Of a stretch of 64,000 nucleotides of DNA, positions 1-64,000 are shown one piece after another (the stretch's first letter is position 1; each line of letters starts with the position of its first letter). Below the pieces are notes generated by a model that made no database searches, had not been told where the DNA came from, and saw nothing but the letters and a program-made list of their open reading frames with translations. A program made the position numbers and the translations under genes. The stretch is from Chryseobacterium sp. (GTDB lineage: Bacteria > Bacteroidota > Bacteroidia > Flavobacteriales > Weeksellaceae). The stretch lies in the NCBI RefSeq assembly GCF_019236175.1, contig NZ_JAFAJM010000014.1, forward strand, positions 310,001 to 374,000. The letters are read 5' to 3'.

Positions 1-193
1 CGTCATTTCCACCGGTAATAACGCCTATCAAATAATTGTTTTTTAAAGCTTTTACGACAGCATATCCGTCCAGAACATTCATTACTCTGCACATATTTCC
101 TCCCGGCATAAGATAAACACTTCCGTCTGTAAAAACACCGTCAACATCAAATACAAACGCTTTAATATCTTTTAATTTCTCTTTATAACTCAT
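1..193 (-). CDS. KdsC-like HAD phosphatase (partial, N-terminal 64 residues)
   Basis: This is the N-terminal end of a HAD-superfamily hydrolase whose remainder lies beyond the left window edge. Translation on the minus strand from the ATG at 193 gives a short lead followed by FDVDGVFTDG, the class C0 HAD motif I (nucleophile Asp and acid/base Asp), and later VITGGND, which is motif II. This pattern is typical of KdsC, the 3-deoxy-D-manno-octulosonate 8-phosphate phosphatase of LPS Kdo synthesis, and of close paralogues. The gene overlaps the end of the upstream DUF2520 gene by 11 bases, so the two are probably translationally coupled. Exact substrate cannot be told from the fragment. Confidence 0.8.
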   Translation of the reverse strand, partial: MSYKEKLKDIKAFVFDVDGVFTDGSVYLMPGGNMCRVMNVLDGYAVVKALKNNYLIGVITGGND

Positions 194-932
194 ACATTTT
201 CTGAATAGAATGATTCATTGTTTTATAAATTTCAAGACTTTCGCCTTTTAATAACTGTTCATGCAATTGTAAAATCCTTATGTCGTTTCTTACGGCCGGA
301 CCTGTTTGTGCCATTTTAGGCTCTATTTCATAGATCTTCTGTACGGTCTCATTAACCAGCGGTAAAAAATAATCAAACGGAATCTCCTGAGAATCAGAAA
401 TTTCTTTTGCTCTTGAAAAAAGATGATTGACAAAATTACACGCAAAAACAGCTGTTAAATGAATATATTTTCTCTTTTCATAAGTACTTTCCATTACATT
501 TTCTGAGATCTTGGAAGCGATTTCAAAAAGAAGGTCACGGTCTTCATTATTTTCTGCTTCAATGAAAAACGGAATTTTCTCATATTCCAGATCTTTGGAC
601 TTTGAGAAAGTCTGCAACGGATAAAAACTTGCCTTTCTGTACGCTCCGGAAAGAATTTCTTTAGGTAACGATCCTGAAGTATGAACAACAAGACTTTCTT
701 TTTTAGTGATTATCTTAGAAACCTCTTCTACAGAATGATCACTTACACAGATGAGATAAAGGTCTGCATCTTCCAGCTGTTTTGAAGAATAAGGGATGTT
801 CAACTCCTCAGAAGTTTTCCTAAGCTCATTTTCATTTCTGCCAAAAATCTGAGCCAAAGAAATTCCTTTTAAAGTGAATGCTTTGGCCATATGATAGGCA
901 ACATTTCCGGAACCGATGATTACAATTTTCAT
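183..932 (-). CDS. Rossmann-like and DUF2520 domain-containing protein
   Basis: A 249-residue protein that begins MKIVIIGSGNVAYHMAKAF, a Rossmann dinucleotide-binding fingerprint (GxGNxA). It continues into the all-helical C-terminal part (FACNFVNHLF, region ~170-190) typical of DUF2520 proteins, which resemble ketopantoate reductase and F420-dependent NADP reductase. The biochemical role of the family is not established; an NAD(P)-dependent oxidoreductase is a reasonable guess. I chose the ATG at 932 rather than the longer frame to 1010 because the extra 26 residues are low-complexity and the Rossmann strand starts at this Met. A TATATTTG promoter element (minus strand, 944-937) lies only a few bases before the start, implying a very short or absent leader. 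Confidence 0.85.
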   Translation of the reverse strand: MKIVIIGSGNVAYHMAKAFTLKGISLAQIFGRNENELRKTSEELNIPYSSKQLEDADLYLICVSDHSVEEVSKIITKKESLVVHTSGSLPKEILSGAYRKASFYPLQTFSKSKDLEYEKIPFFIEAENNEDRDLLFEIASKISENVMESTYEKRKYIHLTAVFACNFVNHLFSRAKEISDSQEIPFDYFLPLVNETVQKIYEIEPKMAQTGPAVRNDIRILQLHEQLLKGESLEIYKTMNHSIQKMYEL

Positions 933-936
933 ATAA

Positions 937-944
937 CAAATATA
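937..944 (-). promoter_or_regulatory. -7 promoter element (TATATTTG) of the DUF2520 gene
   Basis: On the minus strand the bases 944-937 read TATATTTG, an exact match to the Bacteroidota TAnnTTTG element. The ATG starts at 932, so the expected transcription start falls on or beside the start codon. Confidence 0.55.
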
Positions 945-1102
945 AGATTTTAAGATGAGCAGGAAAAAGAAAGAAGAAGGAGAGAAATCATAAATTAATG
1001 ATGGGCACACTTATTGCCTGTAGTCTAAGGCTTATGATCTAAGTGTCTCATATTATTTTGGATATTTAGGTGAAAAATTGAGTGAATAATTTAACTTTCA
1101 GT

Positions 1103-1110
1103 TATTTTTG
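1103..1110 (+). promoter_or_regulatory. -7 promoter element (TATTTTTG) of the ECF sigma operon
   Basis: TATTTTTG matches TAnnTTTG. A TTG at 1078-1080 sits 22 bases upstream, slightly longer than the usual spacing for the -33 element. The sigma factor ATG follows at 1136. Confidence 0.5.
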
Positions 1111-1135
1111 TAATCCAAAACAGTGAAAGCATCTT

Positions 1136-1687
1136 ATGAAGATTAAGGACGCGGAAATTATTTCGTTGATGCAAAATCCACGGACCCAGGAAAAAGGAGT
1201 CCGTGCCTTGATGGATGCTTATCAAAGCAGATTGTATTGGCACATAAGAAGAATTATTGTGGACGGAGATCTTGCTCAGGATACTTTGCAGGAAACATTT
1301 ATTAAAGCTTATCAGAATTTTCATCAGTTCAAAAATGACAGCCAGCTGTATACCTGGCTTTATAGAATTGCTACCAACGAAGCGCTACAGCAGGTCAACA
1401 AAATGAATAAAATGAAAAAATCTGATGAAGATGCGGAGTATCATATGCAGAATCTTGTCGCCGATAATACCGAAGGTGATGCCGAAGAAATACAAATCCT
1501 GTTACAGAATGCCATACAAAGCCTGCCTGAAAAGCAGAAACTTGTATTTATGATGCGGTATTATGATGATTTGCCTTATGAGGAAATTTCTAAAATTGTA
1601 GATATGTCCGTAGGAACACTGAAAACAAATTATCACTATGCCAAACAGAAAATAGAAGATTTTATAAAAGAAAATTACGAAAGATAA
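1136..1687 (+). CDS. ECF-type RNA polymerase sigma factor (sigma-24/RpoE family)
   Basis: A 183-residue ECF sigma factor. Region 2 (about residues 24-90) carries the core-binding and -10-reading helices, including DLAQDTLQETFIKAYQ and TWLYRIATNEA. Region 4 (about 125-178) ends in a helix-turn-helix with LPYEEISKIVDMSVGTLKTNYHYAKQKI. The length and two-domain layout fit the family. It heads an operon with a membrane-anchored protein starting 17 bases downstream and a Spy-like secreted protein after that, the arrangement expected of an envelope-stress sigma factor with its anti-sigma and a periplasmic partner. The inducing signal is not visible. Confidence 0.93.
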   Translation: MKIKDAEIISLMQNPRTQEKGVRALMDAYQSRLYWHIRRIIVDGDLAQDTLQETFIKAYQNFHQFKNDSQLYTWLYRIATNEALQQVNKMNKMKKSDEDAEYHMQNLVADNTEGDAEEIQILLQNAIQSLPEKQKLVFMMRYYDDLPYEEISKIVDMSVGTLKTNYHYAKQKIEDFIKENYER

Positions 1688-1704
1688 TTTTTGAAAAAAC
1701 AGAA

Positions 1705-2241
1705 ATGAAAGAGTTCGATATAGAAAAATTAGAACGTAAAAACATTTACAAGGTTCCTGATCAATTGTTTGAAAACATTCAGGATAGCGTCATGAATGAG
1801 ATAAAGACAAGTAAAAAAGCACCTGTCTTTAAACTGAACTGGATATATGCAGCAGCAGCCTCTTTAGCTTTGATTTTTGGGATGACTTATGTTTTTAATT
1901 CTGATCAAAATTCAGTTGAAAAAGGATTAACTTCAAATGCAGGTTATACCATTCATAAAGGGGAGCCTAAAACTGAAGGCGAACTCGCTTATGAGACATT
2001 AAAATCTGATTTAACTTCTGTTGAAAATAATAATCAAACAGTTGTAAATCAGAATACTGGGAGTGTTGATGCCTATAAAAACGAAAATGAAAAAACAATA
2101 ACGTCACCTAAAGCAGTGAAAGTAGTTACCAGACAAGATGAAACCAAAATGAATGATTATCTGGATTCATTCTCTAATTCTGAAATTGCAGAACTAGCTA
2201 GTAACTCAACTCAAGACGTTTATTTGGACTTATACAATTAA
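1705..2241 (+). CDS. Putative membrane-anchored anti-sigma factor
   Basis: A 178-residue protein with a short cytoplasmic N-terminus containing the YKVPDQLFENIQ motif, which is frequent in small Bacteroidota anti-sigma proteins. One transmembrane helix follows (about residues 46-65, NWIYAAAASLALIFGMTYVF), then a polar, low-complexity periplasmic tail ending in a short helix (SNSEIAELA). Its position 17 bases behind the ECF sigma gene and 6 bases before a secreted Spy-like gene supports an anti-sigma role, but no zinc-binding or ASD motif can be seen, so the function is inferred from context and topology. Confidence 0.65.
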   Translation: MKEFDIEKLERKNIYKVPDQLFENIQDSVMNEIKTSKKAPVFKLNWIYAAAASLALIFGMTYVFNSDQNSVEKGLTSNAGYTIHKGEPKTEGELAYETLKSDLTSVENNNQTVVNQNTGSVDAYKNENEKTITSPKAVKVVTRQDETKMNDYLDSFSNSEIAELASNSTQDVYLDLYN

Positions 2242-2247
2242 TAAAAG

Positions 2248-2757
2248 ATGAAAAAGATATTATTGACGTTTCTTATTATTTATGGTTTTGGCTTAAATGC
2301 TCAAAGAACGGACTATGATTGGAAAAAGATGGACCCTAAACAAAGAAAAGAGGTCATTAATAATCTTTCTCCGGAAGAAAGGAAAGAATTGCTCAGGAAG
2401 TTCAGAAATAACATGATCATGGATAATCTGAATATCGACCAGGATGATAAAGCAGAATTTACCCAGCTTTATAATGAATATCTGGAAAGTCAGAAGCAGA
2501 TAAAAAGTCAGTTCGATCCAAGTTTTAACCCGGAAACTTTATCAGATGATGAAGCTAAGGCAAAGCTGCAGCAGAGCTTTGAAATAGGGCAGAAGCTATT
2601 GGATAACAGAAAGAAATACGCAGATAAAATGCAGCAGGTAATTCCCTGCCAAAAAGTCTTGAAGCTCTTTCAGTCAGAGGGAATGATGAGAGATAAAATG
2701 AATGAAAGAAAGCCTCACGGAAACAATACGACTTCCGGGCCTAAACAAAACCCATAA
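2248..2757 (+). CDS. Secreted Spy/CpxP-like helical protein
   Basis: A 169-residue protein with a cleavable signal peptide (MKKILLTFLIIYGFGLNAQ) and a highly charged helical body. The NLSPEERKELLRKFRN segment and the later DDEAKAKLQQSFEIGQK segment resemble the charged helical hairpins of the Spy/CpxP periplasmic chaperone family, which often accompany ECF or Cpx stress regulators. The start lies 6 bases after the anti-sigma stop, so the three genes form one operon closed by a strong hairpin at 2781-2810. The role as periplasmic sensor or chaperone is inferred. Confidence 0.6.
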   Translation: MKKILLTFLIIYGFGLNAQRTDYDWKKMDPKQRKEVINNLSPEERKELLRKFRNNMIMDNLNIDQDDKAEFTQLYNEYLESQKQIKSQFDPSFNPETLSDDEAKAKLQQSFEIGQKLLDNRKKYADKMQQVIPCQKVLKLFQSEGMMRDKMNERKPHGNNTTSGPKQNP

Positions 2758-2780
2758 TAGTTTATTTTTTTAATGTTGGA

Positions 2781-2817
2781 CGGCTCTTACAAACCTTTTT
2801 GTGAGAGCCGTTTAATT
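2781..2817 (+). terminator. Rho-independent terminator after the ECF operon
   Basis: A ten-base stem CGGCTCTTAC (2781-2790) pairs with GTGAGAGCCG (2801-2810) with one G-T wobble around a ten-base loop, followed by a T-rich tail. Confidence 0.85.
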
Positions 2818-2857
2818 TTTTTGTCTTAAATACCATATTTTTGTCTAAAAATTACTC

Positions 2858-3880
2858 ATGAAAAAATTATTACAGGTCATTTTTACTTGTATAGCGGTTA
2901 TTTCTTTTTCACAGACAAAAGAAGAGATTAAATTCAAAGGAAACATTTTAAATTACACAGATTATGCCTACAAGGCATTCAAAGTCATTGATCAGAGAGA
3001 AGATCAACAAATAGGGACACTTCCTTTTGGTGACAAAAAGGAAATGCGAGAAATTGTTTTTCCTAACAATCCGGGAGTAGATTTCAATGCATGGTTTGCC
3101 AAAAGTAACGGGTATGCAACAGGAAATACCGAATTTGTTATGGTTTTAAAAAAATTAAAACTTTCAATAGGAGAATCAAACGGTAAAACAACAGAAGGAA
3201 ATATAGATTTTTCAGCACAAACATTTGCAAAAAACGGAGATAAGTATCAGTTTCTTTATAAAAAAGATACAGTGTTTACCTTTAATAATAAAGAAATTGC
3301 TGAGTATATGGTGAAGAATATTCCGGTTATCTATTCGGTCTTCATCAAAAAATCATACTCTTTAAAGCCTTCTGCAAGAGAAGTTGAAATTCGTGATCTG
3401 GCTGACTATGAGCAATATGTGAAATCCAATACTCTAGCCCTGAAAGAAGGCCCGTTAAAAGACGGAATTTATCTGGATCATGCTTCTTTCTTTAATCAAA
3501 CTCCTGAACCCGGAAATTTCACATTTGAAACTAACACTAAAGGTGAGATAACAAAAGCTTTGAAAGAAGAAGACGGAAAGAAAACTAAAATACAGGCTTA
3601 TAAAATGTTTGCTTATGTAGATAAAGGAAAAGTATATAAACATACTTTTTCCGGATTTATGGAGCTGAATAAAGATGAAAAAGGATATTATGTAATCGCC
3701 AACAGAGGTCATCTTTTCCCTGTTGCAGTAAATAATACGTACGGAATGTTTGGCCTGATCGGGGGGATTGCCGGAGCAATTGAACAGGGAGAAAGGCAGA
3801 AAAAAATGAAGAAACAGGATACCGGGAAAGTATATATAGATCCTATGACCGGAGAATATGACTTTTCTGATGAATCATAA
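2858..3880 (+). CDS. Secreted hypothetical protein
   Basis: A 340-residue protein with a signal peptide (MKKLLQVIFTCIAVISFSQ). I do not recognise a named family. The body is Lys-rich and mixed alpha/beta, with a possible membrane-proximal Gly-rich hydrophobic segment near residue 297 (GMFGLIGGIAGAIEQG) and a C-terminal PMTGEYDFS tail. It stands alone between two terminators, downstream of the ECF operon and upstream of lepA. It is probably periplasmic or surface-attached; no catalytic motif is visible. Confidence 0.7.
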   Translation: MKKLLQVIFTCIAVISFSQTKEEIKFKGNILNYTDYAYKAFKVIDQREDQQIGTLPFGDKKEMREIVFPNNPGVDFNAWFAKSNGYATGNTEFVMVLKKLKLSIGESNGKTTEGNIDFSAQTFAKNGDKYQFLYKKDTVFTFNNKEIAEYMVKNIPVIYSVFIKKSYSLKPSAREVEIRDLADYEQYVKSNTLALKEGPLKDGIYLDHASFFNQTPEPGNFTFETNTKGEITKALKEEDGKKTKIQAYKMFAYVDKGKVYKHTFSGFMELNKDEKGYYVIANRGHLFPVAVNNTYGMFGLIGGIAGAIEQGERQKKMKKQDTGKVYIDPMTGEYDFSDES

Positions 3881-3901
3881 ATTATTCATTACAATGAATT
3901 T

Positions 3902-3929
3902 AAGAGAGATATATGTCTCTCTTTTTTTT
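3902..3929 (+). terminator. Rho-independent terminator
   Basis: AAGAGAGA (3902-3909) pairs perfectly with TCTCTCTT (3916-3923), followed by a run of T. The T-run merges with the lepA -7 element, so terminator and next promoter abut. Confidence 0.75.
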
Positions 3930-3936
3930 ATCTTTG
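3929..3936 (+). promoter_or_regulatory. -7 promoter element (TATCTTTG) of lepA
   Basis: Exact TAnnTTTG match 20 bases before the lepA ATG at 3956. Confidence 0.65.
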
Positions 3937-3955
3937 CAAATTACAAGATTCTTAA

Positions 3956-5752
3956 ATGAAAAACATACGAAATTTTTGCATAATCGCCCATATTGACCAT
4001 GGTAAAAGTACTTTGGCAGACCGTCTTCTGGAGTATACAAATACTGTTACTCAAAGAGAATTACAGTCTCAGACACTGGATGATATGGATTTGGAGAAAG
4101 AACGTGGGATTACGATTAAGTCTCACGCAATCCAGATGGATTATGAGTATAAAGGAGAAAAATATATTTTAAACCTTATTGATACCCCGGGACACGTTGA
4201 CTTTTCTTATGAAGTTTCCCGTTCAATCGCTGCCTGTGAAGGTGCACTTCTTATTGTTGATGCGGCCCAGAGTATTCAGGCACAAACGATTAGTAACCTT
4301 TATCTGGCATTGGAAAATGATCTTACGATTATTCCGATTCTGAATAAAATTGACCTTCCATCTGCCAATCCTGAAGAAGTAACTGATGAGATCATGAATC
4401 TTATCGGATGTGAATATGAAGATGTATTGAGAGTTTCAGGGAAAACAGGAGAAGGTGTTCATCACCTGTTGGAACAAATTGTTGAAAGAATTCCTGCACC
4501 GGTTGGAAATCCTGACGGACCACTTCAAGCCTTGATCTTTGACTCTGTTTACAACCCATTTAGAGGAATTGAAGCTTACTTCAAAGTAGTAAACGGGAGC
4601 ATCACTAAAAATGAAAAGATCAAATTCTTTGCTACAGGGAAAGAATATGGAGCTGATGAGGTAGGGACCCTGAAATTGAAGCAGGTTCCAAAGAAAACCA
4701 TTCAGTGTGGTGATGTAGGATACCTGGTTTCAGGGATTAAAGATGCTCGTGAAGTAAAAGTGGGAGATACCATCACTTCTTTCGATAAACCGGCAGACGG
4801 CCCAATTGATGGATTTGAAGAGGTAAAGCCAATGGTATTTGCTGGTATTTATCCTATTGATTCTGAGGATTTTGAAGAGTTGAGATTCTCTCTTGAAAAA
4901 TTAAGACTGAACGATGCTTCTCTGGTTTTTGAACCGGAAAGTTCAGCAGCTCTTGGCTTTGGATTCCGTTGCGGATTCTTAGGAATGCTTCACATGGAAA
5001 TCGTTCAGGAACGTTTGGACAGAGAGTTTAATATGAACGTAATTACGACGGTACCAAACGTTTCTTACTTCGGGTATACTAAAAAAGAACCTGAAGTTCC
5101 AATCTTGATCAATAACCCGTCTGAAATGATGGATCCTTCCACAATGGACAGAGTAGAAGAACCTTTCATTAAGGCTTCTATCATTACAAAATCTGACTTT
5201 GTGGGCGCTGTAATGACTTTATGTATTGAGAAAAGAGGAGAGATCGTTAACCAGAGTTATTTGACATCTGAAAGAGTTGAATTAATTTTCAATATGCCTT
5301 TGGCAGAAGTTGTTTTCGACTTCTATGACAGATTAAAATCAATCTCTAAAGGATATGCATCATTCGATTACCACCCAATCGGTTTCAGAGCTTCCAAGCT
5401 TGTAAAAATGGATATCCTGATCAACGGTGATATGGTAGATGCCCTGTCATCATTGATTCACGACAGCAATGCTTATTACATCGGTAAGAGAATGTGTGAA
5501 AAGCTTCGTGAACTGATCCCGAGACAGCAGTTTGATATCGCTGTTCAGGCAGCATTAGGAACGAAAGTTATTGCAAGAGAAACCATCAAAGCCTTAAGGA
5601 AGGACGTTACCGCAAAATGTTACGGTGGAGATATTTCCAGAAAGCGTAAGCTATTGGAAAAGCAGAAAGAAGGTAAGAAGAAGATGAAACAGATCGGAAG
5701 GGTAGAGGTACCGCAATCTGCATTTATGGCTGTATTAAAGCTTAATGACTAA
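3956..5752 (+). CDS. lepA: Elongation factor 4 (LepA), translational GTPase
   Basis: A 598-residue translational GTPase of the usual EF4 length. The G domain shows AHIDHGKST (residues 11-19, P-loop), RGITI (switch I), DTPGH (76-80) and NKID (130-133). It is followed by domain 2, the EF-G-like domains III and V, and the lysine-rich LepA-specific C-terminal domain ([21 protein letters not shown]). EF4 binds ribosomes in the cytoplasm and is thought to act during initiation and on stalled or back-slipped complexes. It is a single-gene unit with its own promoter and a hairpin terminator directly behind it. Confidence 0.98.
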
Positions 5753-5760
5753 ATATAGAA

Positions 5761-5786
5761 AAACCGCTTCGAAAGAAGCGGTTTTT
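5761..5786 (+). terminator. Bidirectional terminator between lepA and the lipoprotein gene
   Basis: AAACCGCTTC (5761-5770) pairs perfectly with GAAGCGGTTT (5775-5784) around a GAAA tetraloop region, with T after it and A before it. It therefore serves the convergent genes on both strands. Confidence 0.88.
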
Positions 5787-5790
5787 ATTT

Positions 5791-6543
5791 TTATTGTACC
5801 TGAATGTAGTTTCGCTGTTCTTTGACCGTATTTCTGTCATAATTCATCATAAATGGTTCAGAAGCAGTCCCTCCAAATGATATTTTAAATTTGCCTCGAT
5901 CTGCTCCCGTAAGATAATTAACTGAAAAGATCATGATTTCATCAGGTTCAAATTCCCAGTAATCCCTTTCCCATACGGCTCCGCAACTAAAGGCATTATC
6001 ATTCCATATCATCTGCCATTTATGCTGACTATTGAATATCGCAAGCGGAAGGTTTTTGAATTCCGGAAATATTAATTTCCGTTTGGAGATATTTTTGATA
6101 AAGACGGGAAAAGCTTTGTATTTTTTAATGACACCGATTTCTGAGTTGTAGGCATATTTAGGAATGGTATCCTTAGGTTTAATGATTATTTTTACATGAG
6201 CTTCCGATAAAGAATCAAAACGCACAGGTGTGTAAGAAAATTTCATTCTTTCAAAAGCGGGACGAAAATATTCCTTATGAAGGTTAAAATTTCTTTTGAT
6301 CTCTGTTCCAGGCGGCGGTGGCGGTGGTGCTACCATTGAATTATAATACTTTACTTCAACATTGGACGGGTCCTTGCCAATATATATTAATCCGGTTTCC
6401 GATTCTCCGATGCCTTCGTTAAACTTTTGAAAGCTTAGCTTTTCATTTTTTTTATAGTGTAAGGTAATAGTATCCGCAAAAGACGGTTCTTTTTTACAAG
6501 AGAACAGCCCAAGGATAAGAATAAGATAAAAAAGCTTTTTCAT
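5791..6543 (-). CDS. Lipoprotein of unknown function with a proline run
   Basis: A 250-residue lipoprotein: MKKLFYLILILGLFSCKK is a type II signal peptide with the lipobox Cys at residue 16. No known domain is recognised. A striking stretch of six prolines (APPPPPPG, near residues 72-79) lies in an otherwise beta-rich sequence. Such runs usually need EF-P to be translated without stalling. The C-terminal half (IMIFSVNYLTGADRGKFKISFGG) looks like an immunoglobulin-like or beta-sandwich fold, which is a guess. The gene is monocistronic and convergent with lepA. Confidence 0.7.
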   Translation of the reverse strand: MKKLFYLILILGLFSCKKEPSFADTITLHYKKNEKLSFQKFNEGIGESETGLIYIGKDPSNVEVKYYNSMVAPPPPPPGTEIKRNFNLHKEYFRPAFERMKFSYTPVRFDSLSEAHVKIIIKPKDTIPKYAYNSEIGVIKKYKAFPVFIKNISKRKLIFPEFKNLPLAIFNSQHKWQMIWNDNAFSCGAVWERDYWEFEPDEIMIFSVNYLTGADRGKFKISFGGTASEPFMMNYDRNTVKEQRNYIQVQ

Positions 6544-6574
6544 AGTAAAAGTAAAAATACTAATTATTTATTCA

Positions 6575-6582
6575 TAATTTTG
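6575..6582 (+). promoter_or_regulatory. -7 promoter element (TAATTTTG) of the NUDIX regulator gene
   Basis: Exact TAnnTTTG match 24 bases before the ATG at 6607. Its last G is also the first base of the palindromic operator candidate at 6582-6596. Confidence 0.65.
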
Positions 6583-6596
6583 TGTATTCGTAACGC
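6582..6596 (+). promoter_or_regulatory. Candidate NrtR-type operator N1 (autoregulation site)
   Basis: GTGTATTCGTAACGC fits the consensus GYGTWAnnnTWACRC, apart from position 6, shared with the three sites in front of the ADP-ribose cluster. It begins on the final G of the -7 element and so would cover the transcription start, where a bound repressor would block initiation. That the product of the gene directly downstream binds here is an inference. Confidence 0.5.
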
Positions 6597-6606
6597 AAAT
6601 TAATTT

Positions 6607-7302
6607 ATGGAATCTCCAAAAAAATTACAGGATATCAAAGTAGCGGTAGATGCCGTTATTTTCGGGTATTTCGATAAAAAAGACCTTCAAATTCTTCTCA
6701 TCAAAAGAAATATTGAACCCTTTAAAGGCGGATGGGCCCTTCCGGGAGGGCTGGTTCTGGATGATGAAAATCTTGACGATGCCGTAAAGAGAGAGCTTCA
6801 CGAAGAAGCAGGCATAAAGCCGGATTTTCTAGAACAGCTTTATACATTTGGTAATGTTGGTCGTGATCCGAGAAACAGGGTGGTTTCTGTAGCTTATTTG
6901 GGCCTTGTGAATCCTTCTTATCATGAGCTCTTTGCAGATTCTGATGCAGATGATGCACAGTGGTTTAGTGTGAATCAGCTTCCTTTAGTTGCTTTTGATC
7001 ACCAGAATATTATTGATATTGCTTTAAAAAGGCTTCGTACCAAGATTCAGTATCAGCCGATCGGATTTAATCTTCTGAATGAAGAATTTCCTTTTTCAGA
7101 TCTTGAAAACCTTTATAAAACCATTGTAGGACAGGAAATTGACCGAAGAAACTTCCGTAAAAAAATCATGAGCTACGGATTGCTTAATGAAACCAATAAC
7201 GTTAAAAAAGAGGGCAGTGGAAGACCGGGAAAACTCTTTACCTTCAACCAGGAAAAATATAAAGAACTGGAAGAACAGGGATTTTATTTTGAAATTAAAT
7301 AA
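6607..7302 (+). CDS. NrtR-type transcriptional regulator: NUDIX domain plus winged helix
   Basis: A 231-residue two-domain protein. Residues ~10-140 form a NUDIX domain with an intact box (G48, E54, R62, E63, E66, E67, G69, I70), so hydrolysis may be retained. Residues ~150-231 form the winged-helix domain typical of NrtR/AraR regulators, with the conserved segments IDRRNFRKKIMSYGLL and GSGRPGKLFTF. NrtR proteins regulate NAD metabolism and respond to ADP-ribose; Bacteroidetes relatives such as AraR respond to arabinose. Its promoter carries the same palindrome as the ADP-ribose cluster 7 kb downstream, which favours an NAD/ADP-ribose role. It is separated from that cluster by the RiPP genes. 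Confidence 0.88.
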   Translation: MESPKKLQDIKVAVDAVIFGYFDKKDLQILLIKRNIEPFKGGWALPGGLVLDDENLDDAVKRELHEEAGIKPDFLEQLYTFGNVGRDPRNRVVSVAYLGLVNPSYHELFADSDADDAQWFSVNQLPLVAFDHQNIIDIALKRLRTKIQYQPIGFNLLNEEFPFSDLENLYKTIVGQEIDRRNFRKKIMSYGLLNETNNVKKEGSGRPGKLFTFNQEKYKELEEQGFYFEIK

Positions 7303-7424
7303 AGATCACCAATTCTGAAACCGTATTTCCGCGGTCTGTTTAATATTATGATAAATAGGTGATTTTTTCAATGGGACAAGGAAATATTTTTTTTATAAAC
7401 CCTTTGTTCATTTGATTTTTTTTG

Positions 7425-7432
7425 TAAATTGG
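7425..7432 (+). promoter_or_regulatory. Candidate promoter of the RiPP precursor gene (TAAATTGG)
   Basis: TAAATTGG matches TAnnTTTG at five of six defined bases, and a TTG at 7404-7406 lies 18 bases upstream. The precursor ATG is at 7457. Confidence 0.4.
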
Positions 7433-7456
7433 CTCCGAACAAAAATCAACTAATCC

Positions 7457-7666
7457 ATGAAAAAATTAATGATCAAAAAGACGACAAAGTCTTTATCAGA
7501 ATCTTCAACTTTAAACAGAGGAACTTTGAAAAACTTTAAAGGAGGTTTAAAAGTCATAGAGGATCCAATCAGTGAAGGAGGATGTAACGCAGACGCTCTA
7601 TGTTCTTCAGGAAGATCAATCTGGAATAACTTCTCCGGAACTCCACACACAAACTGCTGCGCATAA
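7457..7666 (+). CDS. RiPP precursor peptide (double-glycine leader, LanB-associated)
   Basis: A 69-residue peptide. The N-terminal ~30 residues form a Lys/Ser/Thr-rich leader ending in LKNFKGG (Gly29-Gly30), the bacteriocin-type double-glycine signal. The remainder holds four cysteines (43, 49, 67, 68), several Ser/Thr (39, 50, 51, 54, 60, 62, 65) and a second GG directly before Cys43, so the core may begin at residue 31 or 43. The gene lies directly upstream of a thioredoxin-like gene, a VKOR gene and a LanB-type dehydratase. Lanthionine, dehydroamino acid or disulfide products are all possible. A hairpin at 7738-7770 separates it from the enzymes. No close named peptide is recognised. Confidence 0.8.
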   Translation: MKKLMIKKTTKSLSESSTLNRGTLKNFKGGLKVIEDPISEGGCNADALCSSGRSIWNNFSGTPHTNCCA

Positions 7667-7737
7667 GTAATTCATGTCGATGAGGAATATAATATCCTCA
7701 CCGAAGAAAGAATTCCTTATATAAGCATATGATCAAG

Positions 7738-7776
7738 ATAGGCTGCTGTATTTAATATAAGGCAGCCTATTTTATT
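7738..7776 (+). terminator. Hairpin (terminator or attenuator) between the precursor and the modification genes
   Basis: ATAGGCTGC (7738-7746) pairs perfectly with GCAGCCTAT (7762-7770) around a 15-base loop, followed by TTTATTTATT. Partial termination here would give more precursor mRNA than enzyme mRNA. A weaker hairpin, TGAGGA with TCCTCA (7681-7700), lies upstream. Confidence 0.65.
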
Positions 7777-7801
7777 TATTCGTTATTAATACATTCATGT
7801 T

Positions 7802-8956
7802 ATGAAAGTTTTTGCTCAACTTTGCATTTCAGTTTTTTCTCTGGCCAGCCCGTTCTTTATTTCACAAAACATCAGCATTAAAGGACATTCACAATATACA
7901 TTTCACCAATCCAAAATATATCTTGTTAATGCTTTTCACGACCGCTATTACGAAAAAGGGAAGCTTTTAGATTCCGCTTCGGTGGATCAGAAAGGAAATT
8001 TCCAGTTTAATGTTTCAGGCCTGAAAGAAGGAAGCCCGTATAAATTGATCGACAAGGATATCAAAGGTTACAGCGAAACACCTGTTTTTTTTATTTCTTC
8101 CAGAAATGTATCTGTTGATCTTTTCAAAATGGATTCCCTTCGGGTAAATGACAGCCGCCAGCTGCGCAGTGAAAAAAAAGACTTTGATCATTTTTTCAAG
8201 CCAGTCAGGGACAGATATCAGGATTTATATCAGGACGGCAATAAAGCAGTAGCTGAGTATGGAGGGATGGAAAAAATCCCCCGGGAATATTTCACTTCCT
8301 ATTATAAAATTCAGAATGAAATCATGGCTGATGAAAAGAAAATGCTTTCTGATTATGTAAAAGAATATTCCGGCTCAGGGATCGCTTTCTGGAAGTTTGT
8401 GGAAATGTTTCAGAAAAACCAGCTCAGTGTGCAGGAAGCCGGCTCGATATTAAGTTTTTTTTCACCTCTTATTAAAAAGACTTTTGCAGCCCGTGAAATA
8501 GCCGCTGAAATTCATCGGAAAAAAATATTCGCGATGGGGCAAACATTTCCGTTACCTTATGTCACTGATCTGGAGAAAAAAAAGGTAAACTTTAAAACCG
8601 GTCCGGATCAAAAATATACTCTGATTGAATTCTGGTTTAGCCACTGTCTGCCATGCAGACGTGATTTACCTGATTATATCAGGCTGTACCAAACTTTTGC
8701 CCCAAAAGGATTTACAATCATTAATATCGCTACAGACCGCACAAAAGACCTGCCTTATCTGCGAAAAACAATTAAAGATTTTAATATTCCCTGGGTTCAG
8801 TATCTGGATGAGAACGGGGATCAGGCCAAAGAATGGGGCATTAATTCTTTTCCGTCCAGCTTTTTACTGAACGATAAAAATGAGATCATTGGAATCAATC
8901 TTTCGGTTTCCGAATTGAATCATTTCCTGTTAAAAAATACAACCAAGAATGAGTAA
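7802..8956 (+). CDS. TlpA-like thioredoxin family protein of the RiPP locus
   Basis: A 384-residue protein with a signal peptide (residues 1-22), an N-terminal beta-rich DUF4369-like region (about 25-120), a helical linker, and a C-terminal TlpA/ResA-like thioredoxin domain whose redox motif is C282-L-P-C285 in the context FWFSHCLPCRRDLP. It is probably a periplasmic thiol:disulfide oxidoreductase. Its last 8 bases overlap the start of the VKOR gene, so it is translated with it. In a RiPP locus the likely job is keeping the cysteines of the peptide or of partner proteins in the right redox state; this is inferred from context. Confidence 0.85.
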   Translation: MKVFAQLCISVFSLASPFFISQNISIKGHSQYTFHQSKIYLVNAFHDRYYEKGKLLDSASVDQKGNFQFNVSGLKEGSPYKLIDKDIKGYSETPVFFISSRNVSVDLFKMDSLRVNDSRQLRSEKKDFDHFFKPVRDRYQDLYQDGNKAVAEYGGMEKIPREYFTSYYKIQNEIMADEKKMLSDYVKEYSGSGIAFWKFVEMFQKNQLSVQEAGSILSFFSPLIKKTFAAREIAAEIHRKKIFAMGQTFPLPYVTDLEKKKVNFKTGPDQKYTLIEFWFSHCLPCRRDLPDYIRLYQTFAPKGFTIINIATDRTKDLPYLRKTIKDFNIPWVQYLDENGDQAKEWGINSFPSSFLLNDKNEIIGINLSVSELNHFLLKNTTKNE

Positions 8957-10442
8957 TAATATTCGAATTCTCTATAAATACCTGAAAAATAAAAATATAG
9001 AGGTAGACTATCCCGACTTTGAAACATCCGTTAGTTCCCACCCTGATTATCCTGAAATTATATCTTATGTGGATGCCCTGAACATACTGAATATTAAATA
9101 TGATATGTACAGTTATGAAGAAGTAAAAGATCAGATCGACCCTAAAGACCTTGTCATCTTTTATGATGAATTAAGGGAACTGACATTTGAATACCATCCA
9201 AAAGACGATCTGGAAGAAGGCCTTGTTTTGATTGTTGAAGAGCTTCCGTTTAAGAAAGCAATCTTCAGGGCAGACCGGAAGATGATTGTTTATGTCGTTC
9301 TACTTTTGTTTCTTGGCTACCTGGAAACAATTTCCGGTTCGTGGAGTCTTTTGGTTCTTTTAATTTGTTCTTTTGCAGGAGTTTATGTCTCCTATAGCGG
9401 ACTTTCGATGGAGCTGGGAATAGAATCCGATTTCTCCAATAAATTCTGTTCTTCCAAAGAGGAAAAATCAAGTTGCAGCTCGGTGATCAATTCTGCAAAA
9501 AAGATCGATGTCAAGTTAGGGCATCTCAGTTTCTTCTTTTTTGTTTTCCAGGTTTTTTTACTGGGATTCAGTCTTGCAGTTCCGGAATATATGTATCTTT
9601 TTTTATTGGGATCACTGCTAAGTATACCGGTAACAGTCTATTCTTTATATTTCCAGTTTTTCGTGGAAAAGAAGTGGTGCACCATCTGTCTCTCAACGAT
9701 CGCTGTATTGTATATCCAGGTAGTGACCGGTTTTTTTGCTTACAAGGAACTGGCGGTTGAAATGAGTTTGAACAAGTTCTTATTGCTGGCCTTGATCGGT
9801 GCGGTATCTTATCTTGCCACCTCTTTTGTATCTTCCCAAACTGCTTTAGTGGAAAGACTGAAGACCACGAATACCGGGCTTATTAAGTTTTACCGGAATT
9901 ATGATTTGTTTAAATTTTCCCTGATTAAAAGCAAAAAAATTAATCTGGATACTGAAACAATGGGAGTAATGATCGGCGGGCAGCAGGAACATGATCAACC
10001 CGTGATCACCATGATCTCAAATCCTACCTGTAAATACTGTAAAGAAACGTATAGGACTCTATTGGATATTTATCGTGCTGATCCGGAAAGTATAGTGATC
10101 CAGATTGTTTTTTATGATAAGAATTTCATGCCGGAAAGCGAAGCAATGATCAGAAATATTTTTTACCATTATTTTCGTTCGGGCGGCCTTTCTACCCTGG
10201 AACTATTAGCTTACGATTTTGAATTTTTTAGAAAAAAACAGGAAATAGGGGATGACATACACTTGCTGATCGAAGAGCAGATCCAGAAACAAAACCGCTT
10301 CGGAATGACAGAGAATTTTGAATTTTCACCTACTTTACTCATCAACCAGTATGTGTTTCCGGAAAATTATTCAAGATCTCATATCAGGTATTTTATTCCT
10401 GATTTAATTAATGATATGCAAGAAACCAAAGTTTATGTCTGA
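8949..10442 (+). CDS. C39-like / vitamin K epoxide reductase / thioredoxin fusion protein
   Basis: A 497-residue membrane protein. Residues 1-105 resemble the C39 peptidase-like N-terminus common in Bacteroidota VKOR proteins, but no catalytic Cys is visible. Residues ~110-290 form a VKOR four- to five-helix bundle with the active-site motif C244-T-I-C247 and loop cysteines in FCSSKEEKSSCSS. Residues ~335-495 form a thioredoxin-like domain with C361-K-Y-C364. VKOR-Trx fusions oxidise exported proteins using quinone, replacing DsbB/DsbA. Overlaps of 8 bases with both neighbours show tight coupling with the TlpA-like and LanB genes. It may introduce disulfides into the Cys-rich peptide. Confidence 0.88.
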   Translation: MSNNIRILYKYLKNKNIEVDYPDFETSVSSHPDYPEIISYVDALNILNIKYDMYSYEEVKDQIDPKDLVIFYDELRELTFEYHPKDDLEEGLVLIVEELPFKKAIFRADRKMIVYVVLLLFLGYLETISGSWSLLVLLICSFAGVYVSYSGLSMELGIESDFSNKFCSSKEEKSSCSSVINSAKKIDVKLGHLSFFFFVFQVFLLGFSLAVPEYMYLFLLGSLLSIPVTVYSLYFQFFVEKKWCTICLSTIAVLYIQVVTGFFAYKELAVEMSLNKFLLLALIGAVSYLATSFVSSQTALVERLKTTNTGLIKFYRNYDLFKFSLIKSKKINLDTETMGVMIGGQQEHDQPVITMISNPTCKYCKETYRTLLDIYRADPESIVIQIVFYDKNFMPESEAMIRNIFYHYFRSGGLSTLELLAYDFEFFRKKQEIGDDIHLLIEEQIQKQNRFGMTENFEFSPTLLINQYVFPENYSRSHIRYFIPDLINDMQETKVYV

Positions 10443-13398
10443 CTCTCTTTTTTCTAAGGCAATTTTAAGAAGACCCTTGTTGGGTATTGATTTCTTTAAG
10501 TCGGCTTACCTTTCCAGTATGTCATTTAAAGATACATTTCAAAAGGTGTCCCACAATAGTCTTTTTATGGATTCTATAAAAATGGCCTCCGGTCATTTCT
10601 TTGAATTTCTGTTAGAATATGATCATAAGACAGCAGATAAAAAGAAAAATATTGAGTTTTCGTTCTATAAGTATTTTTCCAGGGCAGCCACCAGATCGGT
10701 ACCATTCGGGATGTTCTCGGGGATCGGACTGCTTGATCTTTGTCATAAAGAAATAAATACATCGGAAGGGTATACGGAGATCCGTGGGAAGATTAGCTAT
10801 TCGTATCTGGATCAGATTGTAAAAAGGGCTAACGAAAACAGAACCATCAGGATGAAGCTTAGCTATTCCCTTAATAATACCTTTTCAATTAATCAGAAAG
10901 GAGAAGCTGTTTATATTCAAAAAGACCTCCAGAGTGTTGCTAACGGATATATAAAAAACAGTGTTGAGAATGATGAGGTAATGAGTTCTATTTTTGAATT
11001 TTGTCAGAAAGAAAGATCTATGGCTGAGTTCATTCATTTTCTGACAGAGACTTTTAAGGTGACGGAAGATGAAGGGTTGGCATTTTTTGATGATTTGCTG
11101 GAGGAGTCCATTATTTTTTCTAATCTTAAGTACTCCAGTCTCGGAAGCCATTATCTTGCCAATGACGTATTGGAGCTTATTATTTCAGATGAGCTGAAAC
11201 AGGATGATCCTTCTCTTTATAAAGACCTTCTCGATATTTTTGAACTCCAAACCAAAGGACTGACCGGAAAGACTTTAGATCAGCAGATTCATTACGATCT
11301 TTATTTTCAGGGAGATCAAGGCATCAGCCCAAAAATAGCAACGGAGGTGGAAGATATTCTCCTGATTTATGAGAAATTATCGCAAAATTTTGATACCAAG
11401 CCGGCAGTATTCGAAATATTCATTGATGCTTTCATCAAAAAATATGGTGAAAGAGAAATTCCACTATTGGAGGTCTTGTCTCTTGATGATAGAGATAATA
11501 TCGGAATGACAGGCGGTTCACATCTGCAGCTCGGGAAATCTGAAAGCCTGATTCTGAAAAAAATGTTTGAAGGAGCCAGAGAAGGTAAAATAAAGATTGA
11601 TCTTGAAAAACAGGATCTGGTATCCTTCTCCGGAACCGTTCCGGATACCGGGACAAAATATTGTTCTGTTTCACTTTTTAATGATCATGACAGCAGTAAA
11701 AGGACCATCAGCATCAATTATCTTTCCTATGCTTCTCCGCTAAAGATACTGGGAAGATTTACCGCGGACAGGAAAATCAGAAATTTTGCAGATGAAATCC
11801 AGGAATATGAGAAGACCACACTGGGCCCCGATTTTATCTGGGCTGAAATAGAGCACCTTCCTACTCATCTTGCCGGTCAGATCGTACAACGGAATATTCA
11901 GTGTGAATACATTATCAGGTATCCCAATGACAGCCCGTCATACAGCCATCAGAAATATATTGACATTCATGATCTGTCGGTAAGTATTATCGATTCCCGG
12001 GTATATTTAAGAAGTAAAAAATACAACAAATATGTTATTCCGAGGTTCTCTGCCTTTTTTGATGCGAAACACCCGGTTAATAGCCCTATATTCAGTCTTT
12101 TACTCGATATAGGTGCTCAGTTTGATAACAAAGAAAAATCGGGTATACCCATCGATAAGGTAATGAAGATTTCCGGCTTTTTTCCGAGAATCTGCTACAG
12201 AAACCATATTTTAAAAAAAGCACACTGGAGGGTAGAGGCCAGTGAATTTTTCAAAAACAAAAACGAAAATCCTGAAGTCAGCATGCAATCCTATAAAAAG
12301 AATGCAGAAAGACTGGGTATCAATCCGTCATTCTGTATCGTGGAAGGAGAAAATGAGCTTTATATTAATGAGAACATTCCGGTTTCCATCGAATTATTTT
12401 TAAAAGAGCTTAAAAAGAAAGGCAGCTTAGTTCTTTGTGAAGTTCTTTATGATGAGTATATTCCTTTCAGTCTGAGCGGTGAAAAGGAAAAGGTGCTTTC
12501 AGAAATTATTTTTGCTTTTAAAAACAAAGCACTGGTATCCCACTCATCCCTGTCCATACCTGAAGATATAAAAGTTCCGGGAAAACTATTCCCTTTTATG
12601 GACGACTGTATTTATCTGAAGTTATTTATCAGTAAAAAAGATGCCGCCCCATTGATTTCGGATCTTATACCTTACCTGAATCAGCTGGCGGAGAATGGCA
12701 TACTGAGCCATTTTGTCTATCTGTATTATTACAGTCCTGATTTTCACATACGATTGAGGATTTTCTCTTCCAGGCCTATGGACGCTGTTCATGAACTGAG
12801 TGCCTTTCTGAAAGAAAAACAAAACGATATCGATCAAATTCAATATACTACTTATGACAGAGAAATGAGACGTTATTCAGGAGATCATATCCTGTTTTTT
12901 GAAAAACTACACCATCTCGACAGCCTGGTAGCACATCAGACGATAAAGGAAACGCTGGAAGGAAACGCTGAAGAGCTGTTCTTTTGTCTTAGAACTGCAT
13001 TATATTATATTGACAGTATGTATGACAGCTGGGAAGAGAAGATAAGCTATGTAAAGAAAATAAAGAATGCTTTCGGATCGGAGCTCAGAGCCGGTCCCGA
13101 TACCAGCCGTTATGTTCATAAGATCTTTTCAGAGAATAAAGAAAACATAGCGTTTATTTTAGAATCTGAATTTCCTGAAACGGATAGGATTCTGAAGGAA
13201 ATCAGACTACAGATCCGGACCGCACCGGTTTTCTGGACTGCAGATACAAAGGAAGCCCAGATCTTTAATCTGATTCATATGCATATAATGAGAATTGTAA
13301 AGCAGAATAACCGCTTCTTTGAATTTGTTTTATATTCTGTTTTGGAGAAAAAACTCAACGAAATCCTGTACCGAAGCCAGACAGTCGAAAAAAGCTGA
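10435..13398 (+). CDS. LanB-type lantibiotic dehydratase
   Basis: A 987-residue protein of full LanB length. The N-terminal part (residues ~1-690) is the glutamyl-tRNA-dependent dehydratase domain with the hallmark ATRSVPFGMFSG (near residues 85-96). The C-terminal part from about residue 720 is the thiopeptide-type/SpaB-C elimination domain (KLFISKKDAAPLI, YYSPDFHIRLRIF, MRRYSG). Such enzymes glutamylate and then dehydrate Ser/Thr in RiPP precursors. I chose the ATG at 10435 because it overlaps the upstream stop by 8 bases, exactly like the previous junction; the frame could extend to 10411. No LanC cyclase, LanT or LanP is seen nearby. Confidence 0.92.
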   Translation: MSDSLFSKAILRRPLLGIDFFKSAYLSSMSFKDTFQKVSHNSLFMDSIKMASGHFFEFLLEYDHKTADKKKNIEFSFYKYFSRAATRSVPFGMFSGIGLLDLCHKEINTSEGYTEIRGKISYSYLDQIVKRANENRTIRMKLSYSLNNTFSINQKGEAVYIQKDLQSVANGYIKNSVENDEVMSSIFEFCQKERSMAEFIHFLTETFKVTEDEGLAFFDDLLEESIIFSNLKYSSLGSHYLANDVLELIISDELKQDDPSLYKDLLDIFELQTKGLTGKTLDQQIHYDLYFQGDQGISPKIATEVEDILLIYEKLSQNFDTKPAVFEIFIDAFIKKYGEREIPLLEVLSLDDRDNIGMTGGSHLQLGKSESLILKKMFEGAREGKIKIDLEKQDLVSFSGTVPDTGTKYCSVSLFNDHDSSKRTISINYLSYASPLKILGRFTADRKIRNFADEIQEYEKTTLGPDFIWAEIEHLPTHLAGQIVQRNIQCEYIIRYPNDSPSYSHQKYIDIHDLSVSIIDSRVYLRSKKYNKYVIPRFSAFFDAKHPVNSPIFSLLLDIGAQFDNKEKSGIPIDKVMKISGFFPRICYRNHILKKAHWRVEASEFFKNKNENPEVSMQSYKKNAERLGINPSFCIVEGENELYINENIPVSIELFLKELKKKGSLVLCEVLYDEYIPFSLSGEKEKVLSEIIFAFKNKALVSHSSLSIPEDIKVPGKLFPFMDDCIYLKLFISKKDAAPLISDLIPYLNQLAENGILSHFVYLYYYSPDFHIRLRIFSSRPMDAVHELSAFLKEKQNDIDQIQYTTYDREMRRYSGDHILFFEKLHHLDSLVAHQTIKETLEGNAEELFFCLRTALYYIDSMYDSWEEKISYVKKIKNAFGSELRAGPDTSRYVHKIFSENKENIAFILESEFPETDRILKEIRLQIRTAPVFWTADTKEAQIFNLIHMHIMRIVKQNNRFFEFVLYSVLEKKLNEILYRSQTVEKS

Positions 13399-13408
13399 TC
13401 AGTATAAA

Positions 13409-13432
13409 AACGGACTTTAGTCCGTTTTTTTT
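13409..13432 (+). terminator. Rho-independent terminator of the RiPP operon
   Basis: ACGGAC (13410-13415) and GTCCGT (13420-13425) pair around a TTTA loop, flanked by A before and eight T after. Confidence 0.85.
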
Positions 13433-13505
13433 ATGGAATAATCCCGCCATAACCTGTTATTTGTAAAAACTTTATATCCTGTAAACCAGGTTTTTATATT
13501 TATTA

Positions 13506-13520
13506 GCGTAAAATTAACAC
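13506..13520 (+). promoter_or_regulatory. Candidate NrtR-type operator S1
   Basis: GCGTAAAATTAACAC fits the consensus GYGTWAnnnTWACRC. It lies just upstream of the -33 region of the NADAR promoter. Its centre is 54 bases from that of S2, close to five helical turns, so bound proteins would face the same side of the DNA. Confidence 0.5.
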
Positions 13521-13528
13521 AAATAAAT

Positions 13529-13560
13529 TTGGCACTTAAAATGATATTGTATTACATTTG
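13529..13560 (+). promoter_or_regulatory. Promoter of the NADAR gene
   Basis: TTG at 13529-13531 and TACATTTG at 13553-13560 form a -33/-7 pair with 21 bases between them. The -7 element ends on the first base of operator S2. The ATG is at 13578. Confidence 0.65.
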
Positions 13561-13574
13561 CGTAGAAATAACAC
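13560..13574 (+). promoter_or_regulatory. Candidate NrtR-type operator S2
   Basis: GCGTAGAAATAACAC begins exactly on the last G of the -7 element, the same geometry as site N1 in front of the regulator gene. It would cover the transcription start of the NADAR gene. Confidence 0.55.
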
Positions 13575-13577
13575 AAT

Positions 13578-14120
13578 ATGAAATACACCATACAAAATAT
13601 TAAAGACAGGTTTCAGAAGAAACAAAGGATAAAGTTTTTGTTTTTCTGGGGGCATACGGTTAAAGATGAAATCACCAAATCATGTTTTAGCCAATGGTTT
13701 ACAGGGAATTTTGAAGAGAACGGGATCGTTTATAAAACAGCAGAACATTATATGATGGCCGGTAAAGCAAGATTATTTAATGATCCTGAAACGCTGGAAA
13801 AAATACTGAAAGCAGCAAGTCCGAATCAGGTTAAAACTCTGGGAAGACAAGTAAAAAACTTTGACCCGAAACTTTGGAATGAGCACAAATATGAGATTGT
13901 AAAACAGGGAAATCTTTTGAAATTTTCACAGAACAAAAAGTATAAAGACTTTCTTTTGTCAACAGGAGAGAAAATCCTTGTAGAAGCCAGTCCATACGAT
14001 ACCATTTGGGGAATCGGAATGCTGGAAACAGATTCAAGAGCAGAAAATCCTTTATTATGGAACGGAGAAAACCTTTTAGGATTTGCTTTGATGGAAGTAA
14101 GAGATGAATTAAGAGGGTAA
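13578..14120 (+). CDS. NADAR family protein (YbiA-like, DUF1768)
   Basis: A 180-residue single-domain NADAR protein. Visible family features are FFWGH near the N-terminus, CFSQWF (residues 36-41), TAEHYMMAGKA (54-64) with the conserved Glu56, LGR-V (88-92) and EASPYDTIWGIG (136-147). YbiA/NADAR proteins act on N-glycosidic bonds in ADP-ribose-linked substrates; some have been reported to remove ADP-ribose from guanine. It is the first gene of a long co-directional block of ADP-ribose-related genes and has its own promoter flanked by two copies of the candidate NrtR operator. Confidence 0.93.
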   Translation: MKYTIQNIKDRFQKKQRIKFLFFWGHTVKDEITKSCFSQWFTGNFEENGIVYKTAEHYMMAGKARLFNDPETLEKILKAASPNQVKTLGRQVKNFDPKLWNEHKYEIVKQGNLLKFSQNKKYKDFLLSTGEKILVEASPYDTIWGIGMLETDSRAENPLLWNGENLLGFALMEVRDELRG

Positions 14121-14213
14121 AAACACAATAACCGGTCACAAAATAGCACTATGAAAAGGTAAGTCCTGATGAATATTAAATAATGTTTTGCAAAACTATG
14201 TCCTTTTCAATTA

Positions 14214-14228
14214 GCGTAATAATAACGC
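14214..14228 (+). promoter_or_regulatory. Candidate NrtR-type operator S3
   Basis: GCGTAATAATAACGC has perfect GCGT/ACGC arms and is the best palindrome of the four sites. It lies 17 bases before the ATG of the next gene. The bases before it (TCAATTAG, sharing the last G) are a degenerate -7 element in the same geometry as the other promoters. Confidence 0.6.
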
Positions 14229-14245
14229 AAAAAAAATAATCAGAT

Positions 14246-14581
14246 ATGGAAGATGAATTAAAACCAAGATTTATCGAGTCATTACAAAGAAATAATGATC
14301 AGATCAGAGAAGACCGTGCGCGAACGATCGGAGAAGATTCAGAGTTGATTTACAGGCGCAAGGTAGAAGACATCGGGTTAAGAATCAAAAGACTCGAGCG
14401 TGAACAGGAAGGACTTATTGATGTGAGTCCTTTGGACAGAAACAGTTTGACTTTTGCGGATTTTAATCCCGAAGCATTCGTTCAGAAGGACATGGAATTA
14501 TCATTAACTATCAGAAATCTGAATATTCAGTTAGGAGTTTCTCAAAAGAGATTTGAATATTTATTCGGCAAAACATTTTAA
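14246..14581 (+). CDS. Small coiled-coil protein in the ADP-ribose cluster
   Basis: A 111-residue protein, very rich in Arg, Glu and Asp, with predicted long helices (SELIYRRKVEDIGLRIKRLE, about residues 31-50, and MELSLTIRNLNIQLGVSQKR, about 82-101) and a short central region rich in Asp and Phe. I do not recognise the family. It starts 17 bases after operator S3 and ends 2 bases before the VWA gene, so the two products probably work together, perhaps as a structural partner. No signal peptide, so cytoplasmic. Confidence 0.7.
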   Translation: MEDELKPRFIESLQRNNDQIREDRARTIGEDSELIYRRKVEDIGLRIKRLEREQEGLIDVSPLDRNSLTFADFNPEAFVQKDMELSLTIRNLNIQLGVSQKRFEYLFGKTF

Positions 14582-14583
14582 TT

Positions 14584-15438
14584 ATGGGAGGTACAAGATA
14601 CGATATAGACGCTCGTTATAACAGAGCAAGCAGAGCAGGTTACGGAACAAAATCCGCAGGTGAAATTTTTACACAGAATGCCAAAAGACAGGCACATCCA
14701 TCAATGATTCCTCAAGGAATTTCTTTCAGGGAGTCCAGAGATTCTGAGGTACATCCCAATACAGTTCCTATTATTCTGGGATTGGACGTTACAGGAAGTA
14801 TGGGACATATTCCACATCAACTCATTAAAGAAGGCCTTCCTAAACTGATGGGTGGAATCATCCAGGGTGGCGTTCCTGATCCGGCATTGCTTTTTCTGGG
14901 AATAGGAGATCATGAATGTGACAATTATCCGTTACAGATAGGCCAGTTTGAGTCCGGAGATGAAGAACTGGATATGTGGCTTACCCGTACTTATATTGAA
15001 TCCGGAGGCGGTGGAAATGGAGGTGAGAGTTATCTATTAGCATGGTATTTTGCCGCCTTCCATACCAGAACAGATGCTTTTGAAAAAAGAAATCAGAAAG
15101 GGCTATTGTTTACCGTAGGTGACGAACCTTGCCTGAAAGTACTTTCGGCATCAGCCATCAGAGAAATCATGGGCTCAGGACAGCAAACCTATACTCACTT
15201 CGATCTGTTGGAAGAAGCTAAAAAGAAATACGAGGTATATCATATCAATGTTCTGCATTCTGATCAGGCGATAAGAGCAAATAGAGATTGGAAGGAATTA
15301 TTAGGAGAAAATTGTATATCCATACCAGACCATAGAGATATTCCGGAGGTGATCACAAAGATTATCTGCAATAAATGTAAAGATAAAACCTTTGGAACAC
15401 CAAACGTAGACGGGTTAGACAATATACAGATGCTGTAG
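14584..15438 (+). CDS. VWA-like protein with MIDAS motif
   Basis: A 284-residue protein with a Gly/Arg-rich N-terminus (GGTRYDIDARYNRASRAGYG) and a von Willebrand factor A-like domain from about residue 55. Its metal-ion-dependent adhesion site reads LDVTGSMG, a DxTxS variant of DxSxS, followed by the Gly-rich ESGGGGNGGES loop and a later GDEP. A C-terminal CNKC pair could bind metal. No signal peptide, so cytoplasmic. VWA proteins often scaffold or drive chaperone-like ATPase complexes, but no MoxR-type ATPase is seen nearby. Substrate and partner are unknown; operon membership ties it to ADP-ribose metabolism. Confidence 0.78.
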   Translation: MGGTRYDIDARYNRASRAGYGTKSAGEIFTQNAKRQAHPSMIPQGISFRESRDSEVHPNTVPIILGLDVTGSMGHIPHQLIKEGLPKLMGGIIQGGVPDPALLFLGIGDHECDNYPLQIGQFESGDEELDMWLTRTYIESGGGGNGGESYLLAWYFAAFHTRTDAFEKRNQKGLLFTVGDEPCLKVLSASAIREIMGSGQQTYTHFDLLEEAKKKYEVYHINVLHSDQAIRANRDWKELLGENCISIPDHRDIPEVITKIICNKCKDKTFGTPNVDGLDNIQML

Positions 15439-15482
15439 ATCACAAATTAGCCACAGCGGCAATAACTTTAAAAATACCAGAC

Positions 15483-16583
15483 ATGAAAAAGGCGCAAATT
15501 GTTATAGGACTAGGTTTCGGAGATGAAGGAAAAGGAATCACAACAGATTTTCTGGCTCAGCAAAATCCTGAGGCTGTAGTGATCAGATTCTCAGGAGGAC
15601 AGCAAGCGGCTCATACGGTAATGATTGATGACAGAAAACATGTTCATTCAAGTTTTGCCAGTGGAGCGCTTCGCGGATTACCTTCTTATTATACCGAACA
15701 TTGCACCATTCATCCCTTATTTCTATTCAATGAAAGGGAAGAATTAAAAGCAAAAAACGGAAATACAGAGCTTCATATTCATCCGTTAGCCAAGGTAACT
15801 ACGCCTTTTGATGTCTGGCAAAACAGAACCAGTTCCAAAAATCTGGAACATGGAACCTGTGGAAAAGGAGTAGGAGCTACCATGAAAAGAAATGAAAGCC
15901 CTTACAAACTATTTGCCATTGATCTTATTGCCCCAAAGGAAATGTTGATCGAAAAGCTGAAAGGAATTGCTTATTACTATGGTTTTATGGAAGAGGAGCA
16001 GATTAATGAGCAGATCATTCCTTTTTTAGAAGCTGTTGAAAAAATAGATTGGAAGATCGATGATTACAGTTATCTGAACTCATTTGAAAATCTCATTTTT
16101 GAGGGAAGTCAGGGGATTTTATTAGATATGGATCATGGTGTTTTTCCGAATGTAACATACGCTCATACAACTTCAAAAAATGCTTATGAGATCTGTAAAA
16201 AGCTCAATTTTGAAGATATTGAAATGTATTATGTAACCAGAAGCTATGCAACACGTCACGGAAATGGATGGATGAGCAATGAAAAAGAGCTGCATCTGAG
16301 AAATAATGTAGAAGAAACGTGTACCTTTAATGAATATCAGAAAGAACTGAGATTCGGAGGGTTAGATTATAAATTATTGAATTATGCTTTAAAATTGGAT
16401 GGAGCTTATATTACCCCAACAAAAAAGAACCTGGTGATAACCTGCCTGGATCAGATTGATGAGGAATTTAAACTTGATCAGCTTGAAATGAAATTTGACA
16501 GTATGTTTGGATCTTATTCTCCTTATTCAAAAGATTTTAGAGAATTGAAAATAGATTGTGAAGACCATGTGAAAATTAATTAA
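15483..16583 (+). CDS. Adenylosuccinate synthetase-like protein (divergent PurA paralogue)
   Basis: A 366-residue protein clearly related to PurA but about 60 residues shorter than usual (~425-430). The GTP-binding GFGDEGKG (residues 11-18, keeping the catalytic Asp14), GGQQAAHTV (catalytic His), GKGVGATMKR and EGSQGILLDMDHG can all be aligned with PurA, while GGNNAGHT is changed to GGQQAAHT and the C-terminal aspartate-binding part is altered. PurA joins IMP and aspartate; this paralogue may ligate an amino acid to another purine nucleotide. Its place inside an ADP-ribose cluster suggests a modified nucleotide substrate, which is speculation. It is unlikely to be the housekeeping PurA. Confidence 0.85.
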   Translation: MKKAQIVIGLGFGDEGKGITTDFLAQQNPEAVVIRFSGGQQAAHTVMIDDRKHVHSSFASGALRGLPSYYTEHCTIHPLFLFNEREELKAKNGNTELHIHPLAKVTTPFDVWQNRTSSKNLEHGTCGKGVGATMKRNESPYKLFAIDLIAPKEMLIEKLKGIAYYYGFMEEEQINEQIIPFLEAVEKIDWKIDDYSYLNSFENLIFEGSQGILLDMDHGVFPNVTYAHTTSKNAYEICKKLNFEDIEMYYVTRSYATRHGNGWMSNEKELHLRNNVEETCTFNEYQKELRFGGLDYKLLNYALKLDGAYITPTKKNLVITCLDQIDEEFKLDQLEMKFDSMFGSYSPYSKDFRELKIDCEDHVKIN

Positions 16584-16601
16584 GAATATAAAAACACAAC
16601 G

Positions 16602-17008
16602 ATGAAAAAAATATATGTATCTGAAAATGGAAATTTGTCGTGGGAAAATTTTCATCAATTCTATATAGAACCTTTAAAAAAATAAATCTTTCTGAATGTG
16701 AATTTATTATAGGCGATTTTTCGGGAACCGATACAATGATGATGGAATTTTTAAAAGATAAATGTGAAAACGTAACAATTTTACATGTAGGAAAAAGACC
16801 AAGATATTTTGCCAATTCATTTAAAACGAAGACTATGAAATGGAATGTGATGGGCGGTTTTGTAAATGATTATGAAAGAGATATGTTCGGAATTGATCTT
16901 TGCACCCATTTTCTGGCTACGGATTTTAACACCGATGAAAAACGAAAAAGCGGAACATTAAAAAACATTGAAAAGTGTCTGAGTTTGGGTAAAATAAAAA
17001 TGAAATAA
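16602..17008 (+). pseudogene. SLOG/YspA-like nucleotide-binding protein, reading frame broken by a -1 shift at an A7 tract
   Basis: The natural start ATG at 16602 opens a 27-codon frame that ends at a TAA (16683-16685). The downstream frame continues to 17008. Reading back one base after the seven-A tract (16676-16682) joins them into a 135-residue protein with a continuous sequence (FYIEPLKK then INLSECEFIIGDFSGTD). The motif IIGDFSGTD followed by VTILHVGKRPRY resembles the YspA/DUF2493 branch of SLOG nucleotide-binding domains. The junction codons CCT TTA AAA AAA offer slippery heptamers (T TTA AAA and A AAA AAA), so programmed slippage, a recent mutation and a sequencing error are all possible. 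A GTG-started shorter product from 16640 is also possible. Confidence 0.7.
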
Positions 17009-17010
17009 CC

Positions 17011-17487
17011 ATGAAAACTATACAATACTTAAAAGGAGACGCTACAAATCCTCAAGTTGAAGGAAATAAGATTATTACTCATATTTGCAACGATATTGGA
17101 GGTTGGGGAAAAGGTTTTGTATTGGCTATTTCAAAAAGATGGAAAGAGCCTGAAAATGAATACAGAAACTGGTACCGCTTCAGAAGTGAAAATAACTTTG
17201 GTTTGGGAGAACTTCAGATCATACAGGTAGAACAATATGTCTATGTTGCCAATATGATTGGTCAAAAAGGAATCAAAACCGGAAGTAACGGAATTCCTGT
17301 TCGATATGAAGCGATTGAAAAATGTTTAGAAGAACTATCCAAACAAGCCTTACGCATCAACGCAAGTATACATATGCCAAGAATTGGATGTGGATTGGCA
17401 GGTGGAAAATGGGAACAAATAGAACCTATTATCGAAAGAACTTTACGGGCAAATGATGTTGAGGTATATGTATATGATTTTGATTAA
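17011..17487 (+). CDS. Macro domain protein (TARG1/ALC1-like)
   Basis: A 158-residue single macro domain. Visible features are YLKGDATNP at the N-terminus (ADP-ribose adenine contact), ITHICNDIGGWGKGF (proximal loop), YVANMIGQKG and IHMPRIGCGLAGGKWE (phosphate-binding loop). This branch includes TARG1, which removes ADP-ribose from Glu/Asp and from DNA ends, and yeast Poa1, which dephosphorylates ADP-ribose 1''-phosphate. The latter activity would fit KptA in the same cluster, because Tpt1/KptA releases ADP-ribose 1'',2''-cyclic phosphate. It begins 2 bases after the preceding gene. Confidence 0.93.
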   Translation: MKTIQYLKGDATNPQVEGNKIITHICNDIGGWGKGFVLAISKRWKEPENEYRNWYRFRSENNFGLGELQIIQVEQYVYVANMIGQKGIKTGSNGIPVRYEAIEKCLEELSKQALRINASIHMPRIGCGLAGGKWEQIEPIIERTLRANDVEVYVYDFD

Positions 17488-17494
17488 ATAAGTG

Positions 17495-18085
17495 ATGAAA
17501 GAATTTGAAATAAGAGCAGACTATAACCGGGATACGATTGTTGTATATCAGTCTTATAATAAAACGATAGCAAAATCTGCAATAGAGAATCAGAAGTTTA
17601 CTGCTCCTTTTTCATTCAGCAGAATGACCTGGATTAAGCCTTCTTTTCTTTGGATGATGGAACGAAGTAATTACGGTCAGAAATCCAATCAGGAATGTAC
17701 TCTTGCCATTCACATTAAAAGAGAAGCATGGGAGAAAGCTTTGGAACTTGCCATTTTAACCTCGCCTGAGAAAAGGGTATATCCAAAGCCCGGCATATGG
17801 GAAGAGGAATTTGAAAAAGCCAAAGTATATGTACAATGGGATCCCGAAAGAAATATCAAAGGTAACAAGCTGGAATATCGTTCCATCCAGGTAGGAATCA
17901 GCCGATTTCTGATCGAAGAATTTAATGAAGACTGGATGGTGAAAATAGAAGACTACTCACCATTGGTTAAAAAGATTTTGAATCTTACCAAACAGGGGGA
18001 ATATGATAAAGCCAAAAAGCTGTTACCTGTAGAAAAAATATATCCGTTATCCAACGAAATTGCTCGCAGGATAGGATCAGACTAA
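17495..18085 (+). CDS. DUF4291 domain-containing protein
   Basis: A 196-residue protein matching DUF4291 over its whole length: IRADYN at the N-terminus, VYQSYN, RMTWIKPSFLWMMERS, then VYVQWDPERN and RSIQVGISR in the C-terminal half. The family has no established function but is widespread and strongly conserved around Arg, Tyr and Trp residues. The R-D-Y, Y-Q-S-Y and W-I-K-P elements could form a nucleotide pocket. Its place among ADP-ribose enzymes suggests an NAD- or ADP-ribose-binding role, possibly an ADP-ribosyltransferase-like fold; this is inference. I prefer the ATG at 17495 over the GTG at 17492. Confidence 0.85.
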   Translation: MKEFEIRADYNRDTIVVYQSYNKTIAKSAIENQKFTAPFSFSRMTWIKPSFLWMMERSNYGQKSNQECTLAIHIKREAWEKALELAILTSPEKRVYPKPGIWEEEFEKAKVYVQWDPERNIKGNKLEYRSIQVGISRFLIEEFNEDWMVKIEDYSPLVKKILNLTKQGEYDKAKKLLPVEKIYPLSNEIARRIGSD

Positions 18086-18102
18086 GATTTTAAAAACAAA
18101 CG

Positions 18103-18188
18103 CCACGAATGCACGAATAAAAGCATAGACAATTGTTATAAGGCTTAAACTATACATAAGTATGATAAGAAAATTCGTCTATTCGTGG
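18103..18188 (+). repeat. Intergenic inverted repeat (CCACGAATGCACGAAT type)
   Basis: CCACGAATGCACGAAT (18103-18118) is matched at 14 of 16 bases by its inverted copy ATTCGTCTATTCGTGG (18173-18188), with a 54-base spacer. A third unit, ATTCGTGCATTCGTG, sits at 19546-19560. These look like members of a dispersed intergenic repeat family rather than a terminator. Confidence 0.6.
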
Positions 18189-18207
18189 CCAAAAAACAAA
18201 AGCAATC

Positions 18208-19023
18208 ATGACAAATAAAGGAATGGCAAAAGATACCTTAGATATCCTCGCCAGAAAATATTATATCAATACAGAAAACGAAAGAATAGATATAGAAAAT
18301 GAGCTGGAAATCAGTAAAAAAGAAACCGTTCTTTTCACTCCGGAACAACTTTCCGAACTGGCTGCTGCCCCAATGCCGGAAGTACATTTTGAAACTCAAT
18401 TTGAAACCTGGCGCTGCAGCTCCCTAAAAGCTATTTTAGAATTAGTGAATGAAGAGGATCAGGATAAGGTCATGTGCCTTAATTTTGCCTCCGCAAAAAA
18501 TCCTGGTGGCGGATTTATCAATGGTGCCGAAGCCCAGGAAGAAAGCCTTGCAAGAACTTCCGGATTATATGAAAGCCTGTTAATGGCAGAGGATTATTAC
18601 ACATTACATCGCAGTATGACCTCTTGTTTTTACACAGATACGATGATTTATAGCCCGAAAGTGCCTGTTTTCAGAAAAGATAAAGGGGAATTATTGTCAG
18701 AACCGGTTCTGTGTAACTTTATTACTTCTCCGGCAGTAAATGCCGGGGTTGTAAAAAGACAGGAACCCCAAAGAGAAAATGAAATTGCGGGAGCTATGGA
18801 TATCAGAACAGATAAAATGCTTGCACTCGCCTTACATCAGGGCAATGAAACCCTGATTCTGGGAGCTTGGGGCTGTGGAGTATTTAGGAATGATCCGAAA
18901 GAAATTGCCGGTTTGTTCAGGAAATACCTTCAGGGAAAATATAAGAACAAATTTAAAAGAGTGGTTTTTGCAATCTTAACAAAGAAAGAAGAGATGCTGA
19001 AACCATTTGAAGAAATACAATGA
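18208..19023 (+). CDS. Bacterial-type poly(ADP-ribose) glycohydrolase (TIGR02452/DUF2263)
   Basis: A 271-residue PARG-like macro-fold protein. The signature [15 protein letters not shown] (residues 98-112) contains the GGG loop and the QEE catalytic pair in which the second Glu attacks the ribose-ribose bond. [11 protein letters not shown] near residues 225-235 is the phosphate-binding loop. The N-terminal helical extension (residues 1-60) is normal for the TIGR02452 family. It would cleave ADP-ribose polymers or related glycosidic linkages. The stop overlaps the next macro gene by 4 bases (ATGA), indicating translational coupling. A second in-frame ATG at residue 6 is an alternative start. 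Confidence 0.93.
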
Positions 19024-19535
19024 AAATTGAAATCATAAGAGGAGATATCACAAGAATCCATGCAGATGCTATTGTCAATGCTGCCAATTCCTCCTTATTA
19101 GGAGGTGGCGGTGTAGATGGGGCTATTCATCGTGCCGGAGGATCACAAATCCTTGAAGAATGCAGAGCGATCAGAAACAGACAGGGAAAATGTAATACCG
19201 GGGAAGCAGTGGCGACCACAGCAGGAAATCTTCCCGCTCAATATGTCATCCATACTGTAGGACCGGTCTGGAACGGAGATGAAGAAAAATGTATTCGATT
19301 TCTGTTTGATTGTTATAAAAACTCTTTGAGGCTGGCGGAAACACTTGATATTAAAACAATTGCTTTTCCCAATATCAGCACAGGAATCTATAAATTTCCA
19401 AAAGAACTGGCAGGAGAAATCGCGATCCATGAAGTAAGAAAATTTCACTCAGATAGCATAGAGAATGTTATTTTTGTTTGTTTTGATGAAGAGAACGAAG
19501 AAATTTATAAAAAGCTCTTAAAATCTCCTTTGTAG
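19020..19535 (+). CDS. MacroD-type macro domain protein (O-acetyl-ADP-ribose / mono-ADP-ribosyl hydrolase)
   Basis: A 171-residue macro domain of the MacroD/YmdB branch: [20 protein letters not shown] (residues 8-27), [14 protein letters not shown] (28-41) and the C-terminal ISTGIYKFP loop. Members hydrolyse O-acetyl-ADP-ribose, the sirtuin by-product, and remove mono-ADP-ribose from acidic residues. That fits the sirtuin encoded directly downstream. The start overlaps the PARG stop by 4 bases. Confidence 0.95.
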
Positions 19536-19545
19536 AATCAATTAT

Positions 19546-19560
19546 ATTCGTGCATTCGTG
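19546..19560 (+). repeat. Single unit of the intergenic repeat (ATTCGTGCATTCGTG)
   Basis: This is the same 15-base unit whose inverted copies frame 18103-18188. It lies in the short gap between the MacroD-type and sirtuin genes. Confidence 0.5.
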
Positions 19561-19598
19561 ACTAAGAAGCCACTGTGTACAAAAACAAAATTACACCA

Positions 19599-20285
19599 AT
19601 GAAAAAACTAACCATATTAAGCGGTGCAGGAATCAGCGCAGAAAGCGGAATACAAACCTTCAGAGACGGAGATGGCCTCTGGGAGAATCATAATGTAACC
19701 GATGTGGCAAGTCCGGAAGGCTGGAGAAAAGACAGAGCTTTGGTATTAGAATTTTACAACCAGAGAAGACGACAGCTTCACGAAGTAGAGCCTAATGAAG
19801 CCCACAAACTAGTGGCAGAGCTTGAAAAATATTTTGAGGTACAGATCATTACCCAAAATATTGATGATCTGCATGAAAGAGCTGGTTCTACCAAGATTCT
19901 TCACATTCACGGAGAATTGTTTAAGTCATGTTCGTGCAACAATAAAAGATTAAGCTACGAACAAAAAGGAGATATCAATATAGGCGATAAAGCAGAAGAT
20001 GGAGCTCAGTTAAGACCATTCATTGTTTGGTTTGGAGAAGATGTTCCTTTGTACCAGGACGCCAGAGAAATAGTAAAAGATTCCGATATATTATTGGTGA
20101 TCGGGACCTCTTTACAGGTATATCCTGCAGCAGGGTTAATTCATGATATCAAAGATGATTGTCTATTAATTGTGATCAATCCTAATGAAACTGGCTTTGG
20201 TTACGGGCAAAGAGCAGTAGTGATGAAAGAAACGGCTACACAGGGCATGAAACTACTGTTCGATAAACTGATAAACCTTGCGTAA
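19599..20285 (+). CDS. Sir2 family NAD-dependent deacylase lacking the zinc ribbon
   Basis: A 228-residue sirtuin core. GAGISAESGI with TFRD (residues 9-23) binds NAD, TQNIDDLHE (85-93) is the ribose/nicotinamide site, His104 in HIHGEL is the catalytic base, and VWFGEDVP and GTSLQVYPA follow. The small domain has only CSC (111-113) and none of the two CxxC pairs that hold structural zinc in most sirtuins. It could be a deacylase, an ADP-ribosyltransferase or a NADase. I chose the ATG at 19599 because it directly precedes the first beta strand; a GTG at 19575 is possible. The TAATG junction couples it to the next gene. Confidence 0.93.
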   Translation: MKKLTILSGAGISAESGIQTFRDGDGLWENHNVTDVASPEGWRKDRALVLEFYNQRRRQLHEVEPNEAHKLVAELEKYFEVQIITQNIDDLHERAGSTKILHIHGELFKSCSCNNKRLSYEQKGDINIGDKAEDGAQLRPFIVWFGEDVPLYQDAREIVKDSDILLVIGTSLQVYPAAGLIHDIKDDCLLIVINPNETGFGYGQRAVVMKETATQGMKLLFDKLINLA

Positions 20286-21232
20286 TGAAAAATAAAGTAA
20301 AGGCAGGAATCATGGGAGTATGCATCGGTGATGCTCTAGGAGTTCCGGTTGAATTTAAAAACAGAGAATATTTAAAACAGTTTCCTGTTACAGAAATGCA
20401 GGAATTCGGCTCGCATAATCAACCCAAAGGAACCTGGAGCGATGATAGCTCTCTAACGCTCTGCCTTGCTGAAGAACTTACAAAGGGCTATAATCTGGAA
20501 AAGATAGGGCAAAGCTTTATAAAATGGGTTAAATACGGTCATTGGACTGCCCATGGAAGACTTTTCGATATTGGAGGAACTACAAGGGAGGCTATTGCAA
20601 GGTTAATTAAAGGAGAAAGCGCGCGATTTTCAGGAAATATCTTTGAAGAAGACAATGGAAATGGTTCTTTAATGAGAATTCTTCCCCTTGCTTTTTATTT
20701 AAAAGATGAAGAAAATATTGAAAAGATTTACCAAACAGTAAAGGAAATCTCCACCATCACGCATGGACATTTTAGATCTGTTTTTGCCTGCTTTATCTAT
20801 GTGATATTTAGCATTCAGTTAATCAAAGGGAAAAGCAAATCTCAAGCTTATCAGTATATGCAGGATGTTGCTTTGGAATATGCAGAAAAACAGTGGTTTA
20901 GCTTGAGTGAGCTTGAGCTTTTTCAAAGGGTTTTAAAAAACGATATTTCAAAATATTCTGAAGATGAAATAAGGGGGAGTGGGTACGTACTACATAGCCT
21001 GGAAGCTTCATTATGGTGCTTATTAAATTCAGAGAGTTACTCAGAAGCGGTATTGAAAGCCGTAAATCTGGGTGAAGATACCGATACCACAGGAGCTATT
21101 ACCGGTGGATTGGCAGGAATTTATTATGGTTTTGGAAACATCCCCCAGAAATGGGTTGAGGAGCTGGTAAGAAAAGAGGATATTGAAACACTATGTGAAA
21201 AATTAGAAAATAAATACACTGTAAACTCATGA
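20285..21232 (+). CDS. ADP-ribosylglycohydrolase (DraG/ARH family)
   Basis: A 315-residue DraG-type hydrolase. The dinuclear-metal motifs are in place: GDALGVPVEF (residues 15-24), WSDDSS (51-56), EDNGNGSLMR (122-131) and GEDTDTTGAITGG (263-275). Family members remove ADP-ribose from arginine (DraG), serine (ARH3) or other sites in a metal-dependent manner. The fold is unrelated to macro and NADAR enzymes, so the cluster combines three fold classes of ADP-ribosyl hydrolase. It starts on the last base of the sirtuin stop and overlaps the next gene by 4 bases. Confidence 0.94.
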   Translation: MKNKVKAGIMGVCIGDALGVPVEFKNREYLKQFPVTEMQEFGSHNQPKGTWSDDSSLTLCLAEELTKGYNLEKIGQSFIKWVKYGHWTAHGRLFDIGGTTREAIARLIKGESARFSGNIFEEDNGNGSLMRILPLAFYLKDEENIEKIYQTVKEISTITHGHFRSVFACFIYVIFSIQLIKGKSKSQAYQYMQDVALEYAEKQWFSLSELELFQRVLKNDISKYSEDEIRGSGYVLHSLEASLWCLLNSESYSEAVLKAVNLGEDTDTTGAITGGLAGIYYGFGNIPQKWVEELVRKEDIETLCEKLENKYTVNS

Positions 21233-21708
21233 AATCTTTCCTAAAAGCCCTTACTGAGATGTTTTCAAAAAATGATCCCGAGAATGATATTCAGAATTAT
21301 CCTTTGAAGAAATATGAAGGAAGAATTGAAATCAATAAAGCTTTAGAAATAGAAAATTTTCATGTTCATTACTCTCCCGATTATGCATTTGAGACCCCGG
21401 TTGAAATATTGAATAGAATAAATGGGAAGACCTTACTTTGGATAGATCATCAAAATAGTCTGCTGGGTTTTTCACATCAAAAGAAGACTTTATTGATTCC
21501 TTTACATAAAATAAATGGAATAGAGATTCAGAATATTCTTAAAGGAAAAGGACCGGGTGAATCTGATTTATTCGTCTATCTTAAAAACAGCATCTCTGTA
21601 ATGCTTTCAGTAGCACCGGATCCATATTATTTTGATCAGTATGCAGATGATATTCATAAAACAACAGGGTTTCCTGTGACTTTTTCTCCGGAATTTTATA
21701 ATACATAA
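21229..21708 (+). CDS. Hypothetical protein of the ADP-ribose cluster
   Basis: A 159-residue soluble protein without signal peptide or membrane segment. It is mixed alpha/beta, with a lead of ~30 residues (KALTEMFSKNDPENDI) and a beta-rich body (TLLWIDHQNSLLGFSHQKKTLLIPLHKI) that could be a PH-like or immunity-protein-like fold. I do not recognise a family. It overlaps the ADP-ribosylglycohydrolase gene by 4 bases and precedes kptA by 16, so it is an operon member. A regulatory partner of one of the hydrolases is possible but unsupported. Confidence 0.7.
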   Translation: MKSFLKALTEMFSKNDPENDIQNYPLKKYEGRIEINKALEIENFHVHYSPDYAFETPVEILNRINGKTLLWIDHQNSLLGFSHQKKTLLIPLHKINGIEIQNILKGKGPGESDLFVYLKNSISVMLSVAPDPYYFDQYADDIHKTTGFPVTFSPEFYNT

Positions 21709-21724
21709 CTAAAGCACAAACACT

Positions 21725-22270
21725 ATGAACGAAATAGAAACAAAAAGAATAAGTAAATTTTTGAGCCTCATTTTGAGGCACCAGCCCGAAACGATCGGAT
21801 TAAAACTGGATGAAAACGGCTGGGCAGATGTAGAAGAACTGAGAGCAAAATCAGAAAAAAAAAGGATGCACTTTTCTTTGGATGAACTGGATGAGGTGGT
21901 TGAAACCAATAACAAAAAAAGATTCGCCTTTAATGATGATAAAACAAAGATCAGAGCAAGTCAGGGACATTCTATCGACATCGATTTGGCTTTGGTAGCA
22001 ATGCAACCACCTGATTTTTTATATCATGGGACTGCGGAAGCTAACATTTCTTCTATTACCGCTAAAGGAATTGAAAAAAGAACCCGCCAGCATGTACACT
22101 TAAGTGCTGATAAAGAGACCGCTACCAAGGTGGGGATGAGATATGGCAAGCCCATCATTCTGACCATCAGAACCGGACAAATGCATGAAGACGGAGTTGC
22201 ATTCTATCAATCGGCTAACGGAGTGTGGCTCACAGAATTTGTAGATCCTAAATACATTTCAAAGTCATAA
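21725..22270 (+). CDS. kptA: RNA 2'-phosphotransferase (KptA/Tpt1 family)
   Basis: A 181-residue protein of normal KptA length. The N-terminal RNA-binding winged helix has ISKFLSLILRHQP (residues 9-21, with the catalytic Arg-His), then QGHS (80-83), and the C-terminal ADP-ribosyltransferase fold has LYHGT (99-103), VHLSADKETATKVGMRYG and the late YQSANGVWLTEFVDPKYI. The enzyme moves an internal RNA 2'-phosphate to NAD, giving ADP-ribose 1'',2''-cyclic phosphate and nicotinamide; 5'-end ADP-ribosylation is also known. Macro domains and the downstream phosphoesterase could process the product. Confidence 0.96.
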   Translation: MNEIETKRISKFLSLILRHQPETIGLKLDENGWADVEELRAKSEKKRMHFSLDELDEVVETNNKKRFAFNDDKTKIRASQGHSIDIDLALVAMQPPDFLYHGTAEANISSITAKGIEKRTRQHVHLSADKETATKVGMRYGKPIILTIRTGQMHEDGVAFYQSANGVWLTEFVDPKYISKS

Positions 22271-22294
22271 AAAACAACAGAACTGTATGAAAAG

Positions 22295-22325
22295 AACCAT
22301 TATGTAAAGATAATGGTTTATCTTT
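22295..22325 (+). terminator. Hairpin between kptA and the phosphoesterase gene
   Basis: AACCATTAT (22295-22303) pairs perfectly with ATAATGGTT (22310-22318) around a six-base loop. The following T-run is short, so this is a weak terminator or an RNA processing site within the operon. Confidence 0.5.
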
Positions 22326-22344
22326 TCATCAACGAAAGTAAACC

Positions 22345-23091
22345 ATGAGCAGAACATTAGTAATAGGAGACATTCACGGCGGATACAGAGCCCTAACGCA
22401 GATACTTGAAAGAGCTGAGGTTACCCCGGACGACAAACTGATCTTCTTGGGAGATTATGTAGACGGCTGGAGCGAATCTTACCAGGTCATTCAGGCTTTA
22501 ATTGAACTTTCCGAAAAGAACGAATGTATTTTTATCAAAGGAAATCATGATGTCTGGTGTGAAGACTGGTTAGCCCGTGGAGAAGGTCCCGGAGTTTGGC
22601 TCTCCAATGGCGGTAAAAGTACAGTAGACAGTTATGAAAACTATTCTCAGGAAGACCAGGAGATCCATCTGGAATTTTTCCAACGCATGAAAAGTTATCA
22701 TGTGGATGAGCAGAACCGCCTGTTTATTCATGCCGGCTATTCTTCCATGCATGGTCCGGAGAAAGAAGTATATTCCAGCAATTACCGTTGGGACAGAACC
22801 CTTTGGGAGACTGCTGTAGCAATGGATAAAAAATTAGAAAAACACTCCTTGTTATATCCTAAAAGACTGCTTCTTTATAAAGAAATATTCATCGGACATA
22901 CTCCAACACTGTATATCGGAAGTAAAATGCCATCCAATAAAGCCAATATCTGGAATATGGATACCGGAGCAGCTTTTACCGGAGCGCTATCCATCATGGA
23001 TATTGAAACGAATGAATGCTGGCAAAGCGACATACTTCCCACATTATATCCTGATGAAAAAGGGAGGAATGCAGATATGTTAAATAGGTGA
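22345..23091 (+). CDS. PPP-type metallophosphoesterase (calcineurin-like)
   Basis: A 248-residue phosphoesterase with the PPP family metal motifs GDIHGGY (residues 8-14), GDYVDGW (~36-42) and GNHDVW (~67-72), and a later GHTP with its metal-binding His. Relatives include serine/threonine phosphatases, Ap4A hydrolase and the phosphatase part of RNA-repair Pnkp. In this context a substrate such as an RNA 2',3'-cyclic end, ADP-ribose phosphate or a phosphoprotein is plausible. It is the last gene of the co-directional block, 74 bases behind kptA. Confidence 0.85.
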   Translation: MSRTLVIGDIHGGYRALTQILERAEVTPDDKLIFLGDYVDGWSESYQVIQALIELSEKNECIFIKGNHDVWCEDWLARGEGPGVWLSNGGKSTVDSYENYSQEDQEIHLEFFQRMKSYHVDEQNRLFIHAGYSSMHGPEKEVYSSNYRWDRTLWETAVAMDKKLEKHSLLYPKRLLLYKEIFIGHTPTLYIGSKMPSNKANIWNMDTGAAFTGALSIMDIETNECWQSDILPTLYPDEKGRNADMLNR

Positions 23092-23427
23092 TACCTTTAA
23101 TAACCCAATCTTCAAAAGTCCGCCATGAGTTCTATCCTTCTGAAGTTTCCACATACGCATCAATTGAGTATTCGTGACATAAAACGGGTGGAAACAGTAA
23201 ATTGTAAGCTTTCCGATTCTACAATCTGTTGACCCTATTTCCATTGTGGTGTTTCAAGAATTGTAATGGTGATCAATTCTGTGTTCATTACATATTATAG
23301 TATAATCTGGTTGTAGCAGATAATCCTGTTGGATTCAACTTCATTTTAAAACGTAGTGAATTTCTTCTTTTTTACTAGAATTTTATGTCCCTGAAACAAG
23401 CTATATTTGTAAAAAAAACAATACTTC
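23092..23427. other. Intergenic stretch after the ADP-ribose cluster
   Basis: 336 bases. I see no convincing gene or tRNA; a 35-codon frame from 23125 has no recognisable content. A TATATTTG element at 23402-23409 is a good -7 promoter for the small membrane protein that follows. Confidence 0.5.
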
Positions 23428-23685
23428 ATGAAGGATAATATATTCCAGGAATTAACCAATGAGGAACTGCTTAAAAAAAGAAATATAATGAAAGGGCTTG
23501 CTATTGGCTTTGGAATTATGTTTTTGCTGGCAATAGTAGCATTTGTTGCCATTATTATGATGAAAGGAAGTAAAGGGTTTCCTTACGCAACCTGCGTTCC
23601 GTTTTTAGTAATGCCGATAACAATGAGACCTTTACTGATAAATTTTAAAAGGATAAATAAAGAAATCCAATCAAGGAACCTTTAA
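23428..23685 (+). CDS. Small two-helix membrane protein
   Basis: An 85-residue protein with a polar N-terminus (ELTNEELLKKRNIMKG) and two transmembrane helices (about residues 27-46 and 52-70), followed by a basic tail. Chryseobacterium genomes carry many such proteins, sometimes named redox-active disulfide protein 2, although a disulfide motif is absent here (one Cys only). Function unknown. It has its own TATATTTG promoter 19 bases upstream. Confidence 0.75.
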   Translation: MKDNIFQELTNEELLKKRNIMKGLAIGFGIMFLLAIVAFVAIIMMKGSKGFPYATCVPFLVMPITMRPLLINFKRINKEIQSRNL

Positions 23686-23785
23686 ATACTGCATCCATTA
23701 GGTAGAAACTGAAAAATAAATATACTGATCAGCATTTTTGTTTTTGTGACAGGATCATATTGACTAATTTTAATTCCTGAAAATT

Positions 23786-25519
23786 ATGTTAACAATGAAA
23801 CTGAAATACCTGTTGCTTTCCCTAAGCTCTTCCCTGCTATTTGGGCAAAAAACATTTCAGACCCCATTTGAAAAAGGGAATGGTAACCAAACTGTTACCT
23901 ATGATGAAATGAATGTCTATTACCAGGATCTGGCAAAAAATTTTAATACCATTCAATACCTCAAAAAAGGCGAAGATGATAATGGAAAATCTATCTATGT
24001 GGTTATCTACAACCCTTTTTCTGAAAAAGATCCCGAAAAACTGAGAAAAGATAAAGCCATTCTCTTTGTCAATAACGGAATTCACCCGGGAGAACCAGAC
24101 GGTATTGATGCTACCATGATGCTGATGAGAGATTTGGCGACTAAGAAGATCAAAACGCCACATAATTTTATTATTGCCGCTATTTCTGCGTATAATGTAA
24201 GCGGTATGCTGAACAGGGGTTCTTATTCCAGAGCCAATCAGAATGGCCCGGAACAGTATGGATTCAGGGGAAATGCAAGAAACTACGACCTTAACAGGGA
24301 TTTCATTAAAGCAGATACCAGAAATGCCAGAAGTTTTCAGGAAATATATCAGTGGCTGAAACCGGATGTTTTTATTGATAACCATGTCAGTAATGGTGCG
24401 GATTATCAGTATACATTTACTTATATCTCAACCTTTAAAGAACGTTTAGGAAATACATTAGGAACCTATTTTTACAATGATTATCAGGCCAAAAACCTGG
24501 ATGATATGAAAAAATTAGGATATGAAAGTACTCCGTATGTCAACATTCACGGGGATGTTCCGGAGGTAGGATTTGCCTCTTTTGAAGATTCACCAAGGTA
24601 TTCTACAGGATATACTACCTTATTCAATTCTTTGGGAACCGTTCCTGAAACCCATATGCTGAAACCTTATGACAAAAGGGTAGATGCCACCTATAAATAC
24701 ATGCTGGTCAACCTTCAGAACCTCGATAAAGATTACGCTAAAATCAAACAGCTCCGCATTGAAAATTTAAAACAATATCAGGCCGGAAAGGCATACGGAA
24801 TCCGTTGGAAAATTGATTCAACGAAATATTCAACGATGGATTTTAAAGGATATGAAGGAAAATACAAACCCAGCGAGGTTTCCGGAAAACCGAGATTGTA
24901 TTATGACAGAAACAAACCGTTTACAAAAAATATTAAACTTTTTACCACAGCGGTTCCTACAGGATATATCACTATTCCTTCATATTATGTAGTTCCTCAG
25001 TCCCAATACAGAGTGATTGAAGAACTAAAGAGAAACGGGATTCAGATAAAGCCGCTCCAGAAAGACAGCAGCATTGCTGTGGAATCTTATAAAATTAAAG
25101 ATTTTAAAACAGTAAAAAACCCTTATGAAGGTCATTATCTGCATTATGAAACGACTGTAGATAAGGCTCAGAGGAATCTTACGTTTACTGCTGGAGATTA
25201 TGTAGTTTCTACCAGTCAGCCTGGTGTGAAATATATTATTGAAACCCTTGAACCTGAAGCATTAGACTCATTTTTTAACTGGAATTTTTTCGACGGTATT
25301 TTAGCTCAGAAAGAATATTATTCTGCCTATATTTTTGAAGACACCGCTTCAGCATTGTTAAAGAATGATAAAAAACTTAAAGAAGCCTTTGAAGCAGCAA
25401 AAAAATCAGATAAGAAGCTTTCAGAAGATGGTGAGGCACAGTTGGACTGGGTGTACAGACATTCCCCTTACTTTGAAGAAAAAACATTCAGACAGTATCC
25501 TGTGTATAGGATTATGTAA
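23786..25519 (+). CDS. M14 family zinc carboxypeptidase, secreted
   Basis: A 577-residue exported peptidase. After a signal peptide (to about residue 20, ...LLFGQ) the M14 domain shows the zinc motif HPGEPDG (His100, Glu103), the NRDF segment and the third zinc ligand His200 in FIDNHVSNG. The region beyond ~400 is a beta-rich accessory domain. It probably trims peptides or murein-type substrates in the periplasm or outside the cell. An ATG three codons downstream (23795) gives an equally good signal peptide and may be the true start. A strong bidirectional terminator lies behind it. Confidence 0.88.
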   Translation: MLTMKLKYLLLSLSSSLLFGQKTFQTPFEKGNGNQTVTYDEMNVYYQDLAKNFNTIQYLKKGEDDNGKSIYVVIYNPFSEKDPEKLRKDKAILFVNNGIHPGEPDGIDATMMLMRDLATKKIKTPHNFIIAAISAYNVSGMLNRGSYSRANQNGPEQYGFRGNARNYDLNRDFIKADTRNARSFQEIYQWLKPDVFIDNHVSNGADYQYTFTYISTFKERLGNTLGTYFYNDYQAKNLDDMKKLGYESTPYVNIHGDVPEVGFASFEDSPRYSTGYTTLFNSLGTVPETHMLKPYDKRVDATYKYMLVNLQNLDKDYAKIKQLRIENLKQYQAGKAYGIRWKIDSTKYSTMDFKGYEGKYKPSEVSGKPRLYYDRNKPFTKNIKLFTTAVPTGYITIPSYYVVPQSQYRVIEELKRNGIQIKPLQKDSSIAVESYKIKDFKTVKNPYEGHYLHYETTVDKAQRNLTFTAGDYVVSTSQPGVKYIIETLEPEALDSFFNWNFFDGILAQKEYYSAYIFEDTASALLKNDKKLKEAFEAAKKSDKKLSEDGEAQLDWVYRHSPYFEEKTFRQYPVYRIM

Positions 25520-25550
25520 TCTGTTGATATATAAACAATAAGCTATAAAA

Positions 25551-25580
25551 AAAGACGTTTCAAATGAAACGTCTTTTTTA
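25551..25580 (+). terminator. Bidirectional terminator between the M14 peptidase and the JmjC-like gene
   Basis: AAAGACGTTTC (25551-25561) pairs perfectly with GAAACGTCTTT (25566-25576) around an AAAT loop, with A before and T after. It serves the two convergent genes. Confidence 0.9.
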
Positions 25581-26462
25581 TTATCTTGGTAAGCCTCTTT
25601 TCAAAGCAATTTCAGCTCTTTTGATAGCCATTTTCTCTTTCCAGTCCATGTATTGCTTTTTGAAATTGGACTTCATGATGTCGTCAAATTTACGCTGTAC
25701 GGTAAGATTCCACAGAGAATGTGCTTTTACTGCCCATGATTTGTCCCATGCTCTTAAAGAAATAGAGAATGAGCCATCCAGATATTTCATCCAGTGCCAC
25801 CATCCTGTCGGCATAAATAATGTATCTCCGTGTTCCAGAAAGCATTCAATTCCTTCTACACCATCCAGAGCCGGAAATTTTGTGAAATCCGGATTTTCAA
25901 TATCATAATCTTCCAGTGCATAGGTAGCGTACGGAATCTGATATAATCTTTCTCGCCACTTATAGTCAAAAAGAAGAATATGCTTTCTTCCGTTGAAATG
26001 AGTATGGAAAATATGAGCCATATCTATATCAAAGTGAAGGAAGGTGACCGAACCCTTCCCGCCAAAAAACATATTGGGATACTTATCCAGAAAACCTCCC
26101 ATTAATTCCTTGGGAGAAATATAATCTTCCAAAAGTTTTGGGGCATACTTTATAGGGTCAAAAAGGAAAATTCTAAGATCTGTTGGTTCTTTTTCAATAA
26201 GGTCTATATAATCTGCAAACTTCATTTTTGCAGCAGAAGAATTGATGGGAGCAGAAGGGTCTGCTTTTGAGCTGTCATATAACGGGACTTCCACATCTCC
26301 TACTACTTCTTTCATGTAGTCCATCGTCCATTTTTGGTAAGCTGGCCATTTTTTTGCCATATTTTTGATGACAACGGGCCTTCTTGGCTTTAGATATTTT
26401 TCATAGAATTCCTCTTTAGAAATATCCTCTACAACATCTATAGGCTTTAAAATAATTCCCAT
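25581..26462 (-). CDS. Cupin-like JmjC-domain protein (Cupin_8)
   Basis: A 293-residue protein of the Fe(II)/2-oxoglutarate-dependent cupin_8 family. The facial triad can be read as His143-x-Asp145 in FLHFDID and a distal His223 in GWWHWMKYL, with the 2-oxoglutarate-binding region between. The N-terminal RPVVIKNMAKKWPA segment is typical of family members that hydroxylate amino-acid side chains of proteins. The substrate is unknown. A minus-strand TAATTTTG promoter element (26488-26481) lies 19 bases before the ATG. Confidence 0.9.
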   Translation of the reverse strand: MGIILKPIDVVEDISKEEFYEKYLKPRRPVVIKNMAKKWPAYQKWTMDYMKEVVGDVEVPLYDSSKADPSAPINSSAAKMKFADYIDLIEKEPTDLRIFLFDPIKYAPKLLEDYISPKELMGGFLDKYPNMFFGGKGSVTFLHFDIDMAHIFHTHFNGRKHILLFDYKWRERLYQIPYATYALEDYDIENPDFTKFPALDGVEGIECFLEHGDTLFMPTGWWHWMKYLDGSFSISLRAWDKSWAVKAHSLWNLTVQRKFDDIMKSNFKKQYMDWKEKMAIKRAEIALKRGLPR

Positions 26463-27084
26463 TTTAATAATTTTATGTTACAAAATTATTAAATTAAAAT
26501 GGACAAAAGAAAGTTTAGAATTTTTTTTTATCTATGATTTAAATAATTCCAGGTTATTTAGTCTAAATAAAAACATTGAAAATTCTTCATTATAGAACTG
26601 TTTTTTAATAATTAGAAAGATATACCGGAACGCTGTTTCTGATTTTCAAAGAATTAATAGCGGCACTGAAACATGTATGGATATGTTTATAGCTAAGATA
26701 AGAAAATTTTAGGATTGAATAAAAATATAAATATCCATATTTTTATCAGATTATATTAATTTTTTTCTTGTATAAATAAACAATATACAGAGTTCATTAA
26801 TTTTTATTTTTAATATTTTATTTGTTAAATATTTATTTATTACCGTTTATTTTTATGAATATAAAATATAAAACCATATTTATATTGTTTTGTGTTGTTT
26901 TAAATCATTAAAAGGTGAATTTTTTTATATTCCAAACTCTTAAAATTTTTTAATAAAAGAAGAAAGTGTTAAAAATATAACTAAGTTTGTAGTGATATTA
27001 ATTTAACTTTTTGCATGAAAATGTATCTTTAAAATAGATGTAACGAAAAACAATAATCATTAACTAATTAGGCAAATAATAGGT
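26463..27084. other. AT-rich intergenic region with a 17-bp palindrome
   Basis: 622 bases without a recognisable gene, extremely AT-rich. It contains the -7 element of the JmjC-like gene (minus strand 26488-26481), a perfect palindrome TTATTTAG-T-CTAAATAA at 26554-26570 (listed separately) and a TAAGTTTG -7 element at 26982-26989 for the outer-membrane gene at 27085. Confidence 0.55.
26554..26570. promoter_or_regulatory. Perfect 17-bp palindrome, possible iron-repressor box
   Basis: TTATTTAG and CTAAATAA form a perfect 8-base inverted repeat around one T. The left arm and much of the right recur in the feoAB promoter at 31676-31696, so it resembles an operator for an iron-dependent DtxR/Fur-type repressor. 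Which gene it would control is unclear. Confidence 0.4.
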
Positions 27085-29793
27085 ATGAAAAAAAATATTC
27101 TTTTATTTCTGATGATTTTTTTTACTGTGTTCACATTTGCACAGAAAACAGTCTCAGGAAAAATTACTGACGATGACGGAGTAGCCATACCGAGCGCAAG
27201 CGTAACGGTAGAAGAGCCCGGTAAAGATGCTATTCTGGCTTATGGAATTACCAATGCTAAAGGAGAATATAAAGTGACTTTTACTTCTCCGGAATCCAAT
27301 GTAGACCTTAAAGTAAAAGCTTTCAATCAGAGACCGCTTACCAGACAGATCAGCAATAGTGATCAGATCCTGAATTTCAAGATGCAGTCTGAGGCTACAG
27401 AAATAAAAGAAGTGCAGCTTAAAACCAAAATGATCACCGCAAAAGGAGATACCATATCTTATGATCTTAAAGCTTTTAACAGCAAAAATGACAGAACTCT
27501 TGCAGATGTAATGAAAAAAATTCCCGGTATTGAAGTTAATAATGACGGAACAATCCTTTATCAGGGAAATGCAATCAATAAATTTTATGTCAACGGAAAA
27601 GACCTGATGGAAGGAGGGTATGGTACGATCAACAATTCTCTCCCTAAAGATGCTGTACAGAAAGTAGAAGTTCTTGAAAATCACCAGCCTGTTAAAATTC
27701 TTCAGGATAAAGTACCATCGGATCAGGCTGCTATCAATATTAAACTTAAAAACTCCGTCACCATGACCGGTAGAGGAGAAGTGGGAGCCGGTTCGGGAGA
27801 TCATCTGCTTTGGAATGTGAAGCTAACCCCTATGTTTTTTGGCCAGAAAAGCCAGTGGGTAGTCAATTATAAAACCAATAATATGGGCGAGCAGGTAGAA
27901 AATGAAGGAAATATCCTCGCTTTCGGAAACGGATGGGAAGGAAGGAGAATCAATGCAGGACAAAATAACTGGCTGAATGTAGAAAATGCAAGCACGCCCA
28001 ATGTTCCTGTAAAAAGATATTTAATGAACTCTGTACATTATCTTTCTGCCAATTACCTGGTCAATATTGACAAAAAGAAAGAATGGGAGCTGAAAGCAAG
28101 TGCCAATTATACCAATAATGCTGTGGAAAGAGAAAGCCAGAGCGAAACGGATTATATGATAAACGGACAGGCAGGATCTAAAGTATCACAGAGTATTTTT
28201 AATAATTTTTATACGGATAAAGCCAAGGGAGAATTGGTTTTTACCAAAAATGCTAAAAAAGGATTCTTTAAAAATACAACAAGCTTCTCCCAGTTCTGGA
28301 ATGCAGATCGTGCATTAACAGACAGAATAAGCACTGCAGCAAATACAACCAGCAGAAGCGGAGCCGAAGCATTGGAATCTCCCACATCATCTTTTCAGAA
28401 CTCACTGAGTACCATCATTCCCTGGAAAGAAAAAATGGTAAATGTAAAGTCTTATATCAATTATCAGACAGACAGACAAACGCTGGATGTCTCACCAGCA
28501 TCATATCTGGAAATACCGGGTTTTACTCCCGGAGCCAATGCCGAATCTATAAGACAAAATTTCAGACTGAAAACCTTTGAAGCCAATCATTCTGCAAATG
28601 TCGGGTTTTCAGTAAAAGGGTGGACATTTACACCGGAAGTTGGATTTAACTTTAAATCTACAACCCTCAATTCCAGCCTTACCAACCTTCAAAACGGACA
28701 GTATATAGGATACGGTGACAAATATAATAATGACCTTACCTATTCTACTGCTACGCCTTACGGAAGTTTAGGGGTCAATTATAAAAGTGAATCATGGATG
28801 CTTTTTGCCAACTTTCCTGTAAACTCAAATAATATCAAAGCAGATGATCCATTGAGAAATGTAGCAAAATCTGCCAATAAAGTCACTTTTGAGCCCAATC
28901 TTTTTGTTCAGTATTCGTTTGCTTCATTTTGGAAGGCATCCTTAACCGGAAATATTAATAATAATTTTGGCGAGATCAATTCTGCTTACTCAGGATTTAT
29001 GATGACCTCTCCCAATGGAATCAGCGTGATGGATTCCAATAATCCTATTCCTCAGAATAATTCCAAAACCGCAGGATCCAGAATAGAGTACAGGAACCCG
29101 CTAAATAACCTGTTTTTTAATATCAATTATTCAATAGGTGATACCAAAAGAAATCTTGTGGCAGCTCCAATTCTGGATTCAATTACCGGATTTACGTTTA
29201 TTCAGTACAAAGAGCTTGATAACCATTCAAAAACGAACAGGTTCAGTGCAGAAGTAGGTAAATATTTCCCGAAATTTAAAACCAATTTATCAGTGAGCTA
29301 TAGTAATGCTTTGACAAAATCTGATGCATTCCTTGGGAATACTCCATATCTGAATAAGAATAATGCCCAAAACTATGGGTTTAAATTAAATAACACCTAT
29401 TTCAGCTGGATGAGTTTAGATTATAATCTTAGTTTTTCAAGAACCAAACAGGATAATATAGGATTACCCGGAAGCTTTTTACCTAATACGGGTTTCAATC
29501 ACAACCTTGCTGCTTTCTTTTATCCTATTGAAAATCATACAATCGGATTCAACTGGGATCAGATTAATACCAGCAATGGTACCAGAAATTATAATAATGC
29601 TTTTTATGATATCTCTTACCAGTTTTCCTGGGCGAAAAAGAAAATTGATTTTGAGCTTAAATGGATGAATATCGGAAACAGAAAAGTTTTTGAAACCTAC
29701 ACCATCAATGATAAAACAAACAGTACTACCTATTCCAGGGTTCAGCTTCGTCCGAGCCAGGTCATGTTTACTGTAAAATTCAACTTTAAATAA
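27085..29793 (+). CDS. Outer membrane beta-barrel protein (OMP_b-brl_3, TonB-receptor-like)
   Basis: A 902-residue exported protein. It has a signal peptide (MKKNILLFLMIFFTVFTFAQ), a CarboxypepD_reg-like beta-sandwich (residues ~21-100), a plug-like segment (GDTISYDLKAFNSKNDRTLADVMKKIPG, ~125-155) and a long beta-barrel ending in VMFTVKFNFK with terminal aromatic Phe. Such proteins resemble TonB-dependent receptors but have shortened plugs. Partner genes often encode GLPGLI proteins, and one is present at 30500, separated by an inverted DinB gene. The transported ligand is unknown. Confidence 0.88.
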   Translation: MKKNILLFLMIFFTVFTFAQKTVSGKITDDDGVAIPSASVTVEEPGKDAILAYGITNAKGEYKVTFTSPESNVDLKVKAFNQRPLTRQISNSDQILNFKMQSEATEIKEVQLKTKMITAKGDTISYDLKAFNSKNDRTLADVMKKIPGIEVNNDGTILYQGNAINKFYVNGKDLMEGGYGTINNSLPKDAVQKVEVLENHQPVKILQDKVPSDQAAINIKLKNSVTMTGRGEVGAGSGDHLLWNVKLTPMFFGQKSQWVVNYKTNNMGEQVENEGNILAFGNGWEGRRINAGQNNWLNVENASTPNVPVKRYLMNSVHYLSANYLVNIDKKKEWELKASANYTNNAVERESQSETDYMINGQAGSKVSQSIFNNFYTDKAKGELVFTKNAKKGFFKNTTSFSQFWNADRALTDRISTAANTTSRSGAEALESPTSSFQNSLSTIIPWKEKMVNVKSYINYQTDRQTLDVSPASYLEIPGFTPGANAESIRQNFRLKTFEANHSANVGFSVKGWTFTPEVGFNFKSTTLNSSLTNLQNGQYIGYGDKYNNDLTYSTATPYGSLGVNYKSESWMLFANFPVNSNNIKADDPLRNVAKSANKVTFEPNLFVQYSFASFWKASLTGNINNNFGEINSAYSGFMMTSPNGISVMDSNNPIPQNNSKTAGSRIEYRNPLNNLFFNINYSIGDTKRNLVAAPILDSITGFTFIQYKELDNHSKTNRFSAEVGKYFPKFKTNLSVSYSNALTKSDAFLGNTPYLNKNNAQNYGFKLNNTYFSWMSLDYNLSFSRTKQDNIGLPGSFLPNTGFNHNLAAFFYPIENHTIGFNWDQINTSNGTRNYNNAFYDISYQFSWAKKKIDFELKWMNIGNRKVFETYTINDKTNSTTYSRVQLRPSQVMFTVKFNFK

Positions 29794-29800
29794 AATGTAA

Positions 29801-29827
29801 AAACCAATCCCTGAGGATTGGTTTTTT
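29801..29827 (+). terminator. Terminator after the beta-barrel gene
   Basis: AAACCAATCC (29801-29810) pairs perfectly with GGATTGGTTT (29815-29824) around CTGA, followed by T residues. The gene on the other strand ends nearby. Confidence 0.88.
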
Positions 29828-29843
29828 GCTGAGATATATGGCT

Positions 29844-30344
29844 TTACTTAAAGCTTTGTTGATCGGCTGAAGGCCCGTAGCTTCCCGGTAAAGGGATGTT
29901 GTTTAATCTGTAATATACTCCTAACTGAGCTCTATGGTGGGTAATCTGGTTTAATGCATGACGAATAGCTCCGTATTTACTCCAGCTTGCCAGTTCATGA
30001 CCATCATTTTTAATAGTCCAGCTGGGATCGAGCTGGTCTTCAGATGCATTTTCTAAAGCCGCCTTGCCTGCCTGGTAACTGTCATCCAGTTTTTTGATAA
30101 GATCCTCCTTCGTTGAAAGATGGGAAGGCTGATAGTCTCCTTTTGCAAAATCCAGTTCGGAAGTATTTAAAATGGTATTCGGCCATTCAAAAACTTCTAC
30201 AAGATGGGTGGCAAGGGGCATCAGTTTCATGCTTTTTTCATGAGGAGCGTACTCATTTTTACCCTCAGGAAAAAGTTCAATAAATTTTTTTGTTGTTTGA
30301 AACTCTCCTTCCAGTTCGGATTTTAATTGAGATAAGGTATCCAT
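29844..30344 (-). CDS. DinB family protein
   Basis: A 166-residue DinB/YfiT-type four-helix bundle. Histidines that would bind the metal are visible in MPLATHLVEVFEWP and in the C-terminal ALNQITHHRAQLGVYYR. Members are metal-dependent thiol transferases or proteins of unknown function; the substrate cannot be judged here. It is transcribed opposite to its neighbours and interrupts what is usually a direct beta-barrel/GLPGLI gene pair. Confidence 0.88.
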   Translation of the reverse strand: MDTLSQLKSELEGEFQTTKKFIELFPEGKNEYAPHEKSMKLMPLATHLVEVFEWPNTILNTSELDFAKGDYQPSHLSTKEDLIKKLDDSYQAGKAALENASEDQLDPSWTIKNDGHELASWSKYGAIRHALNQITHHRAQLGVYYRLNNIPLPGSYGPSADQQSFK

Positions 30345-30499
30345 AATATTTTGTTTTTAAGAGTATTAAAGGTAGAAATTTTAAAAATGAAAATGTTTTA
30401 ACAAAATCATAATTTTTATCATCGGACCCTCCAAAAAAAAAAATTCAAATAAGTGTAACAAAATCAGATAACCATATACTAATTAAGAAACTTGATTAC

Positions 30500-31402
30500 A
30501 TGAGAAAGCTATTTTCTATATTCCTTATAGCATTTTTTGCTATTGTGAATGCACAGGAATCTAAAGAAACTGCTAACCGCTTTTTTTATGAGCTTACTTT
30601 TAAGCCGAAAAAAGATTCTGCTAAATTGGATAAGATCATTACGATCCTGGATATTACGCCCAAAAAATCCATTTATCAAGACTATACCATGCCGGCTCAG
30701 GACTCTATCATTAAAGTTCAGATAGAAGAAATGGAGAAGACCAAGACGTTTAAAGATATGAGTAAGCTAATCAAATGGCCTAAATTTTCATACAAAATTG
30801 TCAAGGTTTATCCGGAGATGAAAGTACAGTATGTAGACAGAATCAGCAGAAACTTTTTTTCTTATGATGATAATGTAAAACTACAGTGGAATATATCTCC
30901 TGAAAAGCAGAAAATAGGAGCTTATAATGCTCAAAAAGCAACTACGGAATTCGGAGGAAGAACATGGACGGCATGGTTCAGTACGGATATCCCTTTTCAG
31001 GACGGTCCATACAAATTTTACGGACTTCCGGGATTAATCGTAAAAATTGAAGATGCAGATAAAAACTATTCCTGGCAGCTAAGCGGAAATAAAAAAATAG
31101 AAAATTACGATGAACTGTCTTATGCAGATAAGATTAATGCCAAAATGGGGATGATGAGTAATACTGTGACTCCTACAACAAAGGAAAAGTTTTTGAAATC
31201 TTACGAAGGTTATAAAGCAGATCCTTTTGCGGAATCCCGCCCTTATATGACTCCGGAAAACATGAGTAGACCGATGCCCGGGACAAACGGAACAGTGGGA
31301 GACTTTATGAAAAGACTGGAGAAACAGGTGAAAGACTTCTTCGGATCTAATGACAATCCGATTGAAAAAGATCAGAATACCTCTGATAAAAAGAAAAAGT
31401 AA
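30500..31402 (+). CDS. GLPGLI family protein
   Basis: A 300-residue exported protein with a signal peptide (to residue ~18, ...IVNAQ) and the family signature YGLPGLIVKIED in the middle, following TWTAWFSTDIPFQDGP. GLPGLI proteins are Bacteroidota-specific, secreted, of unknown function, and commonly follow TonB-like beta-barrel genes. The Lys-rich C-terminus is typical. The hairpin 31431-31466 closes the unit. Confidence 0.92.
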   Translation: MRKLFSIFLIAFFAIVNAQESKETANRFFYELTFKPKKDSAKLDKIITILDITPKKSIYQDYTMPAQDSIIKVQIEEMEKTKTFKDMSKLIKWPKFSYKIVKVYPEMKVQYVDRISRNFFSYDDNVKLQWNISPEKQKIGAYNAQKATTEFGGRTWTAWFSTDIPFQDGPYKFYGLPGLIVKIEDADKNYSWQLSGNKKIENYDELSYADKINAKMGMMSNTVTPTTKEKFLKSYEGYKADPFAESRPYMTPENMSRPMPGTNGTVGDFMKRLEKQVKDFFGSNDNPIEKDQNTSDKKKK

Positions 31403-31430
31403 ACATTCATATCAACTAAATTATATTTTG

Positions 31431-31473
31431 AATCAACCCAGATACAGTAATGTGTTTGGGTTGATTTCTTTTT
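31431..31473 (+). terminator. Rho-independent terminator after the GLPGLI gene
   Basis: AATCAACCCA (31431-31440) pairs perfectly with TGGGTTGATT (31457-31466), followed by TCTTTTT. Confidence 0.85.
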
Positions 31474-31727
31474 AAGCCCCATTATAAAATCTTAGAAAAA
31501 TTTATTATTTATGGATAAGAGATTTGAATAAATAAAGCTTTAAAATATTATTTAATATTTTATTCTTTACATCAATTTAAGTCCAAAGGAAAATAATTTA
31601 TCATAAGATCAAAATTCCTATAAGTATATTCAATCACATTATTGTATTTGAGGTAATTTCTTTTATGACAAAACGTTATTTAGATTAAATTTAAATAGCG
31701 TATATTTGCAACACTAAAAATTAGGCT
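31474..31727. other. Intergenic region upstream of the feo operon
   Basis: Together with the terminator, about 325 bases lack a gene. The stretch is AT-rich; its end holds the feo promoter (TATATTTG, 31701-31708) and an overlapping palindrome that may be an iron-repressor box. Confidence 0.5.
31678..31708 (+). promoter_or_regulatory. feo promoter with overlapping palindrome
   Basis: TATATTTG at 31701-31708 is an exact -7 element. Just upstream, ATTTAGATTAAATTTAAAT (31678-31696) is a 19-base imperfect palindrome lying between the -33 and -7 positions, where a repressor would block RNA polymerase. With the preceding TT it shares TTATTTAG with the perfect palindrome at 26554. An iron-responsive repressor is inferred. 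Confidence 0.5.
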
Positions 31728-31982
31728 TTGAAAGAGAAAGGTTTACATAAATTAAGTGGATTCCCCAGAAATAGAATGGGGAAGATATTGGGATATGATA
31801 ATGACCATCTGAAAATGCCCAATAAAATCATTGAAATGGGGCTTCTTCCGGAGACTTTTTTCAGGATTTTGTATCAGGCCCCGTTCAACGGGCCGATGTA
31901 TGTGGAATTTGGAGCGGAAAAAAGCCGGATCGCTCTTCGTGAGGAAGAAGGAAATTATATCATTGTTGAAGAATTGAATTAA
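31728..31982 (+). CDS. feoA: FeoA family protein
   Basis: An 84-residue SH3-like FeoA. The conserved KIIEMGLLPETFFRILYQAPFNGP pattern (about residues 32-55) is the family core. FeoA binds FeoB and helps ferrous iron import. The start codon is TTG at 31728; no ATG fits in frame, and a TATATTTG promoter lies 20 bases upstream. The stop shares a base with the feoB ATG (TAATG). Confidence 0.88.
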   Translation: MKEKGLHKLSGFPRNRMGKILGYDNDHLKMPNKIIEMGLLPETFFRILYQAPFNGPMYVEFGAEKSRIALREEEGNYIIVEELN

Positions 31983-34015
31983 TGCAGGCAAATAAGAAAA
32001 AACAGATACTTTTAGTAGGGAACCCTAATGTAGGAAAGTCAACGGTTTTTAATACGCTTTGTAATAAAAAGCAGAAGACCGGGAACTATGCCGGAGTAAC
32101 CGTTGCCAGTCATTCGGGAAACTATGTGTATAATAATGAGGAAGTTGAAGTAATTGATCTCCCCGGTTCATACAGCGTTTATCCAAGTTCCGAAGATGAA
32201 GCTATTTTCTCAAAATACCTTATTGATGAACAGGAAAACTATGCAGGTGTTGTGTACATTCTTGAAGCATTAAGTTTAAAAAGAGGCCTTCTTTTATTCC
32301 AGCAGATTCAGGATTTAGGGGTTCCTATGATTTTGATTGTCAATCAAATTGATCAGGCAGAAAGACGAGGGATCAGCATTGATATTCAGAAATTTTCTGA
32401 AGCATTAGGTATTACAATTATTCAGACCAATGCTAAAGAGCAGATTGGTATAGATGAAGTAAGAGAAGCTGTTTTCCATAATAAGTTTGTAAAAGCAGAC
32501 CATATTTCTTTTGAAACCCCGAACGAGCACAGAGATTTCATTCAGAAACTGGCTGCACATAAAGGTTTTGATAATGAATATAAAGCCTGGATGAGCCTTT
32601 CATTAGGGACTGATCTTGGTAAGATAGAACCTCTGGTGGATCAGATCAATGAGTCTGAATCTAAAAGTTTGGTTCCTAAAAGATTACAGGTTCAGGAGAC
32701 TGTCAGAAGATATCAGAAAGTGGATAAAATCTTAGAAAATGTAATTGCTAAGAAACCGCAGTTTAAAGAGTTATTGACAGAAAAACTGGACAGGGTTTTA
32801 GTGCATAAGTTTTGGGGGTATATCGTTTTTATGGTGATCTTACTGATCATTTTCCAAAGTGTTTATTTCATTGCGGAATTCCCAAAAGGATGGATAGAAG
32901 ATTTATTTACATGGATGTCTGCCGCAACGGCAGAGCATTTGCCTGAAGGCCCGGTGAACTCACTGGTTTCAAAAGGAATTATTCCGGGAATAGGAAGTAT
33001 TGTTTCTTTTGCCCCGCAAATTGGTATTTTATTGTATTTCCTTTATTTATTAGAGGATTCGGGATATATGGCAAGAGTAGTATTCCTTATGGACAGACTC
33101 TTACGCCCCTTCGGACTGAACGGAAAAAGTATTGTGCCATTGGTTTCAGGAACAGCCTGTGCTATTCCGGCGGTTATTTCTACAAGAAATATTGAAAACG
33201 TAAAAGAAAGACTGCTGACAATATTGGTGACTCCTTTTATGACCTGTTCTGCAAGACTCCCGGTATACAGTATCATTATCGGATTAATTATTTCAGACAG
33301 ATCCTTCCTTGGAATCAAGTACAGAGCACTTGTGTTAATGGGAATGTATCTTTTAGGATTTGTAGTTGCCCTTTTTTCAGCTGCTGTTCTGAAAAGATTT
33401 ATAAAAAATAAAGGGAAAACATATCTGGTAATGGATTTGCCAAGTTATAAAAAGCCCCTTTTCGGTTATGATTTTAAAATGGTTTTAGGTAAAGTATGGG
33501 AATTTGTTACCGGAGCCGGAAAAATTATTTTCGTTGTCAGTATTATTATCTGGTTCCTGAGTTATTTCGGACCCAAACAGAAGCCGACAGAATTTGTGGC
33601 GACCAATGTTGAGCTGGATCATTCTTACCTCGCCAAATTGGGGAAAGGAATAGAGCCGGCTATTGCACCACTTGGTTATGACTGGAAAATGGGAGTGGGA
33701 ATTCTGACCAGTTTTGTTGCCAGAGAAGTATTTGTAGGAACAATGTCTACATTATACAGTCTGGATGATGATGCACCGGAAGTAAAAGTAATTGATAAAA
33801 TGAGACAGGATGTAAAACCCAACGGAGAAAAAGTCTTCAGCTTTGCGACCGGAATTTCAATACTTTTATTCTATGCATTTGCAATGCAGTGTGTGGCAAC
33901 ACTTGCTGCAGTATACAGGGAAACCAAAAGCTGGAAATGGACCGGCTTTCAGGTGGCTATGATGACAGGTTTGGCATATTTTGTGTCGATGATAGTATAT
34001 CAGATTTTAAAGTAA
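31982..34015 (+). CDS. feoB: Ferrous iron transporter FeoB
   Basis: A 677-residue inner-membrane protein. The N-terminal G domain has GNPNVGKST (residues 13-21), TVASHSG (switch I) and DLPGS (59-63). The membrane part contains the Gate repeats with the conserved Cys in VSGTACAIPAVISTRN and FMTCSARLPVY. It imports Fe(II). It is coupled to feoA by a one-base overlap and to the small Cys-rich gene downstream by another. Confidence 0.96.
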   Translation: MQANKKKQILLVGNPNVGKSTVFNTLCNKKQKTGNYAGVTVASHSGNYVYNNEEVEVIDLPGSYSVYPSSEDEAIFSKYLIDEQENYAGVVYILEALSLKRGLLLFQQIQDLGVPMILIVNQIDQAERRGISIDIQKFSEALGITIIQTNAKEQIGIDEVREAVFHNKFVKADHISFETPNEHRDFIQKLAAHKGFDNEYKAWMSLSLGTDLGKIEPLVDQINESESKSLVPKRLQVQETVRRYQKVDKILENVIAKKPQFKELLTEKLDRVLVHKFWGYIVFMVILLIIFQSVYFIAEFPKGWIEDLFTWMSAATAEHLPEGPVNSLVSKGIIPGIGSIVSFAPQIGILLYFLYLLEDSGYMARVVFLMDRLLRPFGLNGKSIVPLVSGTACAIPAVISTRNIENVKERLLTILVTPFMTCSARLPVYSIIIGLIISDRSFLGIKYRALVLMGMYLLGFVVALFSAAVLKRFIKNKGKTYLVMDLPSYKKPLFGYDFKMVLGKVWEFVTGAGKIIFVVSIIIWFLSYFGPKQKPTEFVATNVELDHSYLAKLGKGIEPAIAPLGYDWKMGVGILTSFVAREVFVGTMSTLYSLDDDAPEVKVIDKMRQDVKPNGEKVFSFATGISILLFYAFAMQCVATLAAVYRETKSWKWTGFQVAMMTGLAYFVSMIVYQILK

Positions 34016-34167
34016 TGGACTCATCATTAATTTTTCAGTATGTAATTATTGCACTGGTAGTGGCTTTTGCCTGCTATTCATTATTTAAAGTGCTTAAAAA
34101 GAACTTTGCCCCTAAAAAATTCAGCTCTAAAAGAACGGGTTGTGACAAAGATTGCGGTTGTTCTTAA
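34015..34167 (+). CDS. FeoB-associated Cys-rich membrane protein
   Basis: A 50-residue protein: one transmembrane helix (about residues 7-26) followed by a basic stretch and a Cys-rich tail (TGCDKDCGCS). The ATG overlaps the last base of feoB. Proteins of this kind follow FeoB in many bacteria in place of FeoC and may deliver or sense iron. The short length and three C-terminal cysteines fit the family. A longer frame opening inside feoB at 33889 is not the real start. Confidence 0.85.
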   Translation: MDSSLIFQYVIIALVVAFACYSLFKVLKKNFAPKKFSSKRTGCDKDCGCS

Positions 34168-34231
34168 TAAAGGCTTCATCGGATAATTAAAAAAATATGG
34201 TAAATTCATGTTTTAATTTAAAATATCCGGT

Positions 34232-35248
34232 TTGAATTTCATAACAGCAACTTCCTTTTTAGTATTCTTATTTATTTTTCAGAGGGGATACGCCCAAATA
34301 GACTCTGCCCGTATCATTTCTTATGCAGACCGGCTGATGGTTCGGGTTAATCTCGATACCAATATAGAAGGTTTTGTGTTTTCACAGGGAACCTTGCCGG
34401 ATGCCAGAAAAACCGTCCTTACGATCAATAATAAGGCTACCACTTCGCTGTCGTTTGATTATAAATTGTTCAGTGTCACTTTATCGATGACTCCCCGGTT
34501 TATTTCCGGAGGCAATAAAGATGAACAAAAAGGGCACAGCTCTTACACGGATTTTAGCTTCAGACTTTTTCCAAAAAGATTTATTCAGAGTGTTTACTAT
34601 AAAAATGTAAGAGGTTTTTATGTAGACAATATGAAAGACCTTGTTCCCGGATGGGAAGAGGGCAGAGATCCTTATATCAGATTTCCCGGTCTTCAGGTAC
34701 AAAGTTACGGCGGAACAACATCCTATATTCTGAATAAAAATTTCTCGGCAAAAAGTATCTATACTCAGGGAGAATGGCAGAAACACAGTGGCGGAAGCTG
34801 GATTCCGTCTGTGGATTATGACCTCACCATATTTAAAAATACAGACAACGACAATGCCAATAAAGCCGTTCAATATAAAATTGGAGGCAATATGGGGTAC
34901 TTTTATAATTGGGTAATCGGAAAAAAGGTGAATATTGCTCCCTATCTGGCTCTCGGACTTGGTGCAAAATTTGCTAGCTACCGTAATGTTCTTGGAGACG
35001 GAAAAAAAGAAAATACCCAATATCTCACTATAAGAACAGAAGGCGGTCTTCATGCAGGATATAATACGGACAGATTTTTGTTTGGCGGGAAAATTAATTT
35101 CAATGCATCGGCTTATAACCAGAAAAAAGATCAGACAATTGAAAATAATTACATCTATGGTCTTCTATACATAGGCTATCGTTTTGCACCGCCAAAAGTA
35201 GTTAAAAAAACCTACGATAAAATTGAAAAAACAATCCCGCTTTTATAA
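34232..35248 (+). CDS. DUF4421 family outer-membrane-like protein
   Basis: A 338-residue exported protein with a signal peptide (to residue ~21, FQRGYAQ) and a body of alternating beta strands with aromatic girdles, consistent with an outer-membrane beta-barrel. Segments such as SYADRLMVRVNLDTN and NNYIYGLLYIGYRFAPPKVV match DUF4421. Function unknown. Translation appears to start at TTG (34232), since no in-frame ATG precedes the signal peptide. Confidence 0.82.
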   Translation: MNFITATSFLVFLFIFQRGYAQIDSARIISYADRLMVRVNLDTNIEGFVFSQGTLPDARKTVLTINNKATTSLSFDYKLFSVTLSMTPRFISGGNKDEQKGHSSYTDFSFRLFPKRFIQSVYYKNVRGFYVDNMKDLVPGWEEGRDPYIRFPGLQVQSYGGTTSYILNKNFSAKSIYTQGEWQKHSGGSWIPSVDYDLTIFKNTDNDNANKAVQYKIGGNMGYFYNWVIGKKVNIAPYLALGLGAKFASYRNVLGDGKKENTQYLTIRTEGGLHAGYNTDRFLFGGKINFNASAYNQKKDQTIENNYIYGLLYIGYRFAPPKVVKKTYDKIEKTIPLL

Positions 35249-35265
35249 GTTAAAAGTCTTTTAAT

Positions 35266-35273
35266 TATCTTTG
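35266..35273 (+). promoter_or_regulatory. -7 promoter element (TATCTTTG) of glmM
   Basis: Exact TAnnTTTG match, 38 bases before the ATG at 35312. Confidence 0.6.
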
Positions 35274-35311
35274 TTTACGAAAAAATATACTAACAAAAAG
35301 AAATAAACATA

Positions 35312-36694
35312 ATGTCATTAATAAAATCTATTTCAGGAATCCGAGGTACCATCGGCGGAAAAGTAAATGATAATCTGACACCCCTCGATGTAGTGAAATT
35401 TGCTTCTGCATTCGGGACCTGGCTTCAGAATAATAAAAATAAAAAAGACCTTACCCTGGTCATCGGAAGAGATGCCAGAATATCCGGTCAGATGGTCTCT
35501 TCTCTGGTGACGGCTACTTTACAGGGACTGGGTATCAACGTTGTTGATCTTGGCCTTTCCACAACACCTACTGTAGAGATAATGGTTCCTGAGCTGAAAG
35601 CAGACGGAGGTATCATTCTTACTGCCTCTCATAACCCAAAACAATGGAATGCTCTTAAATTATTAAACGAGAAAGGAGAATTTATCAGCGGGGAAAACGG
35701 AGCAGAGGTACTTGCCCTTGCGGAAAGCGAAGATTTCAACTATGCGGAGGTAGATAACCTTGGAAAATATGAAACAAGAGAGGATGCTTTTGATATTCAT
35801 ATTGAGCAGATACTTAATTTACCAATGGTAGACACAGAGGCTATTAAAGCAAAAAAATTTAAAGTGGTACTGGATGCGGTAAACTCTACAGGAGGAATCG
35901 CAATTCCAATGCTGTTAGATAAACTGGGTTGTGAAACCATTAAATTATATTGTGAACCAACAGGGCACTTTCCGCATAATCCTGAACCTTTAAAAGAACA
36001 CCTTGGAGATATATGTGAGCTTGTGAAAAAAGAAAATGCAGACCTGGGAATCGTGGTAGATCCAGACGTGGACAGATTAGCCTTAATTGATGAAAAAGGT
36101 GAAATGTTCGGTGAGGAATATACATTGGTGGCGGTTGCAGATTACCTTTTAAAGCATAAAAACGGAGTAGCAGTTTCCAATCTTTCGTCAAGCCGTGCCT
36201 TGAGAGACGTTGCACAGACCCACAACTCAGAATACTTTGCCAGTGCAGTAGGAGAGGTAAATGTAGTAACCCTGATGAAAGAAAAAAATGCGGTCATCGG
36301 CGGAGAAGGAAACGGGGGAATTATTTATCCTGAATTGCATTACGGAAGAGACTCTTTAGTAGGTGTTGCTTTATTTTTAACCCATTTGGCAAAAGAAAAT
36401 AAAACCGTTTCCGAATTAAGAGCAGGTTATCCGAGCTATTTCATGGGAAAAAAGAAAATAGAATTAACCCCGGAAATTAATGTAGATGCTATTTTAAGCA
36501 AAATGGAGCAGGAATATCAGAACGAAGAAGTTTCTACTGTGGACGGAGTAAAAATAGATTTTGAAAATAACTGGGTTCATCTCAGAAAATCTAATACTGA
36601 GCCGATTATCAGAATCTATACGGAAGCTAAATCTCAGGAAGAAGCTGATCAGTTGGGAGATGATATCATTGCTAAGATCAAGACTTTAATCTAA
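35312..36694 (+). CDS. glmM: Phosphoglucosamine mutase
   Basis: A 460-residue alpha-D-phosphohexomutase. The phosphoserine loop TASHNP (Ser106), the metal-binding DPDVDR loop, the sugar-specificity loop GEGNGGI and the C-terminal phosphate-binding RKSNTEPIIRIYTE are all present. It interconverts glucosamine 6- and 1-phosphate for UDP-GlcNAc, peptidoglycan and LPS synthesis. Activity on other hexose phosphates cannot be excluded. It has its own promoter and a hairpin terminator. Confidence 0.93.
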   Translation: MSLIKSISGIRGTIGGKVNDNLTPLDVVKFASAFGTWLQNNKNKKDLTLVIGRDARISGQMVSSLVTATLQGLGINVVDLGLSTTPTVEIMVPELKADGGIILTASHNPKQWNALKLLNEKGEFISGENGAEVLALAESEDFNYAEVDNLGKYETREDAFDIHIEQILNLPMVDTEAIKAKKFKVVLDAVNSTGGIAIPMLLDKLGCETIKLYCEPTGHFPHNPEPLKEHLGDICELVKKENADLGIVVDPDVDRLALIDEKGEMFGEEYTLVAVADYLLKHKNGVAVSNLSSSRALRDVAQTHNSEYFASAVGEVNVVTLMKEKNAVIGGEGNGGIIYPELHYGRDSLVGVALFLTHLAKENKTVSELRAGYPSYFMGKKKIELTPEINVDAILSKMEQEYQNEEVSTVDGVKIDFENNWVHLRKSNTEPIIRIYTEAKSQEEADQLGDDIIAKIKTLI

Positions 36695-36705
36695 ATACAT
36701 CATAA

Positions 36706-36737
36706 GGACGGAACTCTACAGGCTCCGTTCTTTTTTT
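36706..36737 (+). terminator. Rho-independent terminator after glmM
   Basis: GGACGGA (36706-36712) pairs with TCCGTTC (36724-36730) with one wobble, followed by seven T. Confidence 0.75.
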
Positions 36738-36742
36738 ATACT

Positions 36743-37324
36743 ATGTTTGAGCATATTAAAAAAAGGTTTCCTTTCCCAAAAGATAAATGGCGAAAATTTT
36801 TAAGCCGTTTCGAACGTCTGGAAGTTCCTGCGAAAACGCTGCTGTTACAGGAAGGAGAGATTTCAAACCATGCATTTTATCTTGAAAAAGGAATTGTGAG
36901 AGCCTGGTATAATAATGACGGTAAAGATGTCTCATTTCAGTTTTTTCTGGAAAATACTATGTTTTCTTCTCTGGAGAGCTTTAAGAAAGGATTGCCCAGT
37001 ATGGTATCTTTTGAGACCGTGGAACCCTGCGTTTTGTATAAAATTAAAAAAAACGATGTGGAAGCTTTTCTCGAAGAAGTATATGAAAATCCGGACCTCA
37101 GAACCTTGTTTATGGATGCTCTTTTCGAAAGGATGTTTGATTATATGAAACATTTTTTCTCATTTATTAAAGACAGCCCGCAGCAACGATATCTGCAGCT
37201 TACCAAAACTAAACCTGAAATCATTAAAAGAGTTCCGCAACATTATATTGCATCTTATTTAGGAATTACAACGGTTCATCTCAGCAGGATAAAAGCTAAA
37301 ATACTGAAAGAGAAGCTTTCTTAA
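36743..37324 (+). CDS. Crp/Fnr family transcriptional regulator
   Basis: A 193-residue protein with a cyclic-nucleotide-binding fold (residues ~20-130; VPAKTLLLQEGEISNHAFYLEKGIVRAWY) and a short C-terminal helix-turn-helix (HYIASYLGITTVHLSRIKAKI, about 168-188). No Fe-S cysteine cluster is seen, so it is not an FNR sensor. The ligand is unknown, and many Bacteroidota members lack the Arg/Ser residues that bind cAMP. It begins 6 bases after the glmM terminator. Targets are not evident. Confidence 0.9.
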   Translation: MFEHIKKRFPFPKDKWRKFLSRFERLEVPAKTLLLQEGEISNHAFYLEKGIVRAWYNNDGKDVSFQFFLENTMFSSLESFKKGLPSMVSFETVEPCVLYKIKKNDVEAFLEEVYENPDLRTLFMDALFERMFDYMKHFFSFIKDSPQQRYLQLTKTKPEIIKRVPQHYIASYLGITTVHLSRIKAKILKEKLS

Positions 37325-37586
37325 TCGATATGTAACTGAAGGAAGTTGAATTTTTTAACGCAACAGCCGCAAATAATATTAAAATAATGCTTAAAAAACG
37401 TTTGCAAAGACCTTCCACCCGGCAGAGATTACGTTCTTAGCTGAACGAAGTGCCGCTGCGATCGAAAATAAAGTATAATAATCAATTTACCAACTTGGTG
37501 TTTCCCGTCATTTCATTTGTATTGATAACCTTCATCTTCCATCTTAACTGATAACAAATGTTATCGCAGCATTATTTTTCACTTCA

Positions 37587-37594
37587 TAATTTTG
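37587..37594 (+). promoter_or_regulatory. -7 promoter element (TAATTTTG) of the oxidoreductase gene
   Basis: Exact TAnnTTTG match, 17 bases before the ATG at 37611. Confidence 0.6.
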
Positions 37595-37610
37595 TATAAA
37601 ATTTAAAACA

Positions 37611-38582
37611 ATGAAAGCAGCAGTTGTATTTGCAAAAGGAAGTATTCCTCAATATGCAGACTTTGCGGAACCGGAAGTGACGATGGAACATGAAGTTTTG
37701 GTATCTGTAAAAGCGGCATCTATTAAAAATTTGGATAAAGCCAGAGCCAGTGGAAAACATTATTCTACGGAAAACGATGTTCATCAGCCAACAATCATTG
37801 GTTCCGATGGCGTAGGCTACCTGGAAGATGGGTCAAAAGTGTATTTTTTTAATAAGAAAGGAACAGTAGCAGAAAAGGCTATTGCCAATCCTAAAATGAT
37901 GGTGACAATTCCTCAAGGACTTGATTTTTCCACAGCAGCAGCTCTTCCGAACGCCATAATGGGCTCGGCAATGGCATTAAAATTCAGAGCCGGCATGCAA
38001 TCGGGGAACGTTGTACTGGTGAATGGCGCAACAGGAATCACAGGAAGAATTGCCGTTCAGATTGCTAAGGTGTATGGAGCACAAAAAATTATTGTTACAG
38101 GTAGAAATGAAGAATCCCTGAAGGAGCTTCGTGATCTGGGAGCCGATGAGGTGGTTTCTCTGCATTTAAGTGATGAGGATTTCAAAAAGAGAATAAAAGA
38201 AATTCATAGTGAAAGTCCTATTGACATTGTTATCGATTATATCTGGGGACATTCTGTGGAAATGATTTTATCAGCGTTCAAAGGAGATGGAACATTTTCC
38301 CATAAAACGAAGCTGGTTACCATTGGGGGAATGAGTGGGGATACCATTCAATTGTCTTCACAGATTTTGCGTGCAACAGATATTCAGATCTCTGGTTCAG
38401 GGCTGGGAAGCTGGACAGAGGAAGAATCGGGCCGGCTTTTCTCAGAAATTATTCCGGAAATGTTTCAGGCAGCAGCAGCGGGAAAAATAAAAATAGAAAC
38501 AGAAGAGGCTGATATAGAAAATATTGAAGCGGTATGGAACGCAGAAATTCCCTCAGGAAAGAGACTTGTTATAAGAATTTAA
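37611..38582 (+). CDS. Quinone oxidoreductase-like MDR protein (zinc-type alcohol dehydrogenase family)
   Basis: A 323-residue medium-chain dehydrogenase/reductase. The N-terminal GroES-like domain (MKAAVVFAKGSIPQYADFAEP) is followed by a Rossmann domain with VNGATGITGRIAVQIAKVYGA (~residues 137-157), the AxGxxG NADPH-binding pattern of the quinone oxidoreductase branch. No zinc-ligand cysteines are visible, so it is probably a zinc-independent NADPH-dependent quinone or enone reductase. The Crp/Fnr gene is upstream in the same direction, 286 bases away. Confidence 0.88.
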   Translation: MKAAVVFAKGSIPQYADFAEPEVTMEHEVLVSVKAASIKNLDKARASGKHYSTENDVHQPTIIGSDGVGYLEDGSKVYFFNKKGTVAEKAIANPKMMVTIPQGLDFSTAAALPNAIMGSAMALKFRAGMQSGNVVLVNGATGITGRIAVQIAKVYGAQKIIVTGRNEESLKELRDLGADEVVSLHLSDEDFKKRIKEIHSESPIDIVIDYIWGHSVEMILSAFKGDGTFSHKTKLVTIGGMSGDTIQLSSQILRATDIQISGSGLGSWTEEESGRLFSEIIPEMFQAAAAGKIKIETEEADIENIEAVWNAEIPSGKRLVIRI

Positions 38583-38789
38583 TCACAATTTCAATTTTTT
38601 ATCCACAATCCTTTTATCTGTTTTCTTTTTTTACTATTTTTATAATAGAAATTTATGAAATGGAAAATTCAAAAAAAAGTTGCAACTTTGCATAAATATT
38701 TGAATATCAGTTTCAGATGTATTATTAATTAAAAAGTTTGCCGAGGTCTGTAAGCAAATTCAGACATCGGGCCGACAGAGAGGACACTA

Positions 38790-40172
38790 TTGGAAGAGTA
38801 TTTTGGAAATGAACTTGTTAAAAAGTTCGAGGAAATGATGGAAAACAATGATGAATTCTACTTCGATACCGAGGAGTTGGAAGATATTATTGTTTATTAT
38901 TTGGAGCTTGGAGACTTTAATTATGCCGATATGGCGGTTAGTTATGGTTTAAAGCTTCATCCTAATTCATTGGATATCAAGATTAAAAAACTTGAAATTC
39001 TTTTGGAATGGGAGGAATATAATACGGCAAAAGAGCTTATCGATGAGCTGAAGGGTTCTTCTATGGAAAACACAGATTTTTTGGTTTGCTATGCTAAGTA
39101 TTATTCGAACTTAGGAAACCCTAGAAAATCCATTGAAATTTGTAAAAAAGCACTTGAGTTGGGAGAAGAAGAAAACTTCCTTCACAACTTTATTGCAGAT
39201 GAATATGTAAATCTCGGTGATCCTTTTAACGCTCTTAAACATTACAGAAAAGCACTGAAAGAAGATCCGGCAGATGAGTATGCCCTGGAGAACTGTATGG
39301 TTTGCTTTAGTGATCTGAATAAGAGTGAGGAGGCTATTGCCTTTCTTAATGAATATCTGGATGAGTTTTCTTATTCGGAAACCGCCTGGTTTGAATATGG
39401 ACAATTCTATTTCAACAGAAAAAATTACGAAGAAGCCATCAGAGGATATGATTATTTACTGGCTATCAACTCAAATTCAGTTGGAGTCTATGCCAATAAA
39501 GCGGCTTGTTATGAAGCCCTTGGACAATATCAGAAGGCCATTGATGTATATGAAGAAATGCTCGAGTTGGAATATACCAAAGCATTTACATTCTATAAAA
39601 TCGGATTGTGTCACAAGGCTTTAAAACAGCCTATTTTAGCGTTAAATGCATTCCAGAAATCATTGAGAGAAGACCCGCAGTTTTATCTTGCTATGATGGA
39701 GCAGTCCTATCTGTATGAGGAAATGGGAGGAATGTCTGAAGCATTACATTATGCTAAAGAAGCAACCCAGCTGAATGAAAACAATCTCGATTATCAAAAA
39801 AGACTGGCATTCCTGTTTATTGATTCGGGGAAATTTGAAGAAAGTCTTTCCTGCCTGAAAAAACTGGTGAATGATGAGCCTTCAAGATTTTACAACTGGT
39901 ATGCGTACTCTGAAGTATTAATGCTTTTAGGAGAATATGAAGAAGCCGTAACGGTTCTGAATATGGCCCTTAAAAAACATTTCAGAGCGGAATTATATTA
40001 TCAGCTGAGTAATTGTTTTTTTAATCTGAAAGACCAGAATAAAGGAATGGAAGCTCTTCAGAAAGCATTAGACCTTGATGCAACCTTAGTGAAAGATATG
40101 CAAAAAAAGTATCCTTTCATTAAAGATGAAGTGAAAAAGGTGAAAGCGACCAATAAAGTGAAAAAGAACTGA
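38790..40172 (+). CDS. Tetratricopeptide repeat protein
   Basis: A 460-residue soluble protein made almost wholly of TPR units (for example DPFNALKHYRKALKEDPADE, YEEAIRGYDYLLAINSNSVG, YQKAIDVYEEMLELEYTKA), roughly eleven in a row, with an acidic N-terminal cap and a basic Lys-rich C-terminus. It probably acts as a scaffold. The start codon appears to be TTG (38790); no in-frame ATG precedes the conserved EEYFGNELVKKFEEMM. No signal peptide. Confidence 0.9.
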   Translation: MEEYFGNELVKKFEEMMENNDEFYFDTEELEDIIVYYLELGDFNYADMAVSYGLKLHPNSLDIKIKKLEILLEWEEYNTAKELIDELKGSSMENTDFLVCYAKYYSNLGNPRKSIEICKKALELGEEENFLHNFIADEYVNLGDPFNALKHYRKALKEDPADEYALENCMVCFSDLNKSEEAIAFLNEYLDEFSYSETAWFEYGQFYFNRKNYEEAIRGYDYLLAINSNSVGVYANKAACYEALGQYQKAIDVYEEMLELEYTKAFTFYKIGLCHKALKQPILALNAFQKSLREDPQFYLAMMEQSYLYEEMGGMSEALHYAKEATQLNENNLDYQKRLAFLFIDSGKFEESLSCLKKLVNDEPSRFYNWYAYSEVLMLLGEYEEAVTVLNMALKKHFRAELYYQLSNCFFNLKDQNKGMEALQKALDLDATLVKDMQKKYPFIKDEVKKVKATNKVKKN

Positions 40173-40214
40173 AAAGAGTAATCTTTACAATTTTATACTT
40201 TAACTATATATAAG

Positions 40215-40242
40215 AATCCTGCAGGAATGCGGGATTTTTTTA
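40215..40242 (+). terminator. Terminator after the TPR gene
   Basis: AATCCTGC (40215-40222) pairs with GCGGGATT (40229-40236) with one wobble, followed by T residues. Confidence 0.75.
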
Positions 40243-40295
40243 TGAGAAATAAATGTATAAGGAAGCACTTTACCGGCATTTGGTGAAATAAATTT

Positions 40296-41174
40296 TTATT
40301 TTTTAGGATGGGCTCTTAAAAATATTAATCCGGCAATAATAATTCCGGCTCCAATGAACTGAAGATAAGTTAGTTTTTCTCCGTCTATAATTCCCCAGAT
40401 AATAGCAACGATAGGCATTACTAAAGTTACCGTAGAAGCAAAAAGCGGTGTAGAGACCTTGAGTAAGCGGTAATTCATCATCATGGCAAGACCGGTTCCG
40501 AAAACAGATAACAGACTGACAAACAGCAATCCCATCATATTGTCCTTTGAAAAATTAAATTCAGAGAAAAATCCGGTACTCGTTAAAGCAATAACAGAGG
40601 GAAAAAAGAGGACAAAGGAAAAGACAAATGCCGACAAAACAGTAGAGGATATCTCCATTAGCTTTGATTTTACGGTGGTGGTACTCAGCGCATAGCACAA
40701 AGTAGCAAGCAGCAGCAAGAGAATCGGAATCATTTTAAATGCTCCGCTGTCTCCACCGCCAAACGCCAGAATACAAACTCCTGTAAAGCTTATCAGAGTT
40801 CCTATAATCTGTTTTTTTGTGGTTTCAAACTTCCATACCAGTGCCCCTACAATAATGACAAAAATAGGCATCATAGAATTGATAATCCCGGCAATACTGC
40901 TGCTTACCTCCGTTTCTGCAATAGGAAACAGAAACATGGGAATAAAGTTCCCGGTAAATGCTGCCAGAATAAGCCATTTCAGGTGTTTTCTCGGAAAAAG
41001 CTTATAATTGGAAACGGCAATGGGAAGCAGGATGATTCCTGCGATGAGGACTCTTAAAGACCCCACCTGGAACGGATTAAAATGTTCCAGAGATTTTTTG
41101 ATCAGAATAAAAGATGATCCCCAGATAATACTCAGGACAGTCAAAAGAATCCATTTTTCTTTATCCGCGTTCAT
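40296..41174 (-). CDS. EamA/DMT family transporter
   Basis: A 292-residue membrane protein with ten predicted transmembrane helices in two EamA repeats. The first begins with IIWGSSFILIKKSL, and the second contains PLFASTVTLVMPIVAIIWG with the conserved Pro. DMT-family members export metabolites or drugs; the substrate is unknown. Its 5' end overlaps the 3' end of the Aat gene by 14 bases, so the two are co-transcribed. Confidence 0.92.
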   Translation of the reverse strand: MNADKEKWILLTVLSIIWGSSFILIKKSLEHFNPFQVGSLRVLIAGIILLPIAVSNYKLFPRKHLKWLILAAFTGNFIPMFLFPIAETEVSSSIAGIINSMMPIFVIIVGALVWKFETTKKQIIGTLISFTGVCILAFGGGDSGAFKMIPILLLLLATLCYALSTTTVKSKLMEISSTVLSAFVFSFVLFFPSVIALTSTGFFSEFNFSKDNMMGLLFVSLLSVFGTGLAMMMNYRLLKVSTPLFASTVTLVMPIVAIIWGIIDGEKLTYLQFIGAGIIIAGLIFLRAHPKK

Positions 41175-41814
41175 TATTTTCGTGTAAAGTTTTTAAAAAT
41201 TCCTGCTTAGGGATCATTCTGGCTCCCAAACTTTCCAGATGGTCTGTATGAGACTGACAGTCAATAAGCTCCAGATAGGTCTTGTTGCTTTCCACAAAAT
41301 GTATAAAGCCTGCCTTAGAGGCATTGCTGACTTTAGCAAACATACTTTCACCACAGAATATATTTCCGATTTGTAACCCATAGAATCCACCTACAAGTTC
41401 TTCATCCTGCCATACTTCTATACTTTTAGCCAGACCAAATTCATGAAGTTTGATAAATGATTCCATCAGCTCGTCGGAAAGCCAGGTTCCTGACTGTCCT
41501 TTTCGGTGAGCTTGCTGACAATTTCGGATTACTTCCCTGAAATTCTGATTCTCTGAAAAGGTAAAAACATTTCTGTTCAATATTTTTCTCATCGATTTAG
41601 AAACTTTGATTTCTTCCGGATATAAAACGAATCTCGGATCCGGACACCACCATAAAATTTCTTCTCCCGGATTGTACCAGGGAAAAATCCCCAACTGGTA
41701 GGCAAACCAGATACGTTCTACAGACAGATCACCACCAAAAGCAATCAATCCGTCATGACCATCATAAACTTCCGGGTCTGGAAATGAAATCTCGTTTTCG
41801 TCTAATCGAACCAT
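41161..41814 (-). CDS. aat: Leucyl/phenylalanyl-tRNA-protein transferase
   Basis: A 217-residue Aat enzyme of normal length. GLIAFGGDLSVERIWFAYQLGIFPWYN and WWCPDPRFVL (residues ~24-70) are diagnostic, followed by WLSDELMESFIKLHEFGLAKSIE and the YGLQIGNIFCGESMFAK segment. It adds Leu or Phe from tRNA to N-terminal Lys/Arg, creating N-degrons for ClpAP. I chose the ATG at 41814 over the GTG at 41832. It overlaps the EamA gene. Confidence 0.95.
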   Translation of the reverse strand: MVRLDENEISFPDPEVYDGHDGLIAFGGDLSVERIWFAYQLGIFPWYNPGEEILWWCPDPRFVLYPEEIKVSKSMRKILNRNVFTFSENQNFREVIRNCQQAHRKGQSGTWLSDELMESFIKLHEFGLAKSIEVWQDEELVGGFYGLQIGNIFCGESMFAKVSNASKAGFIHFVESNKTYLELIDCQSHTDHLESLGARMIPKQEFLKTLHENNERG

Positions 41815-41818
41815 TGTA

Positions 41819-41850
41819 GAAAAAAATCCCACTTTAAGAAAGCAGGATTT
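41819..41850 (-). terminator. Minus-strand terminator after the DUF3127 gene
   Basis: On the minus strand AAATCCTGCTT pairs with AAGTGGGATTT through an 11-base stem with two wobbles, followed by a run of T. It lies between the DUF3127 gene and aat. Confidence 0.65.
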
Positions 41851-41871
41851 ATATTTGATTGTATTCTTTAA

Positions 41872-42249
41872 TTAGAAAGGTAAATCATCGTCATCATCTC
41901 CGGCAAACGGATTCTCGTTAGAAACAGAAGATGCAGACTGCTGAGGCATTGCCTGAGTAGGCTCAGAACCATTGTCAAATACTTTTTCCACTCTCCATCC
42001 TGTGATCGAGTTGAAGTATTTTGTCTCACCCTGAGGAGAAACCCATTCTCTTCCTCTGATGTTGATTCCTACCTTTACGTTCTCTCCTTCTTTGATGTTA
42101 TCTAATAAACTAATTTTATCAGACAAAAATTCTATGTTTATCGGCTGTGGATACTGTTCTTGAGTTAAAATAACCATTTCTCTCTTTTGAAACCCGCTCG
42201 CAAATGTTTGAGCATCAAAAAGTTTCTTTACCGTTCCTTGTAATTCCAT
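41872..42249 (-). CDS. DUF3127 family OB-fold protein (SSB-like tail)
   Basis: A 125-residue protein: an OB-like beta-barrel of the DUF3127 family (MELQGTVKKLFDAQTF, GINIRGREW, ITGWRVEKV) followed by a Ser/Gln-rich linker and an acidic tail ending DDDDDLPF. The tail resembles the C-terminal peptide of single-stranded DNA-binding proteins, so it may recruit replication or repair partners. The longer frame to 42384 begins before this Met with unrelated residues and is rejected. Confidence 0.88.
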   Translation of the reverse strand: MELQGTVKKLFDAQTFASGFQKREMVILTQEQYPQPINIEFLSDKISLLDNIKEGENVKVGINIRGREWVSPQGETKYFNSITGWRVEKVFDNGSEPTQAMPQQSASSVSNENPFAGDDDDDLPF

Positions 42250-42347
42250 ATCGTAAATATTAACGATGTAAAAGTAAGAAAATGAATCGTAATAATAGGT
42301 GCCGTGAAAAAAAAAACTAAAAAAATTAATTTTTTTACCGGAAAAGT

Positions 42348-42377
42348 TTGGAGGTAATGGAAATTGTCCTATATTTG
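42348..42377 (+). promoter_or_regulatory. Promoter of the first tRNA operon
   Basis: TTG (42348-42350) and TATATTTG (42370-42377) are separated by 19 bases, an ideal Bacteroidota promoter for the tRNA genes that follow. Confidence 0.8.
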
Positions 42378-42427
42378 CACTCACAAAAACGAAGCAAGCT
42401 CTTTAAAACTTACAATATAAAAAACCA

Positions 42428-42509
42428 GCGGATGTGGTGTAATTGGTAGCCACGCCAGACTTAGGATCTGGTGCCGTGAGGCGTGGGGGTTCGAGTCCCT
42501 TCATCCGCA
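42428..42509 (+). tRNA. tRNA-Leu (anticodon TAG), copy 1
   Basis: An 82-base class II tRNA. GCGGATG pairs with CATCCGC (42502-42508), the anticodon arm CCAGA-CTTAGGA-TCTGG carries TAG, a long variable arm (TGCCGTGAGGCG) and TTCGAGT T-loop are present, and the discriminator is A. No CCA is encoded. Confidence 0.97.
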
Positions 42510-42513
42510 CTAT

Positions 42514-42589
42514 GCGAAAATAGCTCAGCTGGTAGAGCACAACCTTGCCAAGGTTGGGGTCGCGGGTTCGAATCCCGTTTTTCGCTCCA
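42514..42589 (+). tRNA. tRNA-Gly (anticodon GCC)
   Basis: GCGAAAA pairs with TTTTCGC. The anticodon arm CAACC-TTGCCAA-GGTTG carries GCC and the T-loop is TTCGAAT. Discriminator T at 42586 is followed by an encoded CCA (42587-42589). Confidence 0.97.
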
Positions 42590-42595
42590 CACCAT

Positions 42596-42679
42596 GCCCT
42601 GGTGGTGGAACTGGTAGACACGCAGGACTTAAAATCCTGTGCCTCTTTTGGCGTGCGGGTTCAAGTCCCGCCCGGGGTA
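42596..42679 (+). tRNA. tRNA-Leu (anticodon TAA), copy 1
   Basis: An 84-base class II tRNA. GCCCTGG pairs with CCGGGGT (with a G1-T72 and a T-G wobble), the anticodon arm CAGGA-CTTAAAA-TCCTG carries TAA, and the variable arm is GCCTCTTTTGGC. Discriminator A. Confidence 0.97.
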
Positions 42680-42684
42680 CAAAG

Positions 42685-42716
42685 CCCTCTGTATTTCGTT
42701 ACGGAGGGTTTTTTGT
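42685..42716 (+). terminator. Terminator of the first tRNA operon
   Basis: CCCTCTGTA (42685-42693) pairs with TACGGAGGG (42700-42708) with one wobble, followed by T residues. Confidence 0.85.
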
Positions 42717-42750
42717 TTTAATAGAGAGTGTTCTTTCAATAAAAAGGTCT

Positions 42751-42758
42751 TATATTTG
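42751..42758 (+). promoter_or_regulatory. -7 promoter element (TATATTTG) of the second tRNA set
   Basis: Exact TAnnTTTG match, 40 bases before the second tRNA-Leu(TAG) gene at 42799. Confidence 0.65.
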
Positions 42759-42798
42759 TAAGATAAATCGATATCTGCGAAAGCAGAGTAATAAACCA

Positions 42799-42880
42799 GC
42801 GGATGTGGTGTAATTGGTAGCCACGCCAGACTTAGGATCTGGTGCCGTGAGGCGTGGGGGTTCGAGTCCCTTCATCCGCA
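42799..42880 (+). tRNA. tRNA-Leu (anticodon TAG), copy 2
   Basis: Identical in sequence to copy 1 (42428-42509). Followed by CCA (42881-42883), which may be fortuitous because the next gene starts two bases later. Confidence 0.97.
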
Positions 42881-42884
42881 CCAT

Positions 42885-42968
42885 GCCCTGGTGGTGGAAC
42901 TGGTAGACACGCAGGACTTAAAATCCTGTACCTCTTTTGGTGTGCGGGTTCAAGTCCCGCCCGGGGTA
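42885..42968 (+). tRNA. tRNA-Leu (anticodon TAA), copy 2
   Basis: An 84-base copy of 42596-42679 that differs at only two bases, both in the variable arm: GCCTCTTTTGGC has become ACCTCTTTTGGT. The two changes pair with each other, so the arm keeps its stem. Confidence 0.97.
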
Positions 42969-42972
42969 CTAA

Positions 42973-43007
42973 AACCCTCCGTAATTTGATTATGGAGGGT
43001 TTTTTGT
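42973..43007 (+). terminator. Terminator of the second tRNA set
   Basis: AACCCTCCGTA (42973-42983) pairs with TATGGAGGGTT (42991-43001) with a wobble, followed by T residues. It resembles the terminator of the first set, as expected for a duplication. Confidence 0.85.
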
Positions 43008-43333
43008 TTTTCAGATGAACCTCTCTATGTTACAGAGAAAAGGTACGCGACCTTAAAAACCATTTAAAAAAGTACTTTAATCATTTTCCTTATCTAAGCC
43101 TGGTTTGGGCTTGATTTTAGCTTTATATATCCTTATACTTCCTACAGTGAAGTTCTCAAGTAATGATGTTTCTTCAGCAGGGTGATGCTATTACGGATAG
43201 TCTCTTGATGTATCTCGGCTTCAGTTACTTCGTCTGTACGAAGAATGATTATTACAAGATTATAGATTTAATGATCAGGTTTCTAATAAGTGCTTCTCCC
43301 TTATCAATGACAGAGGATTTTTTATTCTGGCCT
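43008..43333. other. Intergenic stretch between the tRNA genes and the XRE gene
   Basis: About 326 bases. A 63-codon frame (43163-43354) runs through it, but its content is not protein-like and it overlaps the XRE gene end. I see no RNA gene or repeat. Confidence 0.5.
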
Positions 43334-43960
43334 TTAATACTGGCTTTTCTTTAATTGGTTTTCCAGATTCTCCAATCTTTCAAAGATGCTTTCAAAAATA
43401 TTCTTTTCCGTGGTGGAAATATGTCCTATGATCTTATAGATATTTTCTTTTGTTTTCTGATTTTCAGTAAGATATTGAATGTTATCCTCGTTGTAAATCA
43501 CTAAACTGTTGTGGGAAGCCTTTTCAGGATCGGCTTTTTTCAAAAATAGAATATCTCCGTATTGATATTGAGGGAGCAAATGACTTTCTTTTGTGAATTC
43601 ATGAATCAAATCTACAGATGCTAATATTTTTTGCAAAACAATGGCGTTGGGAATGTTGTTTTCCGGCTGACCTTTGTTTGCTGTAGTGTTTTGTAGTGGA
43701 GGTTCAGGGAAAAGAAGAAGCTGATTGATCGCTGAAATGTTATTTAATTGATTGTTTTGTAGCTCTTTAGTTAAGAGCTCATCCAGCTCAATACCAAAAT
43801 GATCAGCAACCTTCAGAATGGTTTCTATTTTAGGCTCTGCACGCCCTTCTTCGTATGAACTAATGACCCCTCTGTTCAAATCAAACAGGTCAGCAAAAGC
43901 TTTTTGGCTTAATCCTTTTACATGTCTTATTTTCTTGATATTGATTCCAAAGAAGCTCAT
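43334..43960 (-). CDS. XRE family helix-turn-helix regulator
   Basis: A 208-residue protein with an N-terminal HTH_XRE domain (residues ~6-62): IKKIRHVKGLSQKAFADLF, then DLNRGVISSYEEGRAEPKIE, with the recognition helix in the latter. The C-terminal ~130 residues include a region (LLPQYQYGDILFLKK) resembling the LexA/S24-like fold of phage-type repressors without a clear Ser-Lys dyad. A minus-strand TATCTTTG promoter (43984-43977) lies 16 bases before the ATG. Targets unknown. Confidence 0.85.
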   Translation of the reverse strand: MSFFGINIKKIRHVKGLSQKAFADLFDLNRGVISSYEEGRAEPKIETILKVADHFGIELDELLTKELQNNQLNNISAINQLLLFPEPPLQNTTANKGQPENNIPNAIVLQKILASVDLIHEFTKESHLLPQYQYGDILFLKKADPEKASHNSLVIYNEDNIQYLTENQKTKENIYKIIGHISTTEKNIFESIFERLENLENQLKKSQY

Positions 43961-43976
43961 TGTCTAATATTTTTTG

Positions 43977-43984
43977 CAAAGATA
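43977..43984 (-). promoter_or_regulatory. -7 promoter element (TATCTTTG) of the XRE gene
   Basis: On the minus strand 43984-43977 reads TATCTTTG, an exact TAnnTTTG match just before the XRE ATG. Confidence 0.6.
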
Positions 43985-44068
43985 AAAAAATGATAAACTT
44001 CGATAAAAATATTGGCAATTTGAAAGGTGATCAGAAACTGATTGATACTTATAAAGAATTATATATAC

Positions 44069-44110
44069 TATTCTGTATCCATAATATTCTATTCTTCTGT
44101 ATCTGTATCC
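44069..44110 (+). repeat. Direct repeats TCTGTATCC, possible MocR operator
   Basis: TCTGTATCC occurs at 44072-44080 and again at 44102-44110, 30 bases apart, with a partial third copy at 44096-44103. They lie just upstream of a TAATTTTG -7 element at 44127-44134. MocR regulators often bind direct repeats, and a MocR gene lies downstream. Confidence 0.4.
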
Positions 44111-44126
44111 TGAGTAGAATACTCCC

Positions 44127-44134
44127 TAATTTTG
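44127..44134 (+). promoter_or_regulatory. -7 promoter element (TAATTTTG)
   Basis: Exact TAnnTTTG match, 23 bases before the ATG at 44157. Confidence 0.6.
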
Positions 44135-44156
44135 TTTAGCTAAAGAAGAAAATAGT

Positions 44157-44522
44157 ATGGAAACAAGAGTTCAACATCAGAAACAGCTTCAATATGCTGA
44201 GGTATATATTTCAGATATGTTGGAGTTGAAAGAAATTTTTTTACGGGCTCAAAACACTGCAACAGTACATAAAGACTTCGGAATTCCCTTTCTTTTGGCT
44301 AAAGAAAAAGATAATATTCTTTCATTTGCCAGCCTTGTCATTAATGAACAAGGTGAGATTGAATGTAAAGCTTATCACAGAGCTGAAACTACAGAGCCTG
44401 AGAAGAGAATTTTTGATTATAAATCAGAAGAATACTGTCAACGGAATACGACTGCTAATTTCCGAAATCCGGAACAACTAAAAAGAAGTATTGAAAGTAT
44501 GGTTAGCTGGCTTAATTTTTAA
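44157..44522 (+). CDS. Hypothetical protein upstream of the MocR gene
   Basis: A 121-residue soluble protein with no signal peptide or transmembrane segment. It has a hydrophobic core (DFGIPFLLAKEKDNILSFAS) followed by a charged region, which gives a faint resemblance to the N-acetyltransferase fold without its CoA-binding loop. I do not recognise a family. It shares its direction with the MocR gene 43 bases downstream and may be in the same operon. Confidence 0.65.
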   Translation: METRVQHQKQLQYAEVYISDMLELKEIFLRAQNTATVHKDFGIPFLLAKEKDNILSFASLVINEQGEIECKAYHRAETTEPEKRIFDYKSEEYCQRNTTANFRNPEQLKRSIESMVSWLNF

Positions 44523-44564
44523 TAAAGCATGGATAAATTGTACATTTACTTAAAACCGTGATCA

Positions 44565-45980
44565 ATGTCTAAAGATGTTCTGTACCTTAAAATAGCCAAT
44601 TCTGTCACTGAACAGATCAAAAGTGAAACATTGCAGTTTGGTGACAGGCTTCCATCGCTGAGAAGTGCTCAAAAGTTATATAATGTTAGCTTAAATACTG
44701 TAAAACAGGCTTATATGGAGCTTGAGAGCCGCTCACTTGTAGAATCTCGCCCAAAATATGGATATTATGTGAGCCAGACTTCCCAAAGAAAGCTGGAATT
44801 GCCTTCTGTGGCTAAAATGAAAGTTTCAGAAGAAAAAAAGAGTCCGGAAGATCTTATCGGAAAAGTATTTGGTTCTATTGCAGGAACAGATATGACACAG
44901 TTTGCGCTGGGAATTCCTGGCAAAAGTCTTCTTCCTGTTGCTAAGATGAAGAAATGTATGATTGATGTAATAAAGCGGAAGAGTGACAGTGGAACCAATT
45001 ATGAACCGGTGCAGGGAAGTGTAGGATTAAGGCGGGAAATTGCCAAGTGGTCTATTGTAATGGAAGGAAAAATTACAGAAGATGATCTGGTAATAACTTC
45101 CGGTGCGATGAATGGGGTTTATAACTGTCTGATGGCCGTTACCCGGCCGGGAGACTATGTAGCGGTGGAAAGCCCTGTTTATTTTGGGATTCTTCAGGCT
45201 ATTCAGTTGTTGGGGTTGAAAGCGGTAGAAATTCCGACCCATCCTATTACAGGGGTAGATCTGGATGCCTTAAAGAAGATAATGCCAAAGCTTTCTGCTT
45301 GTTGTTTTGTGGTGAACTATAATAATCCGTTAGGTTTTCAGATGCCGGATGAGAATAAGAAAGAACTGGTAAGAATGCTTACTGAGTACAATGTTCCTTT
45401 GGTAGAAGATGATGTCTATGGAAATATTTATTTTGGTGCAGGAAGACCGAAACCATGTAAATTTTACGATGAAGCAGGAATTGTGATGTGGGTGGGTTCT
45501 GTATCTAAAACGTTAGCTCCGGGTTATCGTGTAGGCTGGGTAGCACCAGGGAAATTTAAAGAGAAAATTATCCGGCAGAAATTGGTGCAAACCGTTTCCA
45601 GTCCTTCTTTATTCTCCGATGTGATTGCCGATTTCCTGGAACATGGCCGTTATGATCATCATTTGAGAATGTTTAGAAAGAAGCTTTATGCGAATTATTT
45701 ACAAATCCAGAAATCCGTGACTCAGTATTTTCCTGATAATACCAAAGTTTCAGAACCTAAAGGCGGGTTTATGTTGTGGCTGGAATTGGATAAAAGAATA
45801 TGTACTGAAGATCTTTATGATGAAGCAGTGAACCAAAAAGTAAACTTTGCCCCGGGAAGAATGTTTTCACAATATAATCAGTATCAAAACTGTATGCGAT
45901 TAAATTATGCCCTTGAATGGACAGATCGGGTAGAAAGCGACCTGGAGAAATTAGGGAAAATGATAAAAAACAGAATATAA
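44565..45980 (+). CDS. MocR/GntR-type regulator with aminotransferase domain
   Basis: A 471-residue fusion: an N-terminal GntR winged helix (residues ~5-75, FGDRLPSLRSAQKLYNVSLNTVKQAYMELE), a linker, then a fold type I PLP-dependent aminotransferase-like domain with the Schiff-base Lys315 in SVSKTLAPGYRVGW and NYNNPLGF upstream. MocR proteins sense PLP or amino acids and usually control nearby genes such as vitamin B6 or GABA pathways. Candidate targets are its own operon (44157-46479). A pure aminotransferase role is less likely because of the DNA-binding domain. Confidence 0.93.
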   Translation: MSKDVLYLKIANSVTEQIKSETLQFGDRLPSLRSAQKLYNVSLNTVKQAYMELESRSLVESRPKYGYYVSQTSQRKLELPSVAKMKVSEEKKSPEDLIGKVFGSIAGTDMTQFALGIPGKSLLPVAKMKKCMIDVIKRKSDSGTNYEPVQGSVGLRREIAKWSIVMEGKITEDDLVITSGAMNGVYNCLMAVTRPGDYVAVESPVYFGILQAIQLLGLKAVEIPTHPITGVDLDALKKIMPKLSACCFVVNYNNPLGFQMPDENKKELVRMLTEYNVPLVEDDVYGNIYFGAGRPKPCKFYDEAGIVMWVGSVSKTLAPGYRVGWVAPGKFKEKIIRQKLVQTVSSPSLFSDVIADFLEHGRYDHHLRMFRKKLYANYLQIQKSVTQYFPDNTKVSEPKGGFMLWLELDKRICTEDLYDEAVNQKVNFAPGRMFSQYNQYQNCMRLNYALEWTDRVESDLEKLGKMIKNRI

Positions 45981-45993
45981 TAAACCTTAAGCG

Positions 45994-46479
45994 ATGAATG
46001 ATATCAATAATGAAGTAAAAATTATAGCTTACGAACCTCAATATAAGGAAGCTTTTAAAACCTTAAATGAAGAGTGGATCAAGACATTCTTTGTTATGGA
46101 ACCAAGTGATTATAAATTATTGGATAACCCTGAAGAACAGATTATAAATAAAGGTGGGTATATTGGTTTTGCTTTGCTGAATGGCGAGCCGGTAGGTACT
46201 TGTGCTTTAGTAAAAGCGCAGGAAGAACCTATTGCTTTTGAACTGTCAAAAATGGCAGTAAGTCCTAAAGCTCAGGGAAAGAAAATTGGTTATCTTTTAG
46301 GGAATGCTCTTGTTGAAAAAGCCAGAGAACTGAAAGCTGAAAAAGTATTTCTGGAAACAAACTCTATTCTGGTTCCGGCGATAAGGTTATACGAAAAATT
46401 AGGGTTTCAACATATTCCCATTACTAATCCAGGATATGATCGTGTGGATGTGCAGATGGAATTGGATCTCAACATCTAG
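45994..46479 (+). CDS. GNAT family N-acetyltransferase
   Basis: A 161-residue GNAT domain. The acetyl-CoA loop reads SPKAQGKKIGYLL (residues ~90-102), preceded by FELSKMAV and followed by FLETNSILVPAIRLYEKLGF, the usual motifs A and B. The substrate is unknown. It starts 13 bases after the MocR gene, so it is probably part of the MocR-controlled operon. Confidence 0.9.
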   Translation: MNDINNEVKIIAYEPQYKEAFKTLNEEWIKTFFVMEPSDYKLLDNPEEQIINKGGYIGFALLNGEPVGTCALVKAQEEPIAFELSKMAVSPKAQGKKIGYLLGNALVEKARELKAEKVFLETNSILVPAIRLYEKLGFQHIPITNPGYDRVDVQMELDLNI

Positions 46480-46489
46480 TCCAAAAAAA

Positions 46490-46527
46490 ATATTGGAACT
46501 CGGAGGATAAGATCCTTGTTCCAATAT
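46490..46527. terminator. Bidirectional terminator hairpin
   Basis: ATATTGGAAC (46490-46499) pairs perfectly with GTTCCAATAT (46518-46527), with an A-run on the left and A/T bases on the right, between the convergent GNAT and phosphodiesterase genes. Confidence 0.8.
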
Positions 46528-46557
46528 CAAAAATTTAAATCTAATTGTTTTAGTGTT

Positions 46558-48411
46558 TTATTTCTTTATAAAAGCCTTTGTCAGGGCCTTCTTACTTCCG
46601 GTGAGCCTTATAAAATAATTGCCTGTGGTGAGTTTTTCAATATTTATTTTTTCGTCATAATTTCCTTTTGAAGAAACAAAGGTCTGAGTAGAGATAAGGG
46701 CTCCTCTGATATCAATAATTTCTGCCTTTATCTCTTTATCTTCAGTTGTATAACGAATATTAACTACTGAGGATGCAGGATTGGGAAATATTTGAAAATC
46801 CGCTGCGGAGGTCTTTATTTCTCTGCTGGCTAAAACTTCGTTCGAACAGGCCGGAATTCTGTTCACTCCGTCTATACCCCATGAAGATTGTACCGGAATA
46901 CACAACCAGTTCAGTACGGTAGGAAAATGATCTGTTTCCCTTGTTGTGGAAGTATAATCATAGATTCTGAATGTGTTGGACGTATTGGCGGCATAGGCCG
47001 GATTTCCTGTAATATTCATGTGATTGGCATTAGGGCTGGAATCTGTTAATACATTTCCGGAAGTTTCTTCGCATTTCCAGTTGGCTAACAACTGTGCATA
47101 AAAAGGATGTGAAGAAGTGATGTTCTGATTTGCCCAGCCGGCAATCACCTCATTAGGTAAGGCGGATTTCCAGATTCTGATATCTTTATAAGATGCTGCA
47201 AGGTTGATTCCATAGGTATTGGTTCCGTCCTGGTTTAATGTGAAAGGGAGTCCGGAATCAATATTTCCGATGGTATTCATTTTAGCAAATGTTACCGGAA
47301 CACCATCTTCATATAAAGTCACAAGACCATCTCTGTCGAAAGCTACTGCTACGTGTTTCCATTTGTTGGTTTCTGCTTTCCCGCCTACAAGATCAATTCT
47401 GTTGGTTCCGTCTCCGATATTTATTTTAAAAGTTTGTCCGGAGTATCCTGAGATAATAATGCCTTTGTTTTTTCCATTGGCCCAGTTTTTATTTCCGATC
47501 ATTACCGGATCACTTGAGTAGGAAGCATTAGGTTTTACCCAGAATTCTATGGTAAAATCCTGATTTGCTCCAAAATTGAAAGGTGTCTGGTTTGCAGGTT
47601 TTGCGTAGGTTCCGGCCGGGAAGCTGAGCTGAGTAAAGTTTTTGGAAGATTCAAGTAGCGTTTTGCTGATTTGTTGAGGAATAAATCCCGGGTTAGAATA
47701 TACGGTAAAAATATTTCTTTCAGTAAGGTTTCCGCCTCCGTGAGAGGAATCTATGGCTCCGTGATCCGTAGTTAGTACAACCAGCCAGTCTTCATTATGA
47801 TAAGAAACTCTGTTTTTCATGGCATTCACAATTTCACCAATATAGGAATCTGTAGTCTGGATGGAAGAAACATACTGAGGAACTGCAGAAGAGAAACCAT
47901 AGGAATGTCCGGCATGGTCAACATCATCAAAGTCTACGAATAAAATATCAGGATTATCATTTTGTAAAGCATTAACTGCTGCATTTTTTACAGCAAGATC
48001 CGAGCCCAGATTAGATTTTACATCTGCATTCTGTATTATTTTATCATTGATAGGGGCCCAGTTTACCAGGGATATTGTTCTCAGATTAGGATTGGATGCT
48101 TCTGCTCTTGACATAAAATCAGGATAATTTATAAAGTTCGGACTGGTAAAATTATTATCCTGTACATTGTGCTTGGTATGCCATACACCGGTCAGCATGG
48201 TACTCCAGCCGTTTCCGCTCCAGGTCGTCGCTGCACATAGCCCGTCCAGAGAGTAAATGGACTGATTGATGAGGTTTTGGATGTTGGGTATGTTGGCAGA
48301 CATCATTACGTCTGCGCGGCATCCGTCGATACCGATAAAAAGAACCTTTTTGGTCTGAGCGCCAAGGAAACAGCTCATCATTACTGCCATTGAGAATAGT
48401 TTTGTTTTCAT
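46558..48411 (-). CDS. Secreted alkaline-phosphatase-superfamily phosphodiesterase with LamG and T9SS sorting domains
   Basis: A 617-residue exported protein. After the signal peptide the catalytic domain shows IGIDGCRADVM (metal-binding Asp), TTWSGNGWSTMLTG (nucleophile Thr), DDVDHAGH and TTDHG. These are the metal sites of the type I phosphodiesterase/nucleotide pyrophosphatase branch, which also contains phosphonoacetate hydrolase. A LamG-like beta-sandwich follows (~residues 255-425). The C-terminus (FQIFPNPASSVVNIRY onwards, ~545-617) is a type IX secretion sorting domain. Operators shared with the TonB gene suggest it liberates substrate for the phosphonate locus; the actual substrate is unknown. 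Confidence 0.88.
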   Translation of the reverse strand: MKTKLFSMAVMMSCFLGAQTKKVLFIGIDGCRADVMMSANIPNIQNLINQSIYSLDGLCAATTWSGNGWSTMLTGVWHTKHNVQDNNFTSPNFINYPDFMSRAEASNPNLRTISLVNWAPINDKIIQNADVKSNLGSDLAVKNAAVNALQNDNPDILFVDFDDVDHAGHSYGFSSAVPQYVSSIQTTDSYIGEIVNAMKNRVSYHNEDWLVVLTTDHGAIDSSHGGGNLTERNIFTVYSNPGFIPQQISKTLLESSKNFTQLSFPAGTYAKPANQTPFNFGANQDFTIEFWVKPNASYSSDPVMIGNKNWANGKNKGIIISGYSGQTFKINIGDGTNRIDLVGGKAETNKWKHVAVAFDRDGLVTLYEDGVPVTFAKMNTIGNIDSGLPFTLNQDGTNTYGINLAASYKDIRIWKSALPNEVIAGWANQNITSSHPFYAQLLANWKCEETSGNVLTDSSPNANHMNITGNPAYAANTSNTFRIYDYTSTTRETDHFPTVLNWLCIPVQSSWGIDGVNRIPACSNEVLASREIKTSAADFQIFPNPASSVVNIRYTTEDKEIKAEIIDIRGALISTQTFVSSKGNYDEKINIEKLTTGNYFIRLTGSKKALTKAFIKK

Positions 48412-48434
48412 AGGAAAATGGTTTTGAAAAGAAT

Positions 48435-48492
48435 GTTTACAAATAGTAATTTAATTTTTAACTATTGTAAAATTAGTTTACTATTTGTAAAT
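48435..48492. promoter_or_regulatory. Array of three GTTTAC-N5-GTAAAC-like palindromes upstream of the phosphodiesterase gene
   Basis: Three related palindromes: GTTTACAAATAGTAAT (48435-48450), TTTAACTATTGTAAAA (about 48457-48472) and GTTTACTATTTGTAAAT (48476-48492). Their centres are 20-21 bases apart, two helical turns. The first is 24 bases upstream of the ATG of the minus-strand gene. The perfect form occurs at 55055-55077. Confidence 0.6.
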
Positions 48493-48740
48493 AATTATGA
48501 ACTGAAAATTAATTAATAAATAAAATACCTTCAAAAATAAAGAGGTAAAAAAATAATTTATTTTTAATTGCTTTAATATTAATGCTTTATATTATTTAGG
48601 ATTCTGTTTTATGAAAGGCTCTATAGAATGGCTGTTCTACAGATGATAAAAATTAATAGTTTACAAATATTAAAATAATAAAGGCCGTTTTGCAGTCCGG
48701 AAAAAGGTAAATCAAGATATAATGAAGAGAATAAAAAACA
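48493..48740. other. Remaining intergenic region between the phosphodiesterase and phosphonatase-like genes
   Basis: With the operator array and the terminator this is a gene-free gap of 385 bases (48412-48796). It contains another half-conserved GTTTACAAATATTAAA (48659-48674). No gene is seen. Confidence 0.5.
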
Positions 48741-48771
48741 GCACAAATGTTATTCGTAAAAACATTTGTGC
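48730..48771 (-). terminator. Minus-strand terminator of the phosphonate operon
   Basis: GCACAAATGTT (48741-48751) pairs perfectly with AACATTTGTGC (48761-48771). On the minus strand it is followed by a T-run (the A-run at 48733-48738). Confidence 0.85.
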
Positions 48772-48796
48772 CGTAAGTATTTAAAAAAAGAAGTAG

Positions 48797-49465
48797 TTAC
48801 AGTATATTTTCTGCTTCAGCAATTGTATTCAGGATATAATCCGGCTTTGCTTTTTCAAGTTCTGTTCTGCTTTGTGCACCTGAAAGAACAGCAATGGTCA
48901 GGCCGCAGCCGGCGTTTTTTCCTTCCTCAATGTCAATCATAGAGTCTCCGGCTTTTAAAACTTTTTCCGGCTCAGTGATATTGAATTTTTTCATTGCAAG
49001 GTTGATCATTTCGGGACTCGGCCTGCTTTCGGAAACATCATCAGCGGTGATCAGGGCATCGAAATGTATATTTTCTTTCCAGTGTAATTTATCCAGAAGC
49101 TGCCGGGCAATTTCTGCAGTATACCCTGTATTCAGAACTACTTTTTTGTTTTGGGCTTTCATTTTCAGAAGAAAGTCCTCGGTACCGTTGATGGGCTTTA
49201 CTATAAGATTCTGATAGGCTTTTTTTAATTTTTCGGAAAACTTTTCAAAAATAACAACAGCGTCATCTTCATTTCCATGGATTTCTTTGAGCAGACTTGT
49301 GATGGCTTCCAGTTTTTCCATTCCGGCACAGCTCACCAGAACCTGATCCAGGTAAACGGAATAGCCATGCTCATTCACGGCTTCCGTAAGAGTTTTATAT
49401 ACTACATTATCCTCATCAATTGTTGTTCCGGCCATATCCAGAACGAGTAATTCTATATTTTTCAT
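48797..49465 (-). CDS. Phosphonatase-like HAD hydrolase (TIGR03351 type)
   Basis: A 222-residue HAD hydrolase related to phosphonoacetaldehyde hydrolase (PhnX). The nucleophile motif reads LDMAGTTID, as in PhnX and unlike the usual DxDGTL. VVLNTGYTAEIARQLL is motif II and KAGDSMIDIEEGKNAGCG is motif IV. It would break a C-P bond in an aldehyde phosphonate formed by the FAD enzyme encoded 6 bases upstream. This gene pair is a recognised association for an aminophosphonate close to 2-aminoethylphosphonate. Confidence 0.9.
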   Translation of the reverse strand: MKNIELLVLDMAGTTIDEDNVVYKTLTEAVNEHGYSVYLDQVLVSCAGMEKLEAITSLLKEIHGNEDDAVVIFEKFSEKLKKAYQNLIVKPINGTEDFLLKMKAQNKKVVLNTGYTAEIARQLLDKLHWKENIHFDALITADDVSESRPSPEMINLAMKKFNITEPEKVLKAGDSMIDIEEGKNAGCGLTIAVLSGAQSRTELEKAKPDYILNTIAEAENIL

Positions 49466-49471
49466 TGAAAT

Positions 49472-50626
49472 TTATGTGTAAATTTTGTCTATGTTAAACT
49501 TTGAGAAGCCTCCGCTTCCTGTCATTCCTTTTCCTCCGATACCGGTTACAATATGGATATTAGGAGATGGGCTATGTTCAAAAATGTCTTTTGTTTTACA
49601 CTGGGAATAGACACCGAACCATCTTCTTTGAATCTCATAAGTAGGAAGGTCAATAATTTTTTTTGCCTCATGAATCATAAATTCATCAATTTCCATATTG
49701 AGATCATATCCGAGATCATCCGCATGTTTAGCATCTGCATATTCATGGGAATCACCAAGGATTATAGAACCGTCAAGAGCCTGTTTGAACAGGATATGAA
49801 CTCCGTATTTCTTTTCAAATGAATTGGGGTCTTCTGAGGATTTGATTTTCTGAAAAGAAGTACATTCACTGAATGACTCATATCTTCTGATGGAAAGCCC
49901 GGTCAAAATATTTCCCTGAAGAGAATATATTCCCTGAGGTTTAGTTTGTAACATCTGTAACTTGCTTACCTCCAGATCGCTTTCGTTGAATACGGCAGGG
50001 TATAACGTTTTAAATTCGTGCCCGCCGCAAATAATGATTTTCGAGGCTGAAAATACTGTGCCTTCCGCTGTAACAACCGTACATTGTCCATCATTTTCAT
50101 GAGTCTCAACAGCGGTGGTATTGTAAAAAATCCTGAGTCCCATTTTTTGCTGCAGAAGTTTATGAAGTTTTACAATCATATCTGCAGAATCTACAGAAAG
50201 TTCTTGTGGAAAGAACAGTCCTCCTTTACAATAATCAGAGCGAAGGCCGTCAAATTTTTTGATACAGTCGTTCTTTGATAATAGAACAGATTCATAGGCA
50301 TTGTTTCTGTTGATCTCGTATAGTTCCTCAAGGAGCTGAAGTTCTTCATCATCGGAAGCGATGTATATAGAGCCGTTTTGCCTGATGGTAAGGTCTGCCT
50401 GTGCATGAAGCTCATTATATATACTAAGACTTTCTCTCCCGAAATTCTGCCACTTAAGGTCCATTCCTGAGGGAACGACCTGTCCGAAGTTTCGTACCGT
50501 TGCACCCTGAGGAACAGAGTTTCTTTCCAGGATGGCTACCTTTAGATTTTTCTTCAGGGCATGATAAGCATGGAAAGTTCCTAAAATTCCACCCCCCACA
50601 ACGAGTAAATCAAATTTTGCTGTCAT
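49472..50626 (-). CDS. FAD-dependent oxidoreductase (TIGR03364 family, aminophosphonate-associated)
   Basis: A 384-residue DAO-type oxidoreductase. VVGGGILGTFHAYHAL (residues ~9-24) is the FAD-binding GxGxxG, NFGQVVPSGM is a family feature, and VTGIGGKGMTGSGGFSK closes the FAD site. TIGR03364 proteins are proposed to deaminate an aminophosphonate such as 1-hydroxy-2-aminoethylphosphonate oxidatively for a phosphonatase-like partner, encoded next to it here. The DUF5690 transporter gene lies 11 bases upstream. Confidence 0.9.
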   Translation of the reverse strand: MTAKFDLLVVGGGILGTFHAYHALKKNLKVAILERNSVPQGATVRNFGQVVPSGMDLKWQNFGRESLSIYNELHAQADLTIRQNGSIYIASDDEELQLLEELYEINRNNAYESVLLSKNDCIKKFDGLRSDYCKGGLFFPQELSVDSADMIVKLHKLLQQKMGLRIFYNTTAVETHENDGQCTVVTAEGTVFSASKIIICGGHEFKTLYPAVFNESDLEVSKLQMLQTKPQGIYSLQGNILTGLSIRRYESFSECTSFQKIKSSEDPNSFEKKYGVHILFKQALDGSIILGDSHEYADAKHADDLGYDLNMEIDEFMIHEAKKIIDLPTYEIQRRWFGVYSQCKTKDIFEHSPSPNIHIVTGIGGKGMTGSGGFSKFNIDKIYT

Positions 50627-50637
50627 TGTACTAAATT

Positions 50638-51936
50638 TTATAAAATTTTCGAAGTATCGAAATTGATGTATTGATTAGAATTTGAATTAGGTTTTGTTTT
50701 TTTTCTGAAAGCCAGAAAGGCGATAACCGAAAGAAATAAAACCATAATGGTAATAATATAATTCAGACTGATATAAAAGTTGAGCCATGAAGTCTGCGCA
50801 GAACCGAAGTTCTTGTATAATAAAACAAGGACGCTACCCAGATATCCGAAAGAATCTACAATATAAATCAGAAAGCCTACATTACCTTTAATGTCGAATG
50901 CTGCTATCATTCTGTCAAAATAGATTCCATTAAAAGGAATATAACAGATATACATTCCAAAACCGGATATCGTCATCCATAAGAAAGGAGAAAGTGTATT
51001 TTGCTGAAATAAATAAGTAGAAAATCCTACTGTCAGAATTCCGGCGAAAAGGATATAATGATAATAAGCAAATGCTTTTTTATTGTTTTTGACCTTTACC
51101 ATACCACTCAGAATCAAAAGAACCATAATGGCAATAGGGATTTCGGTCAGTGTGAAAATTGAGCTGTCCAATTTAAAATGAAACCCGTCCCAGATTTCAC
51201 GGTTGAAATTATCTCTGAAGTCTCTTAAAACCGTCAAGCATACATAAAGAAAGATAATGCATATAACAGGAACAAAAAACTGACGGATAAGCGCTTTTCT
51301 TCCCCGGCTGTTAAGGGGTTGTCTTTTACTTTTAAGCCTGATATCCTCTTCTGAGGGCTTAGGAATCCTTTCCAGCAGAAGACCGGAAATAATCAACGGG
51401 ATGATAAAAACCAATCCGGCAGAAAATGGCATCCAGAATTCCGAAATAGAAAAAGTATCCATCAGAAATTTACCTACAGATTTTGTAAATCCTGAAGAGA
51501 CCACAAAGCTCGAACATAAGAATAATCCGATAATCTCGGTGGTTTTGCGGCCTTCAATATAAGAGAAAACAATACCCCAGATCATTCCCAGAGGAATGCC
51601 GTTGAGAAACATAAACAAAATGTTATAAGGCGCTGGAACCAGAGCGAATCCCAATAGGGAAAGTTCTGCGATGGCAATGAAAGAAAACAGGTAGGTCAGC
51701 CTTTTTGCGGGTTTTAACTCGGAAATAAATCTAATCCCGATAAATTTCGAAATAAAATACCCAACTGCCTGTGCAATGATTATCAGGATTTTATAATCTA
51801 CCCCGAAATAAGATAGTCCTTCAAAAGAAGCTACGGTAAAAGGCTTCCTGAATCCGTACATGCAGAAGTAGACCCCGAAAGCGGCAAGTGCTGCCTTCAG
51901 TGTTATTCTTATTTTATGATTGATAATTCTGGCCAT
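50638..51936 (-). CDS. DUF5690 family MFS-like transporter
   Basis: A 432-residue integral membrane protein with about 12 transmembrane helices in two halves joined by a charged loop (SEEDIRLKSKRQPLNSRGRK). The motif YGFRKPFTVASF in helix 1 resembles the glycerol-3-phosphate/hexose-phosphate (OPA) branch of the MFS, a family that moves phosphorylated solutes by antiport. It lies between the TonB receptor and the FAD oxidoreductase, so inner-membrane uptake of a phosphonate is the likely job. Substrate is inferred from context. Confidence 0.85.
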   Translation of the reverse strand: MARIINHKIRITLKAALAAFGVYFCMYGFRKPFTVASFEGLSYFGVDYKILIIIAQAVGYFISKFIGIRFISELKPAKRLTYLFSFIAIAELSLLGFALVPAPYNILFMFLNGIPLGMIWGIVFSYIEGRKTTEIIGLFLCSSFVVSSGFTKSVGKFLMDTFSISEFWMPFSAGLVFIIPLIISGLLLERIPKPSEEDIRLKSKRQPLNSRGRKALIRQFFVPVICIIFLYVCLTVLRDFRDNFNREIWDGFHFKLDSSIFTLTEIPIAIMVLLILSGMVKVKNNKKAFAYYHYILFAGILTVGFSTYLFQQNTLSPFLWMTISGFGMYICYIPFNGIYFDRMIAAFDIKGNVGFLIYIVDSFGYLGSVLVLLYKNFGSAQTSWLNFYISLNYIITIMVLFLSVIAFLAFRKKTKPNSNSNQYINFDTSKIL

Positions 51937-51945
51937 TGTTCTGGT

Positions 51946-54771
51946 TTAAAAGTTCAGTTTTATTCCAAGATTAAATCTTACTCCATAATATTCTACCTGT
52001 TCAGGACGGTCTTCATTTTTCCCGAAGTGATAGATCAATGGTTTATTAAGAATATTGTTGATATCCGCGTACAGACCAAGGGACTTTGTAAACTGATAAG
52101 AACCTCCGAAATCAAGACTGCTGTATTTTCCGTAGTAAGAGTCATTGATATCCTCTTCAGCATATTCTATAGCATATTTTCCTTTGTAATTATAAGCCAG
52201 CCTTGCATTGAATCCTTTTTTCTCAAAGAATAGCTGTATGTTATAAAGCTCTTTAGCCTGATAAGGAAGGGCAACTTTTCTTCCGCTGGGTTTCTCCATC
52301 TCGGATGTCATAAAGGTTGCATTTACCTGGGCCCCGAAATATTGAAGAAAGCCGGGCAGAAAGTCGAATCTTTTATTGATTCCCAATTCAATACCGCCTA
52401 GCCATGCCGCTTTTCCGTTGTTCGGTGCCGAAAACTGTACCCCGCTGATACCATTGTAGTTTCCGATGAAAGAATCCTGAAAAATAGGATCTGTAATAGA
52501 TTTATAAAAAATACCACCACTCAGGATGCCTACATTGGAGAAGTAATATTCTCCCATCAGATCAAAATTCAAAGAATAGGTAGGGTTGAGGTTGGGATTT
52601 CCGCCTTTGAATTCATTATCTGCCTCAATATAAGTTCCTCCCGGTGTCAGATCTCCGAAATTCGGCCTTGAAAATGTTCTGGTAGCCGCAAAACGGAGAT
52701 TGGTTTTATCGTTTAACGTATATTTTAAATGAATCATCGGAAGAACAGCCAGATAGTTTTTGGTATTTTCAACGGGAGTGAGCACATCATCGATAACACT
52801 ATATCCTTTTACTTTGGTATTGGTGTTGGATAATCTGATTCCTCCTAAAACCGTCATCTTATCATTTACCTTGTAGGTAGCCATTCCAAATGCATCAGCG
52901 TGCTTTTCAAATACATCGAAGTTTCTTCCCAATGCTTTATTGTATTCCAATGCCTCGGAATCTGTGGGATTGATTTTTAGATTTTTTTGATTGTCAAACC
53001 AGAACTGATTCATTCCGGGAGTAGAAAGTACCGGTCCGAAGGTATTTCCGATATGAGCATTCATTTCACTTAAGTATTGTGTTCCGTTGGGTTGTGAACT
53101 AATGTATTGAGCATAATCTGCCAGAAGAGGAGCTGTGCCTCCGTTCCAATTGTAGAATATATCTGAAAATCTTGCGTTACGCTCCTTATCCCTGTATTTG
53201 AACCCGTATTTTAAGGTCAGTTTATCGGAAGCATTAATTTCATGATTAAAGGCTGCTACAATTTTGTCTTTTTCTTCTACGAAAACTTTGTAGAATTCCA
53301 GGTCTGTAAATCTCATCTGCGAAGCATCCATTTTAAAGTTCGGATCGCTGTAGAACCCGAACAGTGCATCCGGATTTTTATAATCAAGCTTTCCGCCATC
53401 TGCTTTCCAGTAGGCTCTCGGGCCATTACCACGATCAGAGATATAATCCGGATTGATGCCTACACCTGATTGTGTATACTTAATTACGTAATAGGAATTA
53501 TTTTGTTTATCAGGGATATTTCCGTATTTGAACTGATTGTCATAATAAGAAAGATCCCAGTCAATTTTTCCTTTATTTAGATTGTGAACGCCCCCTAATG
53601 AAACAGATGTTAATTCTGTGATCAGCAGGTTGTGAATATTCTGAAGCTCTACTCTTGCCGTATTGTTTGAAGAACTGAATTTATCAAATCTTACTCTGTG
53701 TTTATAGTGGGTCTCGTCATCCGCCAGTGTTCCGTACATTCCTTTCAGGTATAATGTATTTTTAGGAGACAGTACATATTCAAAAGCCGTATTGATTCCC
53801 GTTGTTTTTCTCACGCCGTTGTAATCACGGAGTTCCATTCTGAATACTCCTTCATCACCGCTTCTTCTTGCTTCAAAATTATCAGTAGACCAGTTTCTGA
53901 TGAAATGTGCAAAATTAAACAGGTATCCGAATTTTTTATTTTTTGTTCTTCCGCCATATAATAACCCAATATTATAGATTCCTTTATCTGCTTTGGCATT
54001 ATACCCGCTTCCTAGCGTTGCCTTAAACTCTGTTTTCATGGGGGGAGTCTTCGTAATGAAATTGACTCCGCCACCAATTCCGTCTGCTTCCATGTCAGGC
54101 GTAAAAGATTTGTTGACATGTACATAAGAAATAAGTTCCGTTGGAAAGAAGTCGAAAGCAGTAGCTCTGGAAGTTGTTTCTTCTTCTGCTGTTGGAAGTC
54201 TGTTTCCGTTGATTGTCGTTGAAGCCCAGAAAGGAGGAAGGCCTCTTAATGACACAAATCTGCCTTCACCCTGATCTCTTTCAATGGAGACTCCCTGTAC
54301 ACGCTGTACGGTTTCCGCTGCATTTCTGTCCGGGAGCTTTCCGATTCCGTCCGAAGCGATAACATTGGTAATATTGATTGCATTCTTTTGCATATTTAAT
54401 GCTCTTGCTTCAGTATTTTTCAGGGTTCCCGTTACGACAACTTCATCAATGTTTTTACGGGGTTGAGAAAGCTTTATATCCCCCAGATCAATCGTTTCTT
54501 CAGGTTGAAGATTTATACTGATATTGGCCTGTTCGTAACCTATGTAGCTGATTTGTAAAGTGTATTGGCCTTCTTTAATATCATTGATCGCAAATTTACC
54601 TTCCATATCGGTAGTGATATTTTTAGATAAACCTTTTATTTTGACTGTTGCCCCGGGAAGGGGCTGGCTGTCGTCAAGAACAGTTCCTATAATTAACTGC
54701 TTCTGTGCTGAAACAAAAACGATGAAACAGACAAAAACAAGGGTAAGTAATTTCTCTAAATTTGTTTTCAT
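51946..54771 (-). CDS. TonB-dependent receptor of the phosphonate locus
   Basis: A 941-residue outer-membrane receptor. It has a signal peptide (MKTNLEKLLTLVFVCFIVFVSAQ), a carboxypeptidase-regulatory-like domain (~residues 24-100), a plug with DEVVVTGTL and VQGVSIERDQGEGRFVSLRG, and a C-terminal 22-strand barrel ending GVRFNLGIKLNF. The first gene of a four-gene operon with the transporter, FAD enzyme and hydrolase, it should bring the substrate across the outer membrane. The Met at 54771 is preferred to 54804 because it begins the signal peptide. Confidence 0.93.
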   Translation of the reverse strand: MKTNLEKLLTLVFVCFIVFVSAQKQLIIGTVLDDSQPLPGATVKIKGLSKNITTDMEGKFAINDIKEGQYTLQISYIGYEQANISINLQPEETIDLGDIKLSQPRKNIDEVVVTGTLKNTEARALNMQKNAINITNVIASDGIGKLPDRNAAETVQRVQGVSIERDQGEGRFVSLRGLPPFWASTTINGNRLPTAEEETTSRATAFDFFPTELISYVHVNKSFTPDMEADGIGGGVNFITKTPPMKTEFKATLGSGYNAKADKGIYNIGLLYGGRTKNKKFGYLFNFAHFIRNWSTDNFEARRSGDEGVFRMELRDYNGVRKTTGINTAFEYVLSPKNTLYLKGMYGTLADDETHYKHRVRFDKFSSSNNTARVELQNIHNLLITELTSVSLGGVHNLNKGKIDWDLSYYDNQFKYGNIPDKQNNSYYVIKYTQSGVGINPDYISDRGNGPRAYWKADGGKLDYKNPDALFGFYSDPNFKMDASQMRFTDLEFYKVFVEEKDKIVAAFNHEINASDKLTLKYGFKYRDKERNARFSDIFYNWNGGTAPLLADYAQYISSQPNGTQYLSEMNAHIGNTFGPVLSTPGMNQFWFDNQKNLKINPTDSEALEYNKALGRNFDVFEKHADAFGMATYKVNDKMTVLGGIRLSNTNTKVKGYSVIDDVLTPVENTKNYLAVLPMIHLKYTLNDKTNLRFAATRTFSRPNFGDLTPGGTYIEADNEFKGGNPNLNPTYSLNFDLMGEYYFSNVGILSGGIFYKSITDPIFQDSFIGNYNGISGVQFSAPNNGKAAWLGGIELGINKRFDFLPGFLQYFGAQVNATFMTSEMEKPSGRKVALPYQAKELYNIQLFFEKKGFNARLAYNYKGKYAIEYAEEDINDSYYGKYSSLDFGGSYQFTKSLGLYADINNILNKPLIYHFGKNEDRPEQVEYYGVRFNLGIKLNF

Positions 54772-55250
54772 TTTTACATATATTAAATTTTTTATGCAAA
54801 TCACGCTAATAATTTTAATATATATAAATGTTTTGTATTAAGTATTGTTTAACAAATCAAGGCGGTTTATTACCCGAATTTTACTTTCTGAGTTTTTATT
54901 AATAGTAAGGATAAATGAAATACGTTTTGAATAAATTCTTTATTTACAGCGCGTTATATGTCGGTTGGGAACTGTATTTGCAGGTAAGAATTTTTTAATA
55001 AAATGATGGTTTTGATTAACATTTCGTTCATTTTAATCAAAAATAAGAAAACTAAAAGTTTACAAATAGTAAACTTTTTGAGAGAGAATGTAATTTGTAT
55101 AGTAACGCGTAAAATATATTTCCGGCCCCGAATACGATCAATATGCACAGCTCTTGAAAATCATGTATTCACGTGTCGGAAAGATATAACCCCATTGGCC
55201 ACATAGAAATAATGAGCGCATCGTGGCTAAAAAACAGGTGTAAAATTGAT
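54772..55250. other. Regulatory region between the TonB receptor and the XRE-cupin gene
   Basis: 479 bases without a gene. It contains the perfect palindrome at 55055-55077 and a weaker related element near 54893-54908 (TTTATTAATAGTAAGG). The stretch is AT-rich elsewhere. Confidence 0.55.
55055..55077. promoter_or_regulatory. Perfect 23-bp palindrome, proposed operator of the phosphonate regulon
   Basis: AAAGTTTAC (55055-55063), then AAATA, then GTAAACTTT (55069-55077): 9-base arms that are exact inverted copies. Related sites occur in front of the phosphodiesterase gene (48435-48492). It lies 284 bases upstream of the TonB receptor start and 174 bases beyond the end of the XRE-cupin gene. 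Confidence 0.65.
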
Positions 55251-55820
55251 TTAAGCAGTATAAAAATAGAGAACAAGCATGACGCAGCTTTCATCACTGA
55301 TGCTTACCGGAACGTGTGGAAACTTACCGTTAAAATATAAAGAATCACCTTCTTTTAAAATGATTTCTTCATTGTCAATGATGTATTTCACTTTTCCCTT
55401 CAGGATGTATTTGAATTCCCAGGCATCCGTAATGACCTTTTCTCTTTTCGAATTAGGCTCAAGTGTGAGCAGCACAGCTTCAAAACCCAGGGAATGAAGG
55501 CTTTTGCTGAAGATATGCATGTATTTAAAGCCTTCAGCCTCCATTTCTTTTTCTATAATCTGCTGGCTTTCTTTCGGAACATAAATAAATTTTGCATTCG
55601 ACTTTTTCTCTACTCCTTCAAAAAAATAGCTTGCATCAATTTCCAGTGACTGGATAAGGTCCAGTAAAACAGGAAGAGAAGGAATTGTTCTTCCGTTTTC
55701 AATACGGGAAACCAGGCCATTACTTACATTGGCCTTAAAGGCCAGCTCATTGATGGTTAAATTATTCTTTTTTCTAATATCCTTTAATCTCTTACCGATA
55801 CCTATTAAAAAGTCATTCAT
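55251..55820 (-). CDS. XRE-cupin transcriptional regulator
   Basis: A 189-residue regulator: HTH_XRE (residues ~8-65: RLKDIRKKNNLTINELAFKA, VSNGLVSRIENGRTIPS) followed by a small-molecule-binding cupin (~110-185: EFKYILKGKVKYIIDNEEIILKEGDSLYFNG, with HVPVSI). Proteins of this layout usually bind a substrate or metabolite of the pathway they control. Its gene precedes the phosphonate operon in the same direction, making it the prime candidate to bind the GTTTAC palindromes. A minus-strand TACCTTTG promoter element lies at 55878-55871. Confidence 0.92.
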   Translation of the reverse strand: MNDFLIGIGKRLKDIRKKNNLTINELAFKANVSNGLVSRIENGRTIPSLPVLLDLIQSLEIDASYFFEGVEKKSNAKFIYVPKESQQIIEKEMEAEGFKYMHIFSKSLHSLGFEAVLLTLEPNSKREKVITDAWEFKYILKGKVKYIIDNEEIILKEGDSLYFNGKFPHVPVSISDESCVMLVLYFYTA

Positions 55821-55870
55821 GCTGTATTCTTGTTTAACCTAAATTATTTTTCGTCATTCAAAAGTAAAGA

Positions 55871-55878
55871 CAAAGGTA
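55871..55878 (-). promoter_or_regulatory. -7 promoter element (TACCTTTG) of the XRE-cupin gene
   Basis: On the minus strand 55878-55871 reads TACCTTTG, an exact TAnnTTTG match 50 bases before the ATG. Confidence 0.5.
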
Positions 55879-56018
55879 GTGTTATTCTATAGAGTTTGGA
55901 TGTTGGACTGAATCAATTCATTGAAAATTATTATGGATGATATACCGCTTCAATTTCGGAAACCTGAAGCTGGAATTGAGTTCATTGGTGTTTTCATATT
56001 CTCCCCAGGAAATTTTCC

Positions 56019-56026
56019 TATTTTTG
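56019..56026 (+). promoter_or_regulatory. -7 promoter element (TATTTTTG) of the two-component operon
   Basis: Exact TAnnTTTG match 20 bases before the ATG at 56047. It supports that ATG rather than the upstream one at 55921. Confidence 0.6.
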
Positions 56027-56046
56027 TACAACTCCTTATTTCATTT

Positions 56047-56754
56047 ATGAAGAAAATTATTCTTATCGAAGACGAAACCAGTGTTGTATCTTTTATTAAA
56101 AAAGGACTTCAGGAAAACGGATATGAAATTTCTGTAGCATTCGACGGACGTACAGGAGTACAACTGGTGCAGTCCAATGATTTTGATCTGGTCATTTTAG
56201 ATATTATGCTTCCGGAAATGAATGGGCTGGATGTCTGTAAAGAAATCAGAAAAACCAATCAGGCTGTTCCTATTTTATTTCTTACAGCATTGGGAACATC
56301 AGAAAATATTGTGCTGGGGCTGGAAAGCGGAGGTGATGATTATCTGGTAAAGCCTTTTAAATTTATTGAACTGGTAGCCCGTGTCAAGTCTTTACTGAGA
56401 AGGACTAATAATAGTGGACCACAGGATGCCGCTGAATCAGAACCTGATAATGAAAATGTATTTCAGTTTTCAGATGTGAGGGTGAATGATTATACTAAAA
56501 AAGTAACCCGCTCCGGAGAAGATATTACCCTTACTTCAACGGAATATAAGCTTTTGCTTTATTTTCTTAATAATCCTGAAAAAGTGATTTCCAGAGCTGA
56601 AATTCTGGATGCCGTATGGGGGGTAAACTATGAGCTGGGTACCAATGTAGTAGACGTTTATGTTAATTATTTAAGGAAAAAACTAGACGATAAGGATGAT
56701 AATAAACTGATCCATACGGTGATAGGGATGGGGTATGTGATGAAAAAATCTTAA
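56047..56754 (+). CDS. OmpR-family response regulator
   Basis: A 235-residue response regulator. The receiver domain (residues 1-118) has the acidic pocket Glu8-Asp9, phospho-acceptor Asp52 in VILDIMLPEMNG, Thr in FLTALG and Lys in LVKPFK. The C-terminal winged helix (~140-233) ends NVVDVYVNYLRKKLDDK and IGMGYVMKK. The promoter position supports the start at 56047. It precedes the kinase gene by three bases. A tandem repeat array upstream of the USP-like gene (58250-58290) looks like a binding site for this type of regulator. Confidence 0.95.
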   Translation: MKKIILIEDETSVVSFIKKGLQENGYEISVAFDGRTGVQLVQSNDFDLVILDIMLPEMNGLDVCKEIRKTNQAVPILFLTALGTSENIVLGLESGGDDYLVKPFKFIELVARVKSLLRRTNNSGPQDAAESEPDNENVFQFSDVRVNDYTKKVTRSGEDITLTSTEYKLLLYFLNNPEKVISRAEILDAVWGVNYELGTNVVDVYVNYLRKKLDDKDDNKLIHTVIGMGYVMKKS

Positions 56755-56757
56755 GGC

Positions 56758-58158
56758 ATGTTTAATAAAGTGATCACAAATCAAACCAAAACAATGGTGC
56801 TTTTAATGTTGGTTTTTACCGCCATTATTCTGCTGTTCAGCGGATTGGTTTATTTTTCGATCGTTAACTTTTCACATCAGAGATTTTATGAATTACTGAA
56901 GATTCGTACAGCGACAATCGTACAGATTGAGAAAAGCAAAGAACATCTTGATCTTCCCGAAAATTATATACTCAGCAGTCTGAATGACGATGAACTGCCG
57001 ATGGAGAAAGATTATGTTTTCGCCGTTCCCACAGATTCCAATTTCAAAAAAATATCACAGGAGGTTCATATTCCCGCTTATTTTTTCAAAAATATCATCA
57101 AAGAAGGAGAATCCAATTATAATGACAAAGAATTCTATTATATAGGTCAGAGTTTTAAGTATGATGATAAAGACTATATAGCTATTGCTTCGGCAAAGAA
57201 CCATTATGTAGTCTATTACCTGGGGTTTTTAAAAAGAACTTTATTGACATGCACTATCCTTTCTTTATTTTTCAGTATGATATTTTCCTTCTACCTGTCT
57301 AAGACCCTGTTTAAACCTATCTTAAAAATTACAGGAAAAGTAAAGGAAATCAGTTCTGAGAATCTTCATTTAAGACTTGAATCTCAACCGGATAATAAAG
57401 AACTGAATGAGCTGGTGGATACCTTTAATGATATGCTCAACAGGATTGAGACCTCTTTTGAAACCCAAAATCATCTGATCGGAAACGTATCCCACGAGCT
57501 GAGAACACCTCTGACTTCCATTATGGGGGAGGCTGATGTGGCTCTTTCAATCAGCAGAACGGCGGAAGAGTATAAAGAAACCCTGGGGATTATTCTGGAT
57601 GAAGCTGAAAAACTGGATAAAAAGATTAAAGCCTTATTGATGATTGCTCAAACCGGATTTGATGGCAAAATTCAGAAAATGGATAAGGTAAGAATGGATC
57701 AGCTGCTCTGGGATGTGATTGAAACCCTAAGAAAAATTGATTCAAGAAACAATATCTATCTGGATATAAGTATGCTTCCGGATAATCCCAAAAAGCTAAA
57801 AGTTCAGGGAAATGAACAGCTGCTGCATCTTGCGGTAGCCAATATCATCAACAACGGGTGTAAATATTCTGATTTTCAGCAGGTGAAAGTTTCACTGGGA
57901 GCTACGGATACCGACGTATACATCATTGTAAAGGACAATGGAATCGGAATTCCCGAAATAGAAATGAATAAAATCTATGATCCCTTTTTCAGAGCTTCCA
58001 ATACCAATAATTACGAAGGATATGGAATCGGTCTTCCCCTGGCCAGAAATATCATAAGAATGCATCATGGTGAACTGATTGTAAGCTCGAACGAAAATCA
58101 GGGAACCACGGTGCAAATGCGTTTCCCGAATTTCTATAGTACACAGCAGGAAGGATAA
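56758..58158 (+). CDS. Sensor histidine kinase
   Basis: A 466-residue kinase: transmembrane helix 1 (~residues 13-35), a periplasmic sensor of about 125 residues, transmembrane helix 2 (~160-182), HAMP (~185-238), DHp with His246 in GNVSHELRTPL, and HATPase (NIINNGCKYS, KDNGIGIPEIE, GYGIGLPLARNI). It autophosphorylates and donates to the response regulator encoded just upstream. The signal is unknown; the sensor domain is not recognised. Confidence 0.95.
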   Translation: MFNKVITNQTKTMVLLMLVFTAIILLFSGLVYFSIVNFSHQRFYELLKIRTATIVQIEKSKEHLDLPENYILSSLNDDELPMEKDYVFAVPTDSNFKKISQEVHIPAYFFKNIIKEGESNYNDKEFYYIGQSFKYDDKDYIAIASAKNHYVVYYLGFLKRTLLTCTILSLFFSMIFSFYLSKTLFKPILKITGKVKEISSENLHLRLESQPDNKELNELVDTFNDMLNRIETSFETQNHLIGNVSHELRTPLTSIMGEADVALSISRTAEEYKETLGIILDEAEKLDKKIKALLMIAQTGFDGKIQKMDKVRMDQLLWDVIETLRKIDSRNNIYLDISMLPDNPKKLKVQGNEQLLHLAVANIINNGCKYSDFQQVKVSLGATDTDVYIIVKDNGIGIPEIEMNKIYDPFFRASNTNNYEGYGIGLPLARNIIRMHHGELIVSSNENQGTTVQMRFPNFYSTQQEG

Positions 58159-58249
58159 TGCCTGACGATAGAATACATCGTATCAGTCTGTATTTTCGGT
58201 TGTGTCCTTTTACTCTTTTTTATGATGTTAAGCTTCTTTAACAATTTTC

Positions 58250-58290
58250 TAATCTCATTTTAATCTCTTTAATCACATTTTAATTCCATT
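58250..58290 (+). promoter_or_regulatory. Tandem TAATCTCATTT-type repeats (response-regulator box)
   Basis: Four consecutive units with a period of 10-11 bases: TAATCTCATTT (58250), TAATCTCTTT (58261), AATCACATTT (58271) and TAATTCCATT (58281). The array covers the -33 region of the promoter at 58317-58324. Direct repeats at this pitch are the usual binding sites of OmpR/PhoB-type regulators. Confidence 0.6.
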
Positions 58291-58316
58291 CCAAAGAGCT
58301 TCTAATCTGGTCGTTC

Positions 58317-58324
58317 TAGTTTTG
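58317..58324 (+). promoter_or_regulatory. -7 promoter element (TAGTTTTG) of the USP-like/DUF1275 operon
   Basis: Exact TAnnTTTG match, 42 bases before the ATG at 58366 and 27 bases after the tandem repeats. Confidence 0.65.
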
Positions 58325-58365
58325 TATCATCAAATAAGATAAACACAAAACAAAATATAAAGAAC

Positions 58366-58860
58366 ATGGCTAAAACAATTTTAATTGCAACAGATTATTC
58401 TCTTGAGTCATTAAACATATTAAAAAAGGTATTGAAAGAAAAAGAGGCCTCGGAAGATCAGAATAATTATAATATCCTTCTGGTTTCAGGATATGATTCG
58501 GGAGATTCTATCAGAGATCTTTTATTTACTACCAAAACTTCGGTCTTTAATAAGATCAGACCGGCGGAATTCTGTGATGCGTACGGAATTATTAAAAACA
58601 AGTACCCTCATTTGGTCCATAAAATCATTTGTGATGTTTTTACAGGAAGTTTTCAGAGAACATTTAATCAGTATGTAAAAGCGGAAAATGTTGAAGAAGC
58701 TTATTACTCTCCTTCGATTAAAAGTAAAGGAAAGGAAAAATTTGATCTCATTCCCTATATCAAAAAATGTAAAGACCTGCCGTCCTATGAAATTGCAATA
58801 GAAAGTAAAGAAAAGCTTCCTGAAAGAGGAAGACTGGCAGAGATCTTTGTAGAAGTCTAA
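58366..58860 (+). CDS. USP-like protein of the two-component locus
   Basis: A 164-residue soluble protein. The first strand and helix (TILIATDYSLESLNILKKVL) resemble universal stress proteins. The remainder lacks the GxxGxxG ATP-binding loop, so it is a divergent member or a separate family. It starts 207 bases behind the kinase gene with its own promoter and response-regulator box and precedes the DUF1275 gene by 27 bases, so the two are probably the output of the two-component system. Confidence 0.7.
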   Translation: MAKTILIATDYSLESLNILKKVLKEKEASEDQNNYNILLVSGYDSGDSIRDLLFTTKTSVFNKIRPAEFCDAYGIIKNKYPHLVHKIICDVFTGSFQRTFNQYVKAENVEEAYYSPSIKSKGKEKFDLIPYIKKCKDLPSYEIAIESKEKLPERGRLAEIFVEV

Positions 58861-58887
58861 TTATCAACATTATTAAAAAGATAAAAA

Positions 58888-59715
58888 ATGTTAAGAAATT
58901 ATAGTAACAGCAGGACACTGGGAGACAATATCAGATTGGGGACGCTGACTGCATTTACGGCAGGTACTATAAATATTGCATCCCTATTAATATTTCTCTC
59001 ATTTACATCAAACGTCACCGGGCATTATGCTATTCTGGCAGCAGAAATCAGTAAAGCCAACTGGGGACAGGTAGCAGTAGTGGGAGCATGGATATTCCTG
59101 TTCTTCTTCGGAAGCTTTGTATCCAACTTTATTGTGATTAATTTCAATAAAAAAAGTAAATATTTTGCTCATGCAATGCCCATTGTATTAGAAATTATAT
59201 GTCTTCTGTTTGTTGGGGTATACGGACAGCTGTATTATCAGAAGACACTGGAAGAAACAGAATACCTGGTAGCGCTGATGCTTTTTGCTACAGGTCTTCA
59301 AAACGGCCTTACGGCAAGTATCTCCAACTTCTCGGTAAAAACAACCCACCTTACGGGAACCACAACCGACCTTGGAATTCTGGTTTCCATGTTTACCCAG
59401 AAAAAATATAGAAAAAACGGAGAACTGATCGGAAGAGCAAAGTTGCTGATGAGTATTATGATTGCCTATGTTTTAGGTGCCGTATTTTCGGGATTAACAT
59501 ACTATTATCTGGAATTCAGAGTATTTTATGTGATTAGCGTATGTCTTTTAATTGTCATCGGATATGATGCCTATAAGATTCATATAAGACACTTTAATAC
59601 CAAATACAGATATAACAGAATTTACAGAAAACCAAACCTTTTGGCTTATCTGTATGAAAAAATCCATGGAATTCCTAAAAGAGAAAAGAAACGAAAACTT
59701 GTTTTCGAAGATTAA
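58888..59715 (+). CDS. DUF1275 (YoaK) family membrane protein
   Basis: A 275-residue integral membrane protein with about six transmembrane helices. TAFTAGTINIASLLIFLSFTSNVTGHY at the N-terminus and GLQNGLTASISNFSVKTTHLTGTTTDLG in the middle are the two family signatures, each with the TGxxT/GHY elements. YoaK-type proteins are of unknown transport or regulatory function. The C-terminal ~40 residues are basic and cytoplasmic. It is co-transcribed with the USP-like gene. Confidence 0.88.
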   Translation: MLRNYSNSRTLGDNIRLGTLTAFTAGTINIASLLIFLSFTSNVTGHYAILAAEISKANWGQVAVVGAWIFLFFFGSFVSNFIVINFNKKSKYFAHAMPIVLEIICLLFVGVYGQLYYQKTLEETEYLVALMLFATGLQNGLTASISNFSVKTTHLTGTTTDLGILVSMFTQKKYRKNGELIGRAKLLMSIMIAYVLGAVFSGLTYYYLEFRVFYVISVCLLIVIGYDAYKIHIRHFNTKYRYNRIYRKPNLLAYLYEKIHGIPKREKKRKLVFED

Positions 59716-59888
59716 AAACGGAATAAGAGTGAATATCACTATTAATTTTTTGTATAAACTAGCTGTGAATCAATCCTCTATTTGTGTGAAAGCAATAGGG
59801 GATTGTTCTCTTCAGAAAACCTCTGTAATGAAAGGTTTGAGACTGAGCCGGTAAAAAGGAGTATTGTTGAAATGTTGATAATTAAATA

Positions 59889-59923
59889 TTAATTCCCGTT
59901 TTTAATGTTTTAATTCCCGTTTT
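59889..59923 (+). repeat. Two direct repeats TTAATTCCCGTTTT upstream of mutL
   Basis: TTAATTCCCGTTTT occurs at 59889-59902 and 59910-59923, 21 bases apart, immediately before the mutL -7 element. They may be a two-turn operator or a small duplication. Confidence 0.55.
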
Positions 59924-59930
59924 CATTGAC

Positions 59931-59938
59931 TATTTTTG
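59931..59938 (+). promoter_or_regulatory. -7 promoter element (TATTTTTG) of mutL
   Basis: Exact TAnnTTTG match, 19 bases before the ATG at 59958. Supports that ATG rather than the TTG at 59943, which would leave almost no leader. Confidence 0.6.
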
Positions 59939-59957
59939 TAAGTTGATTTACGTTTTT

Positions 59958-61751
59958 ATGTCAGATATTATTCAACTTTTACCGGATCATGTAGCGAACC
60001 AAATTGCAGCAGGAGAGGTGGTGCAGAGGCCTGCATCCATCGTAAAGGAACTTTTGGAAAATGCTATAGATGCAGATGCTGCTAAAATTGAACTGATCCT
60101 CAGAGATGCCGGAAAAAACCTGATACAGGTGGTAGACGACGGAAAAGGGATGTCAGAAACAGATGCGAGAATGGCATTTGAAAGACATGCTACTTCTAAA
60201 ATCAGGGGAACAGAAGATATCTTTAAAATTGCAACAAAAGGCTTCAGGGGGGAAGCGTTGGCGTCTATTGCGGCTGTTTCACAGGTTGAGCTTAGAACCA
60301 AACAGAAAGACTCCTCTATCGGAACGAATATTTATATTGAAGGCGGTGTTTTTCAGTTTCAGGACCCGATACAGACTTCGGAAGGATCCAATTTTCTGGT
60401 GAAAAATTTATTTTATAATGTTCCTGCCAGAAGAAAATTTCTTAAAAATAATAATATTGAATTCAGACATGTTATTGATGAATTCCAGCGTGTGGCTCTG
60501 GCCCATGAAGGATTAGAATTCTCATTGTTCCATGATGATGAGCCGGTTTTCAGATTAAGAAAAGGGAGCCAGATGCAGCGAATAGTAGACATTTTCGGAA
60601 GGAAATTACAACCGCAGCTGATTCCCATCAAAGAAGATATTATCTGGTGCAAACTTCATGGATTTGTGGCAAAACCTGAAGGAGCAAAAAAATCCAGAGG
60701 CGAGCAGTTCCTTTTCGTCAACGGAAGATATTTTAAGAGCCCGTATTTCAACAAAGCGGTTCAGGAAGCTTTTGAAGGATTGCTTTTACCGGGTTATGTT
60801 CCGTCGTTTTTTCTTTATCTGGAATTAGATCCTGAAAAAATAGATGTGAATATTCATCCACAGAAAACCGAGGTAAAGTTTGAAGATGAACATCTTATTT
60901 TTGCCCTGCTTCGATCTACTATAAAAAGGTCTTTAGGAATTTATAATGTTTCTCCCAGTCTTGATTTTGACAGAGATCCGGATTTGGATGAGATCATGAA
61001 TAAACCATTGCCCAGCAAAGGTAACGGTGGCGGCGGAGTGATTAAAATGCCTGAAATTATAGTGGATAAAGACTATAATCCGTTTTTGGAAGAAGAAAAA
61101 AATGTTGTTCTTCCTGAGGAAATTCAGAACCTTACAGAAATATATCATCAGAATATTACCGCAGAGCCTTCAAAAATCAACCTGTTTGAAGATGAAGATT
61201 TTGATGAAGATCTGATGAGACTTCCCAACGGATACTGGCTGTTTAATAAAGGGGATGTAACACTGATGCTGGATTTAGGAAGAATGCACAGGCTTTTGGT
61301 CTCGGAAAACAACAGATCATCCGGAAAAAAATCAGGTACTAACAGCCATGCTCTTCTGTTCTCTCTGGAGTATCATATGAACGAAATAGAGAAAAATAAA
61401 TATAATTCTATTAAAAAATATCTTCCGGAACTTGGGTTTGACATGAAAATTGCTCATGAAAGTGTACTGAGAATAGATTCGCTTCCCGAAGGACTCAAAG
61501 AGACACAGGCAATGAAGTTTCTGGAGAATCTTTTTGAGATTCTTGAATACAAAACAGAAGAGGAGTTCATGATGTATTATCAGAACCAGTGGAATAAAAT
61601 GCAATCGAAGTCCAGATTTGACTTTATTTATAAAAAAGATGCGGAACAGCTGATCAAAGATTTTACGGCATTAGGTTTTCCTGAGTTTTTACCGGATGGG
61701 AAAAGATGCTTTTATGAAGTTCCGTTTAATGATTTTAAAAACAAATTTTAG
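59958..61751 (+). CDS. mutL: DNA mismatch repair protein MutL
   Basis: A 597-residue MutL. The N-terminal GHKL ATPase has ELLENAIDADA (Mg-binding Asn), DDGKGM and TKGFRGEALASIA, followed by the transducer with NGRYFKSPYF and DVNIHPQKTEVKF. A variable Glu/Asp-rich linker (~residues 325-430) leads to the C-terminal dimerisation domain. The DQHAxxER endonuclease motif is not visible, but neither is it expected to be complete in all MutL proteins. It couples mismatch recognition to strand excision. The stop is five bases before the rhomboid gene. Confidence 0.95.
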   Translation: MSDIIQLLPDHVANQIAAGEVVQRPASIVKELLENAIDADAAKIELILRDAGKNLIQVVDDGKGMSETDARMAFERHATSKIRGTEDIFKIATKGFRGEALASIAAVSQVELRTKQKDSSIGTNIYIEGGVFQFQDPIQTSEGSNFLVKNLFYNVPARRKFLKNNNIEFRHVIDEFQRVALAHEGLEFSLFHDDEPVFRLRKGSQMQRIVDIFGRKLQPQLIPIKEDIIWCKLHGFVAKPEGAKKSRGEQFLFVNGRYFKSPYFNKAVQEAFEGLLLPGYVPSFFLYLELDPEKIDVNIHPQKTEVKFEDEHLIFALLRSTIKRSLGIYNVSPSLDFDRDPDLDEIMNKPLPSKGNGGGGVIKMPEIIVDKDYNPFLEEEKNVVLPEEIQNLTEIYHQNITAEPSKINLFEDEDFDEDLMRLPNGYWLFNKGDVTLMLDLGRMHRLLVSENNRSSGKKSGTNSHALLFSLEYHMNEIEKNKYNSIKKYLPELGFDMKIAHESVLRIDSLPEGLKETQAMKFLENLFEILEYKTEEEFMMYYQNQWNKMQSKSRFDFIYKKDAEQLIKDFTALGFPEFLPDGKRCFYEVPFNDFKNKF

Positions 61752-61755
61752 AAAA

Positions 61756-62484
61756 ATGTTTAATAATATACCGCCGGTTACAAGAAACCTTATCATTATT
61801 AATGTTATCGTTTTTATTGCGACTTTTTTACTGGGTAATCAGATGATTGGCTATCTGGCAGGTTTTTATCCTTTTTCCCCATTTTTCCATTCGTGGCAGA
61901 TTATTACTCATATGTTTATGCATGGAAGTATCATGCACATTCTTTTTAATATGATGACTTTATTTAGTTTCGGACCTATTCTGGAACAAACGCTGGGAGA
62001 TAGAAAATATCTGATCCTTTATTTTGCCAGTGGATTAGGGGCTTTTTTCCTGTTTAATTTATGGAATTTTGTTGAAGTTCAGCAGATTTCCAATGAATTG
62101 CAGCAATTAGGATTTAATGTGAGTGCTTATATGTCTGGTGCGAGTGTAGAATTTACCGGCACTTCCGATTCAATTCTCAAACAAAAAGAATTATTGGAGA
62201 ATTTAAAAGGAATTGTAGCAACACCAATGGTGGGAGCTTCCGGAGCAATATTTGGTGTTGTGGCTGCTTTTTCTACCTTATACCCGGATTCAAAAATTAT
62301 GATGATGTTTATTCCTATCCCGATGAAGGTTAAATATTTGTTACCAATTATTGTTGTCATCTCTGTATATCTTGGAGTTTCCGGAAATGGCGGTGGCATT
62401 GCGCATTTGGCTCATGTTGGTGGTGCTTTGGTGGGCTGGTTGCTTGCAAGAAGCTGGAAAAAACATTTGTACAGATTCAACTAA
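61756..62484 (+). CDS. Rhomboid family intramembrane serine protease
   Basis: A 242-residue membrane protein with six transmembrane helices. HMFMHGSIMHILFNMM is the conserved HxxxH-N region, GASGAIFG holds the catalytic Ser, and AHLAHVGGALVGWLL the catalytic His. It cleaves membrane-anchored substrates within the bilayer. A longer frame starting at 61696 lies inside mutL and is rejected; the ATG at 61756 starts the conserved MFNNIPPVTRNLI. Confidence 0.93.
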   Translation: MFNNIPPVTRNLIIINVIVFIATFLLGNQMIGYLAGFYPFSPFFHSWQIITHMFMHGSIMHILFNMMTLFSFGPILEQTLGDRKYLILYFASGLGAFFLFNLWNFVEVQQISNELQQLGFNVSAYMSGASVEFTGTSDSILKQKELLENLKGIVATPMVGASGAIFGVVAAFSTLYPDSKIMMMFIPIPMKVKYLLPIIVVISVYLGVSGNGGGIAHLAHVGGALVGWLLARSWKKHLYRFN

Positions 62485-62493
62485 TTTTTTTTT

Positions 62494-63492
62494 GTGAAAT
62501 TTATTCGTCTCATATTACTGATTCTGCATCTGGGGATTTTAGGACTGTTGTTGGGTACTTTGCTGAATGCTTATGTGCCGCCTAAAATATTTCCCTGGTT
62601 CAATCTGCTTTCGTTAGGATTTCCGGTTTTAATGATGGGGTATATTGTTCTGATTTTTTTTTGGATTTTCAGCTGGAAAAAAAGAGCTTTTATCTTTATG
62701 CTTGCAGGACTGGTCTTCTTAAATCCTGTAAAAAGAATTATTAATTTTTCCGGTGATCAAAAAAGAAAGGCTGATTTGAAGATCGTTTCCTTTAATATAA
62801 AAGGCGGTACCATGGGAGCTGAAGAGGTCGGAAGATATATAAAATCTAAGGATGCCGATGTGATTCTTTTGCAGGAGGGAAGAGGAGGAGATATTCCGTT
62901 GCTGGATGATTATAAGAAAGTGAATTCATCCGGAGGTGTGGCAACCATCTTAACGAAACATAAGATTTTAAATACAAAGAAAATAGACTTTCCGGACAGG
63001 GGTGAAATTGCACCTGCGGTAATGGCAGATATTGAAGTAAAGGGGAGAACTTACCGGTTTATCAGTGTTTATCTCCATCCTTTTAAGTTTGAAAGGAATA
63101 TGGTGACGCTTAACGGAAATACAAGTGCAAATGAAGAAAAAATGAAAGATATTGTAAGGAGGCTTATTCCTACTTTCAAAATACATCAGGAGCAGGTAGA
63201 GCTTATTAAGAGCGTCATAGATAACTCACCTTATCCTGTTGTCTTAACCGGAGATTTTAATTCTGTGCCTAATTCTTATGAATATTATCATTTGTCATCG
63301 GGCCTTGATGATGCTTTTGTAACTGCCGGTAAAGGAAGTGCTACCAGTTTTCATGATTATAAATTTCCAATCAGAATTGATTATGTTTTTTCTTCAAGAT
63401 CAATCCGGGCAGTTTCCTACGTGGTTGACCGTTCTGTCAGAATTTCAGACCATTATCCTGTCATTTCAGAATTTTCTCTTGAAAATAAATAA
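62494..63492 (+). CDS. Endonuclease/exonuclease/phosphatase family protein, membrane-anchored (copy 1)
   Basis: A 332-residue protein with three N-terminal transmembrane helices (residues ~3-75) and a C-terminal EEP domain. The catalytic motifs are KIVSFNIKGG (metal-binding Asn), LLQEGRGG (Glu), TGDFNSVPNS (Asp-Asn) and SDHYPVISEF (Asp-His). The start appears to be a GTG at 62494, 9 bases after the rhomboid stop, so it is in the same operon. Substrate unknown: nucleic acids, inositol phosphates and lipids are all possible. A paralogue follows at 63567. Confidence 0.88.
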   Translation: MKFIRLILLILHLGILGLLLGTLLNAYVPPKIFPWFNLLSLGFPVLMMGYIVLIFFWIFSWKKRAFIFMLAGLVFLNPVKRIINFSGDQKRKADLKIVSFNIKGGTMGAEEVGRYIKSKDADVILLQEGRGGDIPLLDDYKKVNSSGGVATILTKHKILNTKKIDFPDRGEIAPAVMADIEVKGRTYRFISVYLHPFKFERNMVTLNGNTSANEEKMKDIVRRLIPTFKIHQEQVELIKSVIDNSPYPVVLTGDFNSVPNSYEYYHLSSGLDDAFVTAGKGSATSFHDYKFPIRIDYVFSSRSIRAVSYVVDRSVRISDHYPVISEFSLENK

Positions 63493-63566
63493 TCATAAAA
63501 TAAGTTAAAATTTTGGTTCTTGGTAGGATTTTTGCTTAAAAAAATGCGTACCAAGACCGTTTTTTC

Positions 63567-64000
63567 ATGAAGTCGAATCAGATACTGCTGTTTATACATA
63601 TTGTTGTTGCTGTTTTACTGCTATGTACACTGGGCAATGCATGGGTTCCTCCTAATCTTTTAGGGAGCCTGAATCTGCTTTCTCTAGGTTTTCCCTATCT
63701 GATATTGGCACATGTTATTCTTACCGTGATCTGGATCATTAAAAAGAACAAGCTGGCCATTGTTTTCGCATTGGGAACTTTTCTTTTTTATAATCCGATA
63801 AGAAGATGGGCCAATTATTCTTCCAGAGCAGATAACGAAAAAACAATCCGTGATATTAAGGTTTTAACCTTTAATGTAAAATATGGAGAATACGGATGGG
63901 ATAAAGTAAAAAACTATATTAAGGAACAGAACGCTGACATTATTCTGGTACAGGAAAAAGATACCAACCGGGCTCTTAAACAAGATCTTGTAAAATATCC
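63567..64000 (+). CDS. Endonuclease/exonuclease/phosphatase family protein (copy 2, partial)
   Basis: Translation from the ATG at 63567 gives a protein with the same layout as copy 1: three N-terminal membrane helices, then DIKVLTFNVKYGEYG (metal-binding Asn) and IILVQEKD (catalytic Glu). The gene runs off the right edge of the window. It is a diverged tandem copy of 62494-63492 and lies 74 bases behind it. It shares the WVPPNLLGSLNLLSLGFP segment with the YVPPKIFPWFNLLSLGFP of copy 1. Confidence 0.85.
   Translation, partial: MKSNQILLFIHIVVAVLLLCTLGNAWVPPNLLGSLNLLSLGFPYLILAHVILTVIWIIKKNKLAIVFALGTFLFYNPIRRWANYSSRADNEKTIRDIKVLTFNVKYGEYGWDKVKNYIKEQNADIILVQEKDTNRALKQDLVKY

Follow-up and report, generated by a model that had tools for sequence, protein, structure and literature searches.

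The locus described here raises the question of what is made by an operon that combines a full-length LanB dehydratase with a disulfide-forming VKOR fusion and has no LanC cyclase. It lies on contig C19 of a Chryseobacterium genome (G000; 4.75 Mb, 24 contigs), within a stretch of 64,000 nucleotides that is called the window below. Chances are somewhat better than even that this is a dedicated RiPP operon that arose when a pre-existing disulfide-peptide system gained a LanB, and whose product would carry dehydroalanines and disulfides and be exported in trans by a C39 transporter. The broader proposal, a distinct RiPP class in which a recruited LanB and a leader tag would yield LanB-made dehydroalanines beside enzyme-made disulfides and no lanthionine, stands at about even odds.

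All four genes listed in a preliminary description of the window are present where it placed them (Table 1), and the three enzymes have Pfam support. The 69-residue double-glycine precursor with four Cys is confirmed at 7457..7666 and has a leader with GG and a Ser/Thr/Cys core with a conserved Cys set. The 8-base overlaps reported among the enzyme genes are also borne out: the TlpA/VKOR overlap is exactly 8 bases (8949-8956), and the VKOR/LanB overlap is exact with a LanB start at 10435 instead of the longest-ORF start at 10411. The former is most likely the true start because homologues start there.

Table 1. Features of the operon in window coordinates; the domains of the VKOR fusion are given in residues.
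Feature	Position	Strand	Details
Precursor peptide gene	7457..7666	+	69 aa; leader end LKNFKGG; Cys43, 49, 67, 68 and Ser51, 54, 60 in core
Terminator-like hairpin in the precursor/enzyme gap	7735..7775	+	AGATAGGCTGC...GCAGCCTATTTT; z -4.35; T-rich stretch 3'
TlpA-like secreted thioredoxin-fold protein	7802..8956	+	WFSHCLPC motif; Pfam AhpC-TSA/Redoxin
VKOR-DsbA fusion, membrane oxidoreductase	8949..10442	+	Pfam VKOR and weak thioredoxin
Domains of the VKOR fusion	residues about 1-100; about 130-270; about 316-497		N-terminal; VKOR; DsbA-type thioredoxin
Full-length LanB	10435..13398	+	987 aa from conserved start; Pfam Lant_dehydr_N and Lant_dehydr_C; glutamylation and elimination domains
Inverted repeat and T-run	13407..13435	+	AAAACGGACTTTAGTCCGTTTTTTTT; direct reading of sequence

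The operon extends from about 7457 to 13435, because a hairpin lies between the precursor and TlpA genes and an inverted repeat with a T-run lies 3' of LanB. The gap between the precursor and the enzyme genes measures 135 bases and holds the terminator-like hairpin, which is probably an attenuator; AAGGCTG...CAGCCTT hairpins occupy the equivalent place in the related loci L044 and L046. The repeat behind LanB, absent from the pattern-scan matches and found by reading the sequence, is a probable operon terminator. A promoter-like TTG-N19-TAnnTTTG, resembling the Bacteroidota promoter consensus, precedes the precursor in L046 (about 6437-6475) and L044 (about 14350-14325) and is less clear in the window. 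The upstream neighbour of the operon is an NrtR-type Nudix regulator (window 6607-7302). Downstream (window 13578-16583) lie a NADAR protein with a PADLOC PDC-M42C match and then an adenylosuccinate-synthetase-like gene; the NADAR gene is probably separate from the operon. An anti-phage role of the operon was rejected, as TlpA, VKOR and LanB are all without a PADLOC match.

The same gene set recurs in other species. Among 148 Chryseobacterium genomes, LanB relatives at 50-52% identity are found only in G047, G146 and G127, the next best being 34% identical, and search scores exceed 1000 bits in the four carriers with the next at 438. Precursor matches at E < 1e-39 are confined to the same four of 173 genomes, and VKOR scores reach 930-1020 bits in the carriers and stay below 200 bits in every other genome. 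Precursor, VKOR and LanB co-occur in exactly four of the Chryseobacterium genomes searched, each a separate species, and an order-wide LanB search gained no fifth close member. One of the carriers, C. shigense DSM 17126 (G047), was the sole match in one contig scan. The order precursor, VKOR, LanB is the same in 4/4 carriers. TlpA is present in only two of the four loci (the window's genome and G047) and is therefore dispensable, which leaves precursor-VKOR-LanB as the core of the module.

The module occupies three different genomic sites across the four species and moves between sites that other clusters also use. Its site in G146 and G127 is the der-katG interval, which holds LanC-bearing lanthipeptide clusters in C. 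shigense and G036; this interval (L045, L046, L052, L147) is a hotspot of RiPP exchange. That unrelated genes became neighbours by chance is hardly credible. The 135 bases and hairpin that part the precursor from the enzyme genes would fit such an explanation, but it is refuted by the recurrence of the set in three other species and further opposed by its three genomic sites and the tight overlaps of the enzyme genes.

LanB turns serine into reactive dehydroalanine. As in class I lanthipeptide synthesis, the LanB of the operon has full-length glutamylation and elimination domains and retains the catalytic residues: identical counterparts of the NisB glutamylation residues Y80, R83 and R87 and elimination residues R786, E823, R826 and H961 are found in 13/13 aligned LanBs. 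In NisB, mutation of Y80, R83, R87 or H961 stops or impairs dehydration (PMC4341554), and R786, R826 and H961 are needed for elimination (PMC4979651). This identity, together with about 50% conservation of LanB over four species, always in the operon, makes it improbable that the enzyme is no dehydratase and only glutamylates, ligates or chaperones a plain disulfide peptide. What favours that alternative, and counts against a product with dehydroalanine and disulfides, is that the window protein has V97 and S129 at the places of NisB T89 and D121, two positions of importance; I or S at these positions occurs also in LanC-bearing loci.

No LanC or C39 transporter is recognised at the locus, in line with the preliminary description, and none on contig C19. 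Elsewhere in the window's genome, the search that it proposed finds C39 ABCs on C5, C8, C10 and C24 and a single LanC, on C24, adjoining another LanB and another precursor. The LanCs of C. shigense likewise sit in other lanthipeptide clusters beside other LanBs. Neither G146 nor G127, the latter a single contig that is 99% complete, has a genome-wide match at E <= 0.1 to PF05147, a family that also spans the cyclase domains of classes II-IV, and a clustered LanC cyclase is found at none of the four module loci. A canonical class I lanthipeptide with LanC in trans is accordingly very unlikely: LanC genes do exist in the window's genome (C24) and C. shigense, but they adjoin other LanBs and precursors, and as a general rule this explanation is rejected by G127 and G146, which are without any LanC-like gene. 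A cyclase encoded elsewhere, the other option that had been raised, is thus not a general requirement.

Relatives of the module LanBs do have LanC. It is adjacent in all four sister loci (G122, G077, G052, G171; LanBs about 32% identical) and in all of the next ones out (G130, G087, G036, G110). In a quick tree, the four module LanBs group together as a single clade (support 100), whose sister is the G122 clade (99), within a 14-row clade whose other members have LanC. As the sister LanBs all have LanC, the module clade is a LanC-less offshoot. A LanC gene adjacent in related loci had been named beforehand as grounds for refutation; it is found for these cousins and for none of the four members. 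Among the genus LanB matches listed, LanC lies within about 15 kb of 56/70 full-length LanBs and near 8/69 split LanBs, and the four module LanBs are among the 14 full-length exceptions, as is a second clade unrelated to them. The module is thus not the only case of LanB without LanC in the genus; what is unique, in the genomes searched, is a LanB with its own VKOR.

The VKOR fusion is invariant at Cys167/176, 244/247 and 361/364 in 39 homologues. A structural model built from the alignment of these 39 sequences (pLDDT 82), which replaces a useless four-sequence model (pLDDT 39), predicts a VKOR fold and a DsbA-type thioredoxin fold. Its structural matches include Synechococcus VKOR 4nv2 (Z 12.2, rmsd 3.6 over 137 residues) and DsbA-family proteins, among them BdbD 3eu3 (Z 12.9, rmsd 3.3 over 155 residues). 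A search for a C39-like leader-binding domain in residues 1-100 gives weak PF03412 matches in 13/39 homologues (best E 0.003) and an hhalign probability of 0.7%. Most Chryseobacterium genomes have a distant paralogue of this VKOR. In the carriers and most other loci read, the paralogue, about 27% identical to the module VKOR, is accompanied by a C39-ABC transporter and by small GG peptides rich in Cys, and in most cases by HlyD as well.

The preliminary description missed that the precursor is one of a family of disulfide-type peptides that also occurs without LanB. Relatives without a LanB of the module clade are found at L154, L188, L189, L190, L191 and L192, and most of them adjoin a TlpA-like gene or the VKOR/C39-transporter locus of the genus. 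At L154 and L188, homologous core peptides lie within or next to a VKOR/C39-ABC/HlyD locus; a split LanB is near L188, and LanC and a split LanB are near L154. The TlpA-like proteins beside L189-L192 are 25-30% identical to that of the window, and their paired peptides are without LanB. As a side observation, each of these four loci is a two-gene unit of a Cys-rich GG peptide and a TlpA-like protein, with no LanB or exporter nearby.

All four Cys are kept in 10/10 aligned precursors (four LanB-linked, six LanB-free), which also share an invariant Gly and invariant segments of the leader. Within this small sample of four LanB-linked and six LanB-free peptides, Ser51 is present in 4/4 against 1/6 (the LanB-free copy being L192) and Ser60 in 4/4 against 0/6, the latter column depending on gap placement, while Ser54 does not separate the groups. 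An N-terminal leader extension of ~13 residues also marks the LanB-linked precursors and bears a weak resemblance (p about 0.02-0.09) to the leader found in the lanthipeptide cluster of the sister clade (KKLTI.KK). Because the Cys are kept with or without LanB and Ser51, Ser60 and the leader extension are LanB-linked, the best reading of these sequences is that a disulfide-peptide system later gained LanB and a putative LanB-binding leader segment.

The same alignment bears on the main rival, a lanthipeptide made independently of LanC, in which Cys would add to dehydroalanine spontaneously or via an unrecognised enzyme (e.g. Dha60-Cys67), and VKOR and TlpA would only oxidise leftover Cys or control redox. 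When dehydroalanine and Cys share a cytosolic peptide, they can form a ring with no enzyme, which counts against coexisting dehydroalanine and disulfides; Cys67/68 come 7-17 residues after Ser51/54/60, so that Ser stands before Cys as is usual; and many lanthipeptide clusters occur in the genus. Thioethers, however, leave unexplained why all four Cys are kept in LanB-free relatives, and the sister LanB clade retains LanC, so rings normally need it. Non-enzymatic thioether formation is accordingly judged unlikely.

In the favoured and most economical pathway of dehydroalanines and disulfides, where dehydration, the choice of serines, the disulfide pairing, the choice of exporter and the absence of thioether rings are all putative, a leader-guided LanB would dehydrate core serines to dehydroalanine in the cytosol, the best candidates being Ser51, Ser60 and Ser54. 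A C39 transporter would then export the precursor and cut it at GG. The operon has no exporter gene, which counts against this reading, and a C39 peptidase-ABC transporter is found only elsewhere in 4/4 carrier genomes. An exporter encoded elsewhere, as had been suggested, is likely: the VKOR/C39-ABC/HlyD locus is conserved in all four, and its C39-ABC/HlyD pair would most likely serve. After export to the periplasm, the four Cys would be joined as two disulfides by the VKOR-DsbA fusion, with help from TlpA in the carriers that have it; LanC would not be needed because the Cys serve disulfides and not thioethers. The combination of dehydroamino acids and disulfides without LanC first put forward thus remains the best-fitting reading, given G127 and G146, and the cyclase in trans falls away as a rule.

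Each component has known counterparts. Thiopeptide-type dehydratases and PEARLs are LanB-like enzymes that, like the module, work without LanC, by dehydration or tRNA chemistry. Thiopeptide systems differ in that no YcaO cyclodehydratase or pyridine synthase is recognised by Pfam/NCBIfam among the operon proteins beyond the thiopep_ocin domain of LanB, and PEARLs differ in that the window LanB has an elimination domain (Lant_dehydr_C, E 1.3e-27). The core VKOR-DsbA/C39-ABC/HlyD locus shares a paralogous VKOR fusion and a related GG leader, but has no dedicated LanB of the module clade and its peptide is without the leader extension. Class I lanthipeptides (nisin NisA/B/C; Chryseobacterium OV715 ChmABC, a system able to dehydrate its own precursor in E. 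coli; PMC9993889) share the GG-leader precursor with Ser and Cys and a full-length LanB with the NisB catalytic residues, and cousin LanBs are in LanC-bearing clusters; the module differs in that LanC is missing from its cluster, and from two of the carrier genomes altogether, and in its clustered disulfide-forming enzymes and lack of a clustered exporter. Bacteroidetocins, also from Bacteroidota, set a precedent: they are four-Cys peptides with a GG leader that depend for activity on a thiol oxidoreductase from the same cluster (PMC6671954), and such an enzyme is present in the operon; they differ in having a clustered C39 ABC transporter and no LanB.

The components are known; what is new is how they are combined and where the combination evidently came from. 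The preliminary description did not recognise the combination as characterised, and the literature searched, largely outside subscription papers, holds no description of a LanB that has its own VKOR but lacks LanC. Such clusters escape genome mining that is anchored on LanC, as in PMC7268733. If dehydroalanine and disulfides do coexist, the cell must prevent thiol addition to dehydroalanine, and this specificity is directly testable with the matched natural peptides that exist with and without LanB. The proposed origin, if true, would show modular assembly of RiPP pathways with natural intermediates still in the genus.

Other LanB loci of the genus were also noted. Split LanB clusters occur genus-wide (L054 and L055 on C13 and C12 of the window's genome, L149, L153, L156 and others). 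They include a prolyl oligopeptidase (S9) and an AraC/TPR regulator, and their precursors have few Cys or none; where these are Cys-free, no lanthionine is therefore possible within the peptide. Such clusters are mostly without LanC, and often the core VKOR/C39 locus is 5-10 kb away. L056, L026 and L028 belong to the other clade of full-length LanBs that lack LanC, which is unrelated to the module clade; the L056 copy, on C5 of the window's genome, adjoins a C39 ABC and an apparent response regulator.
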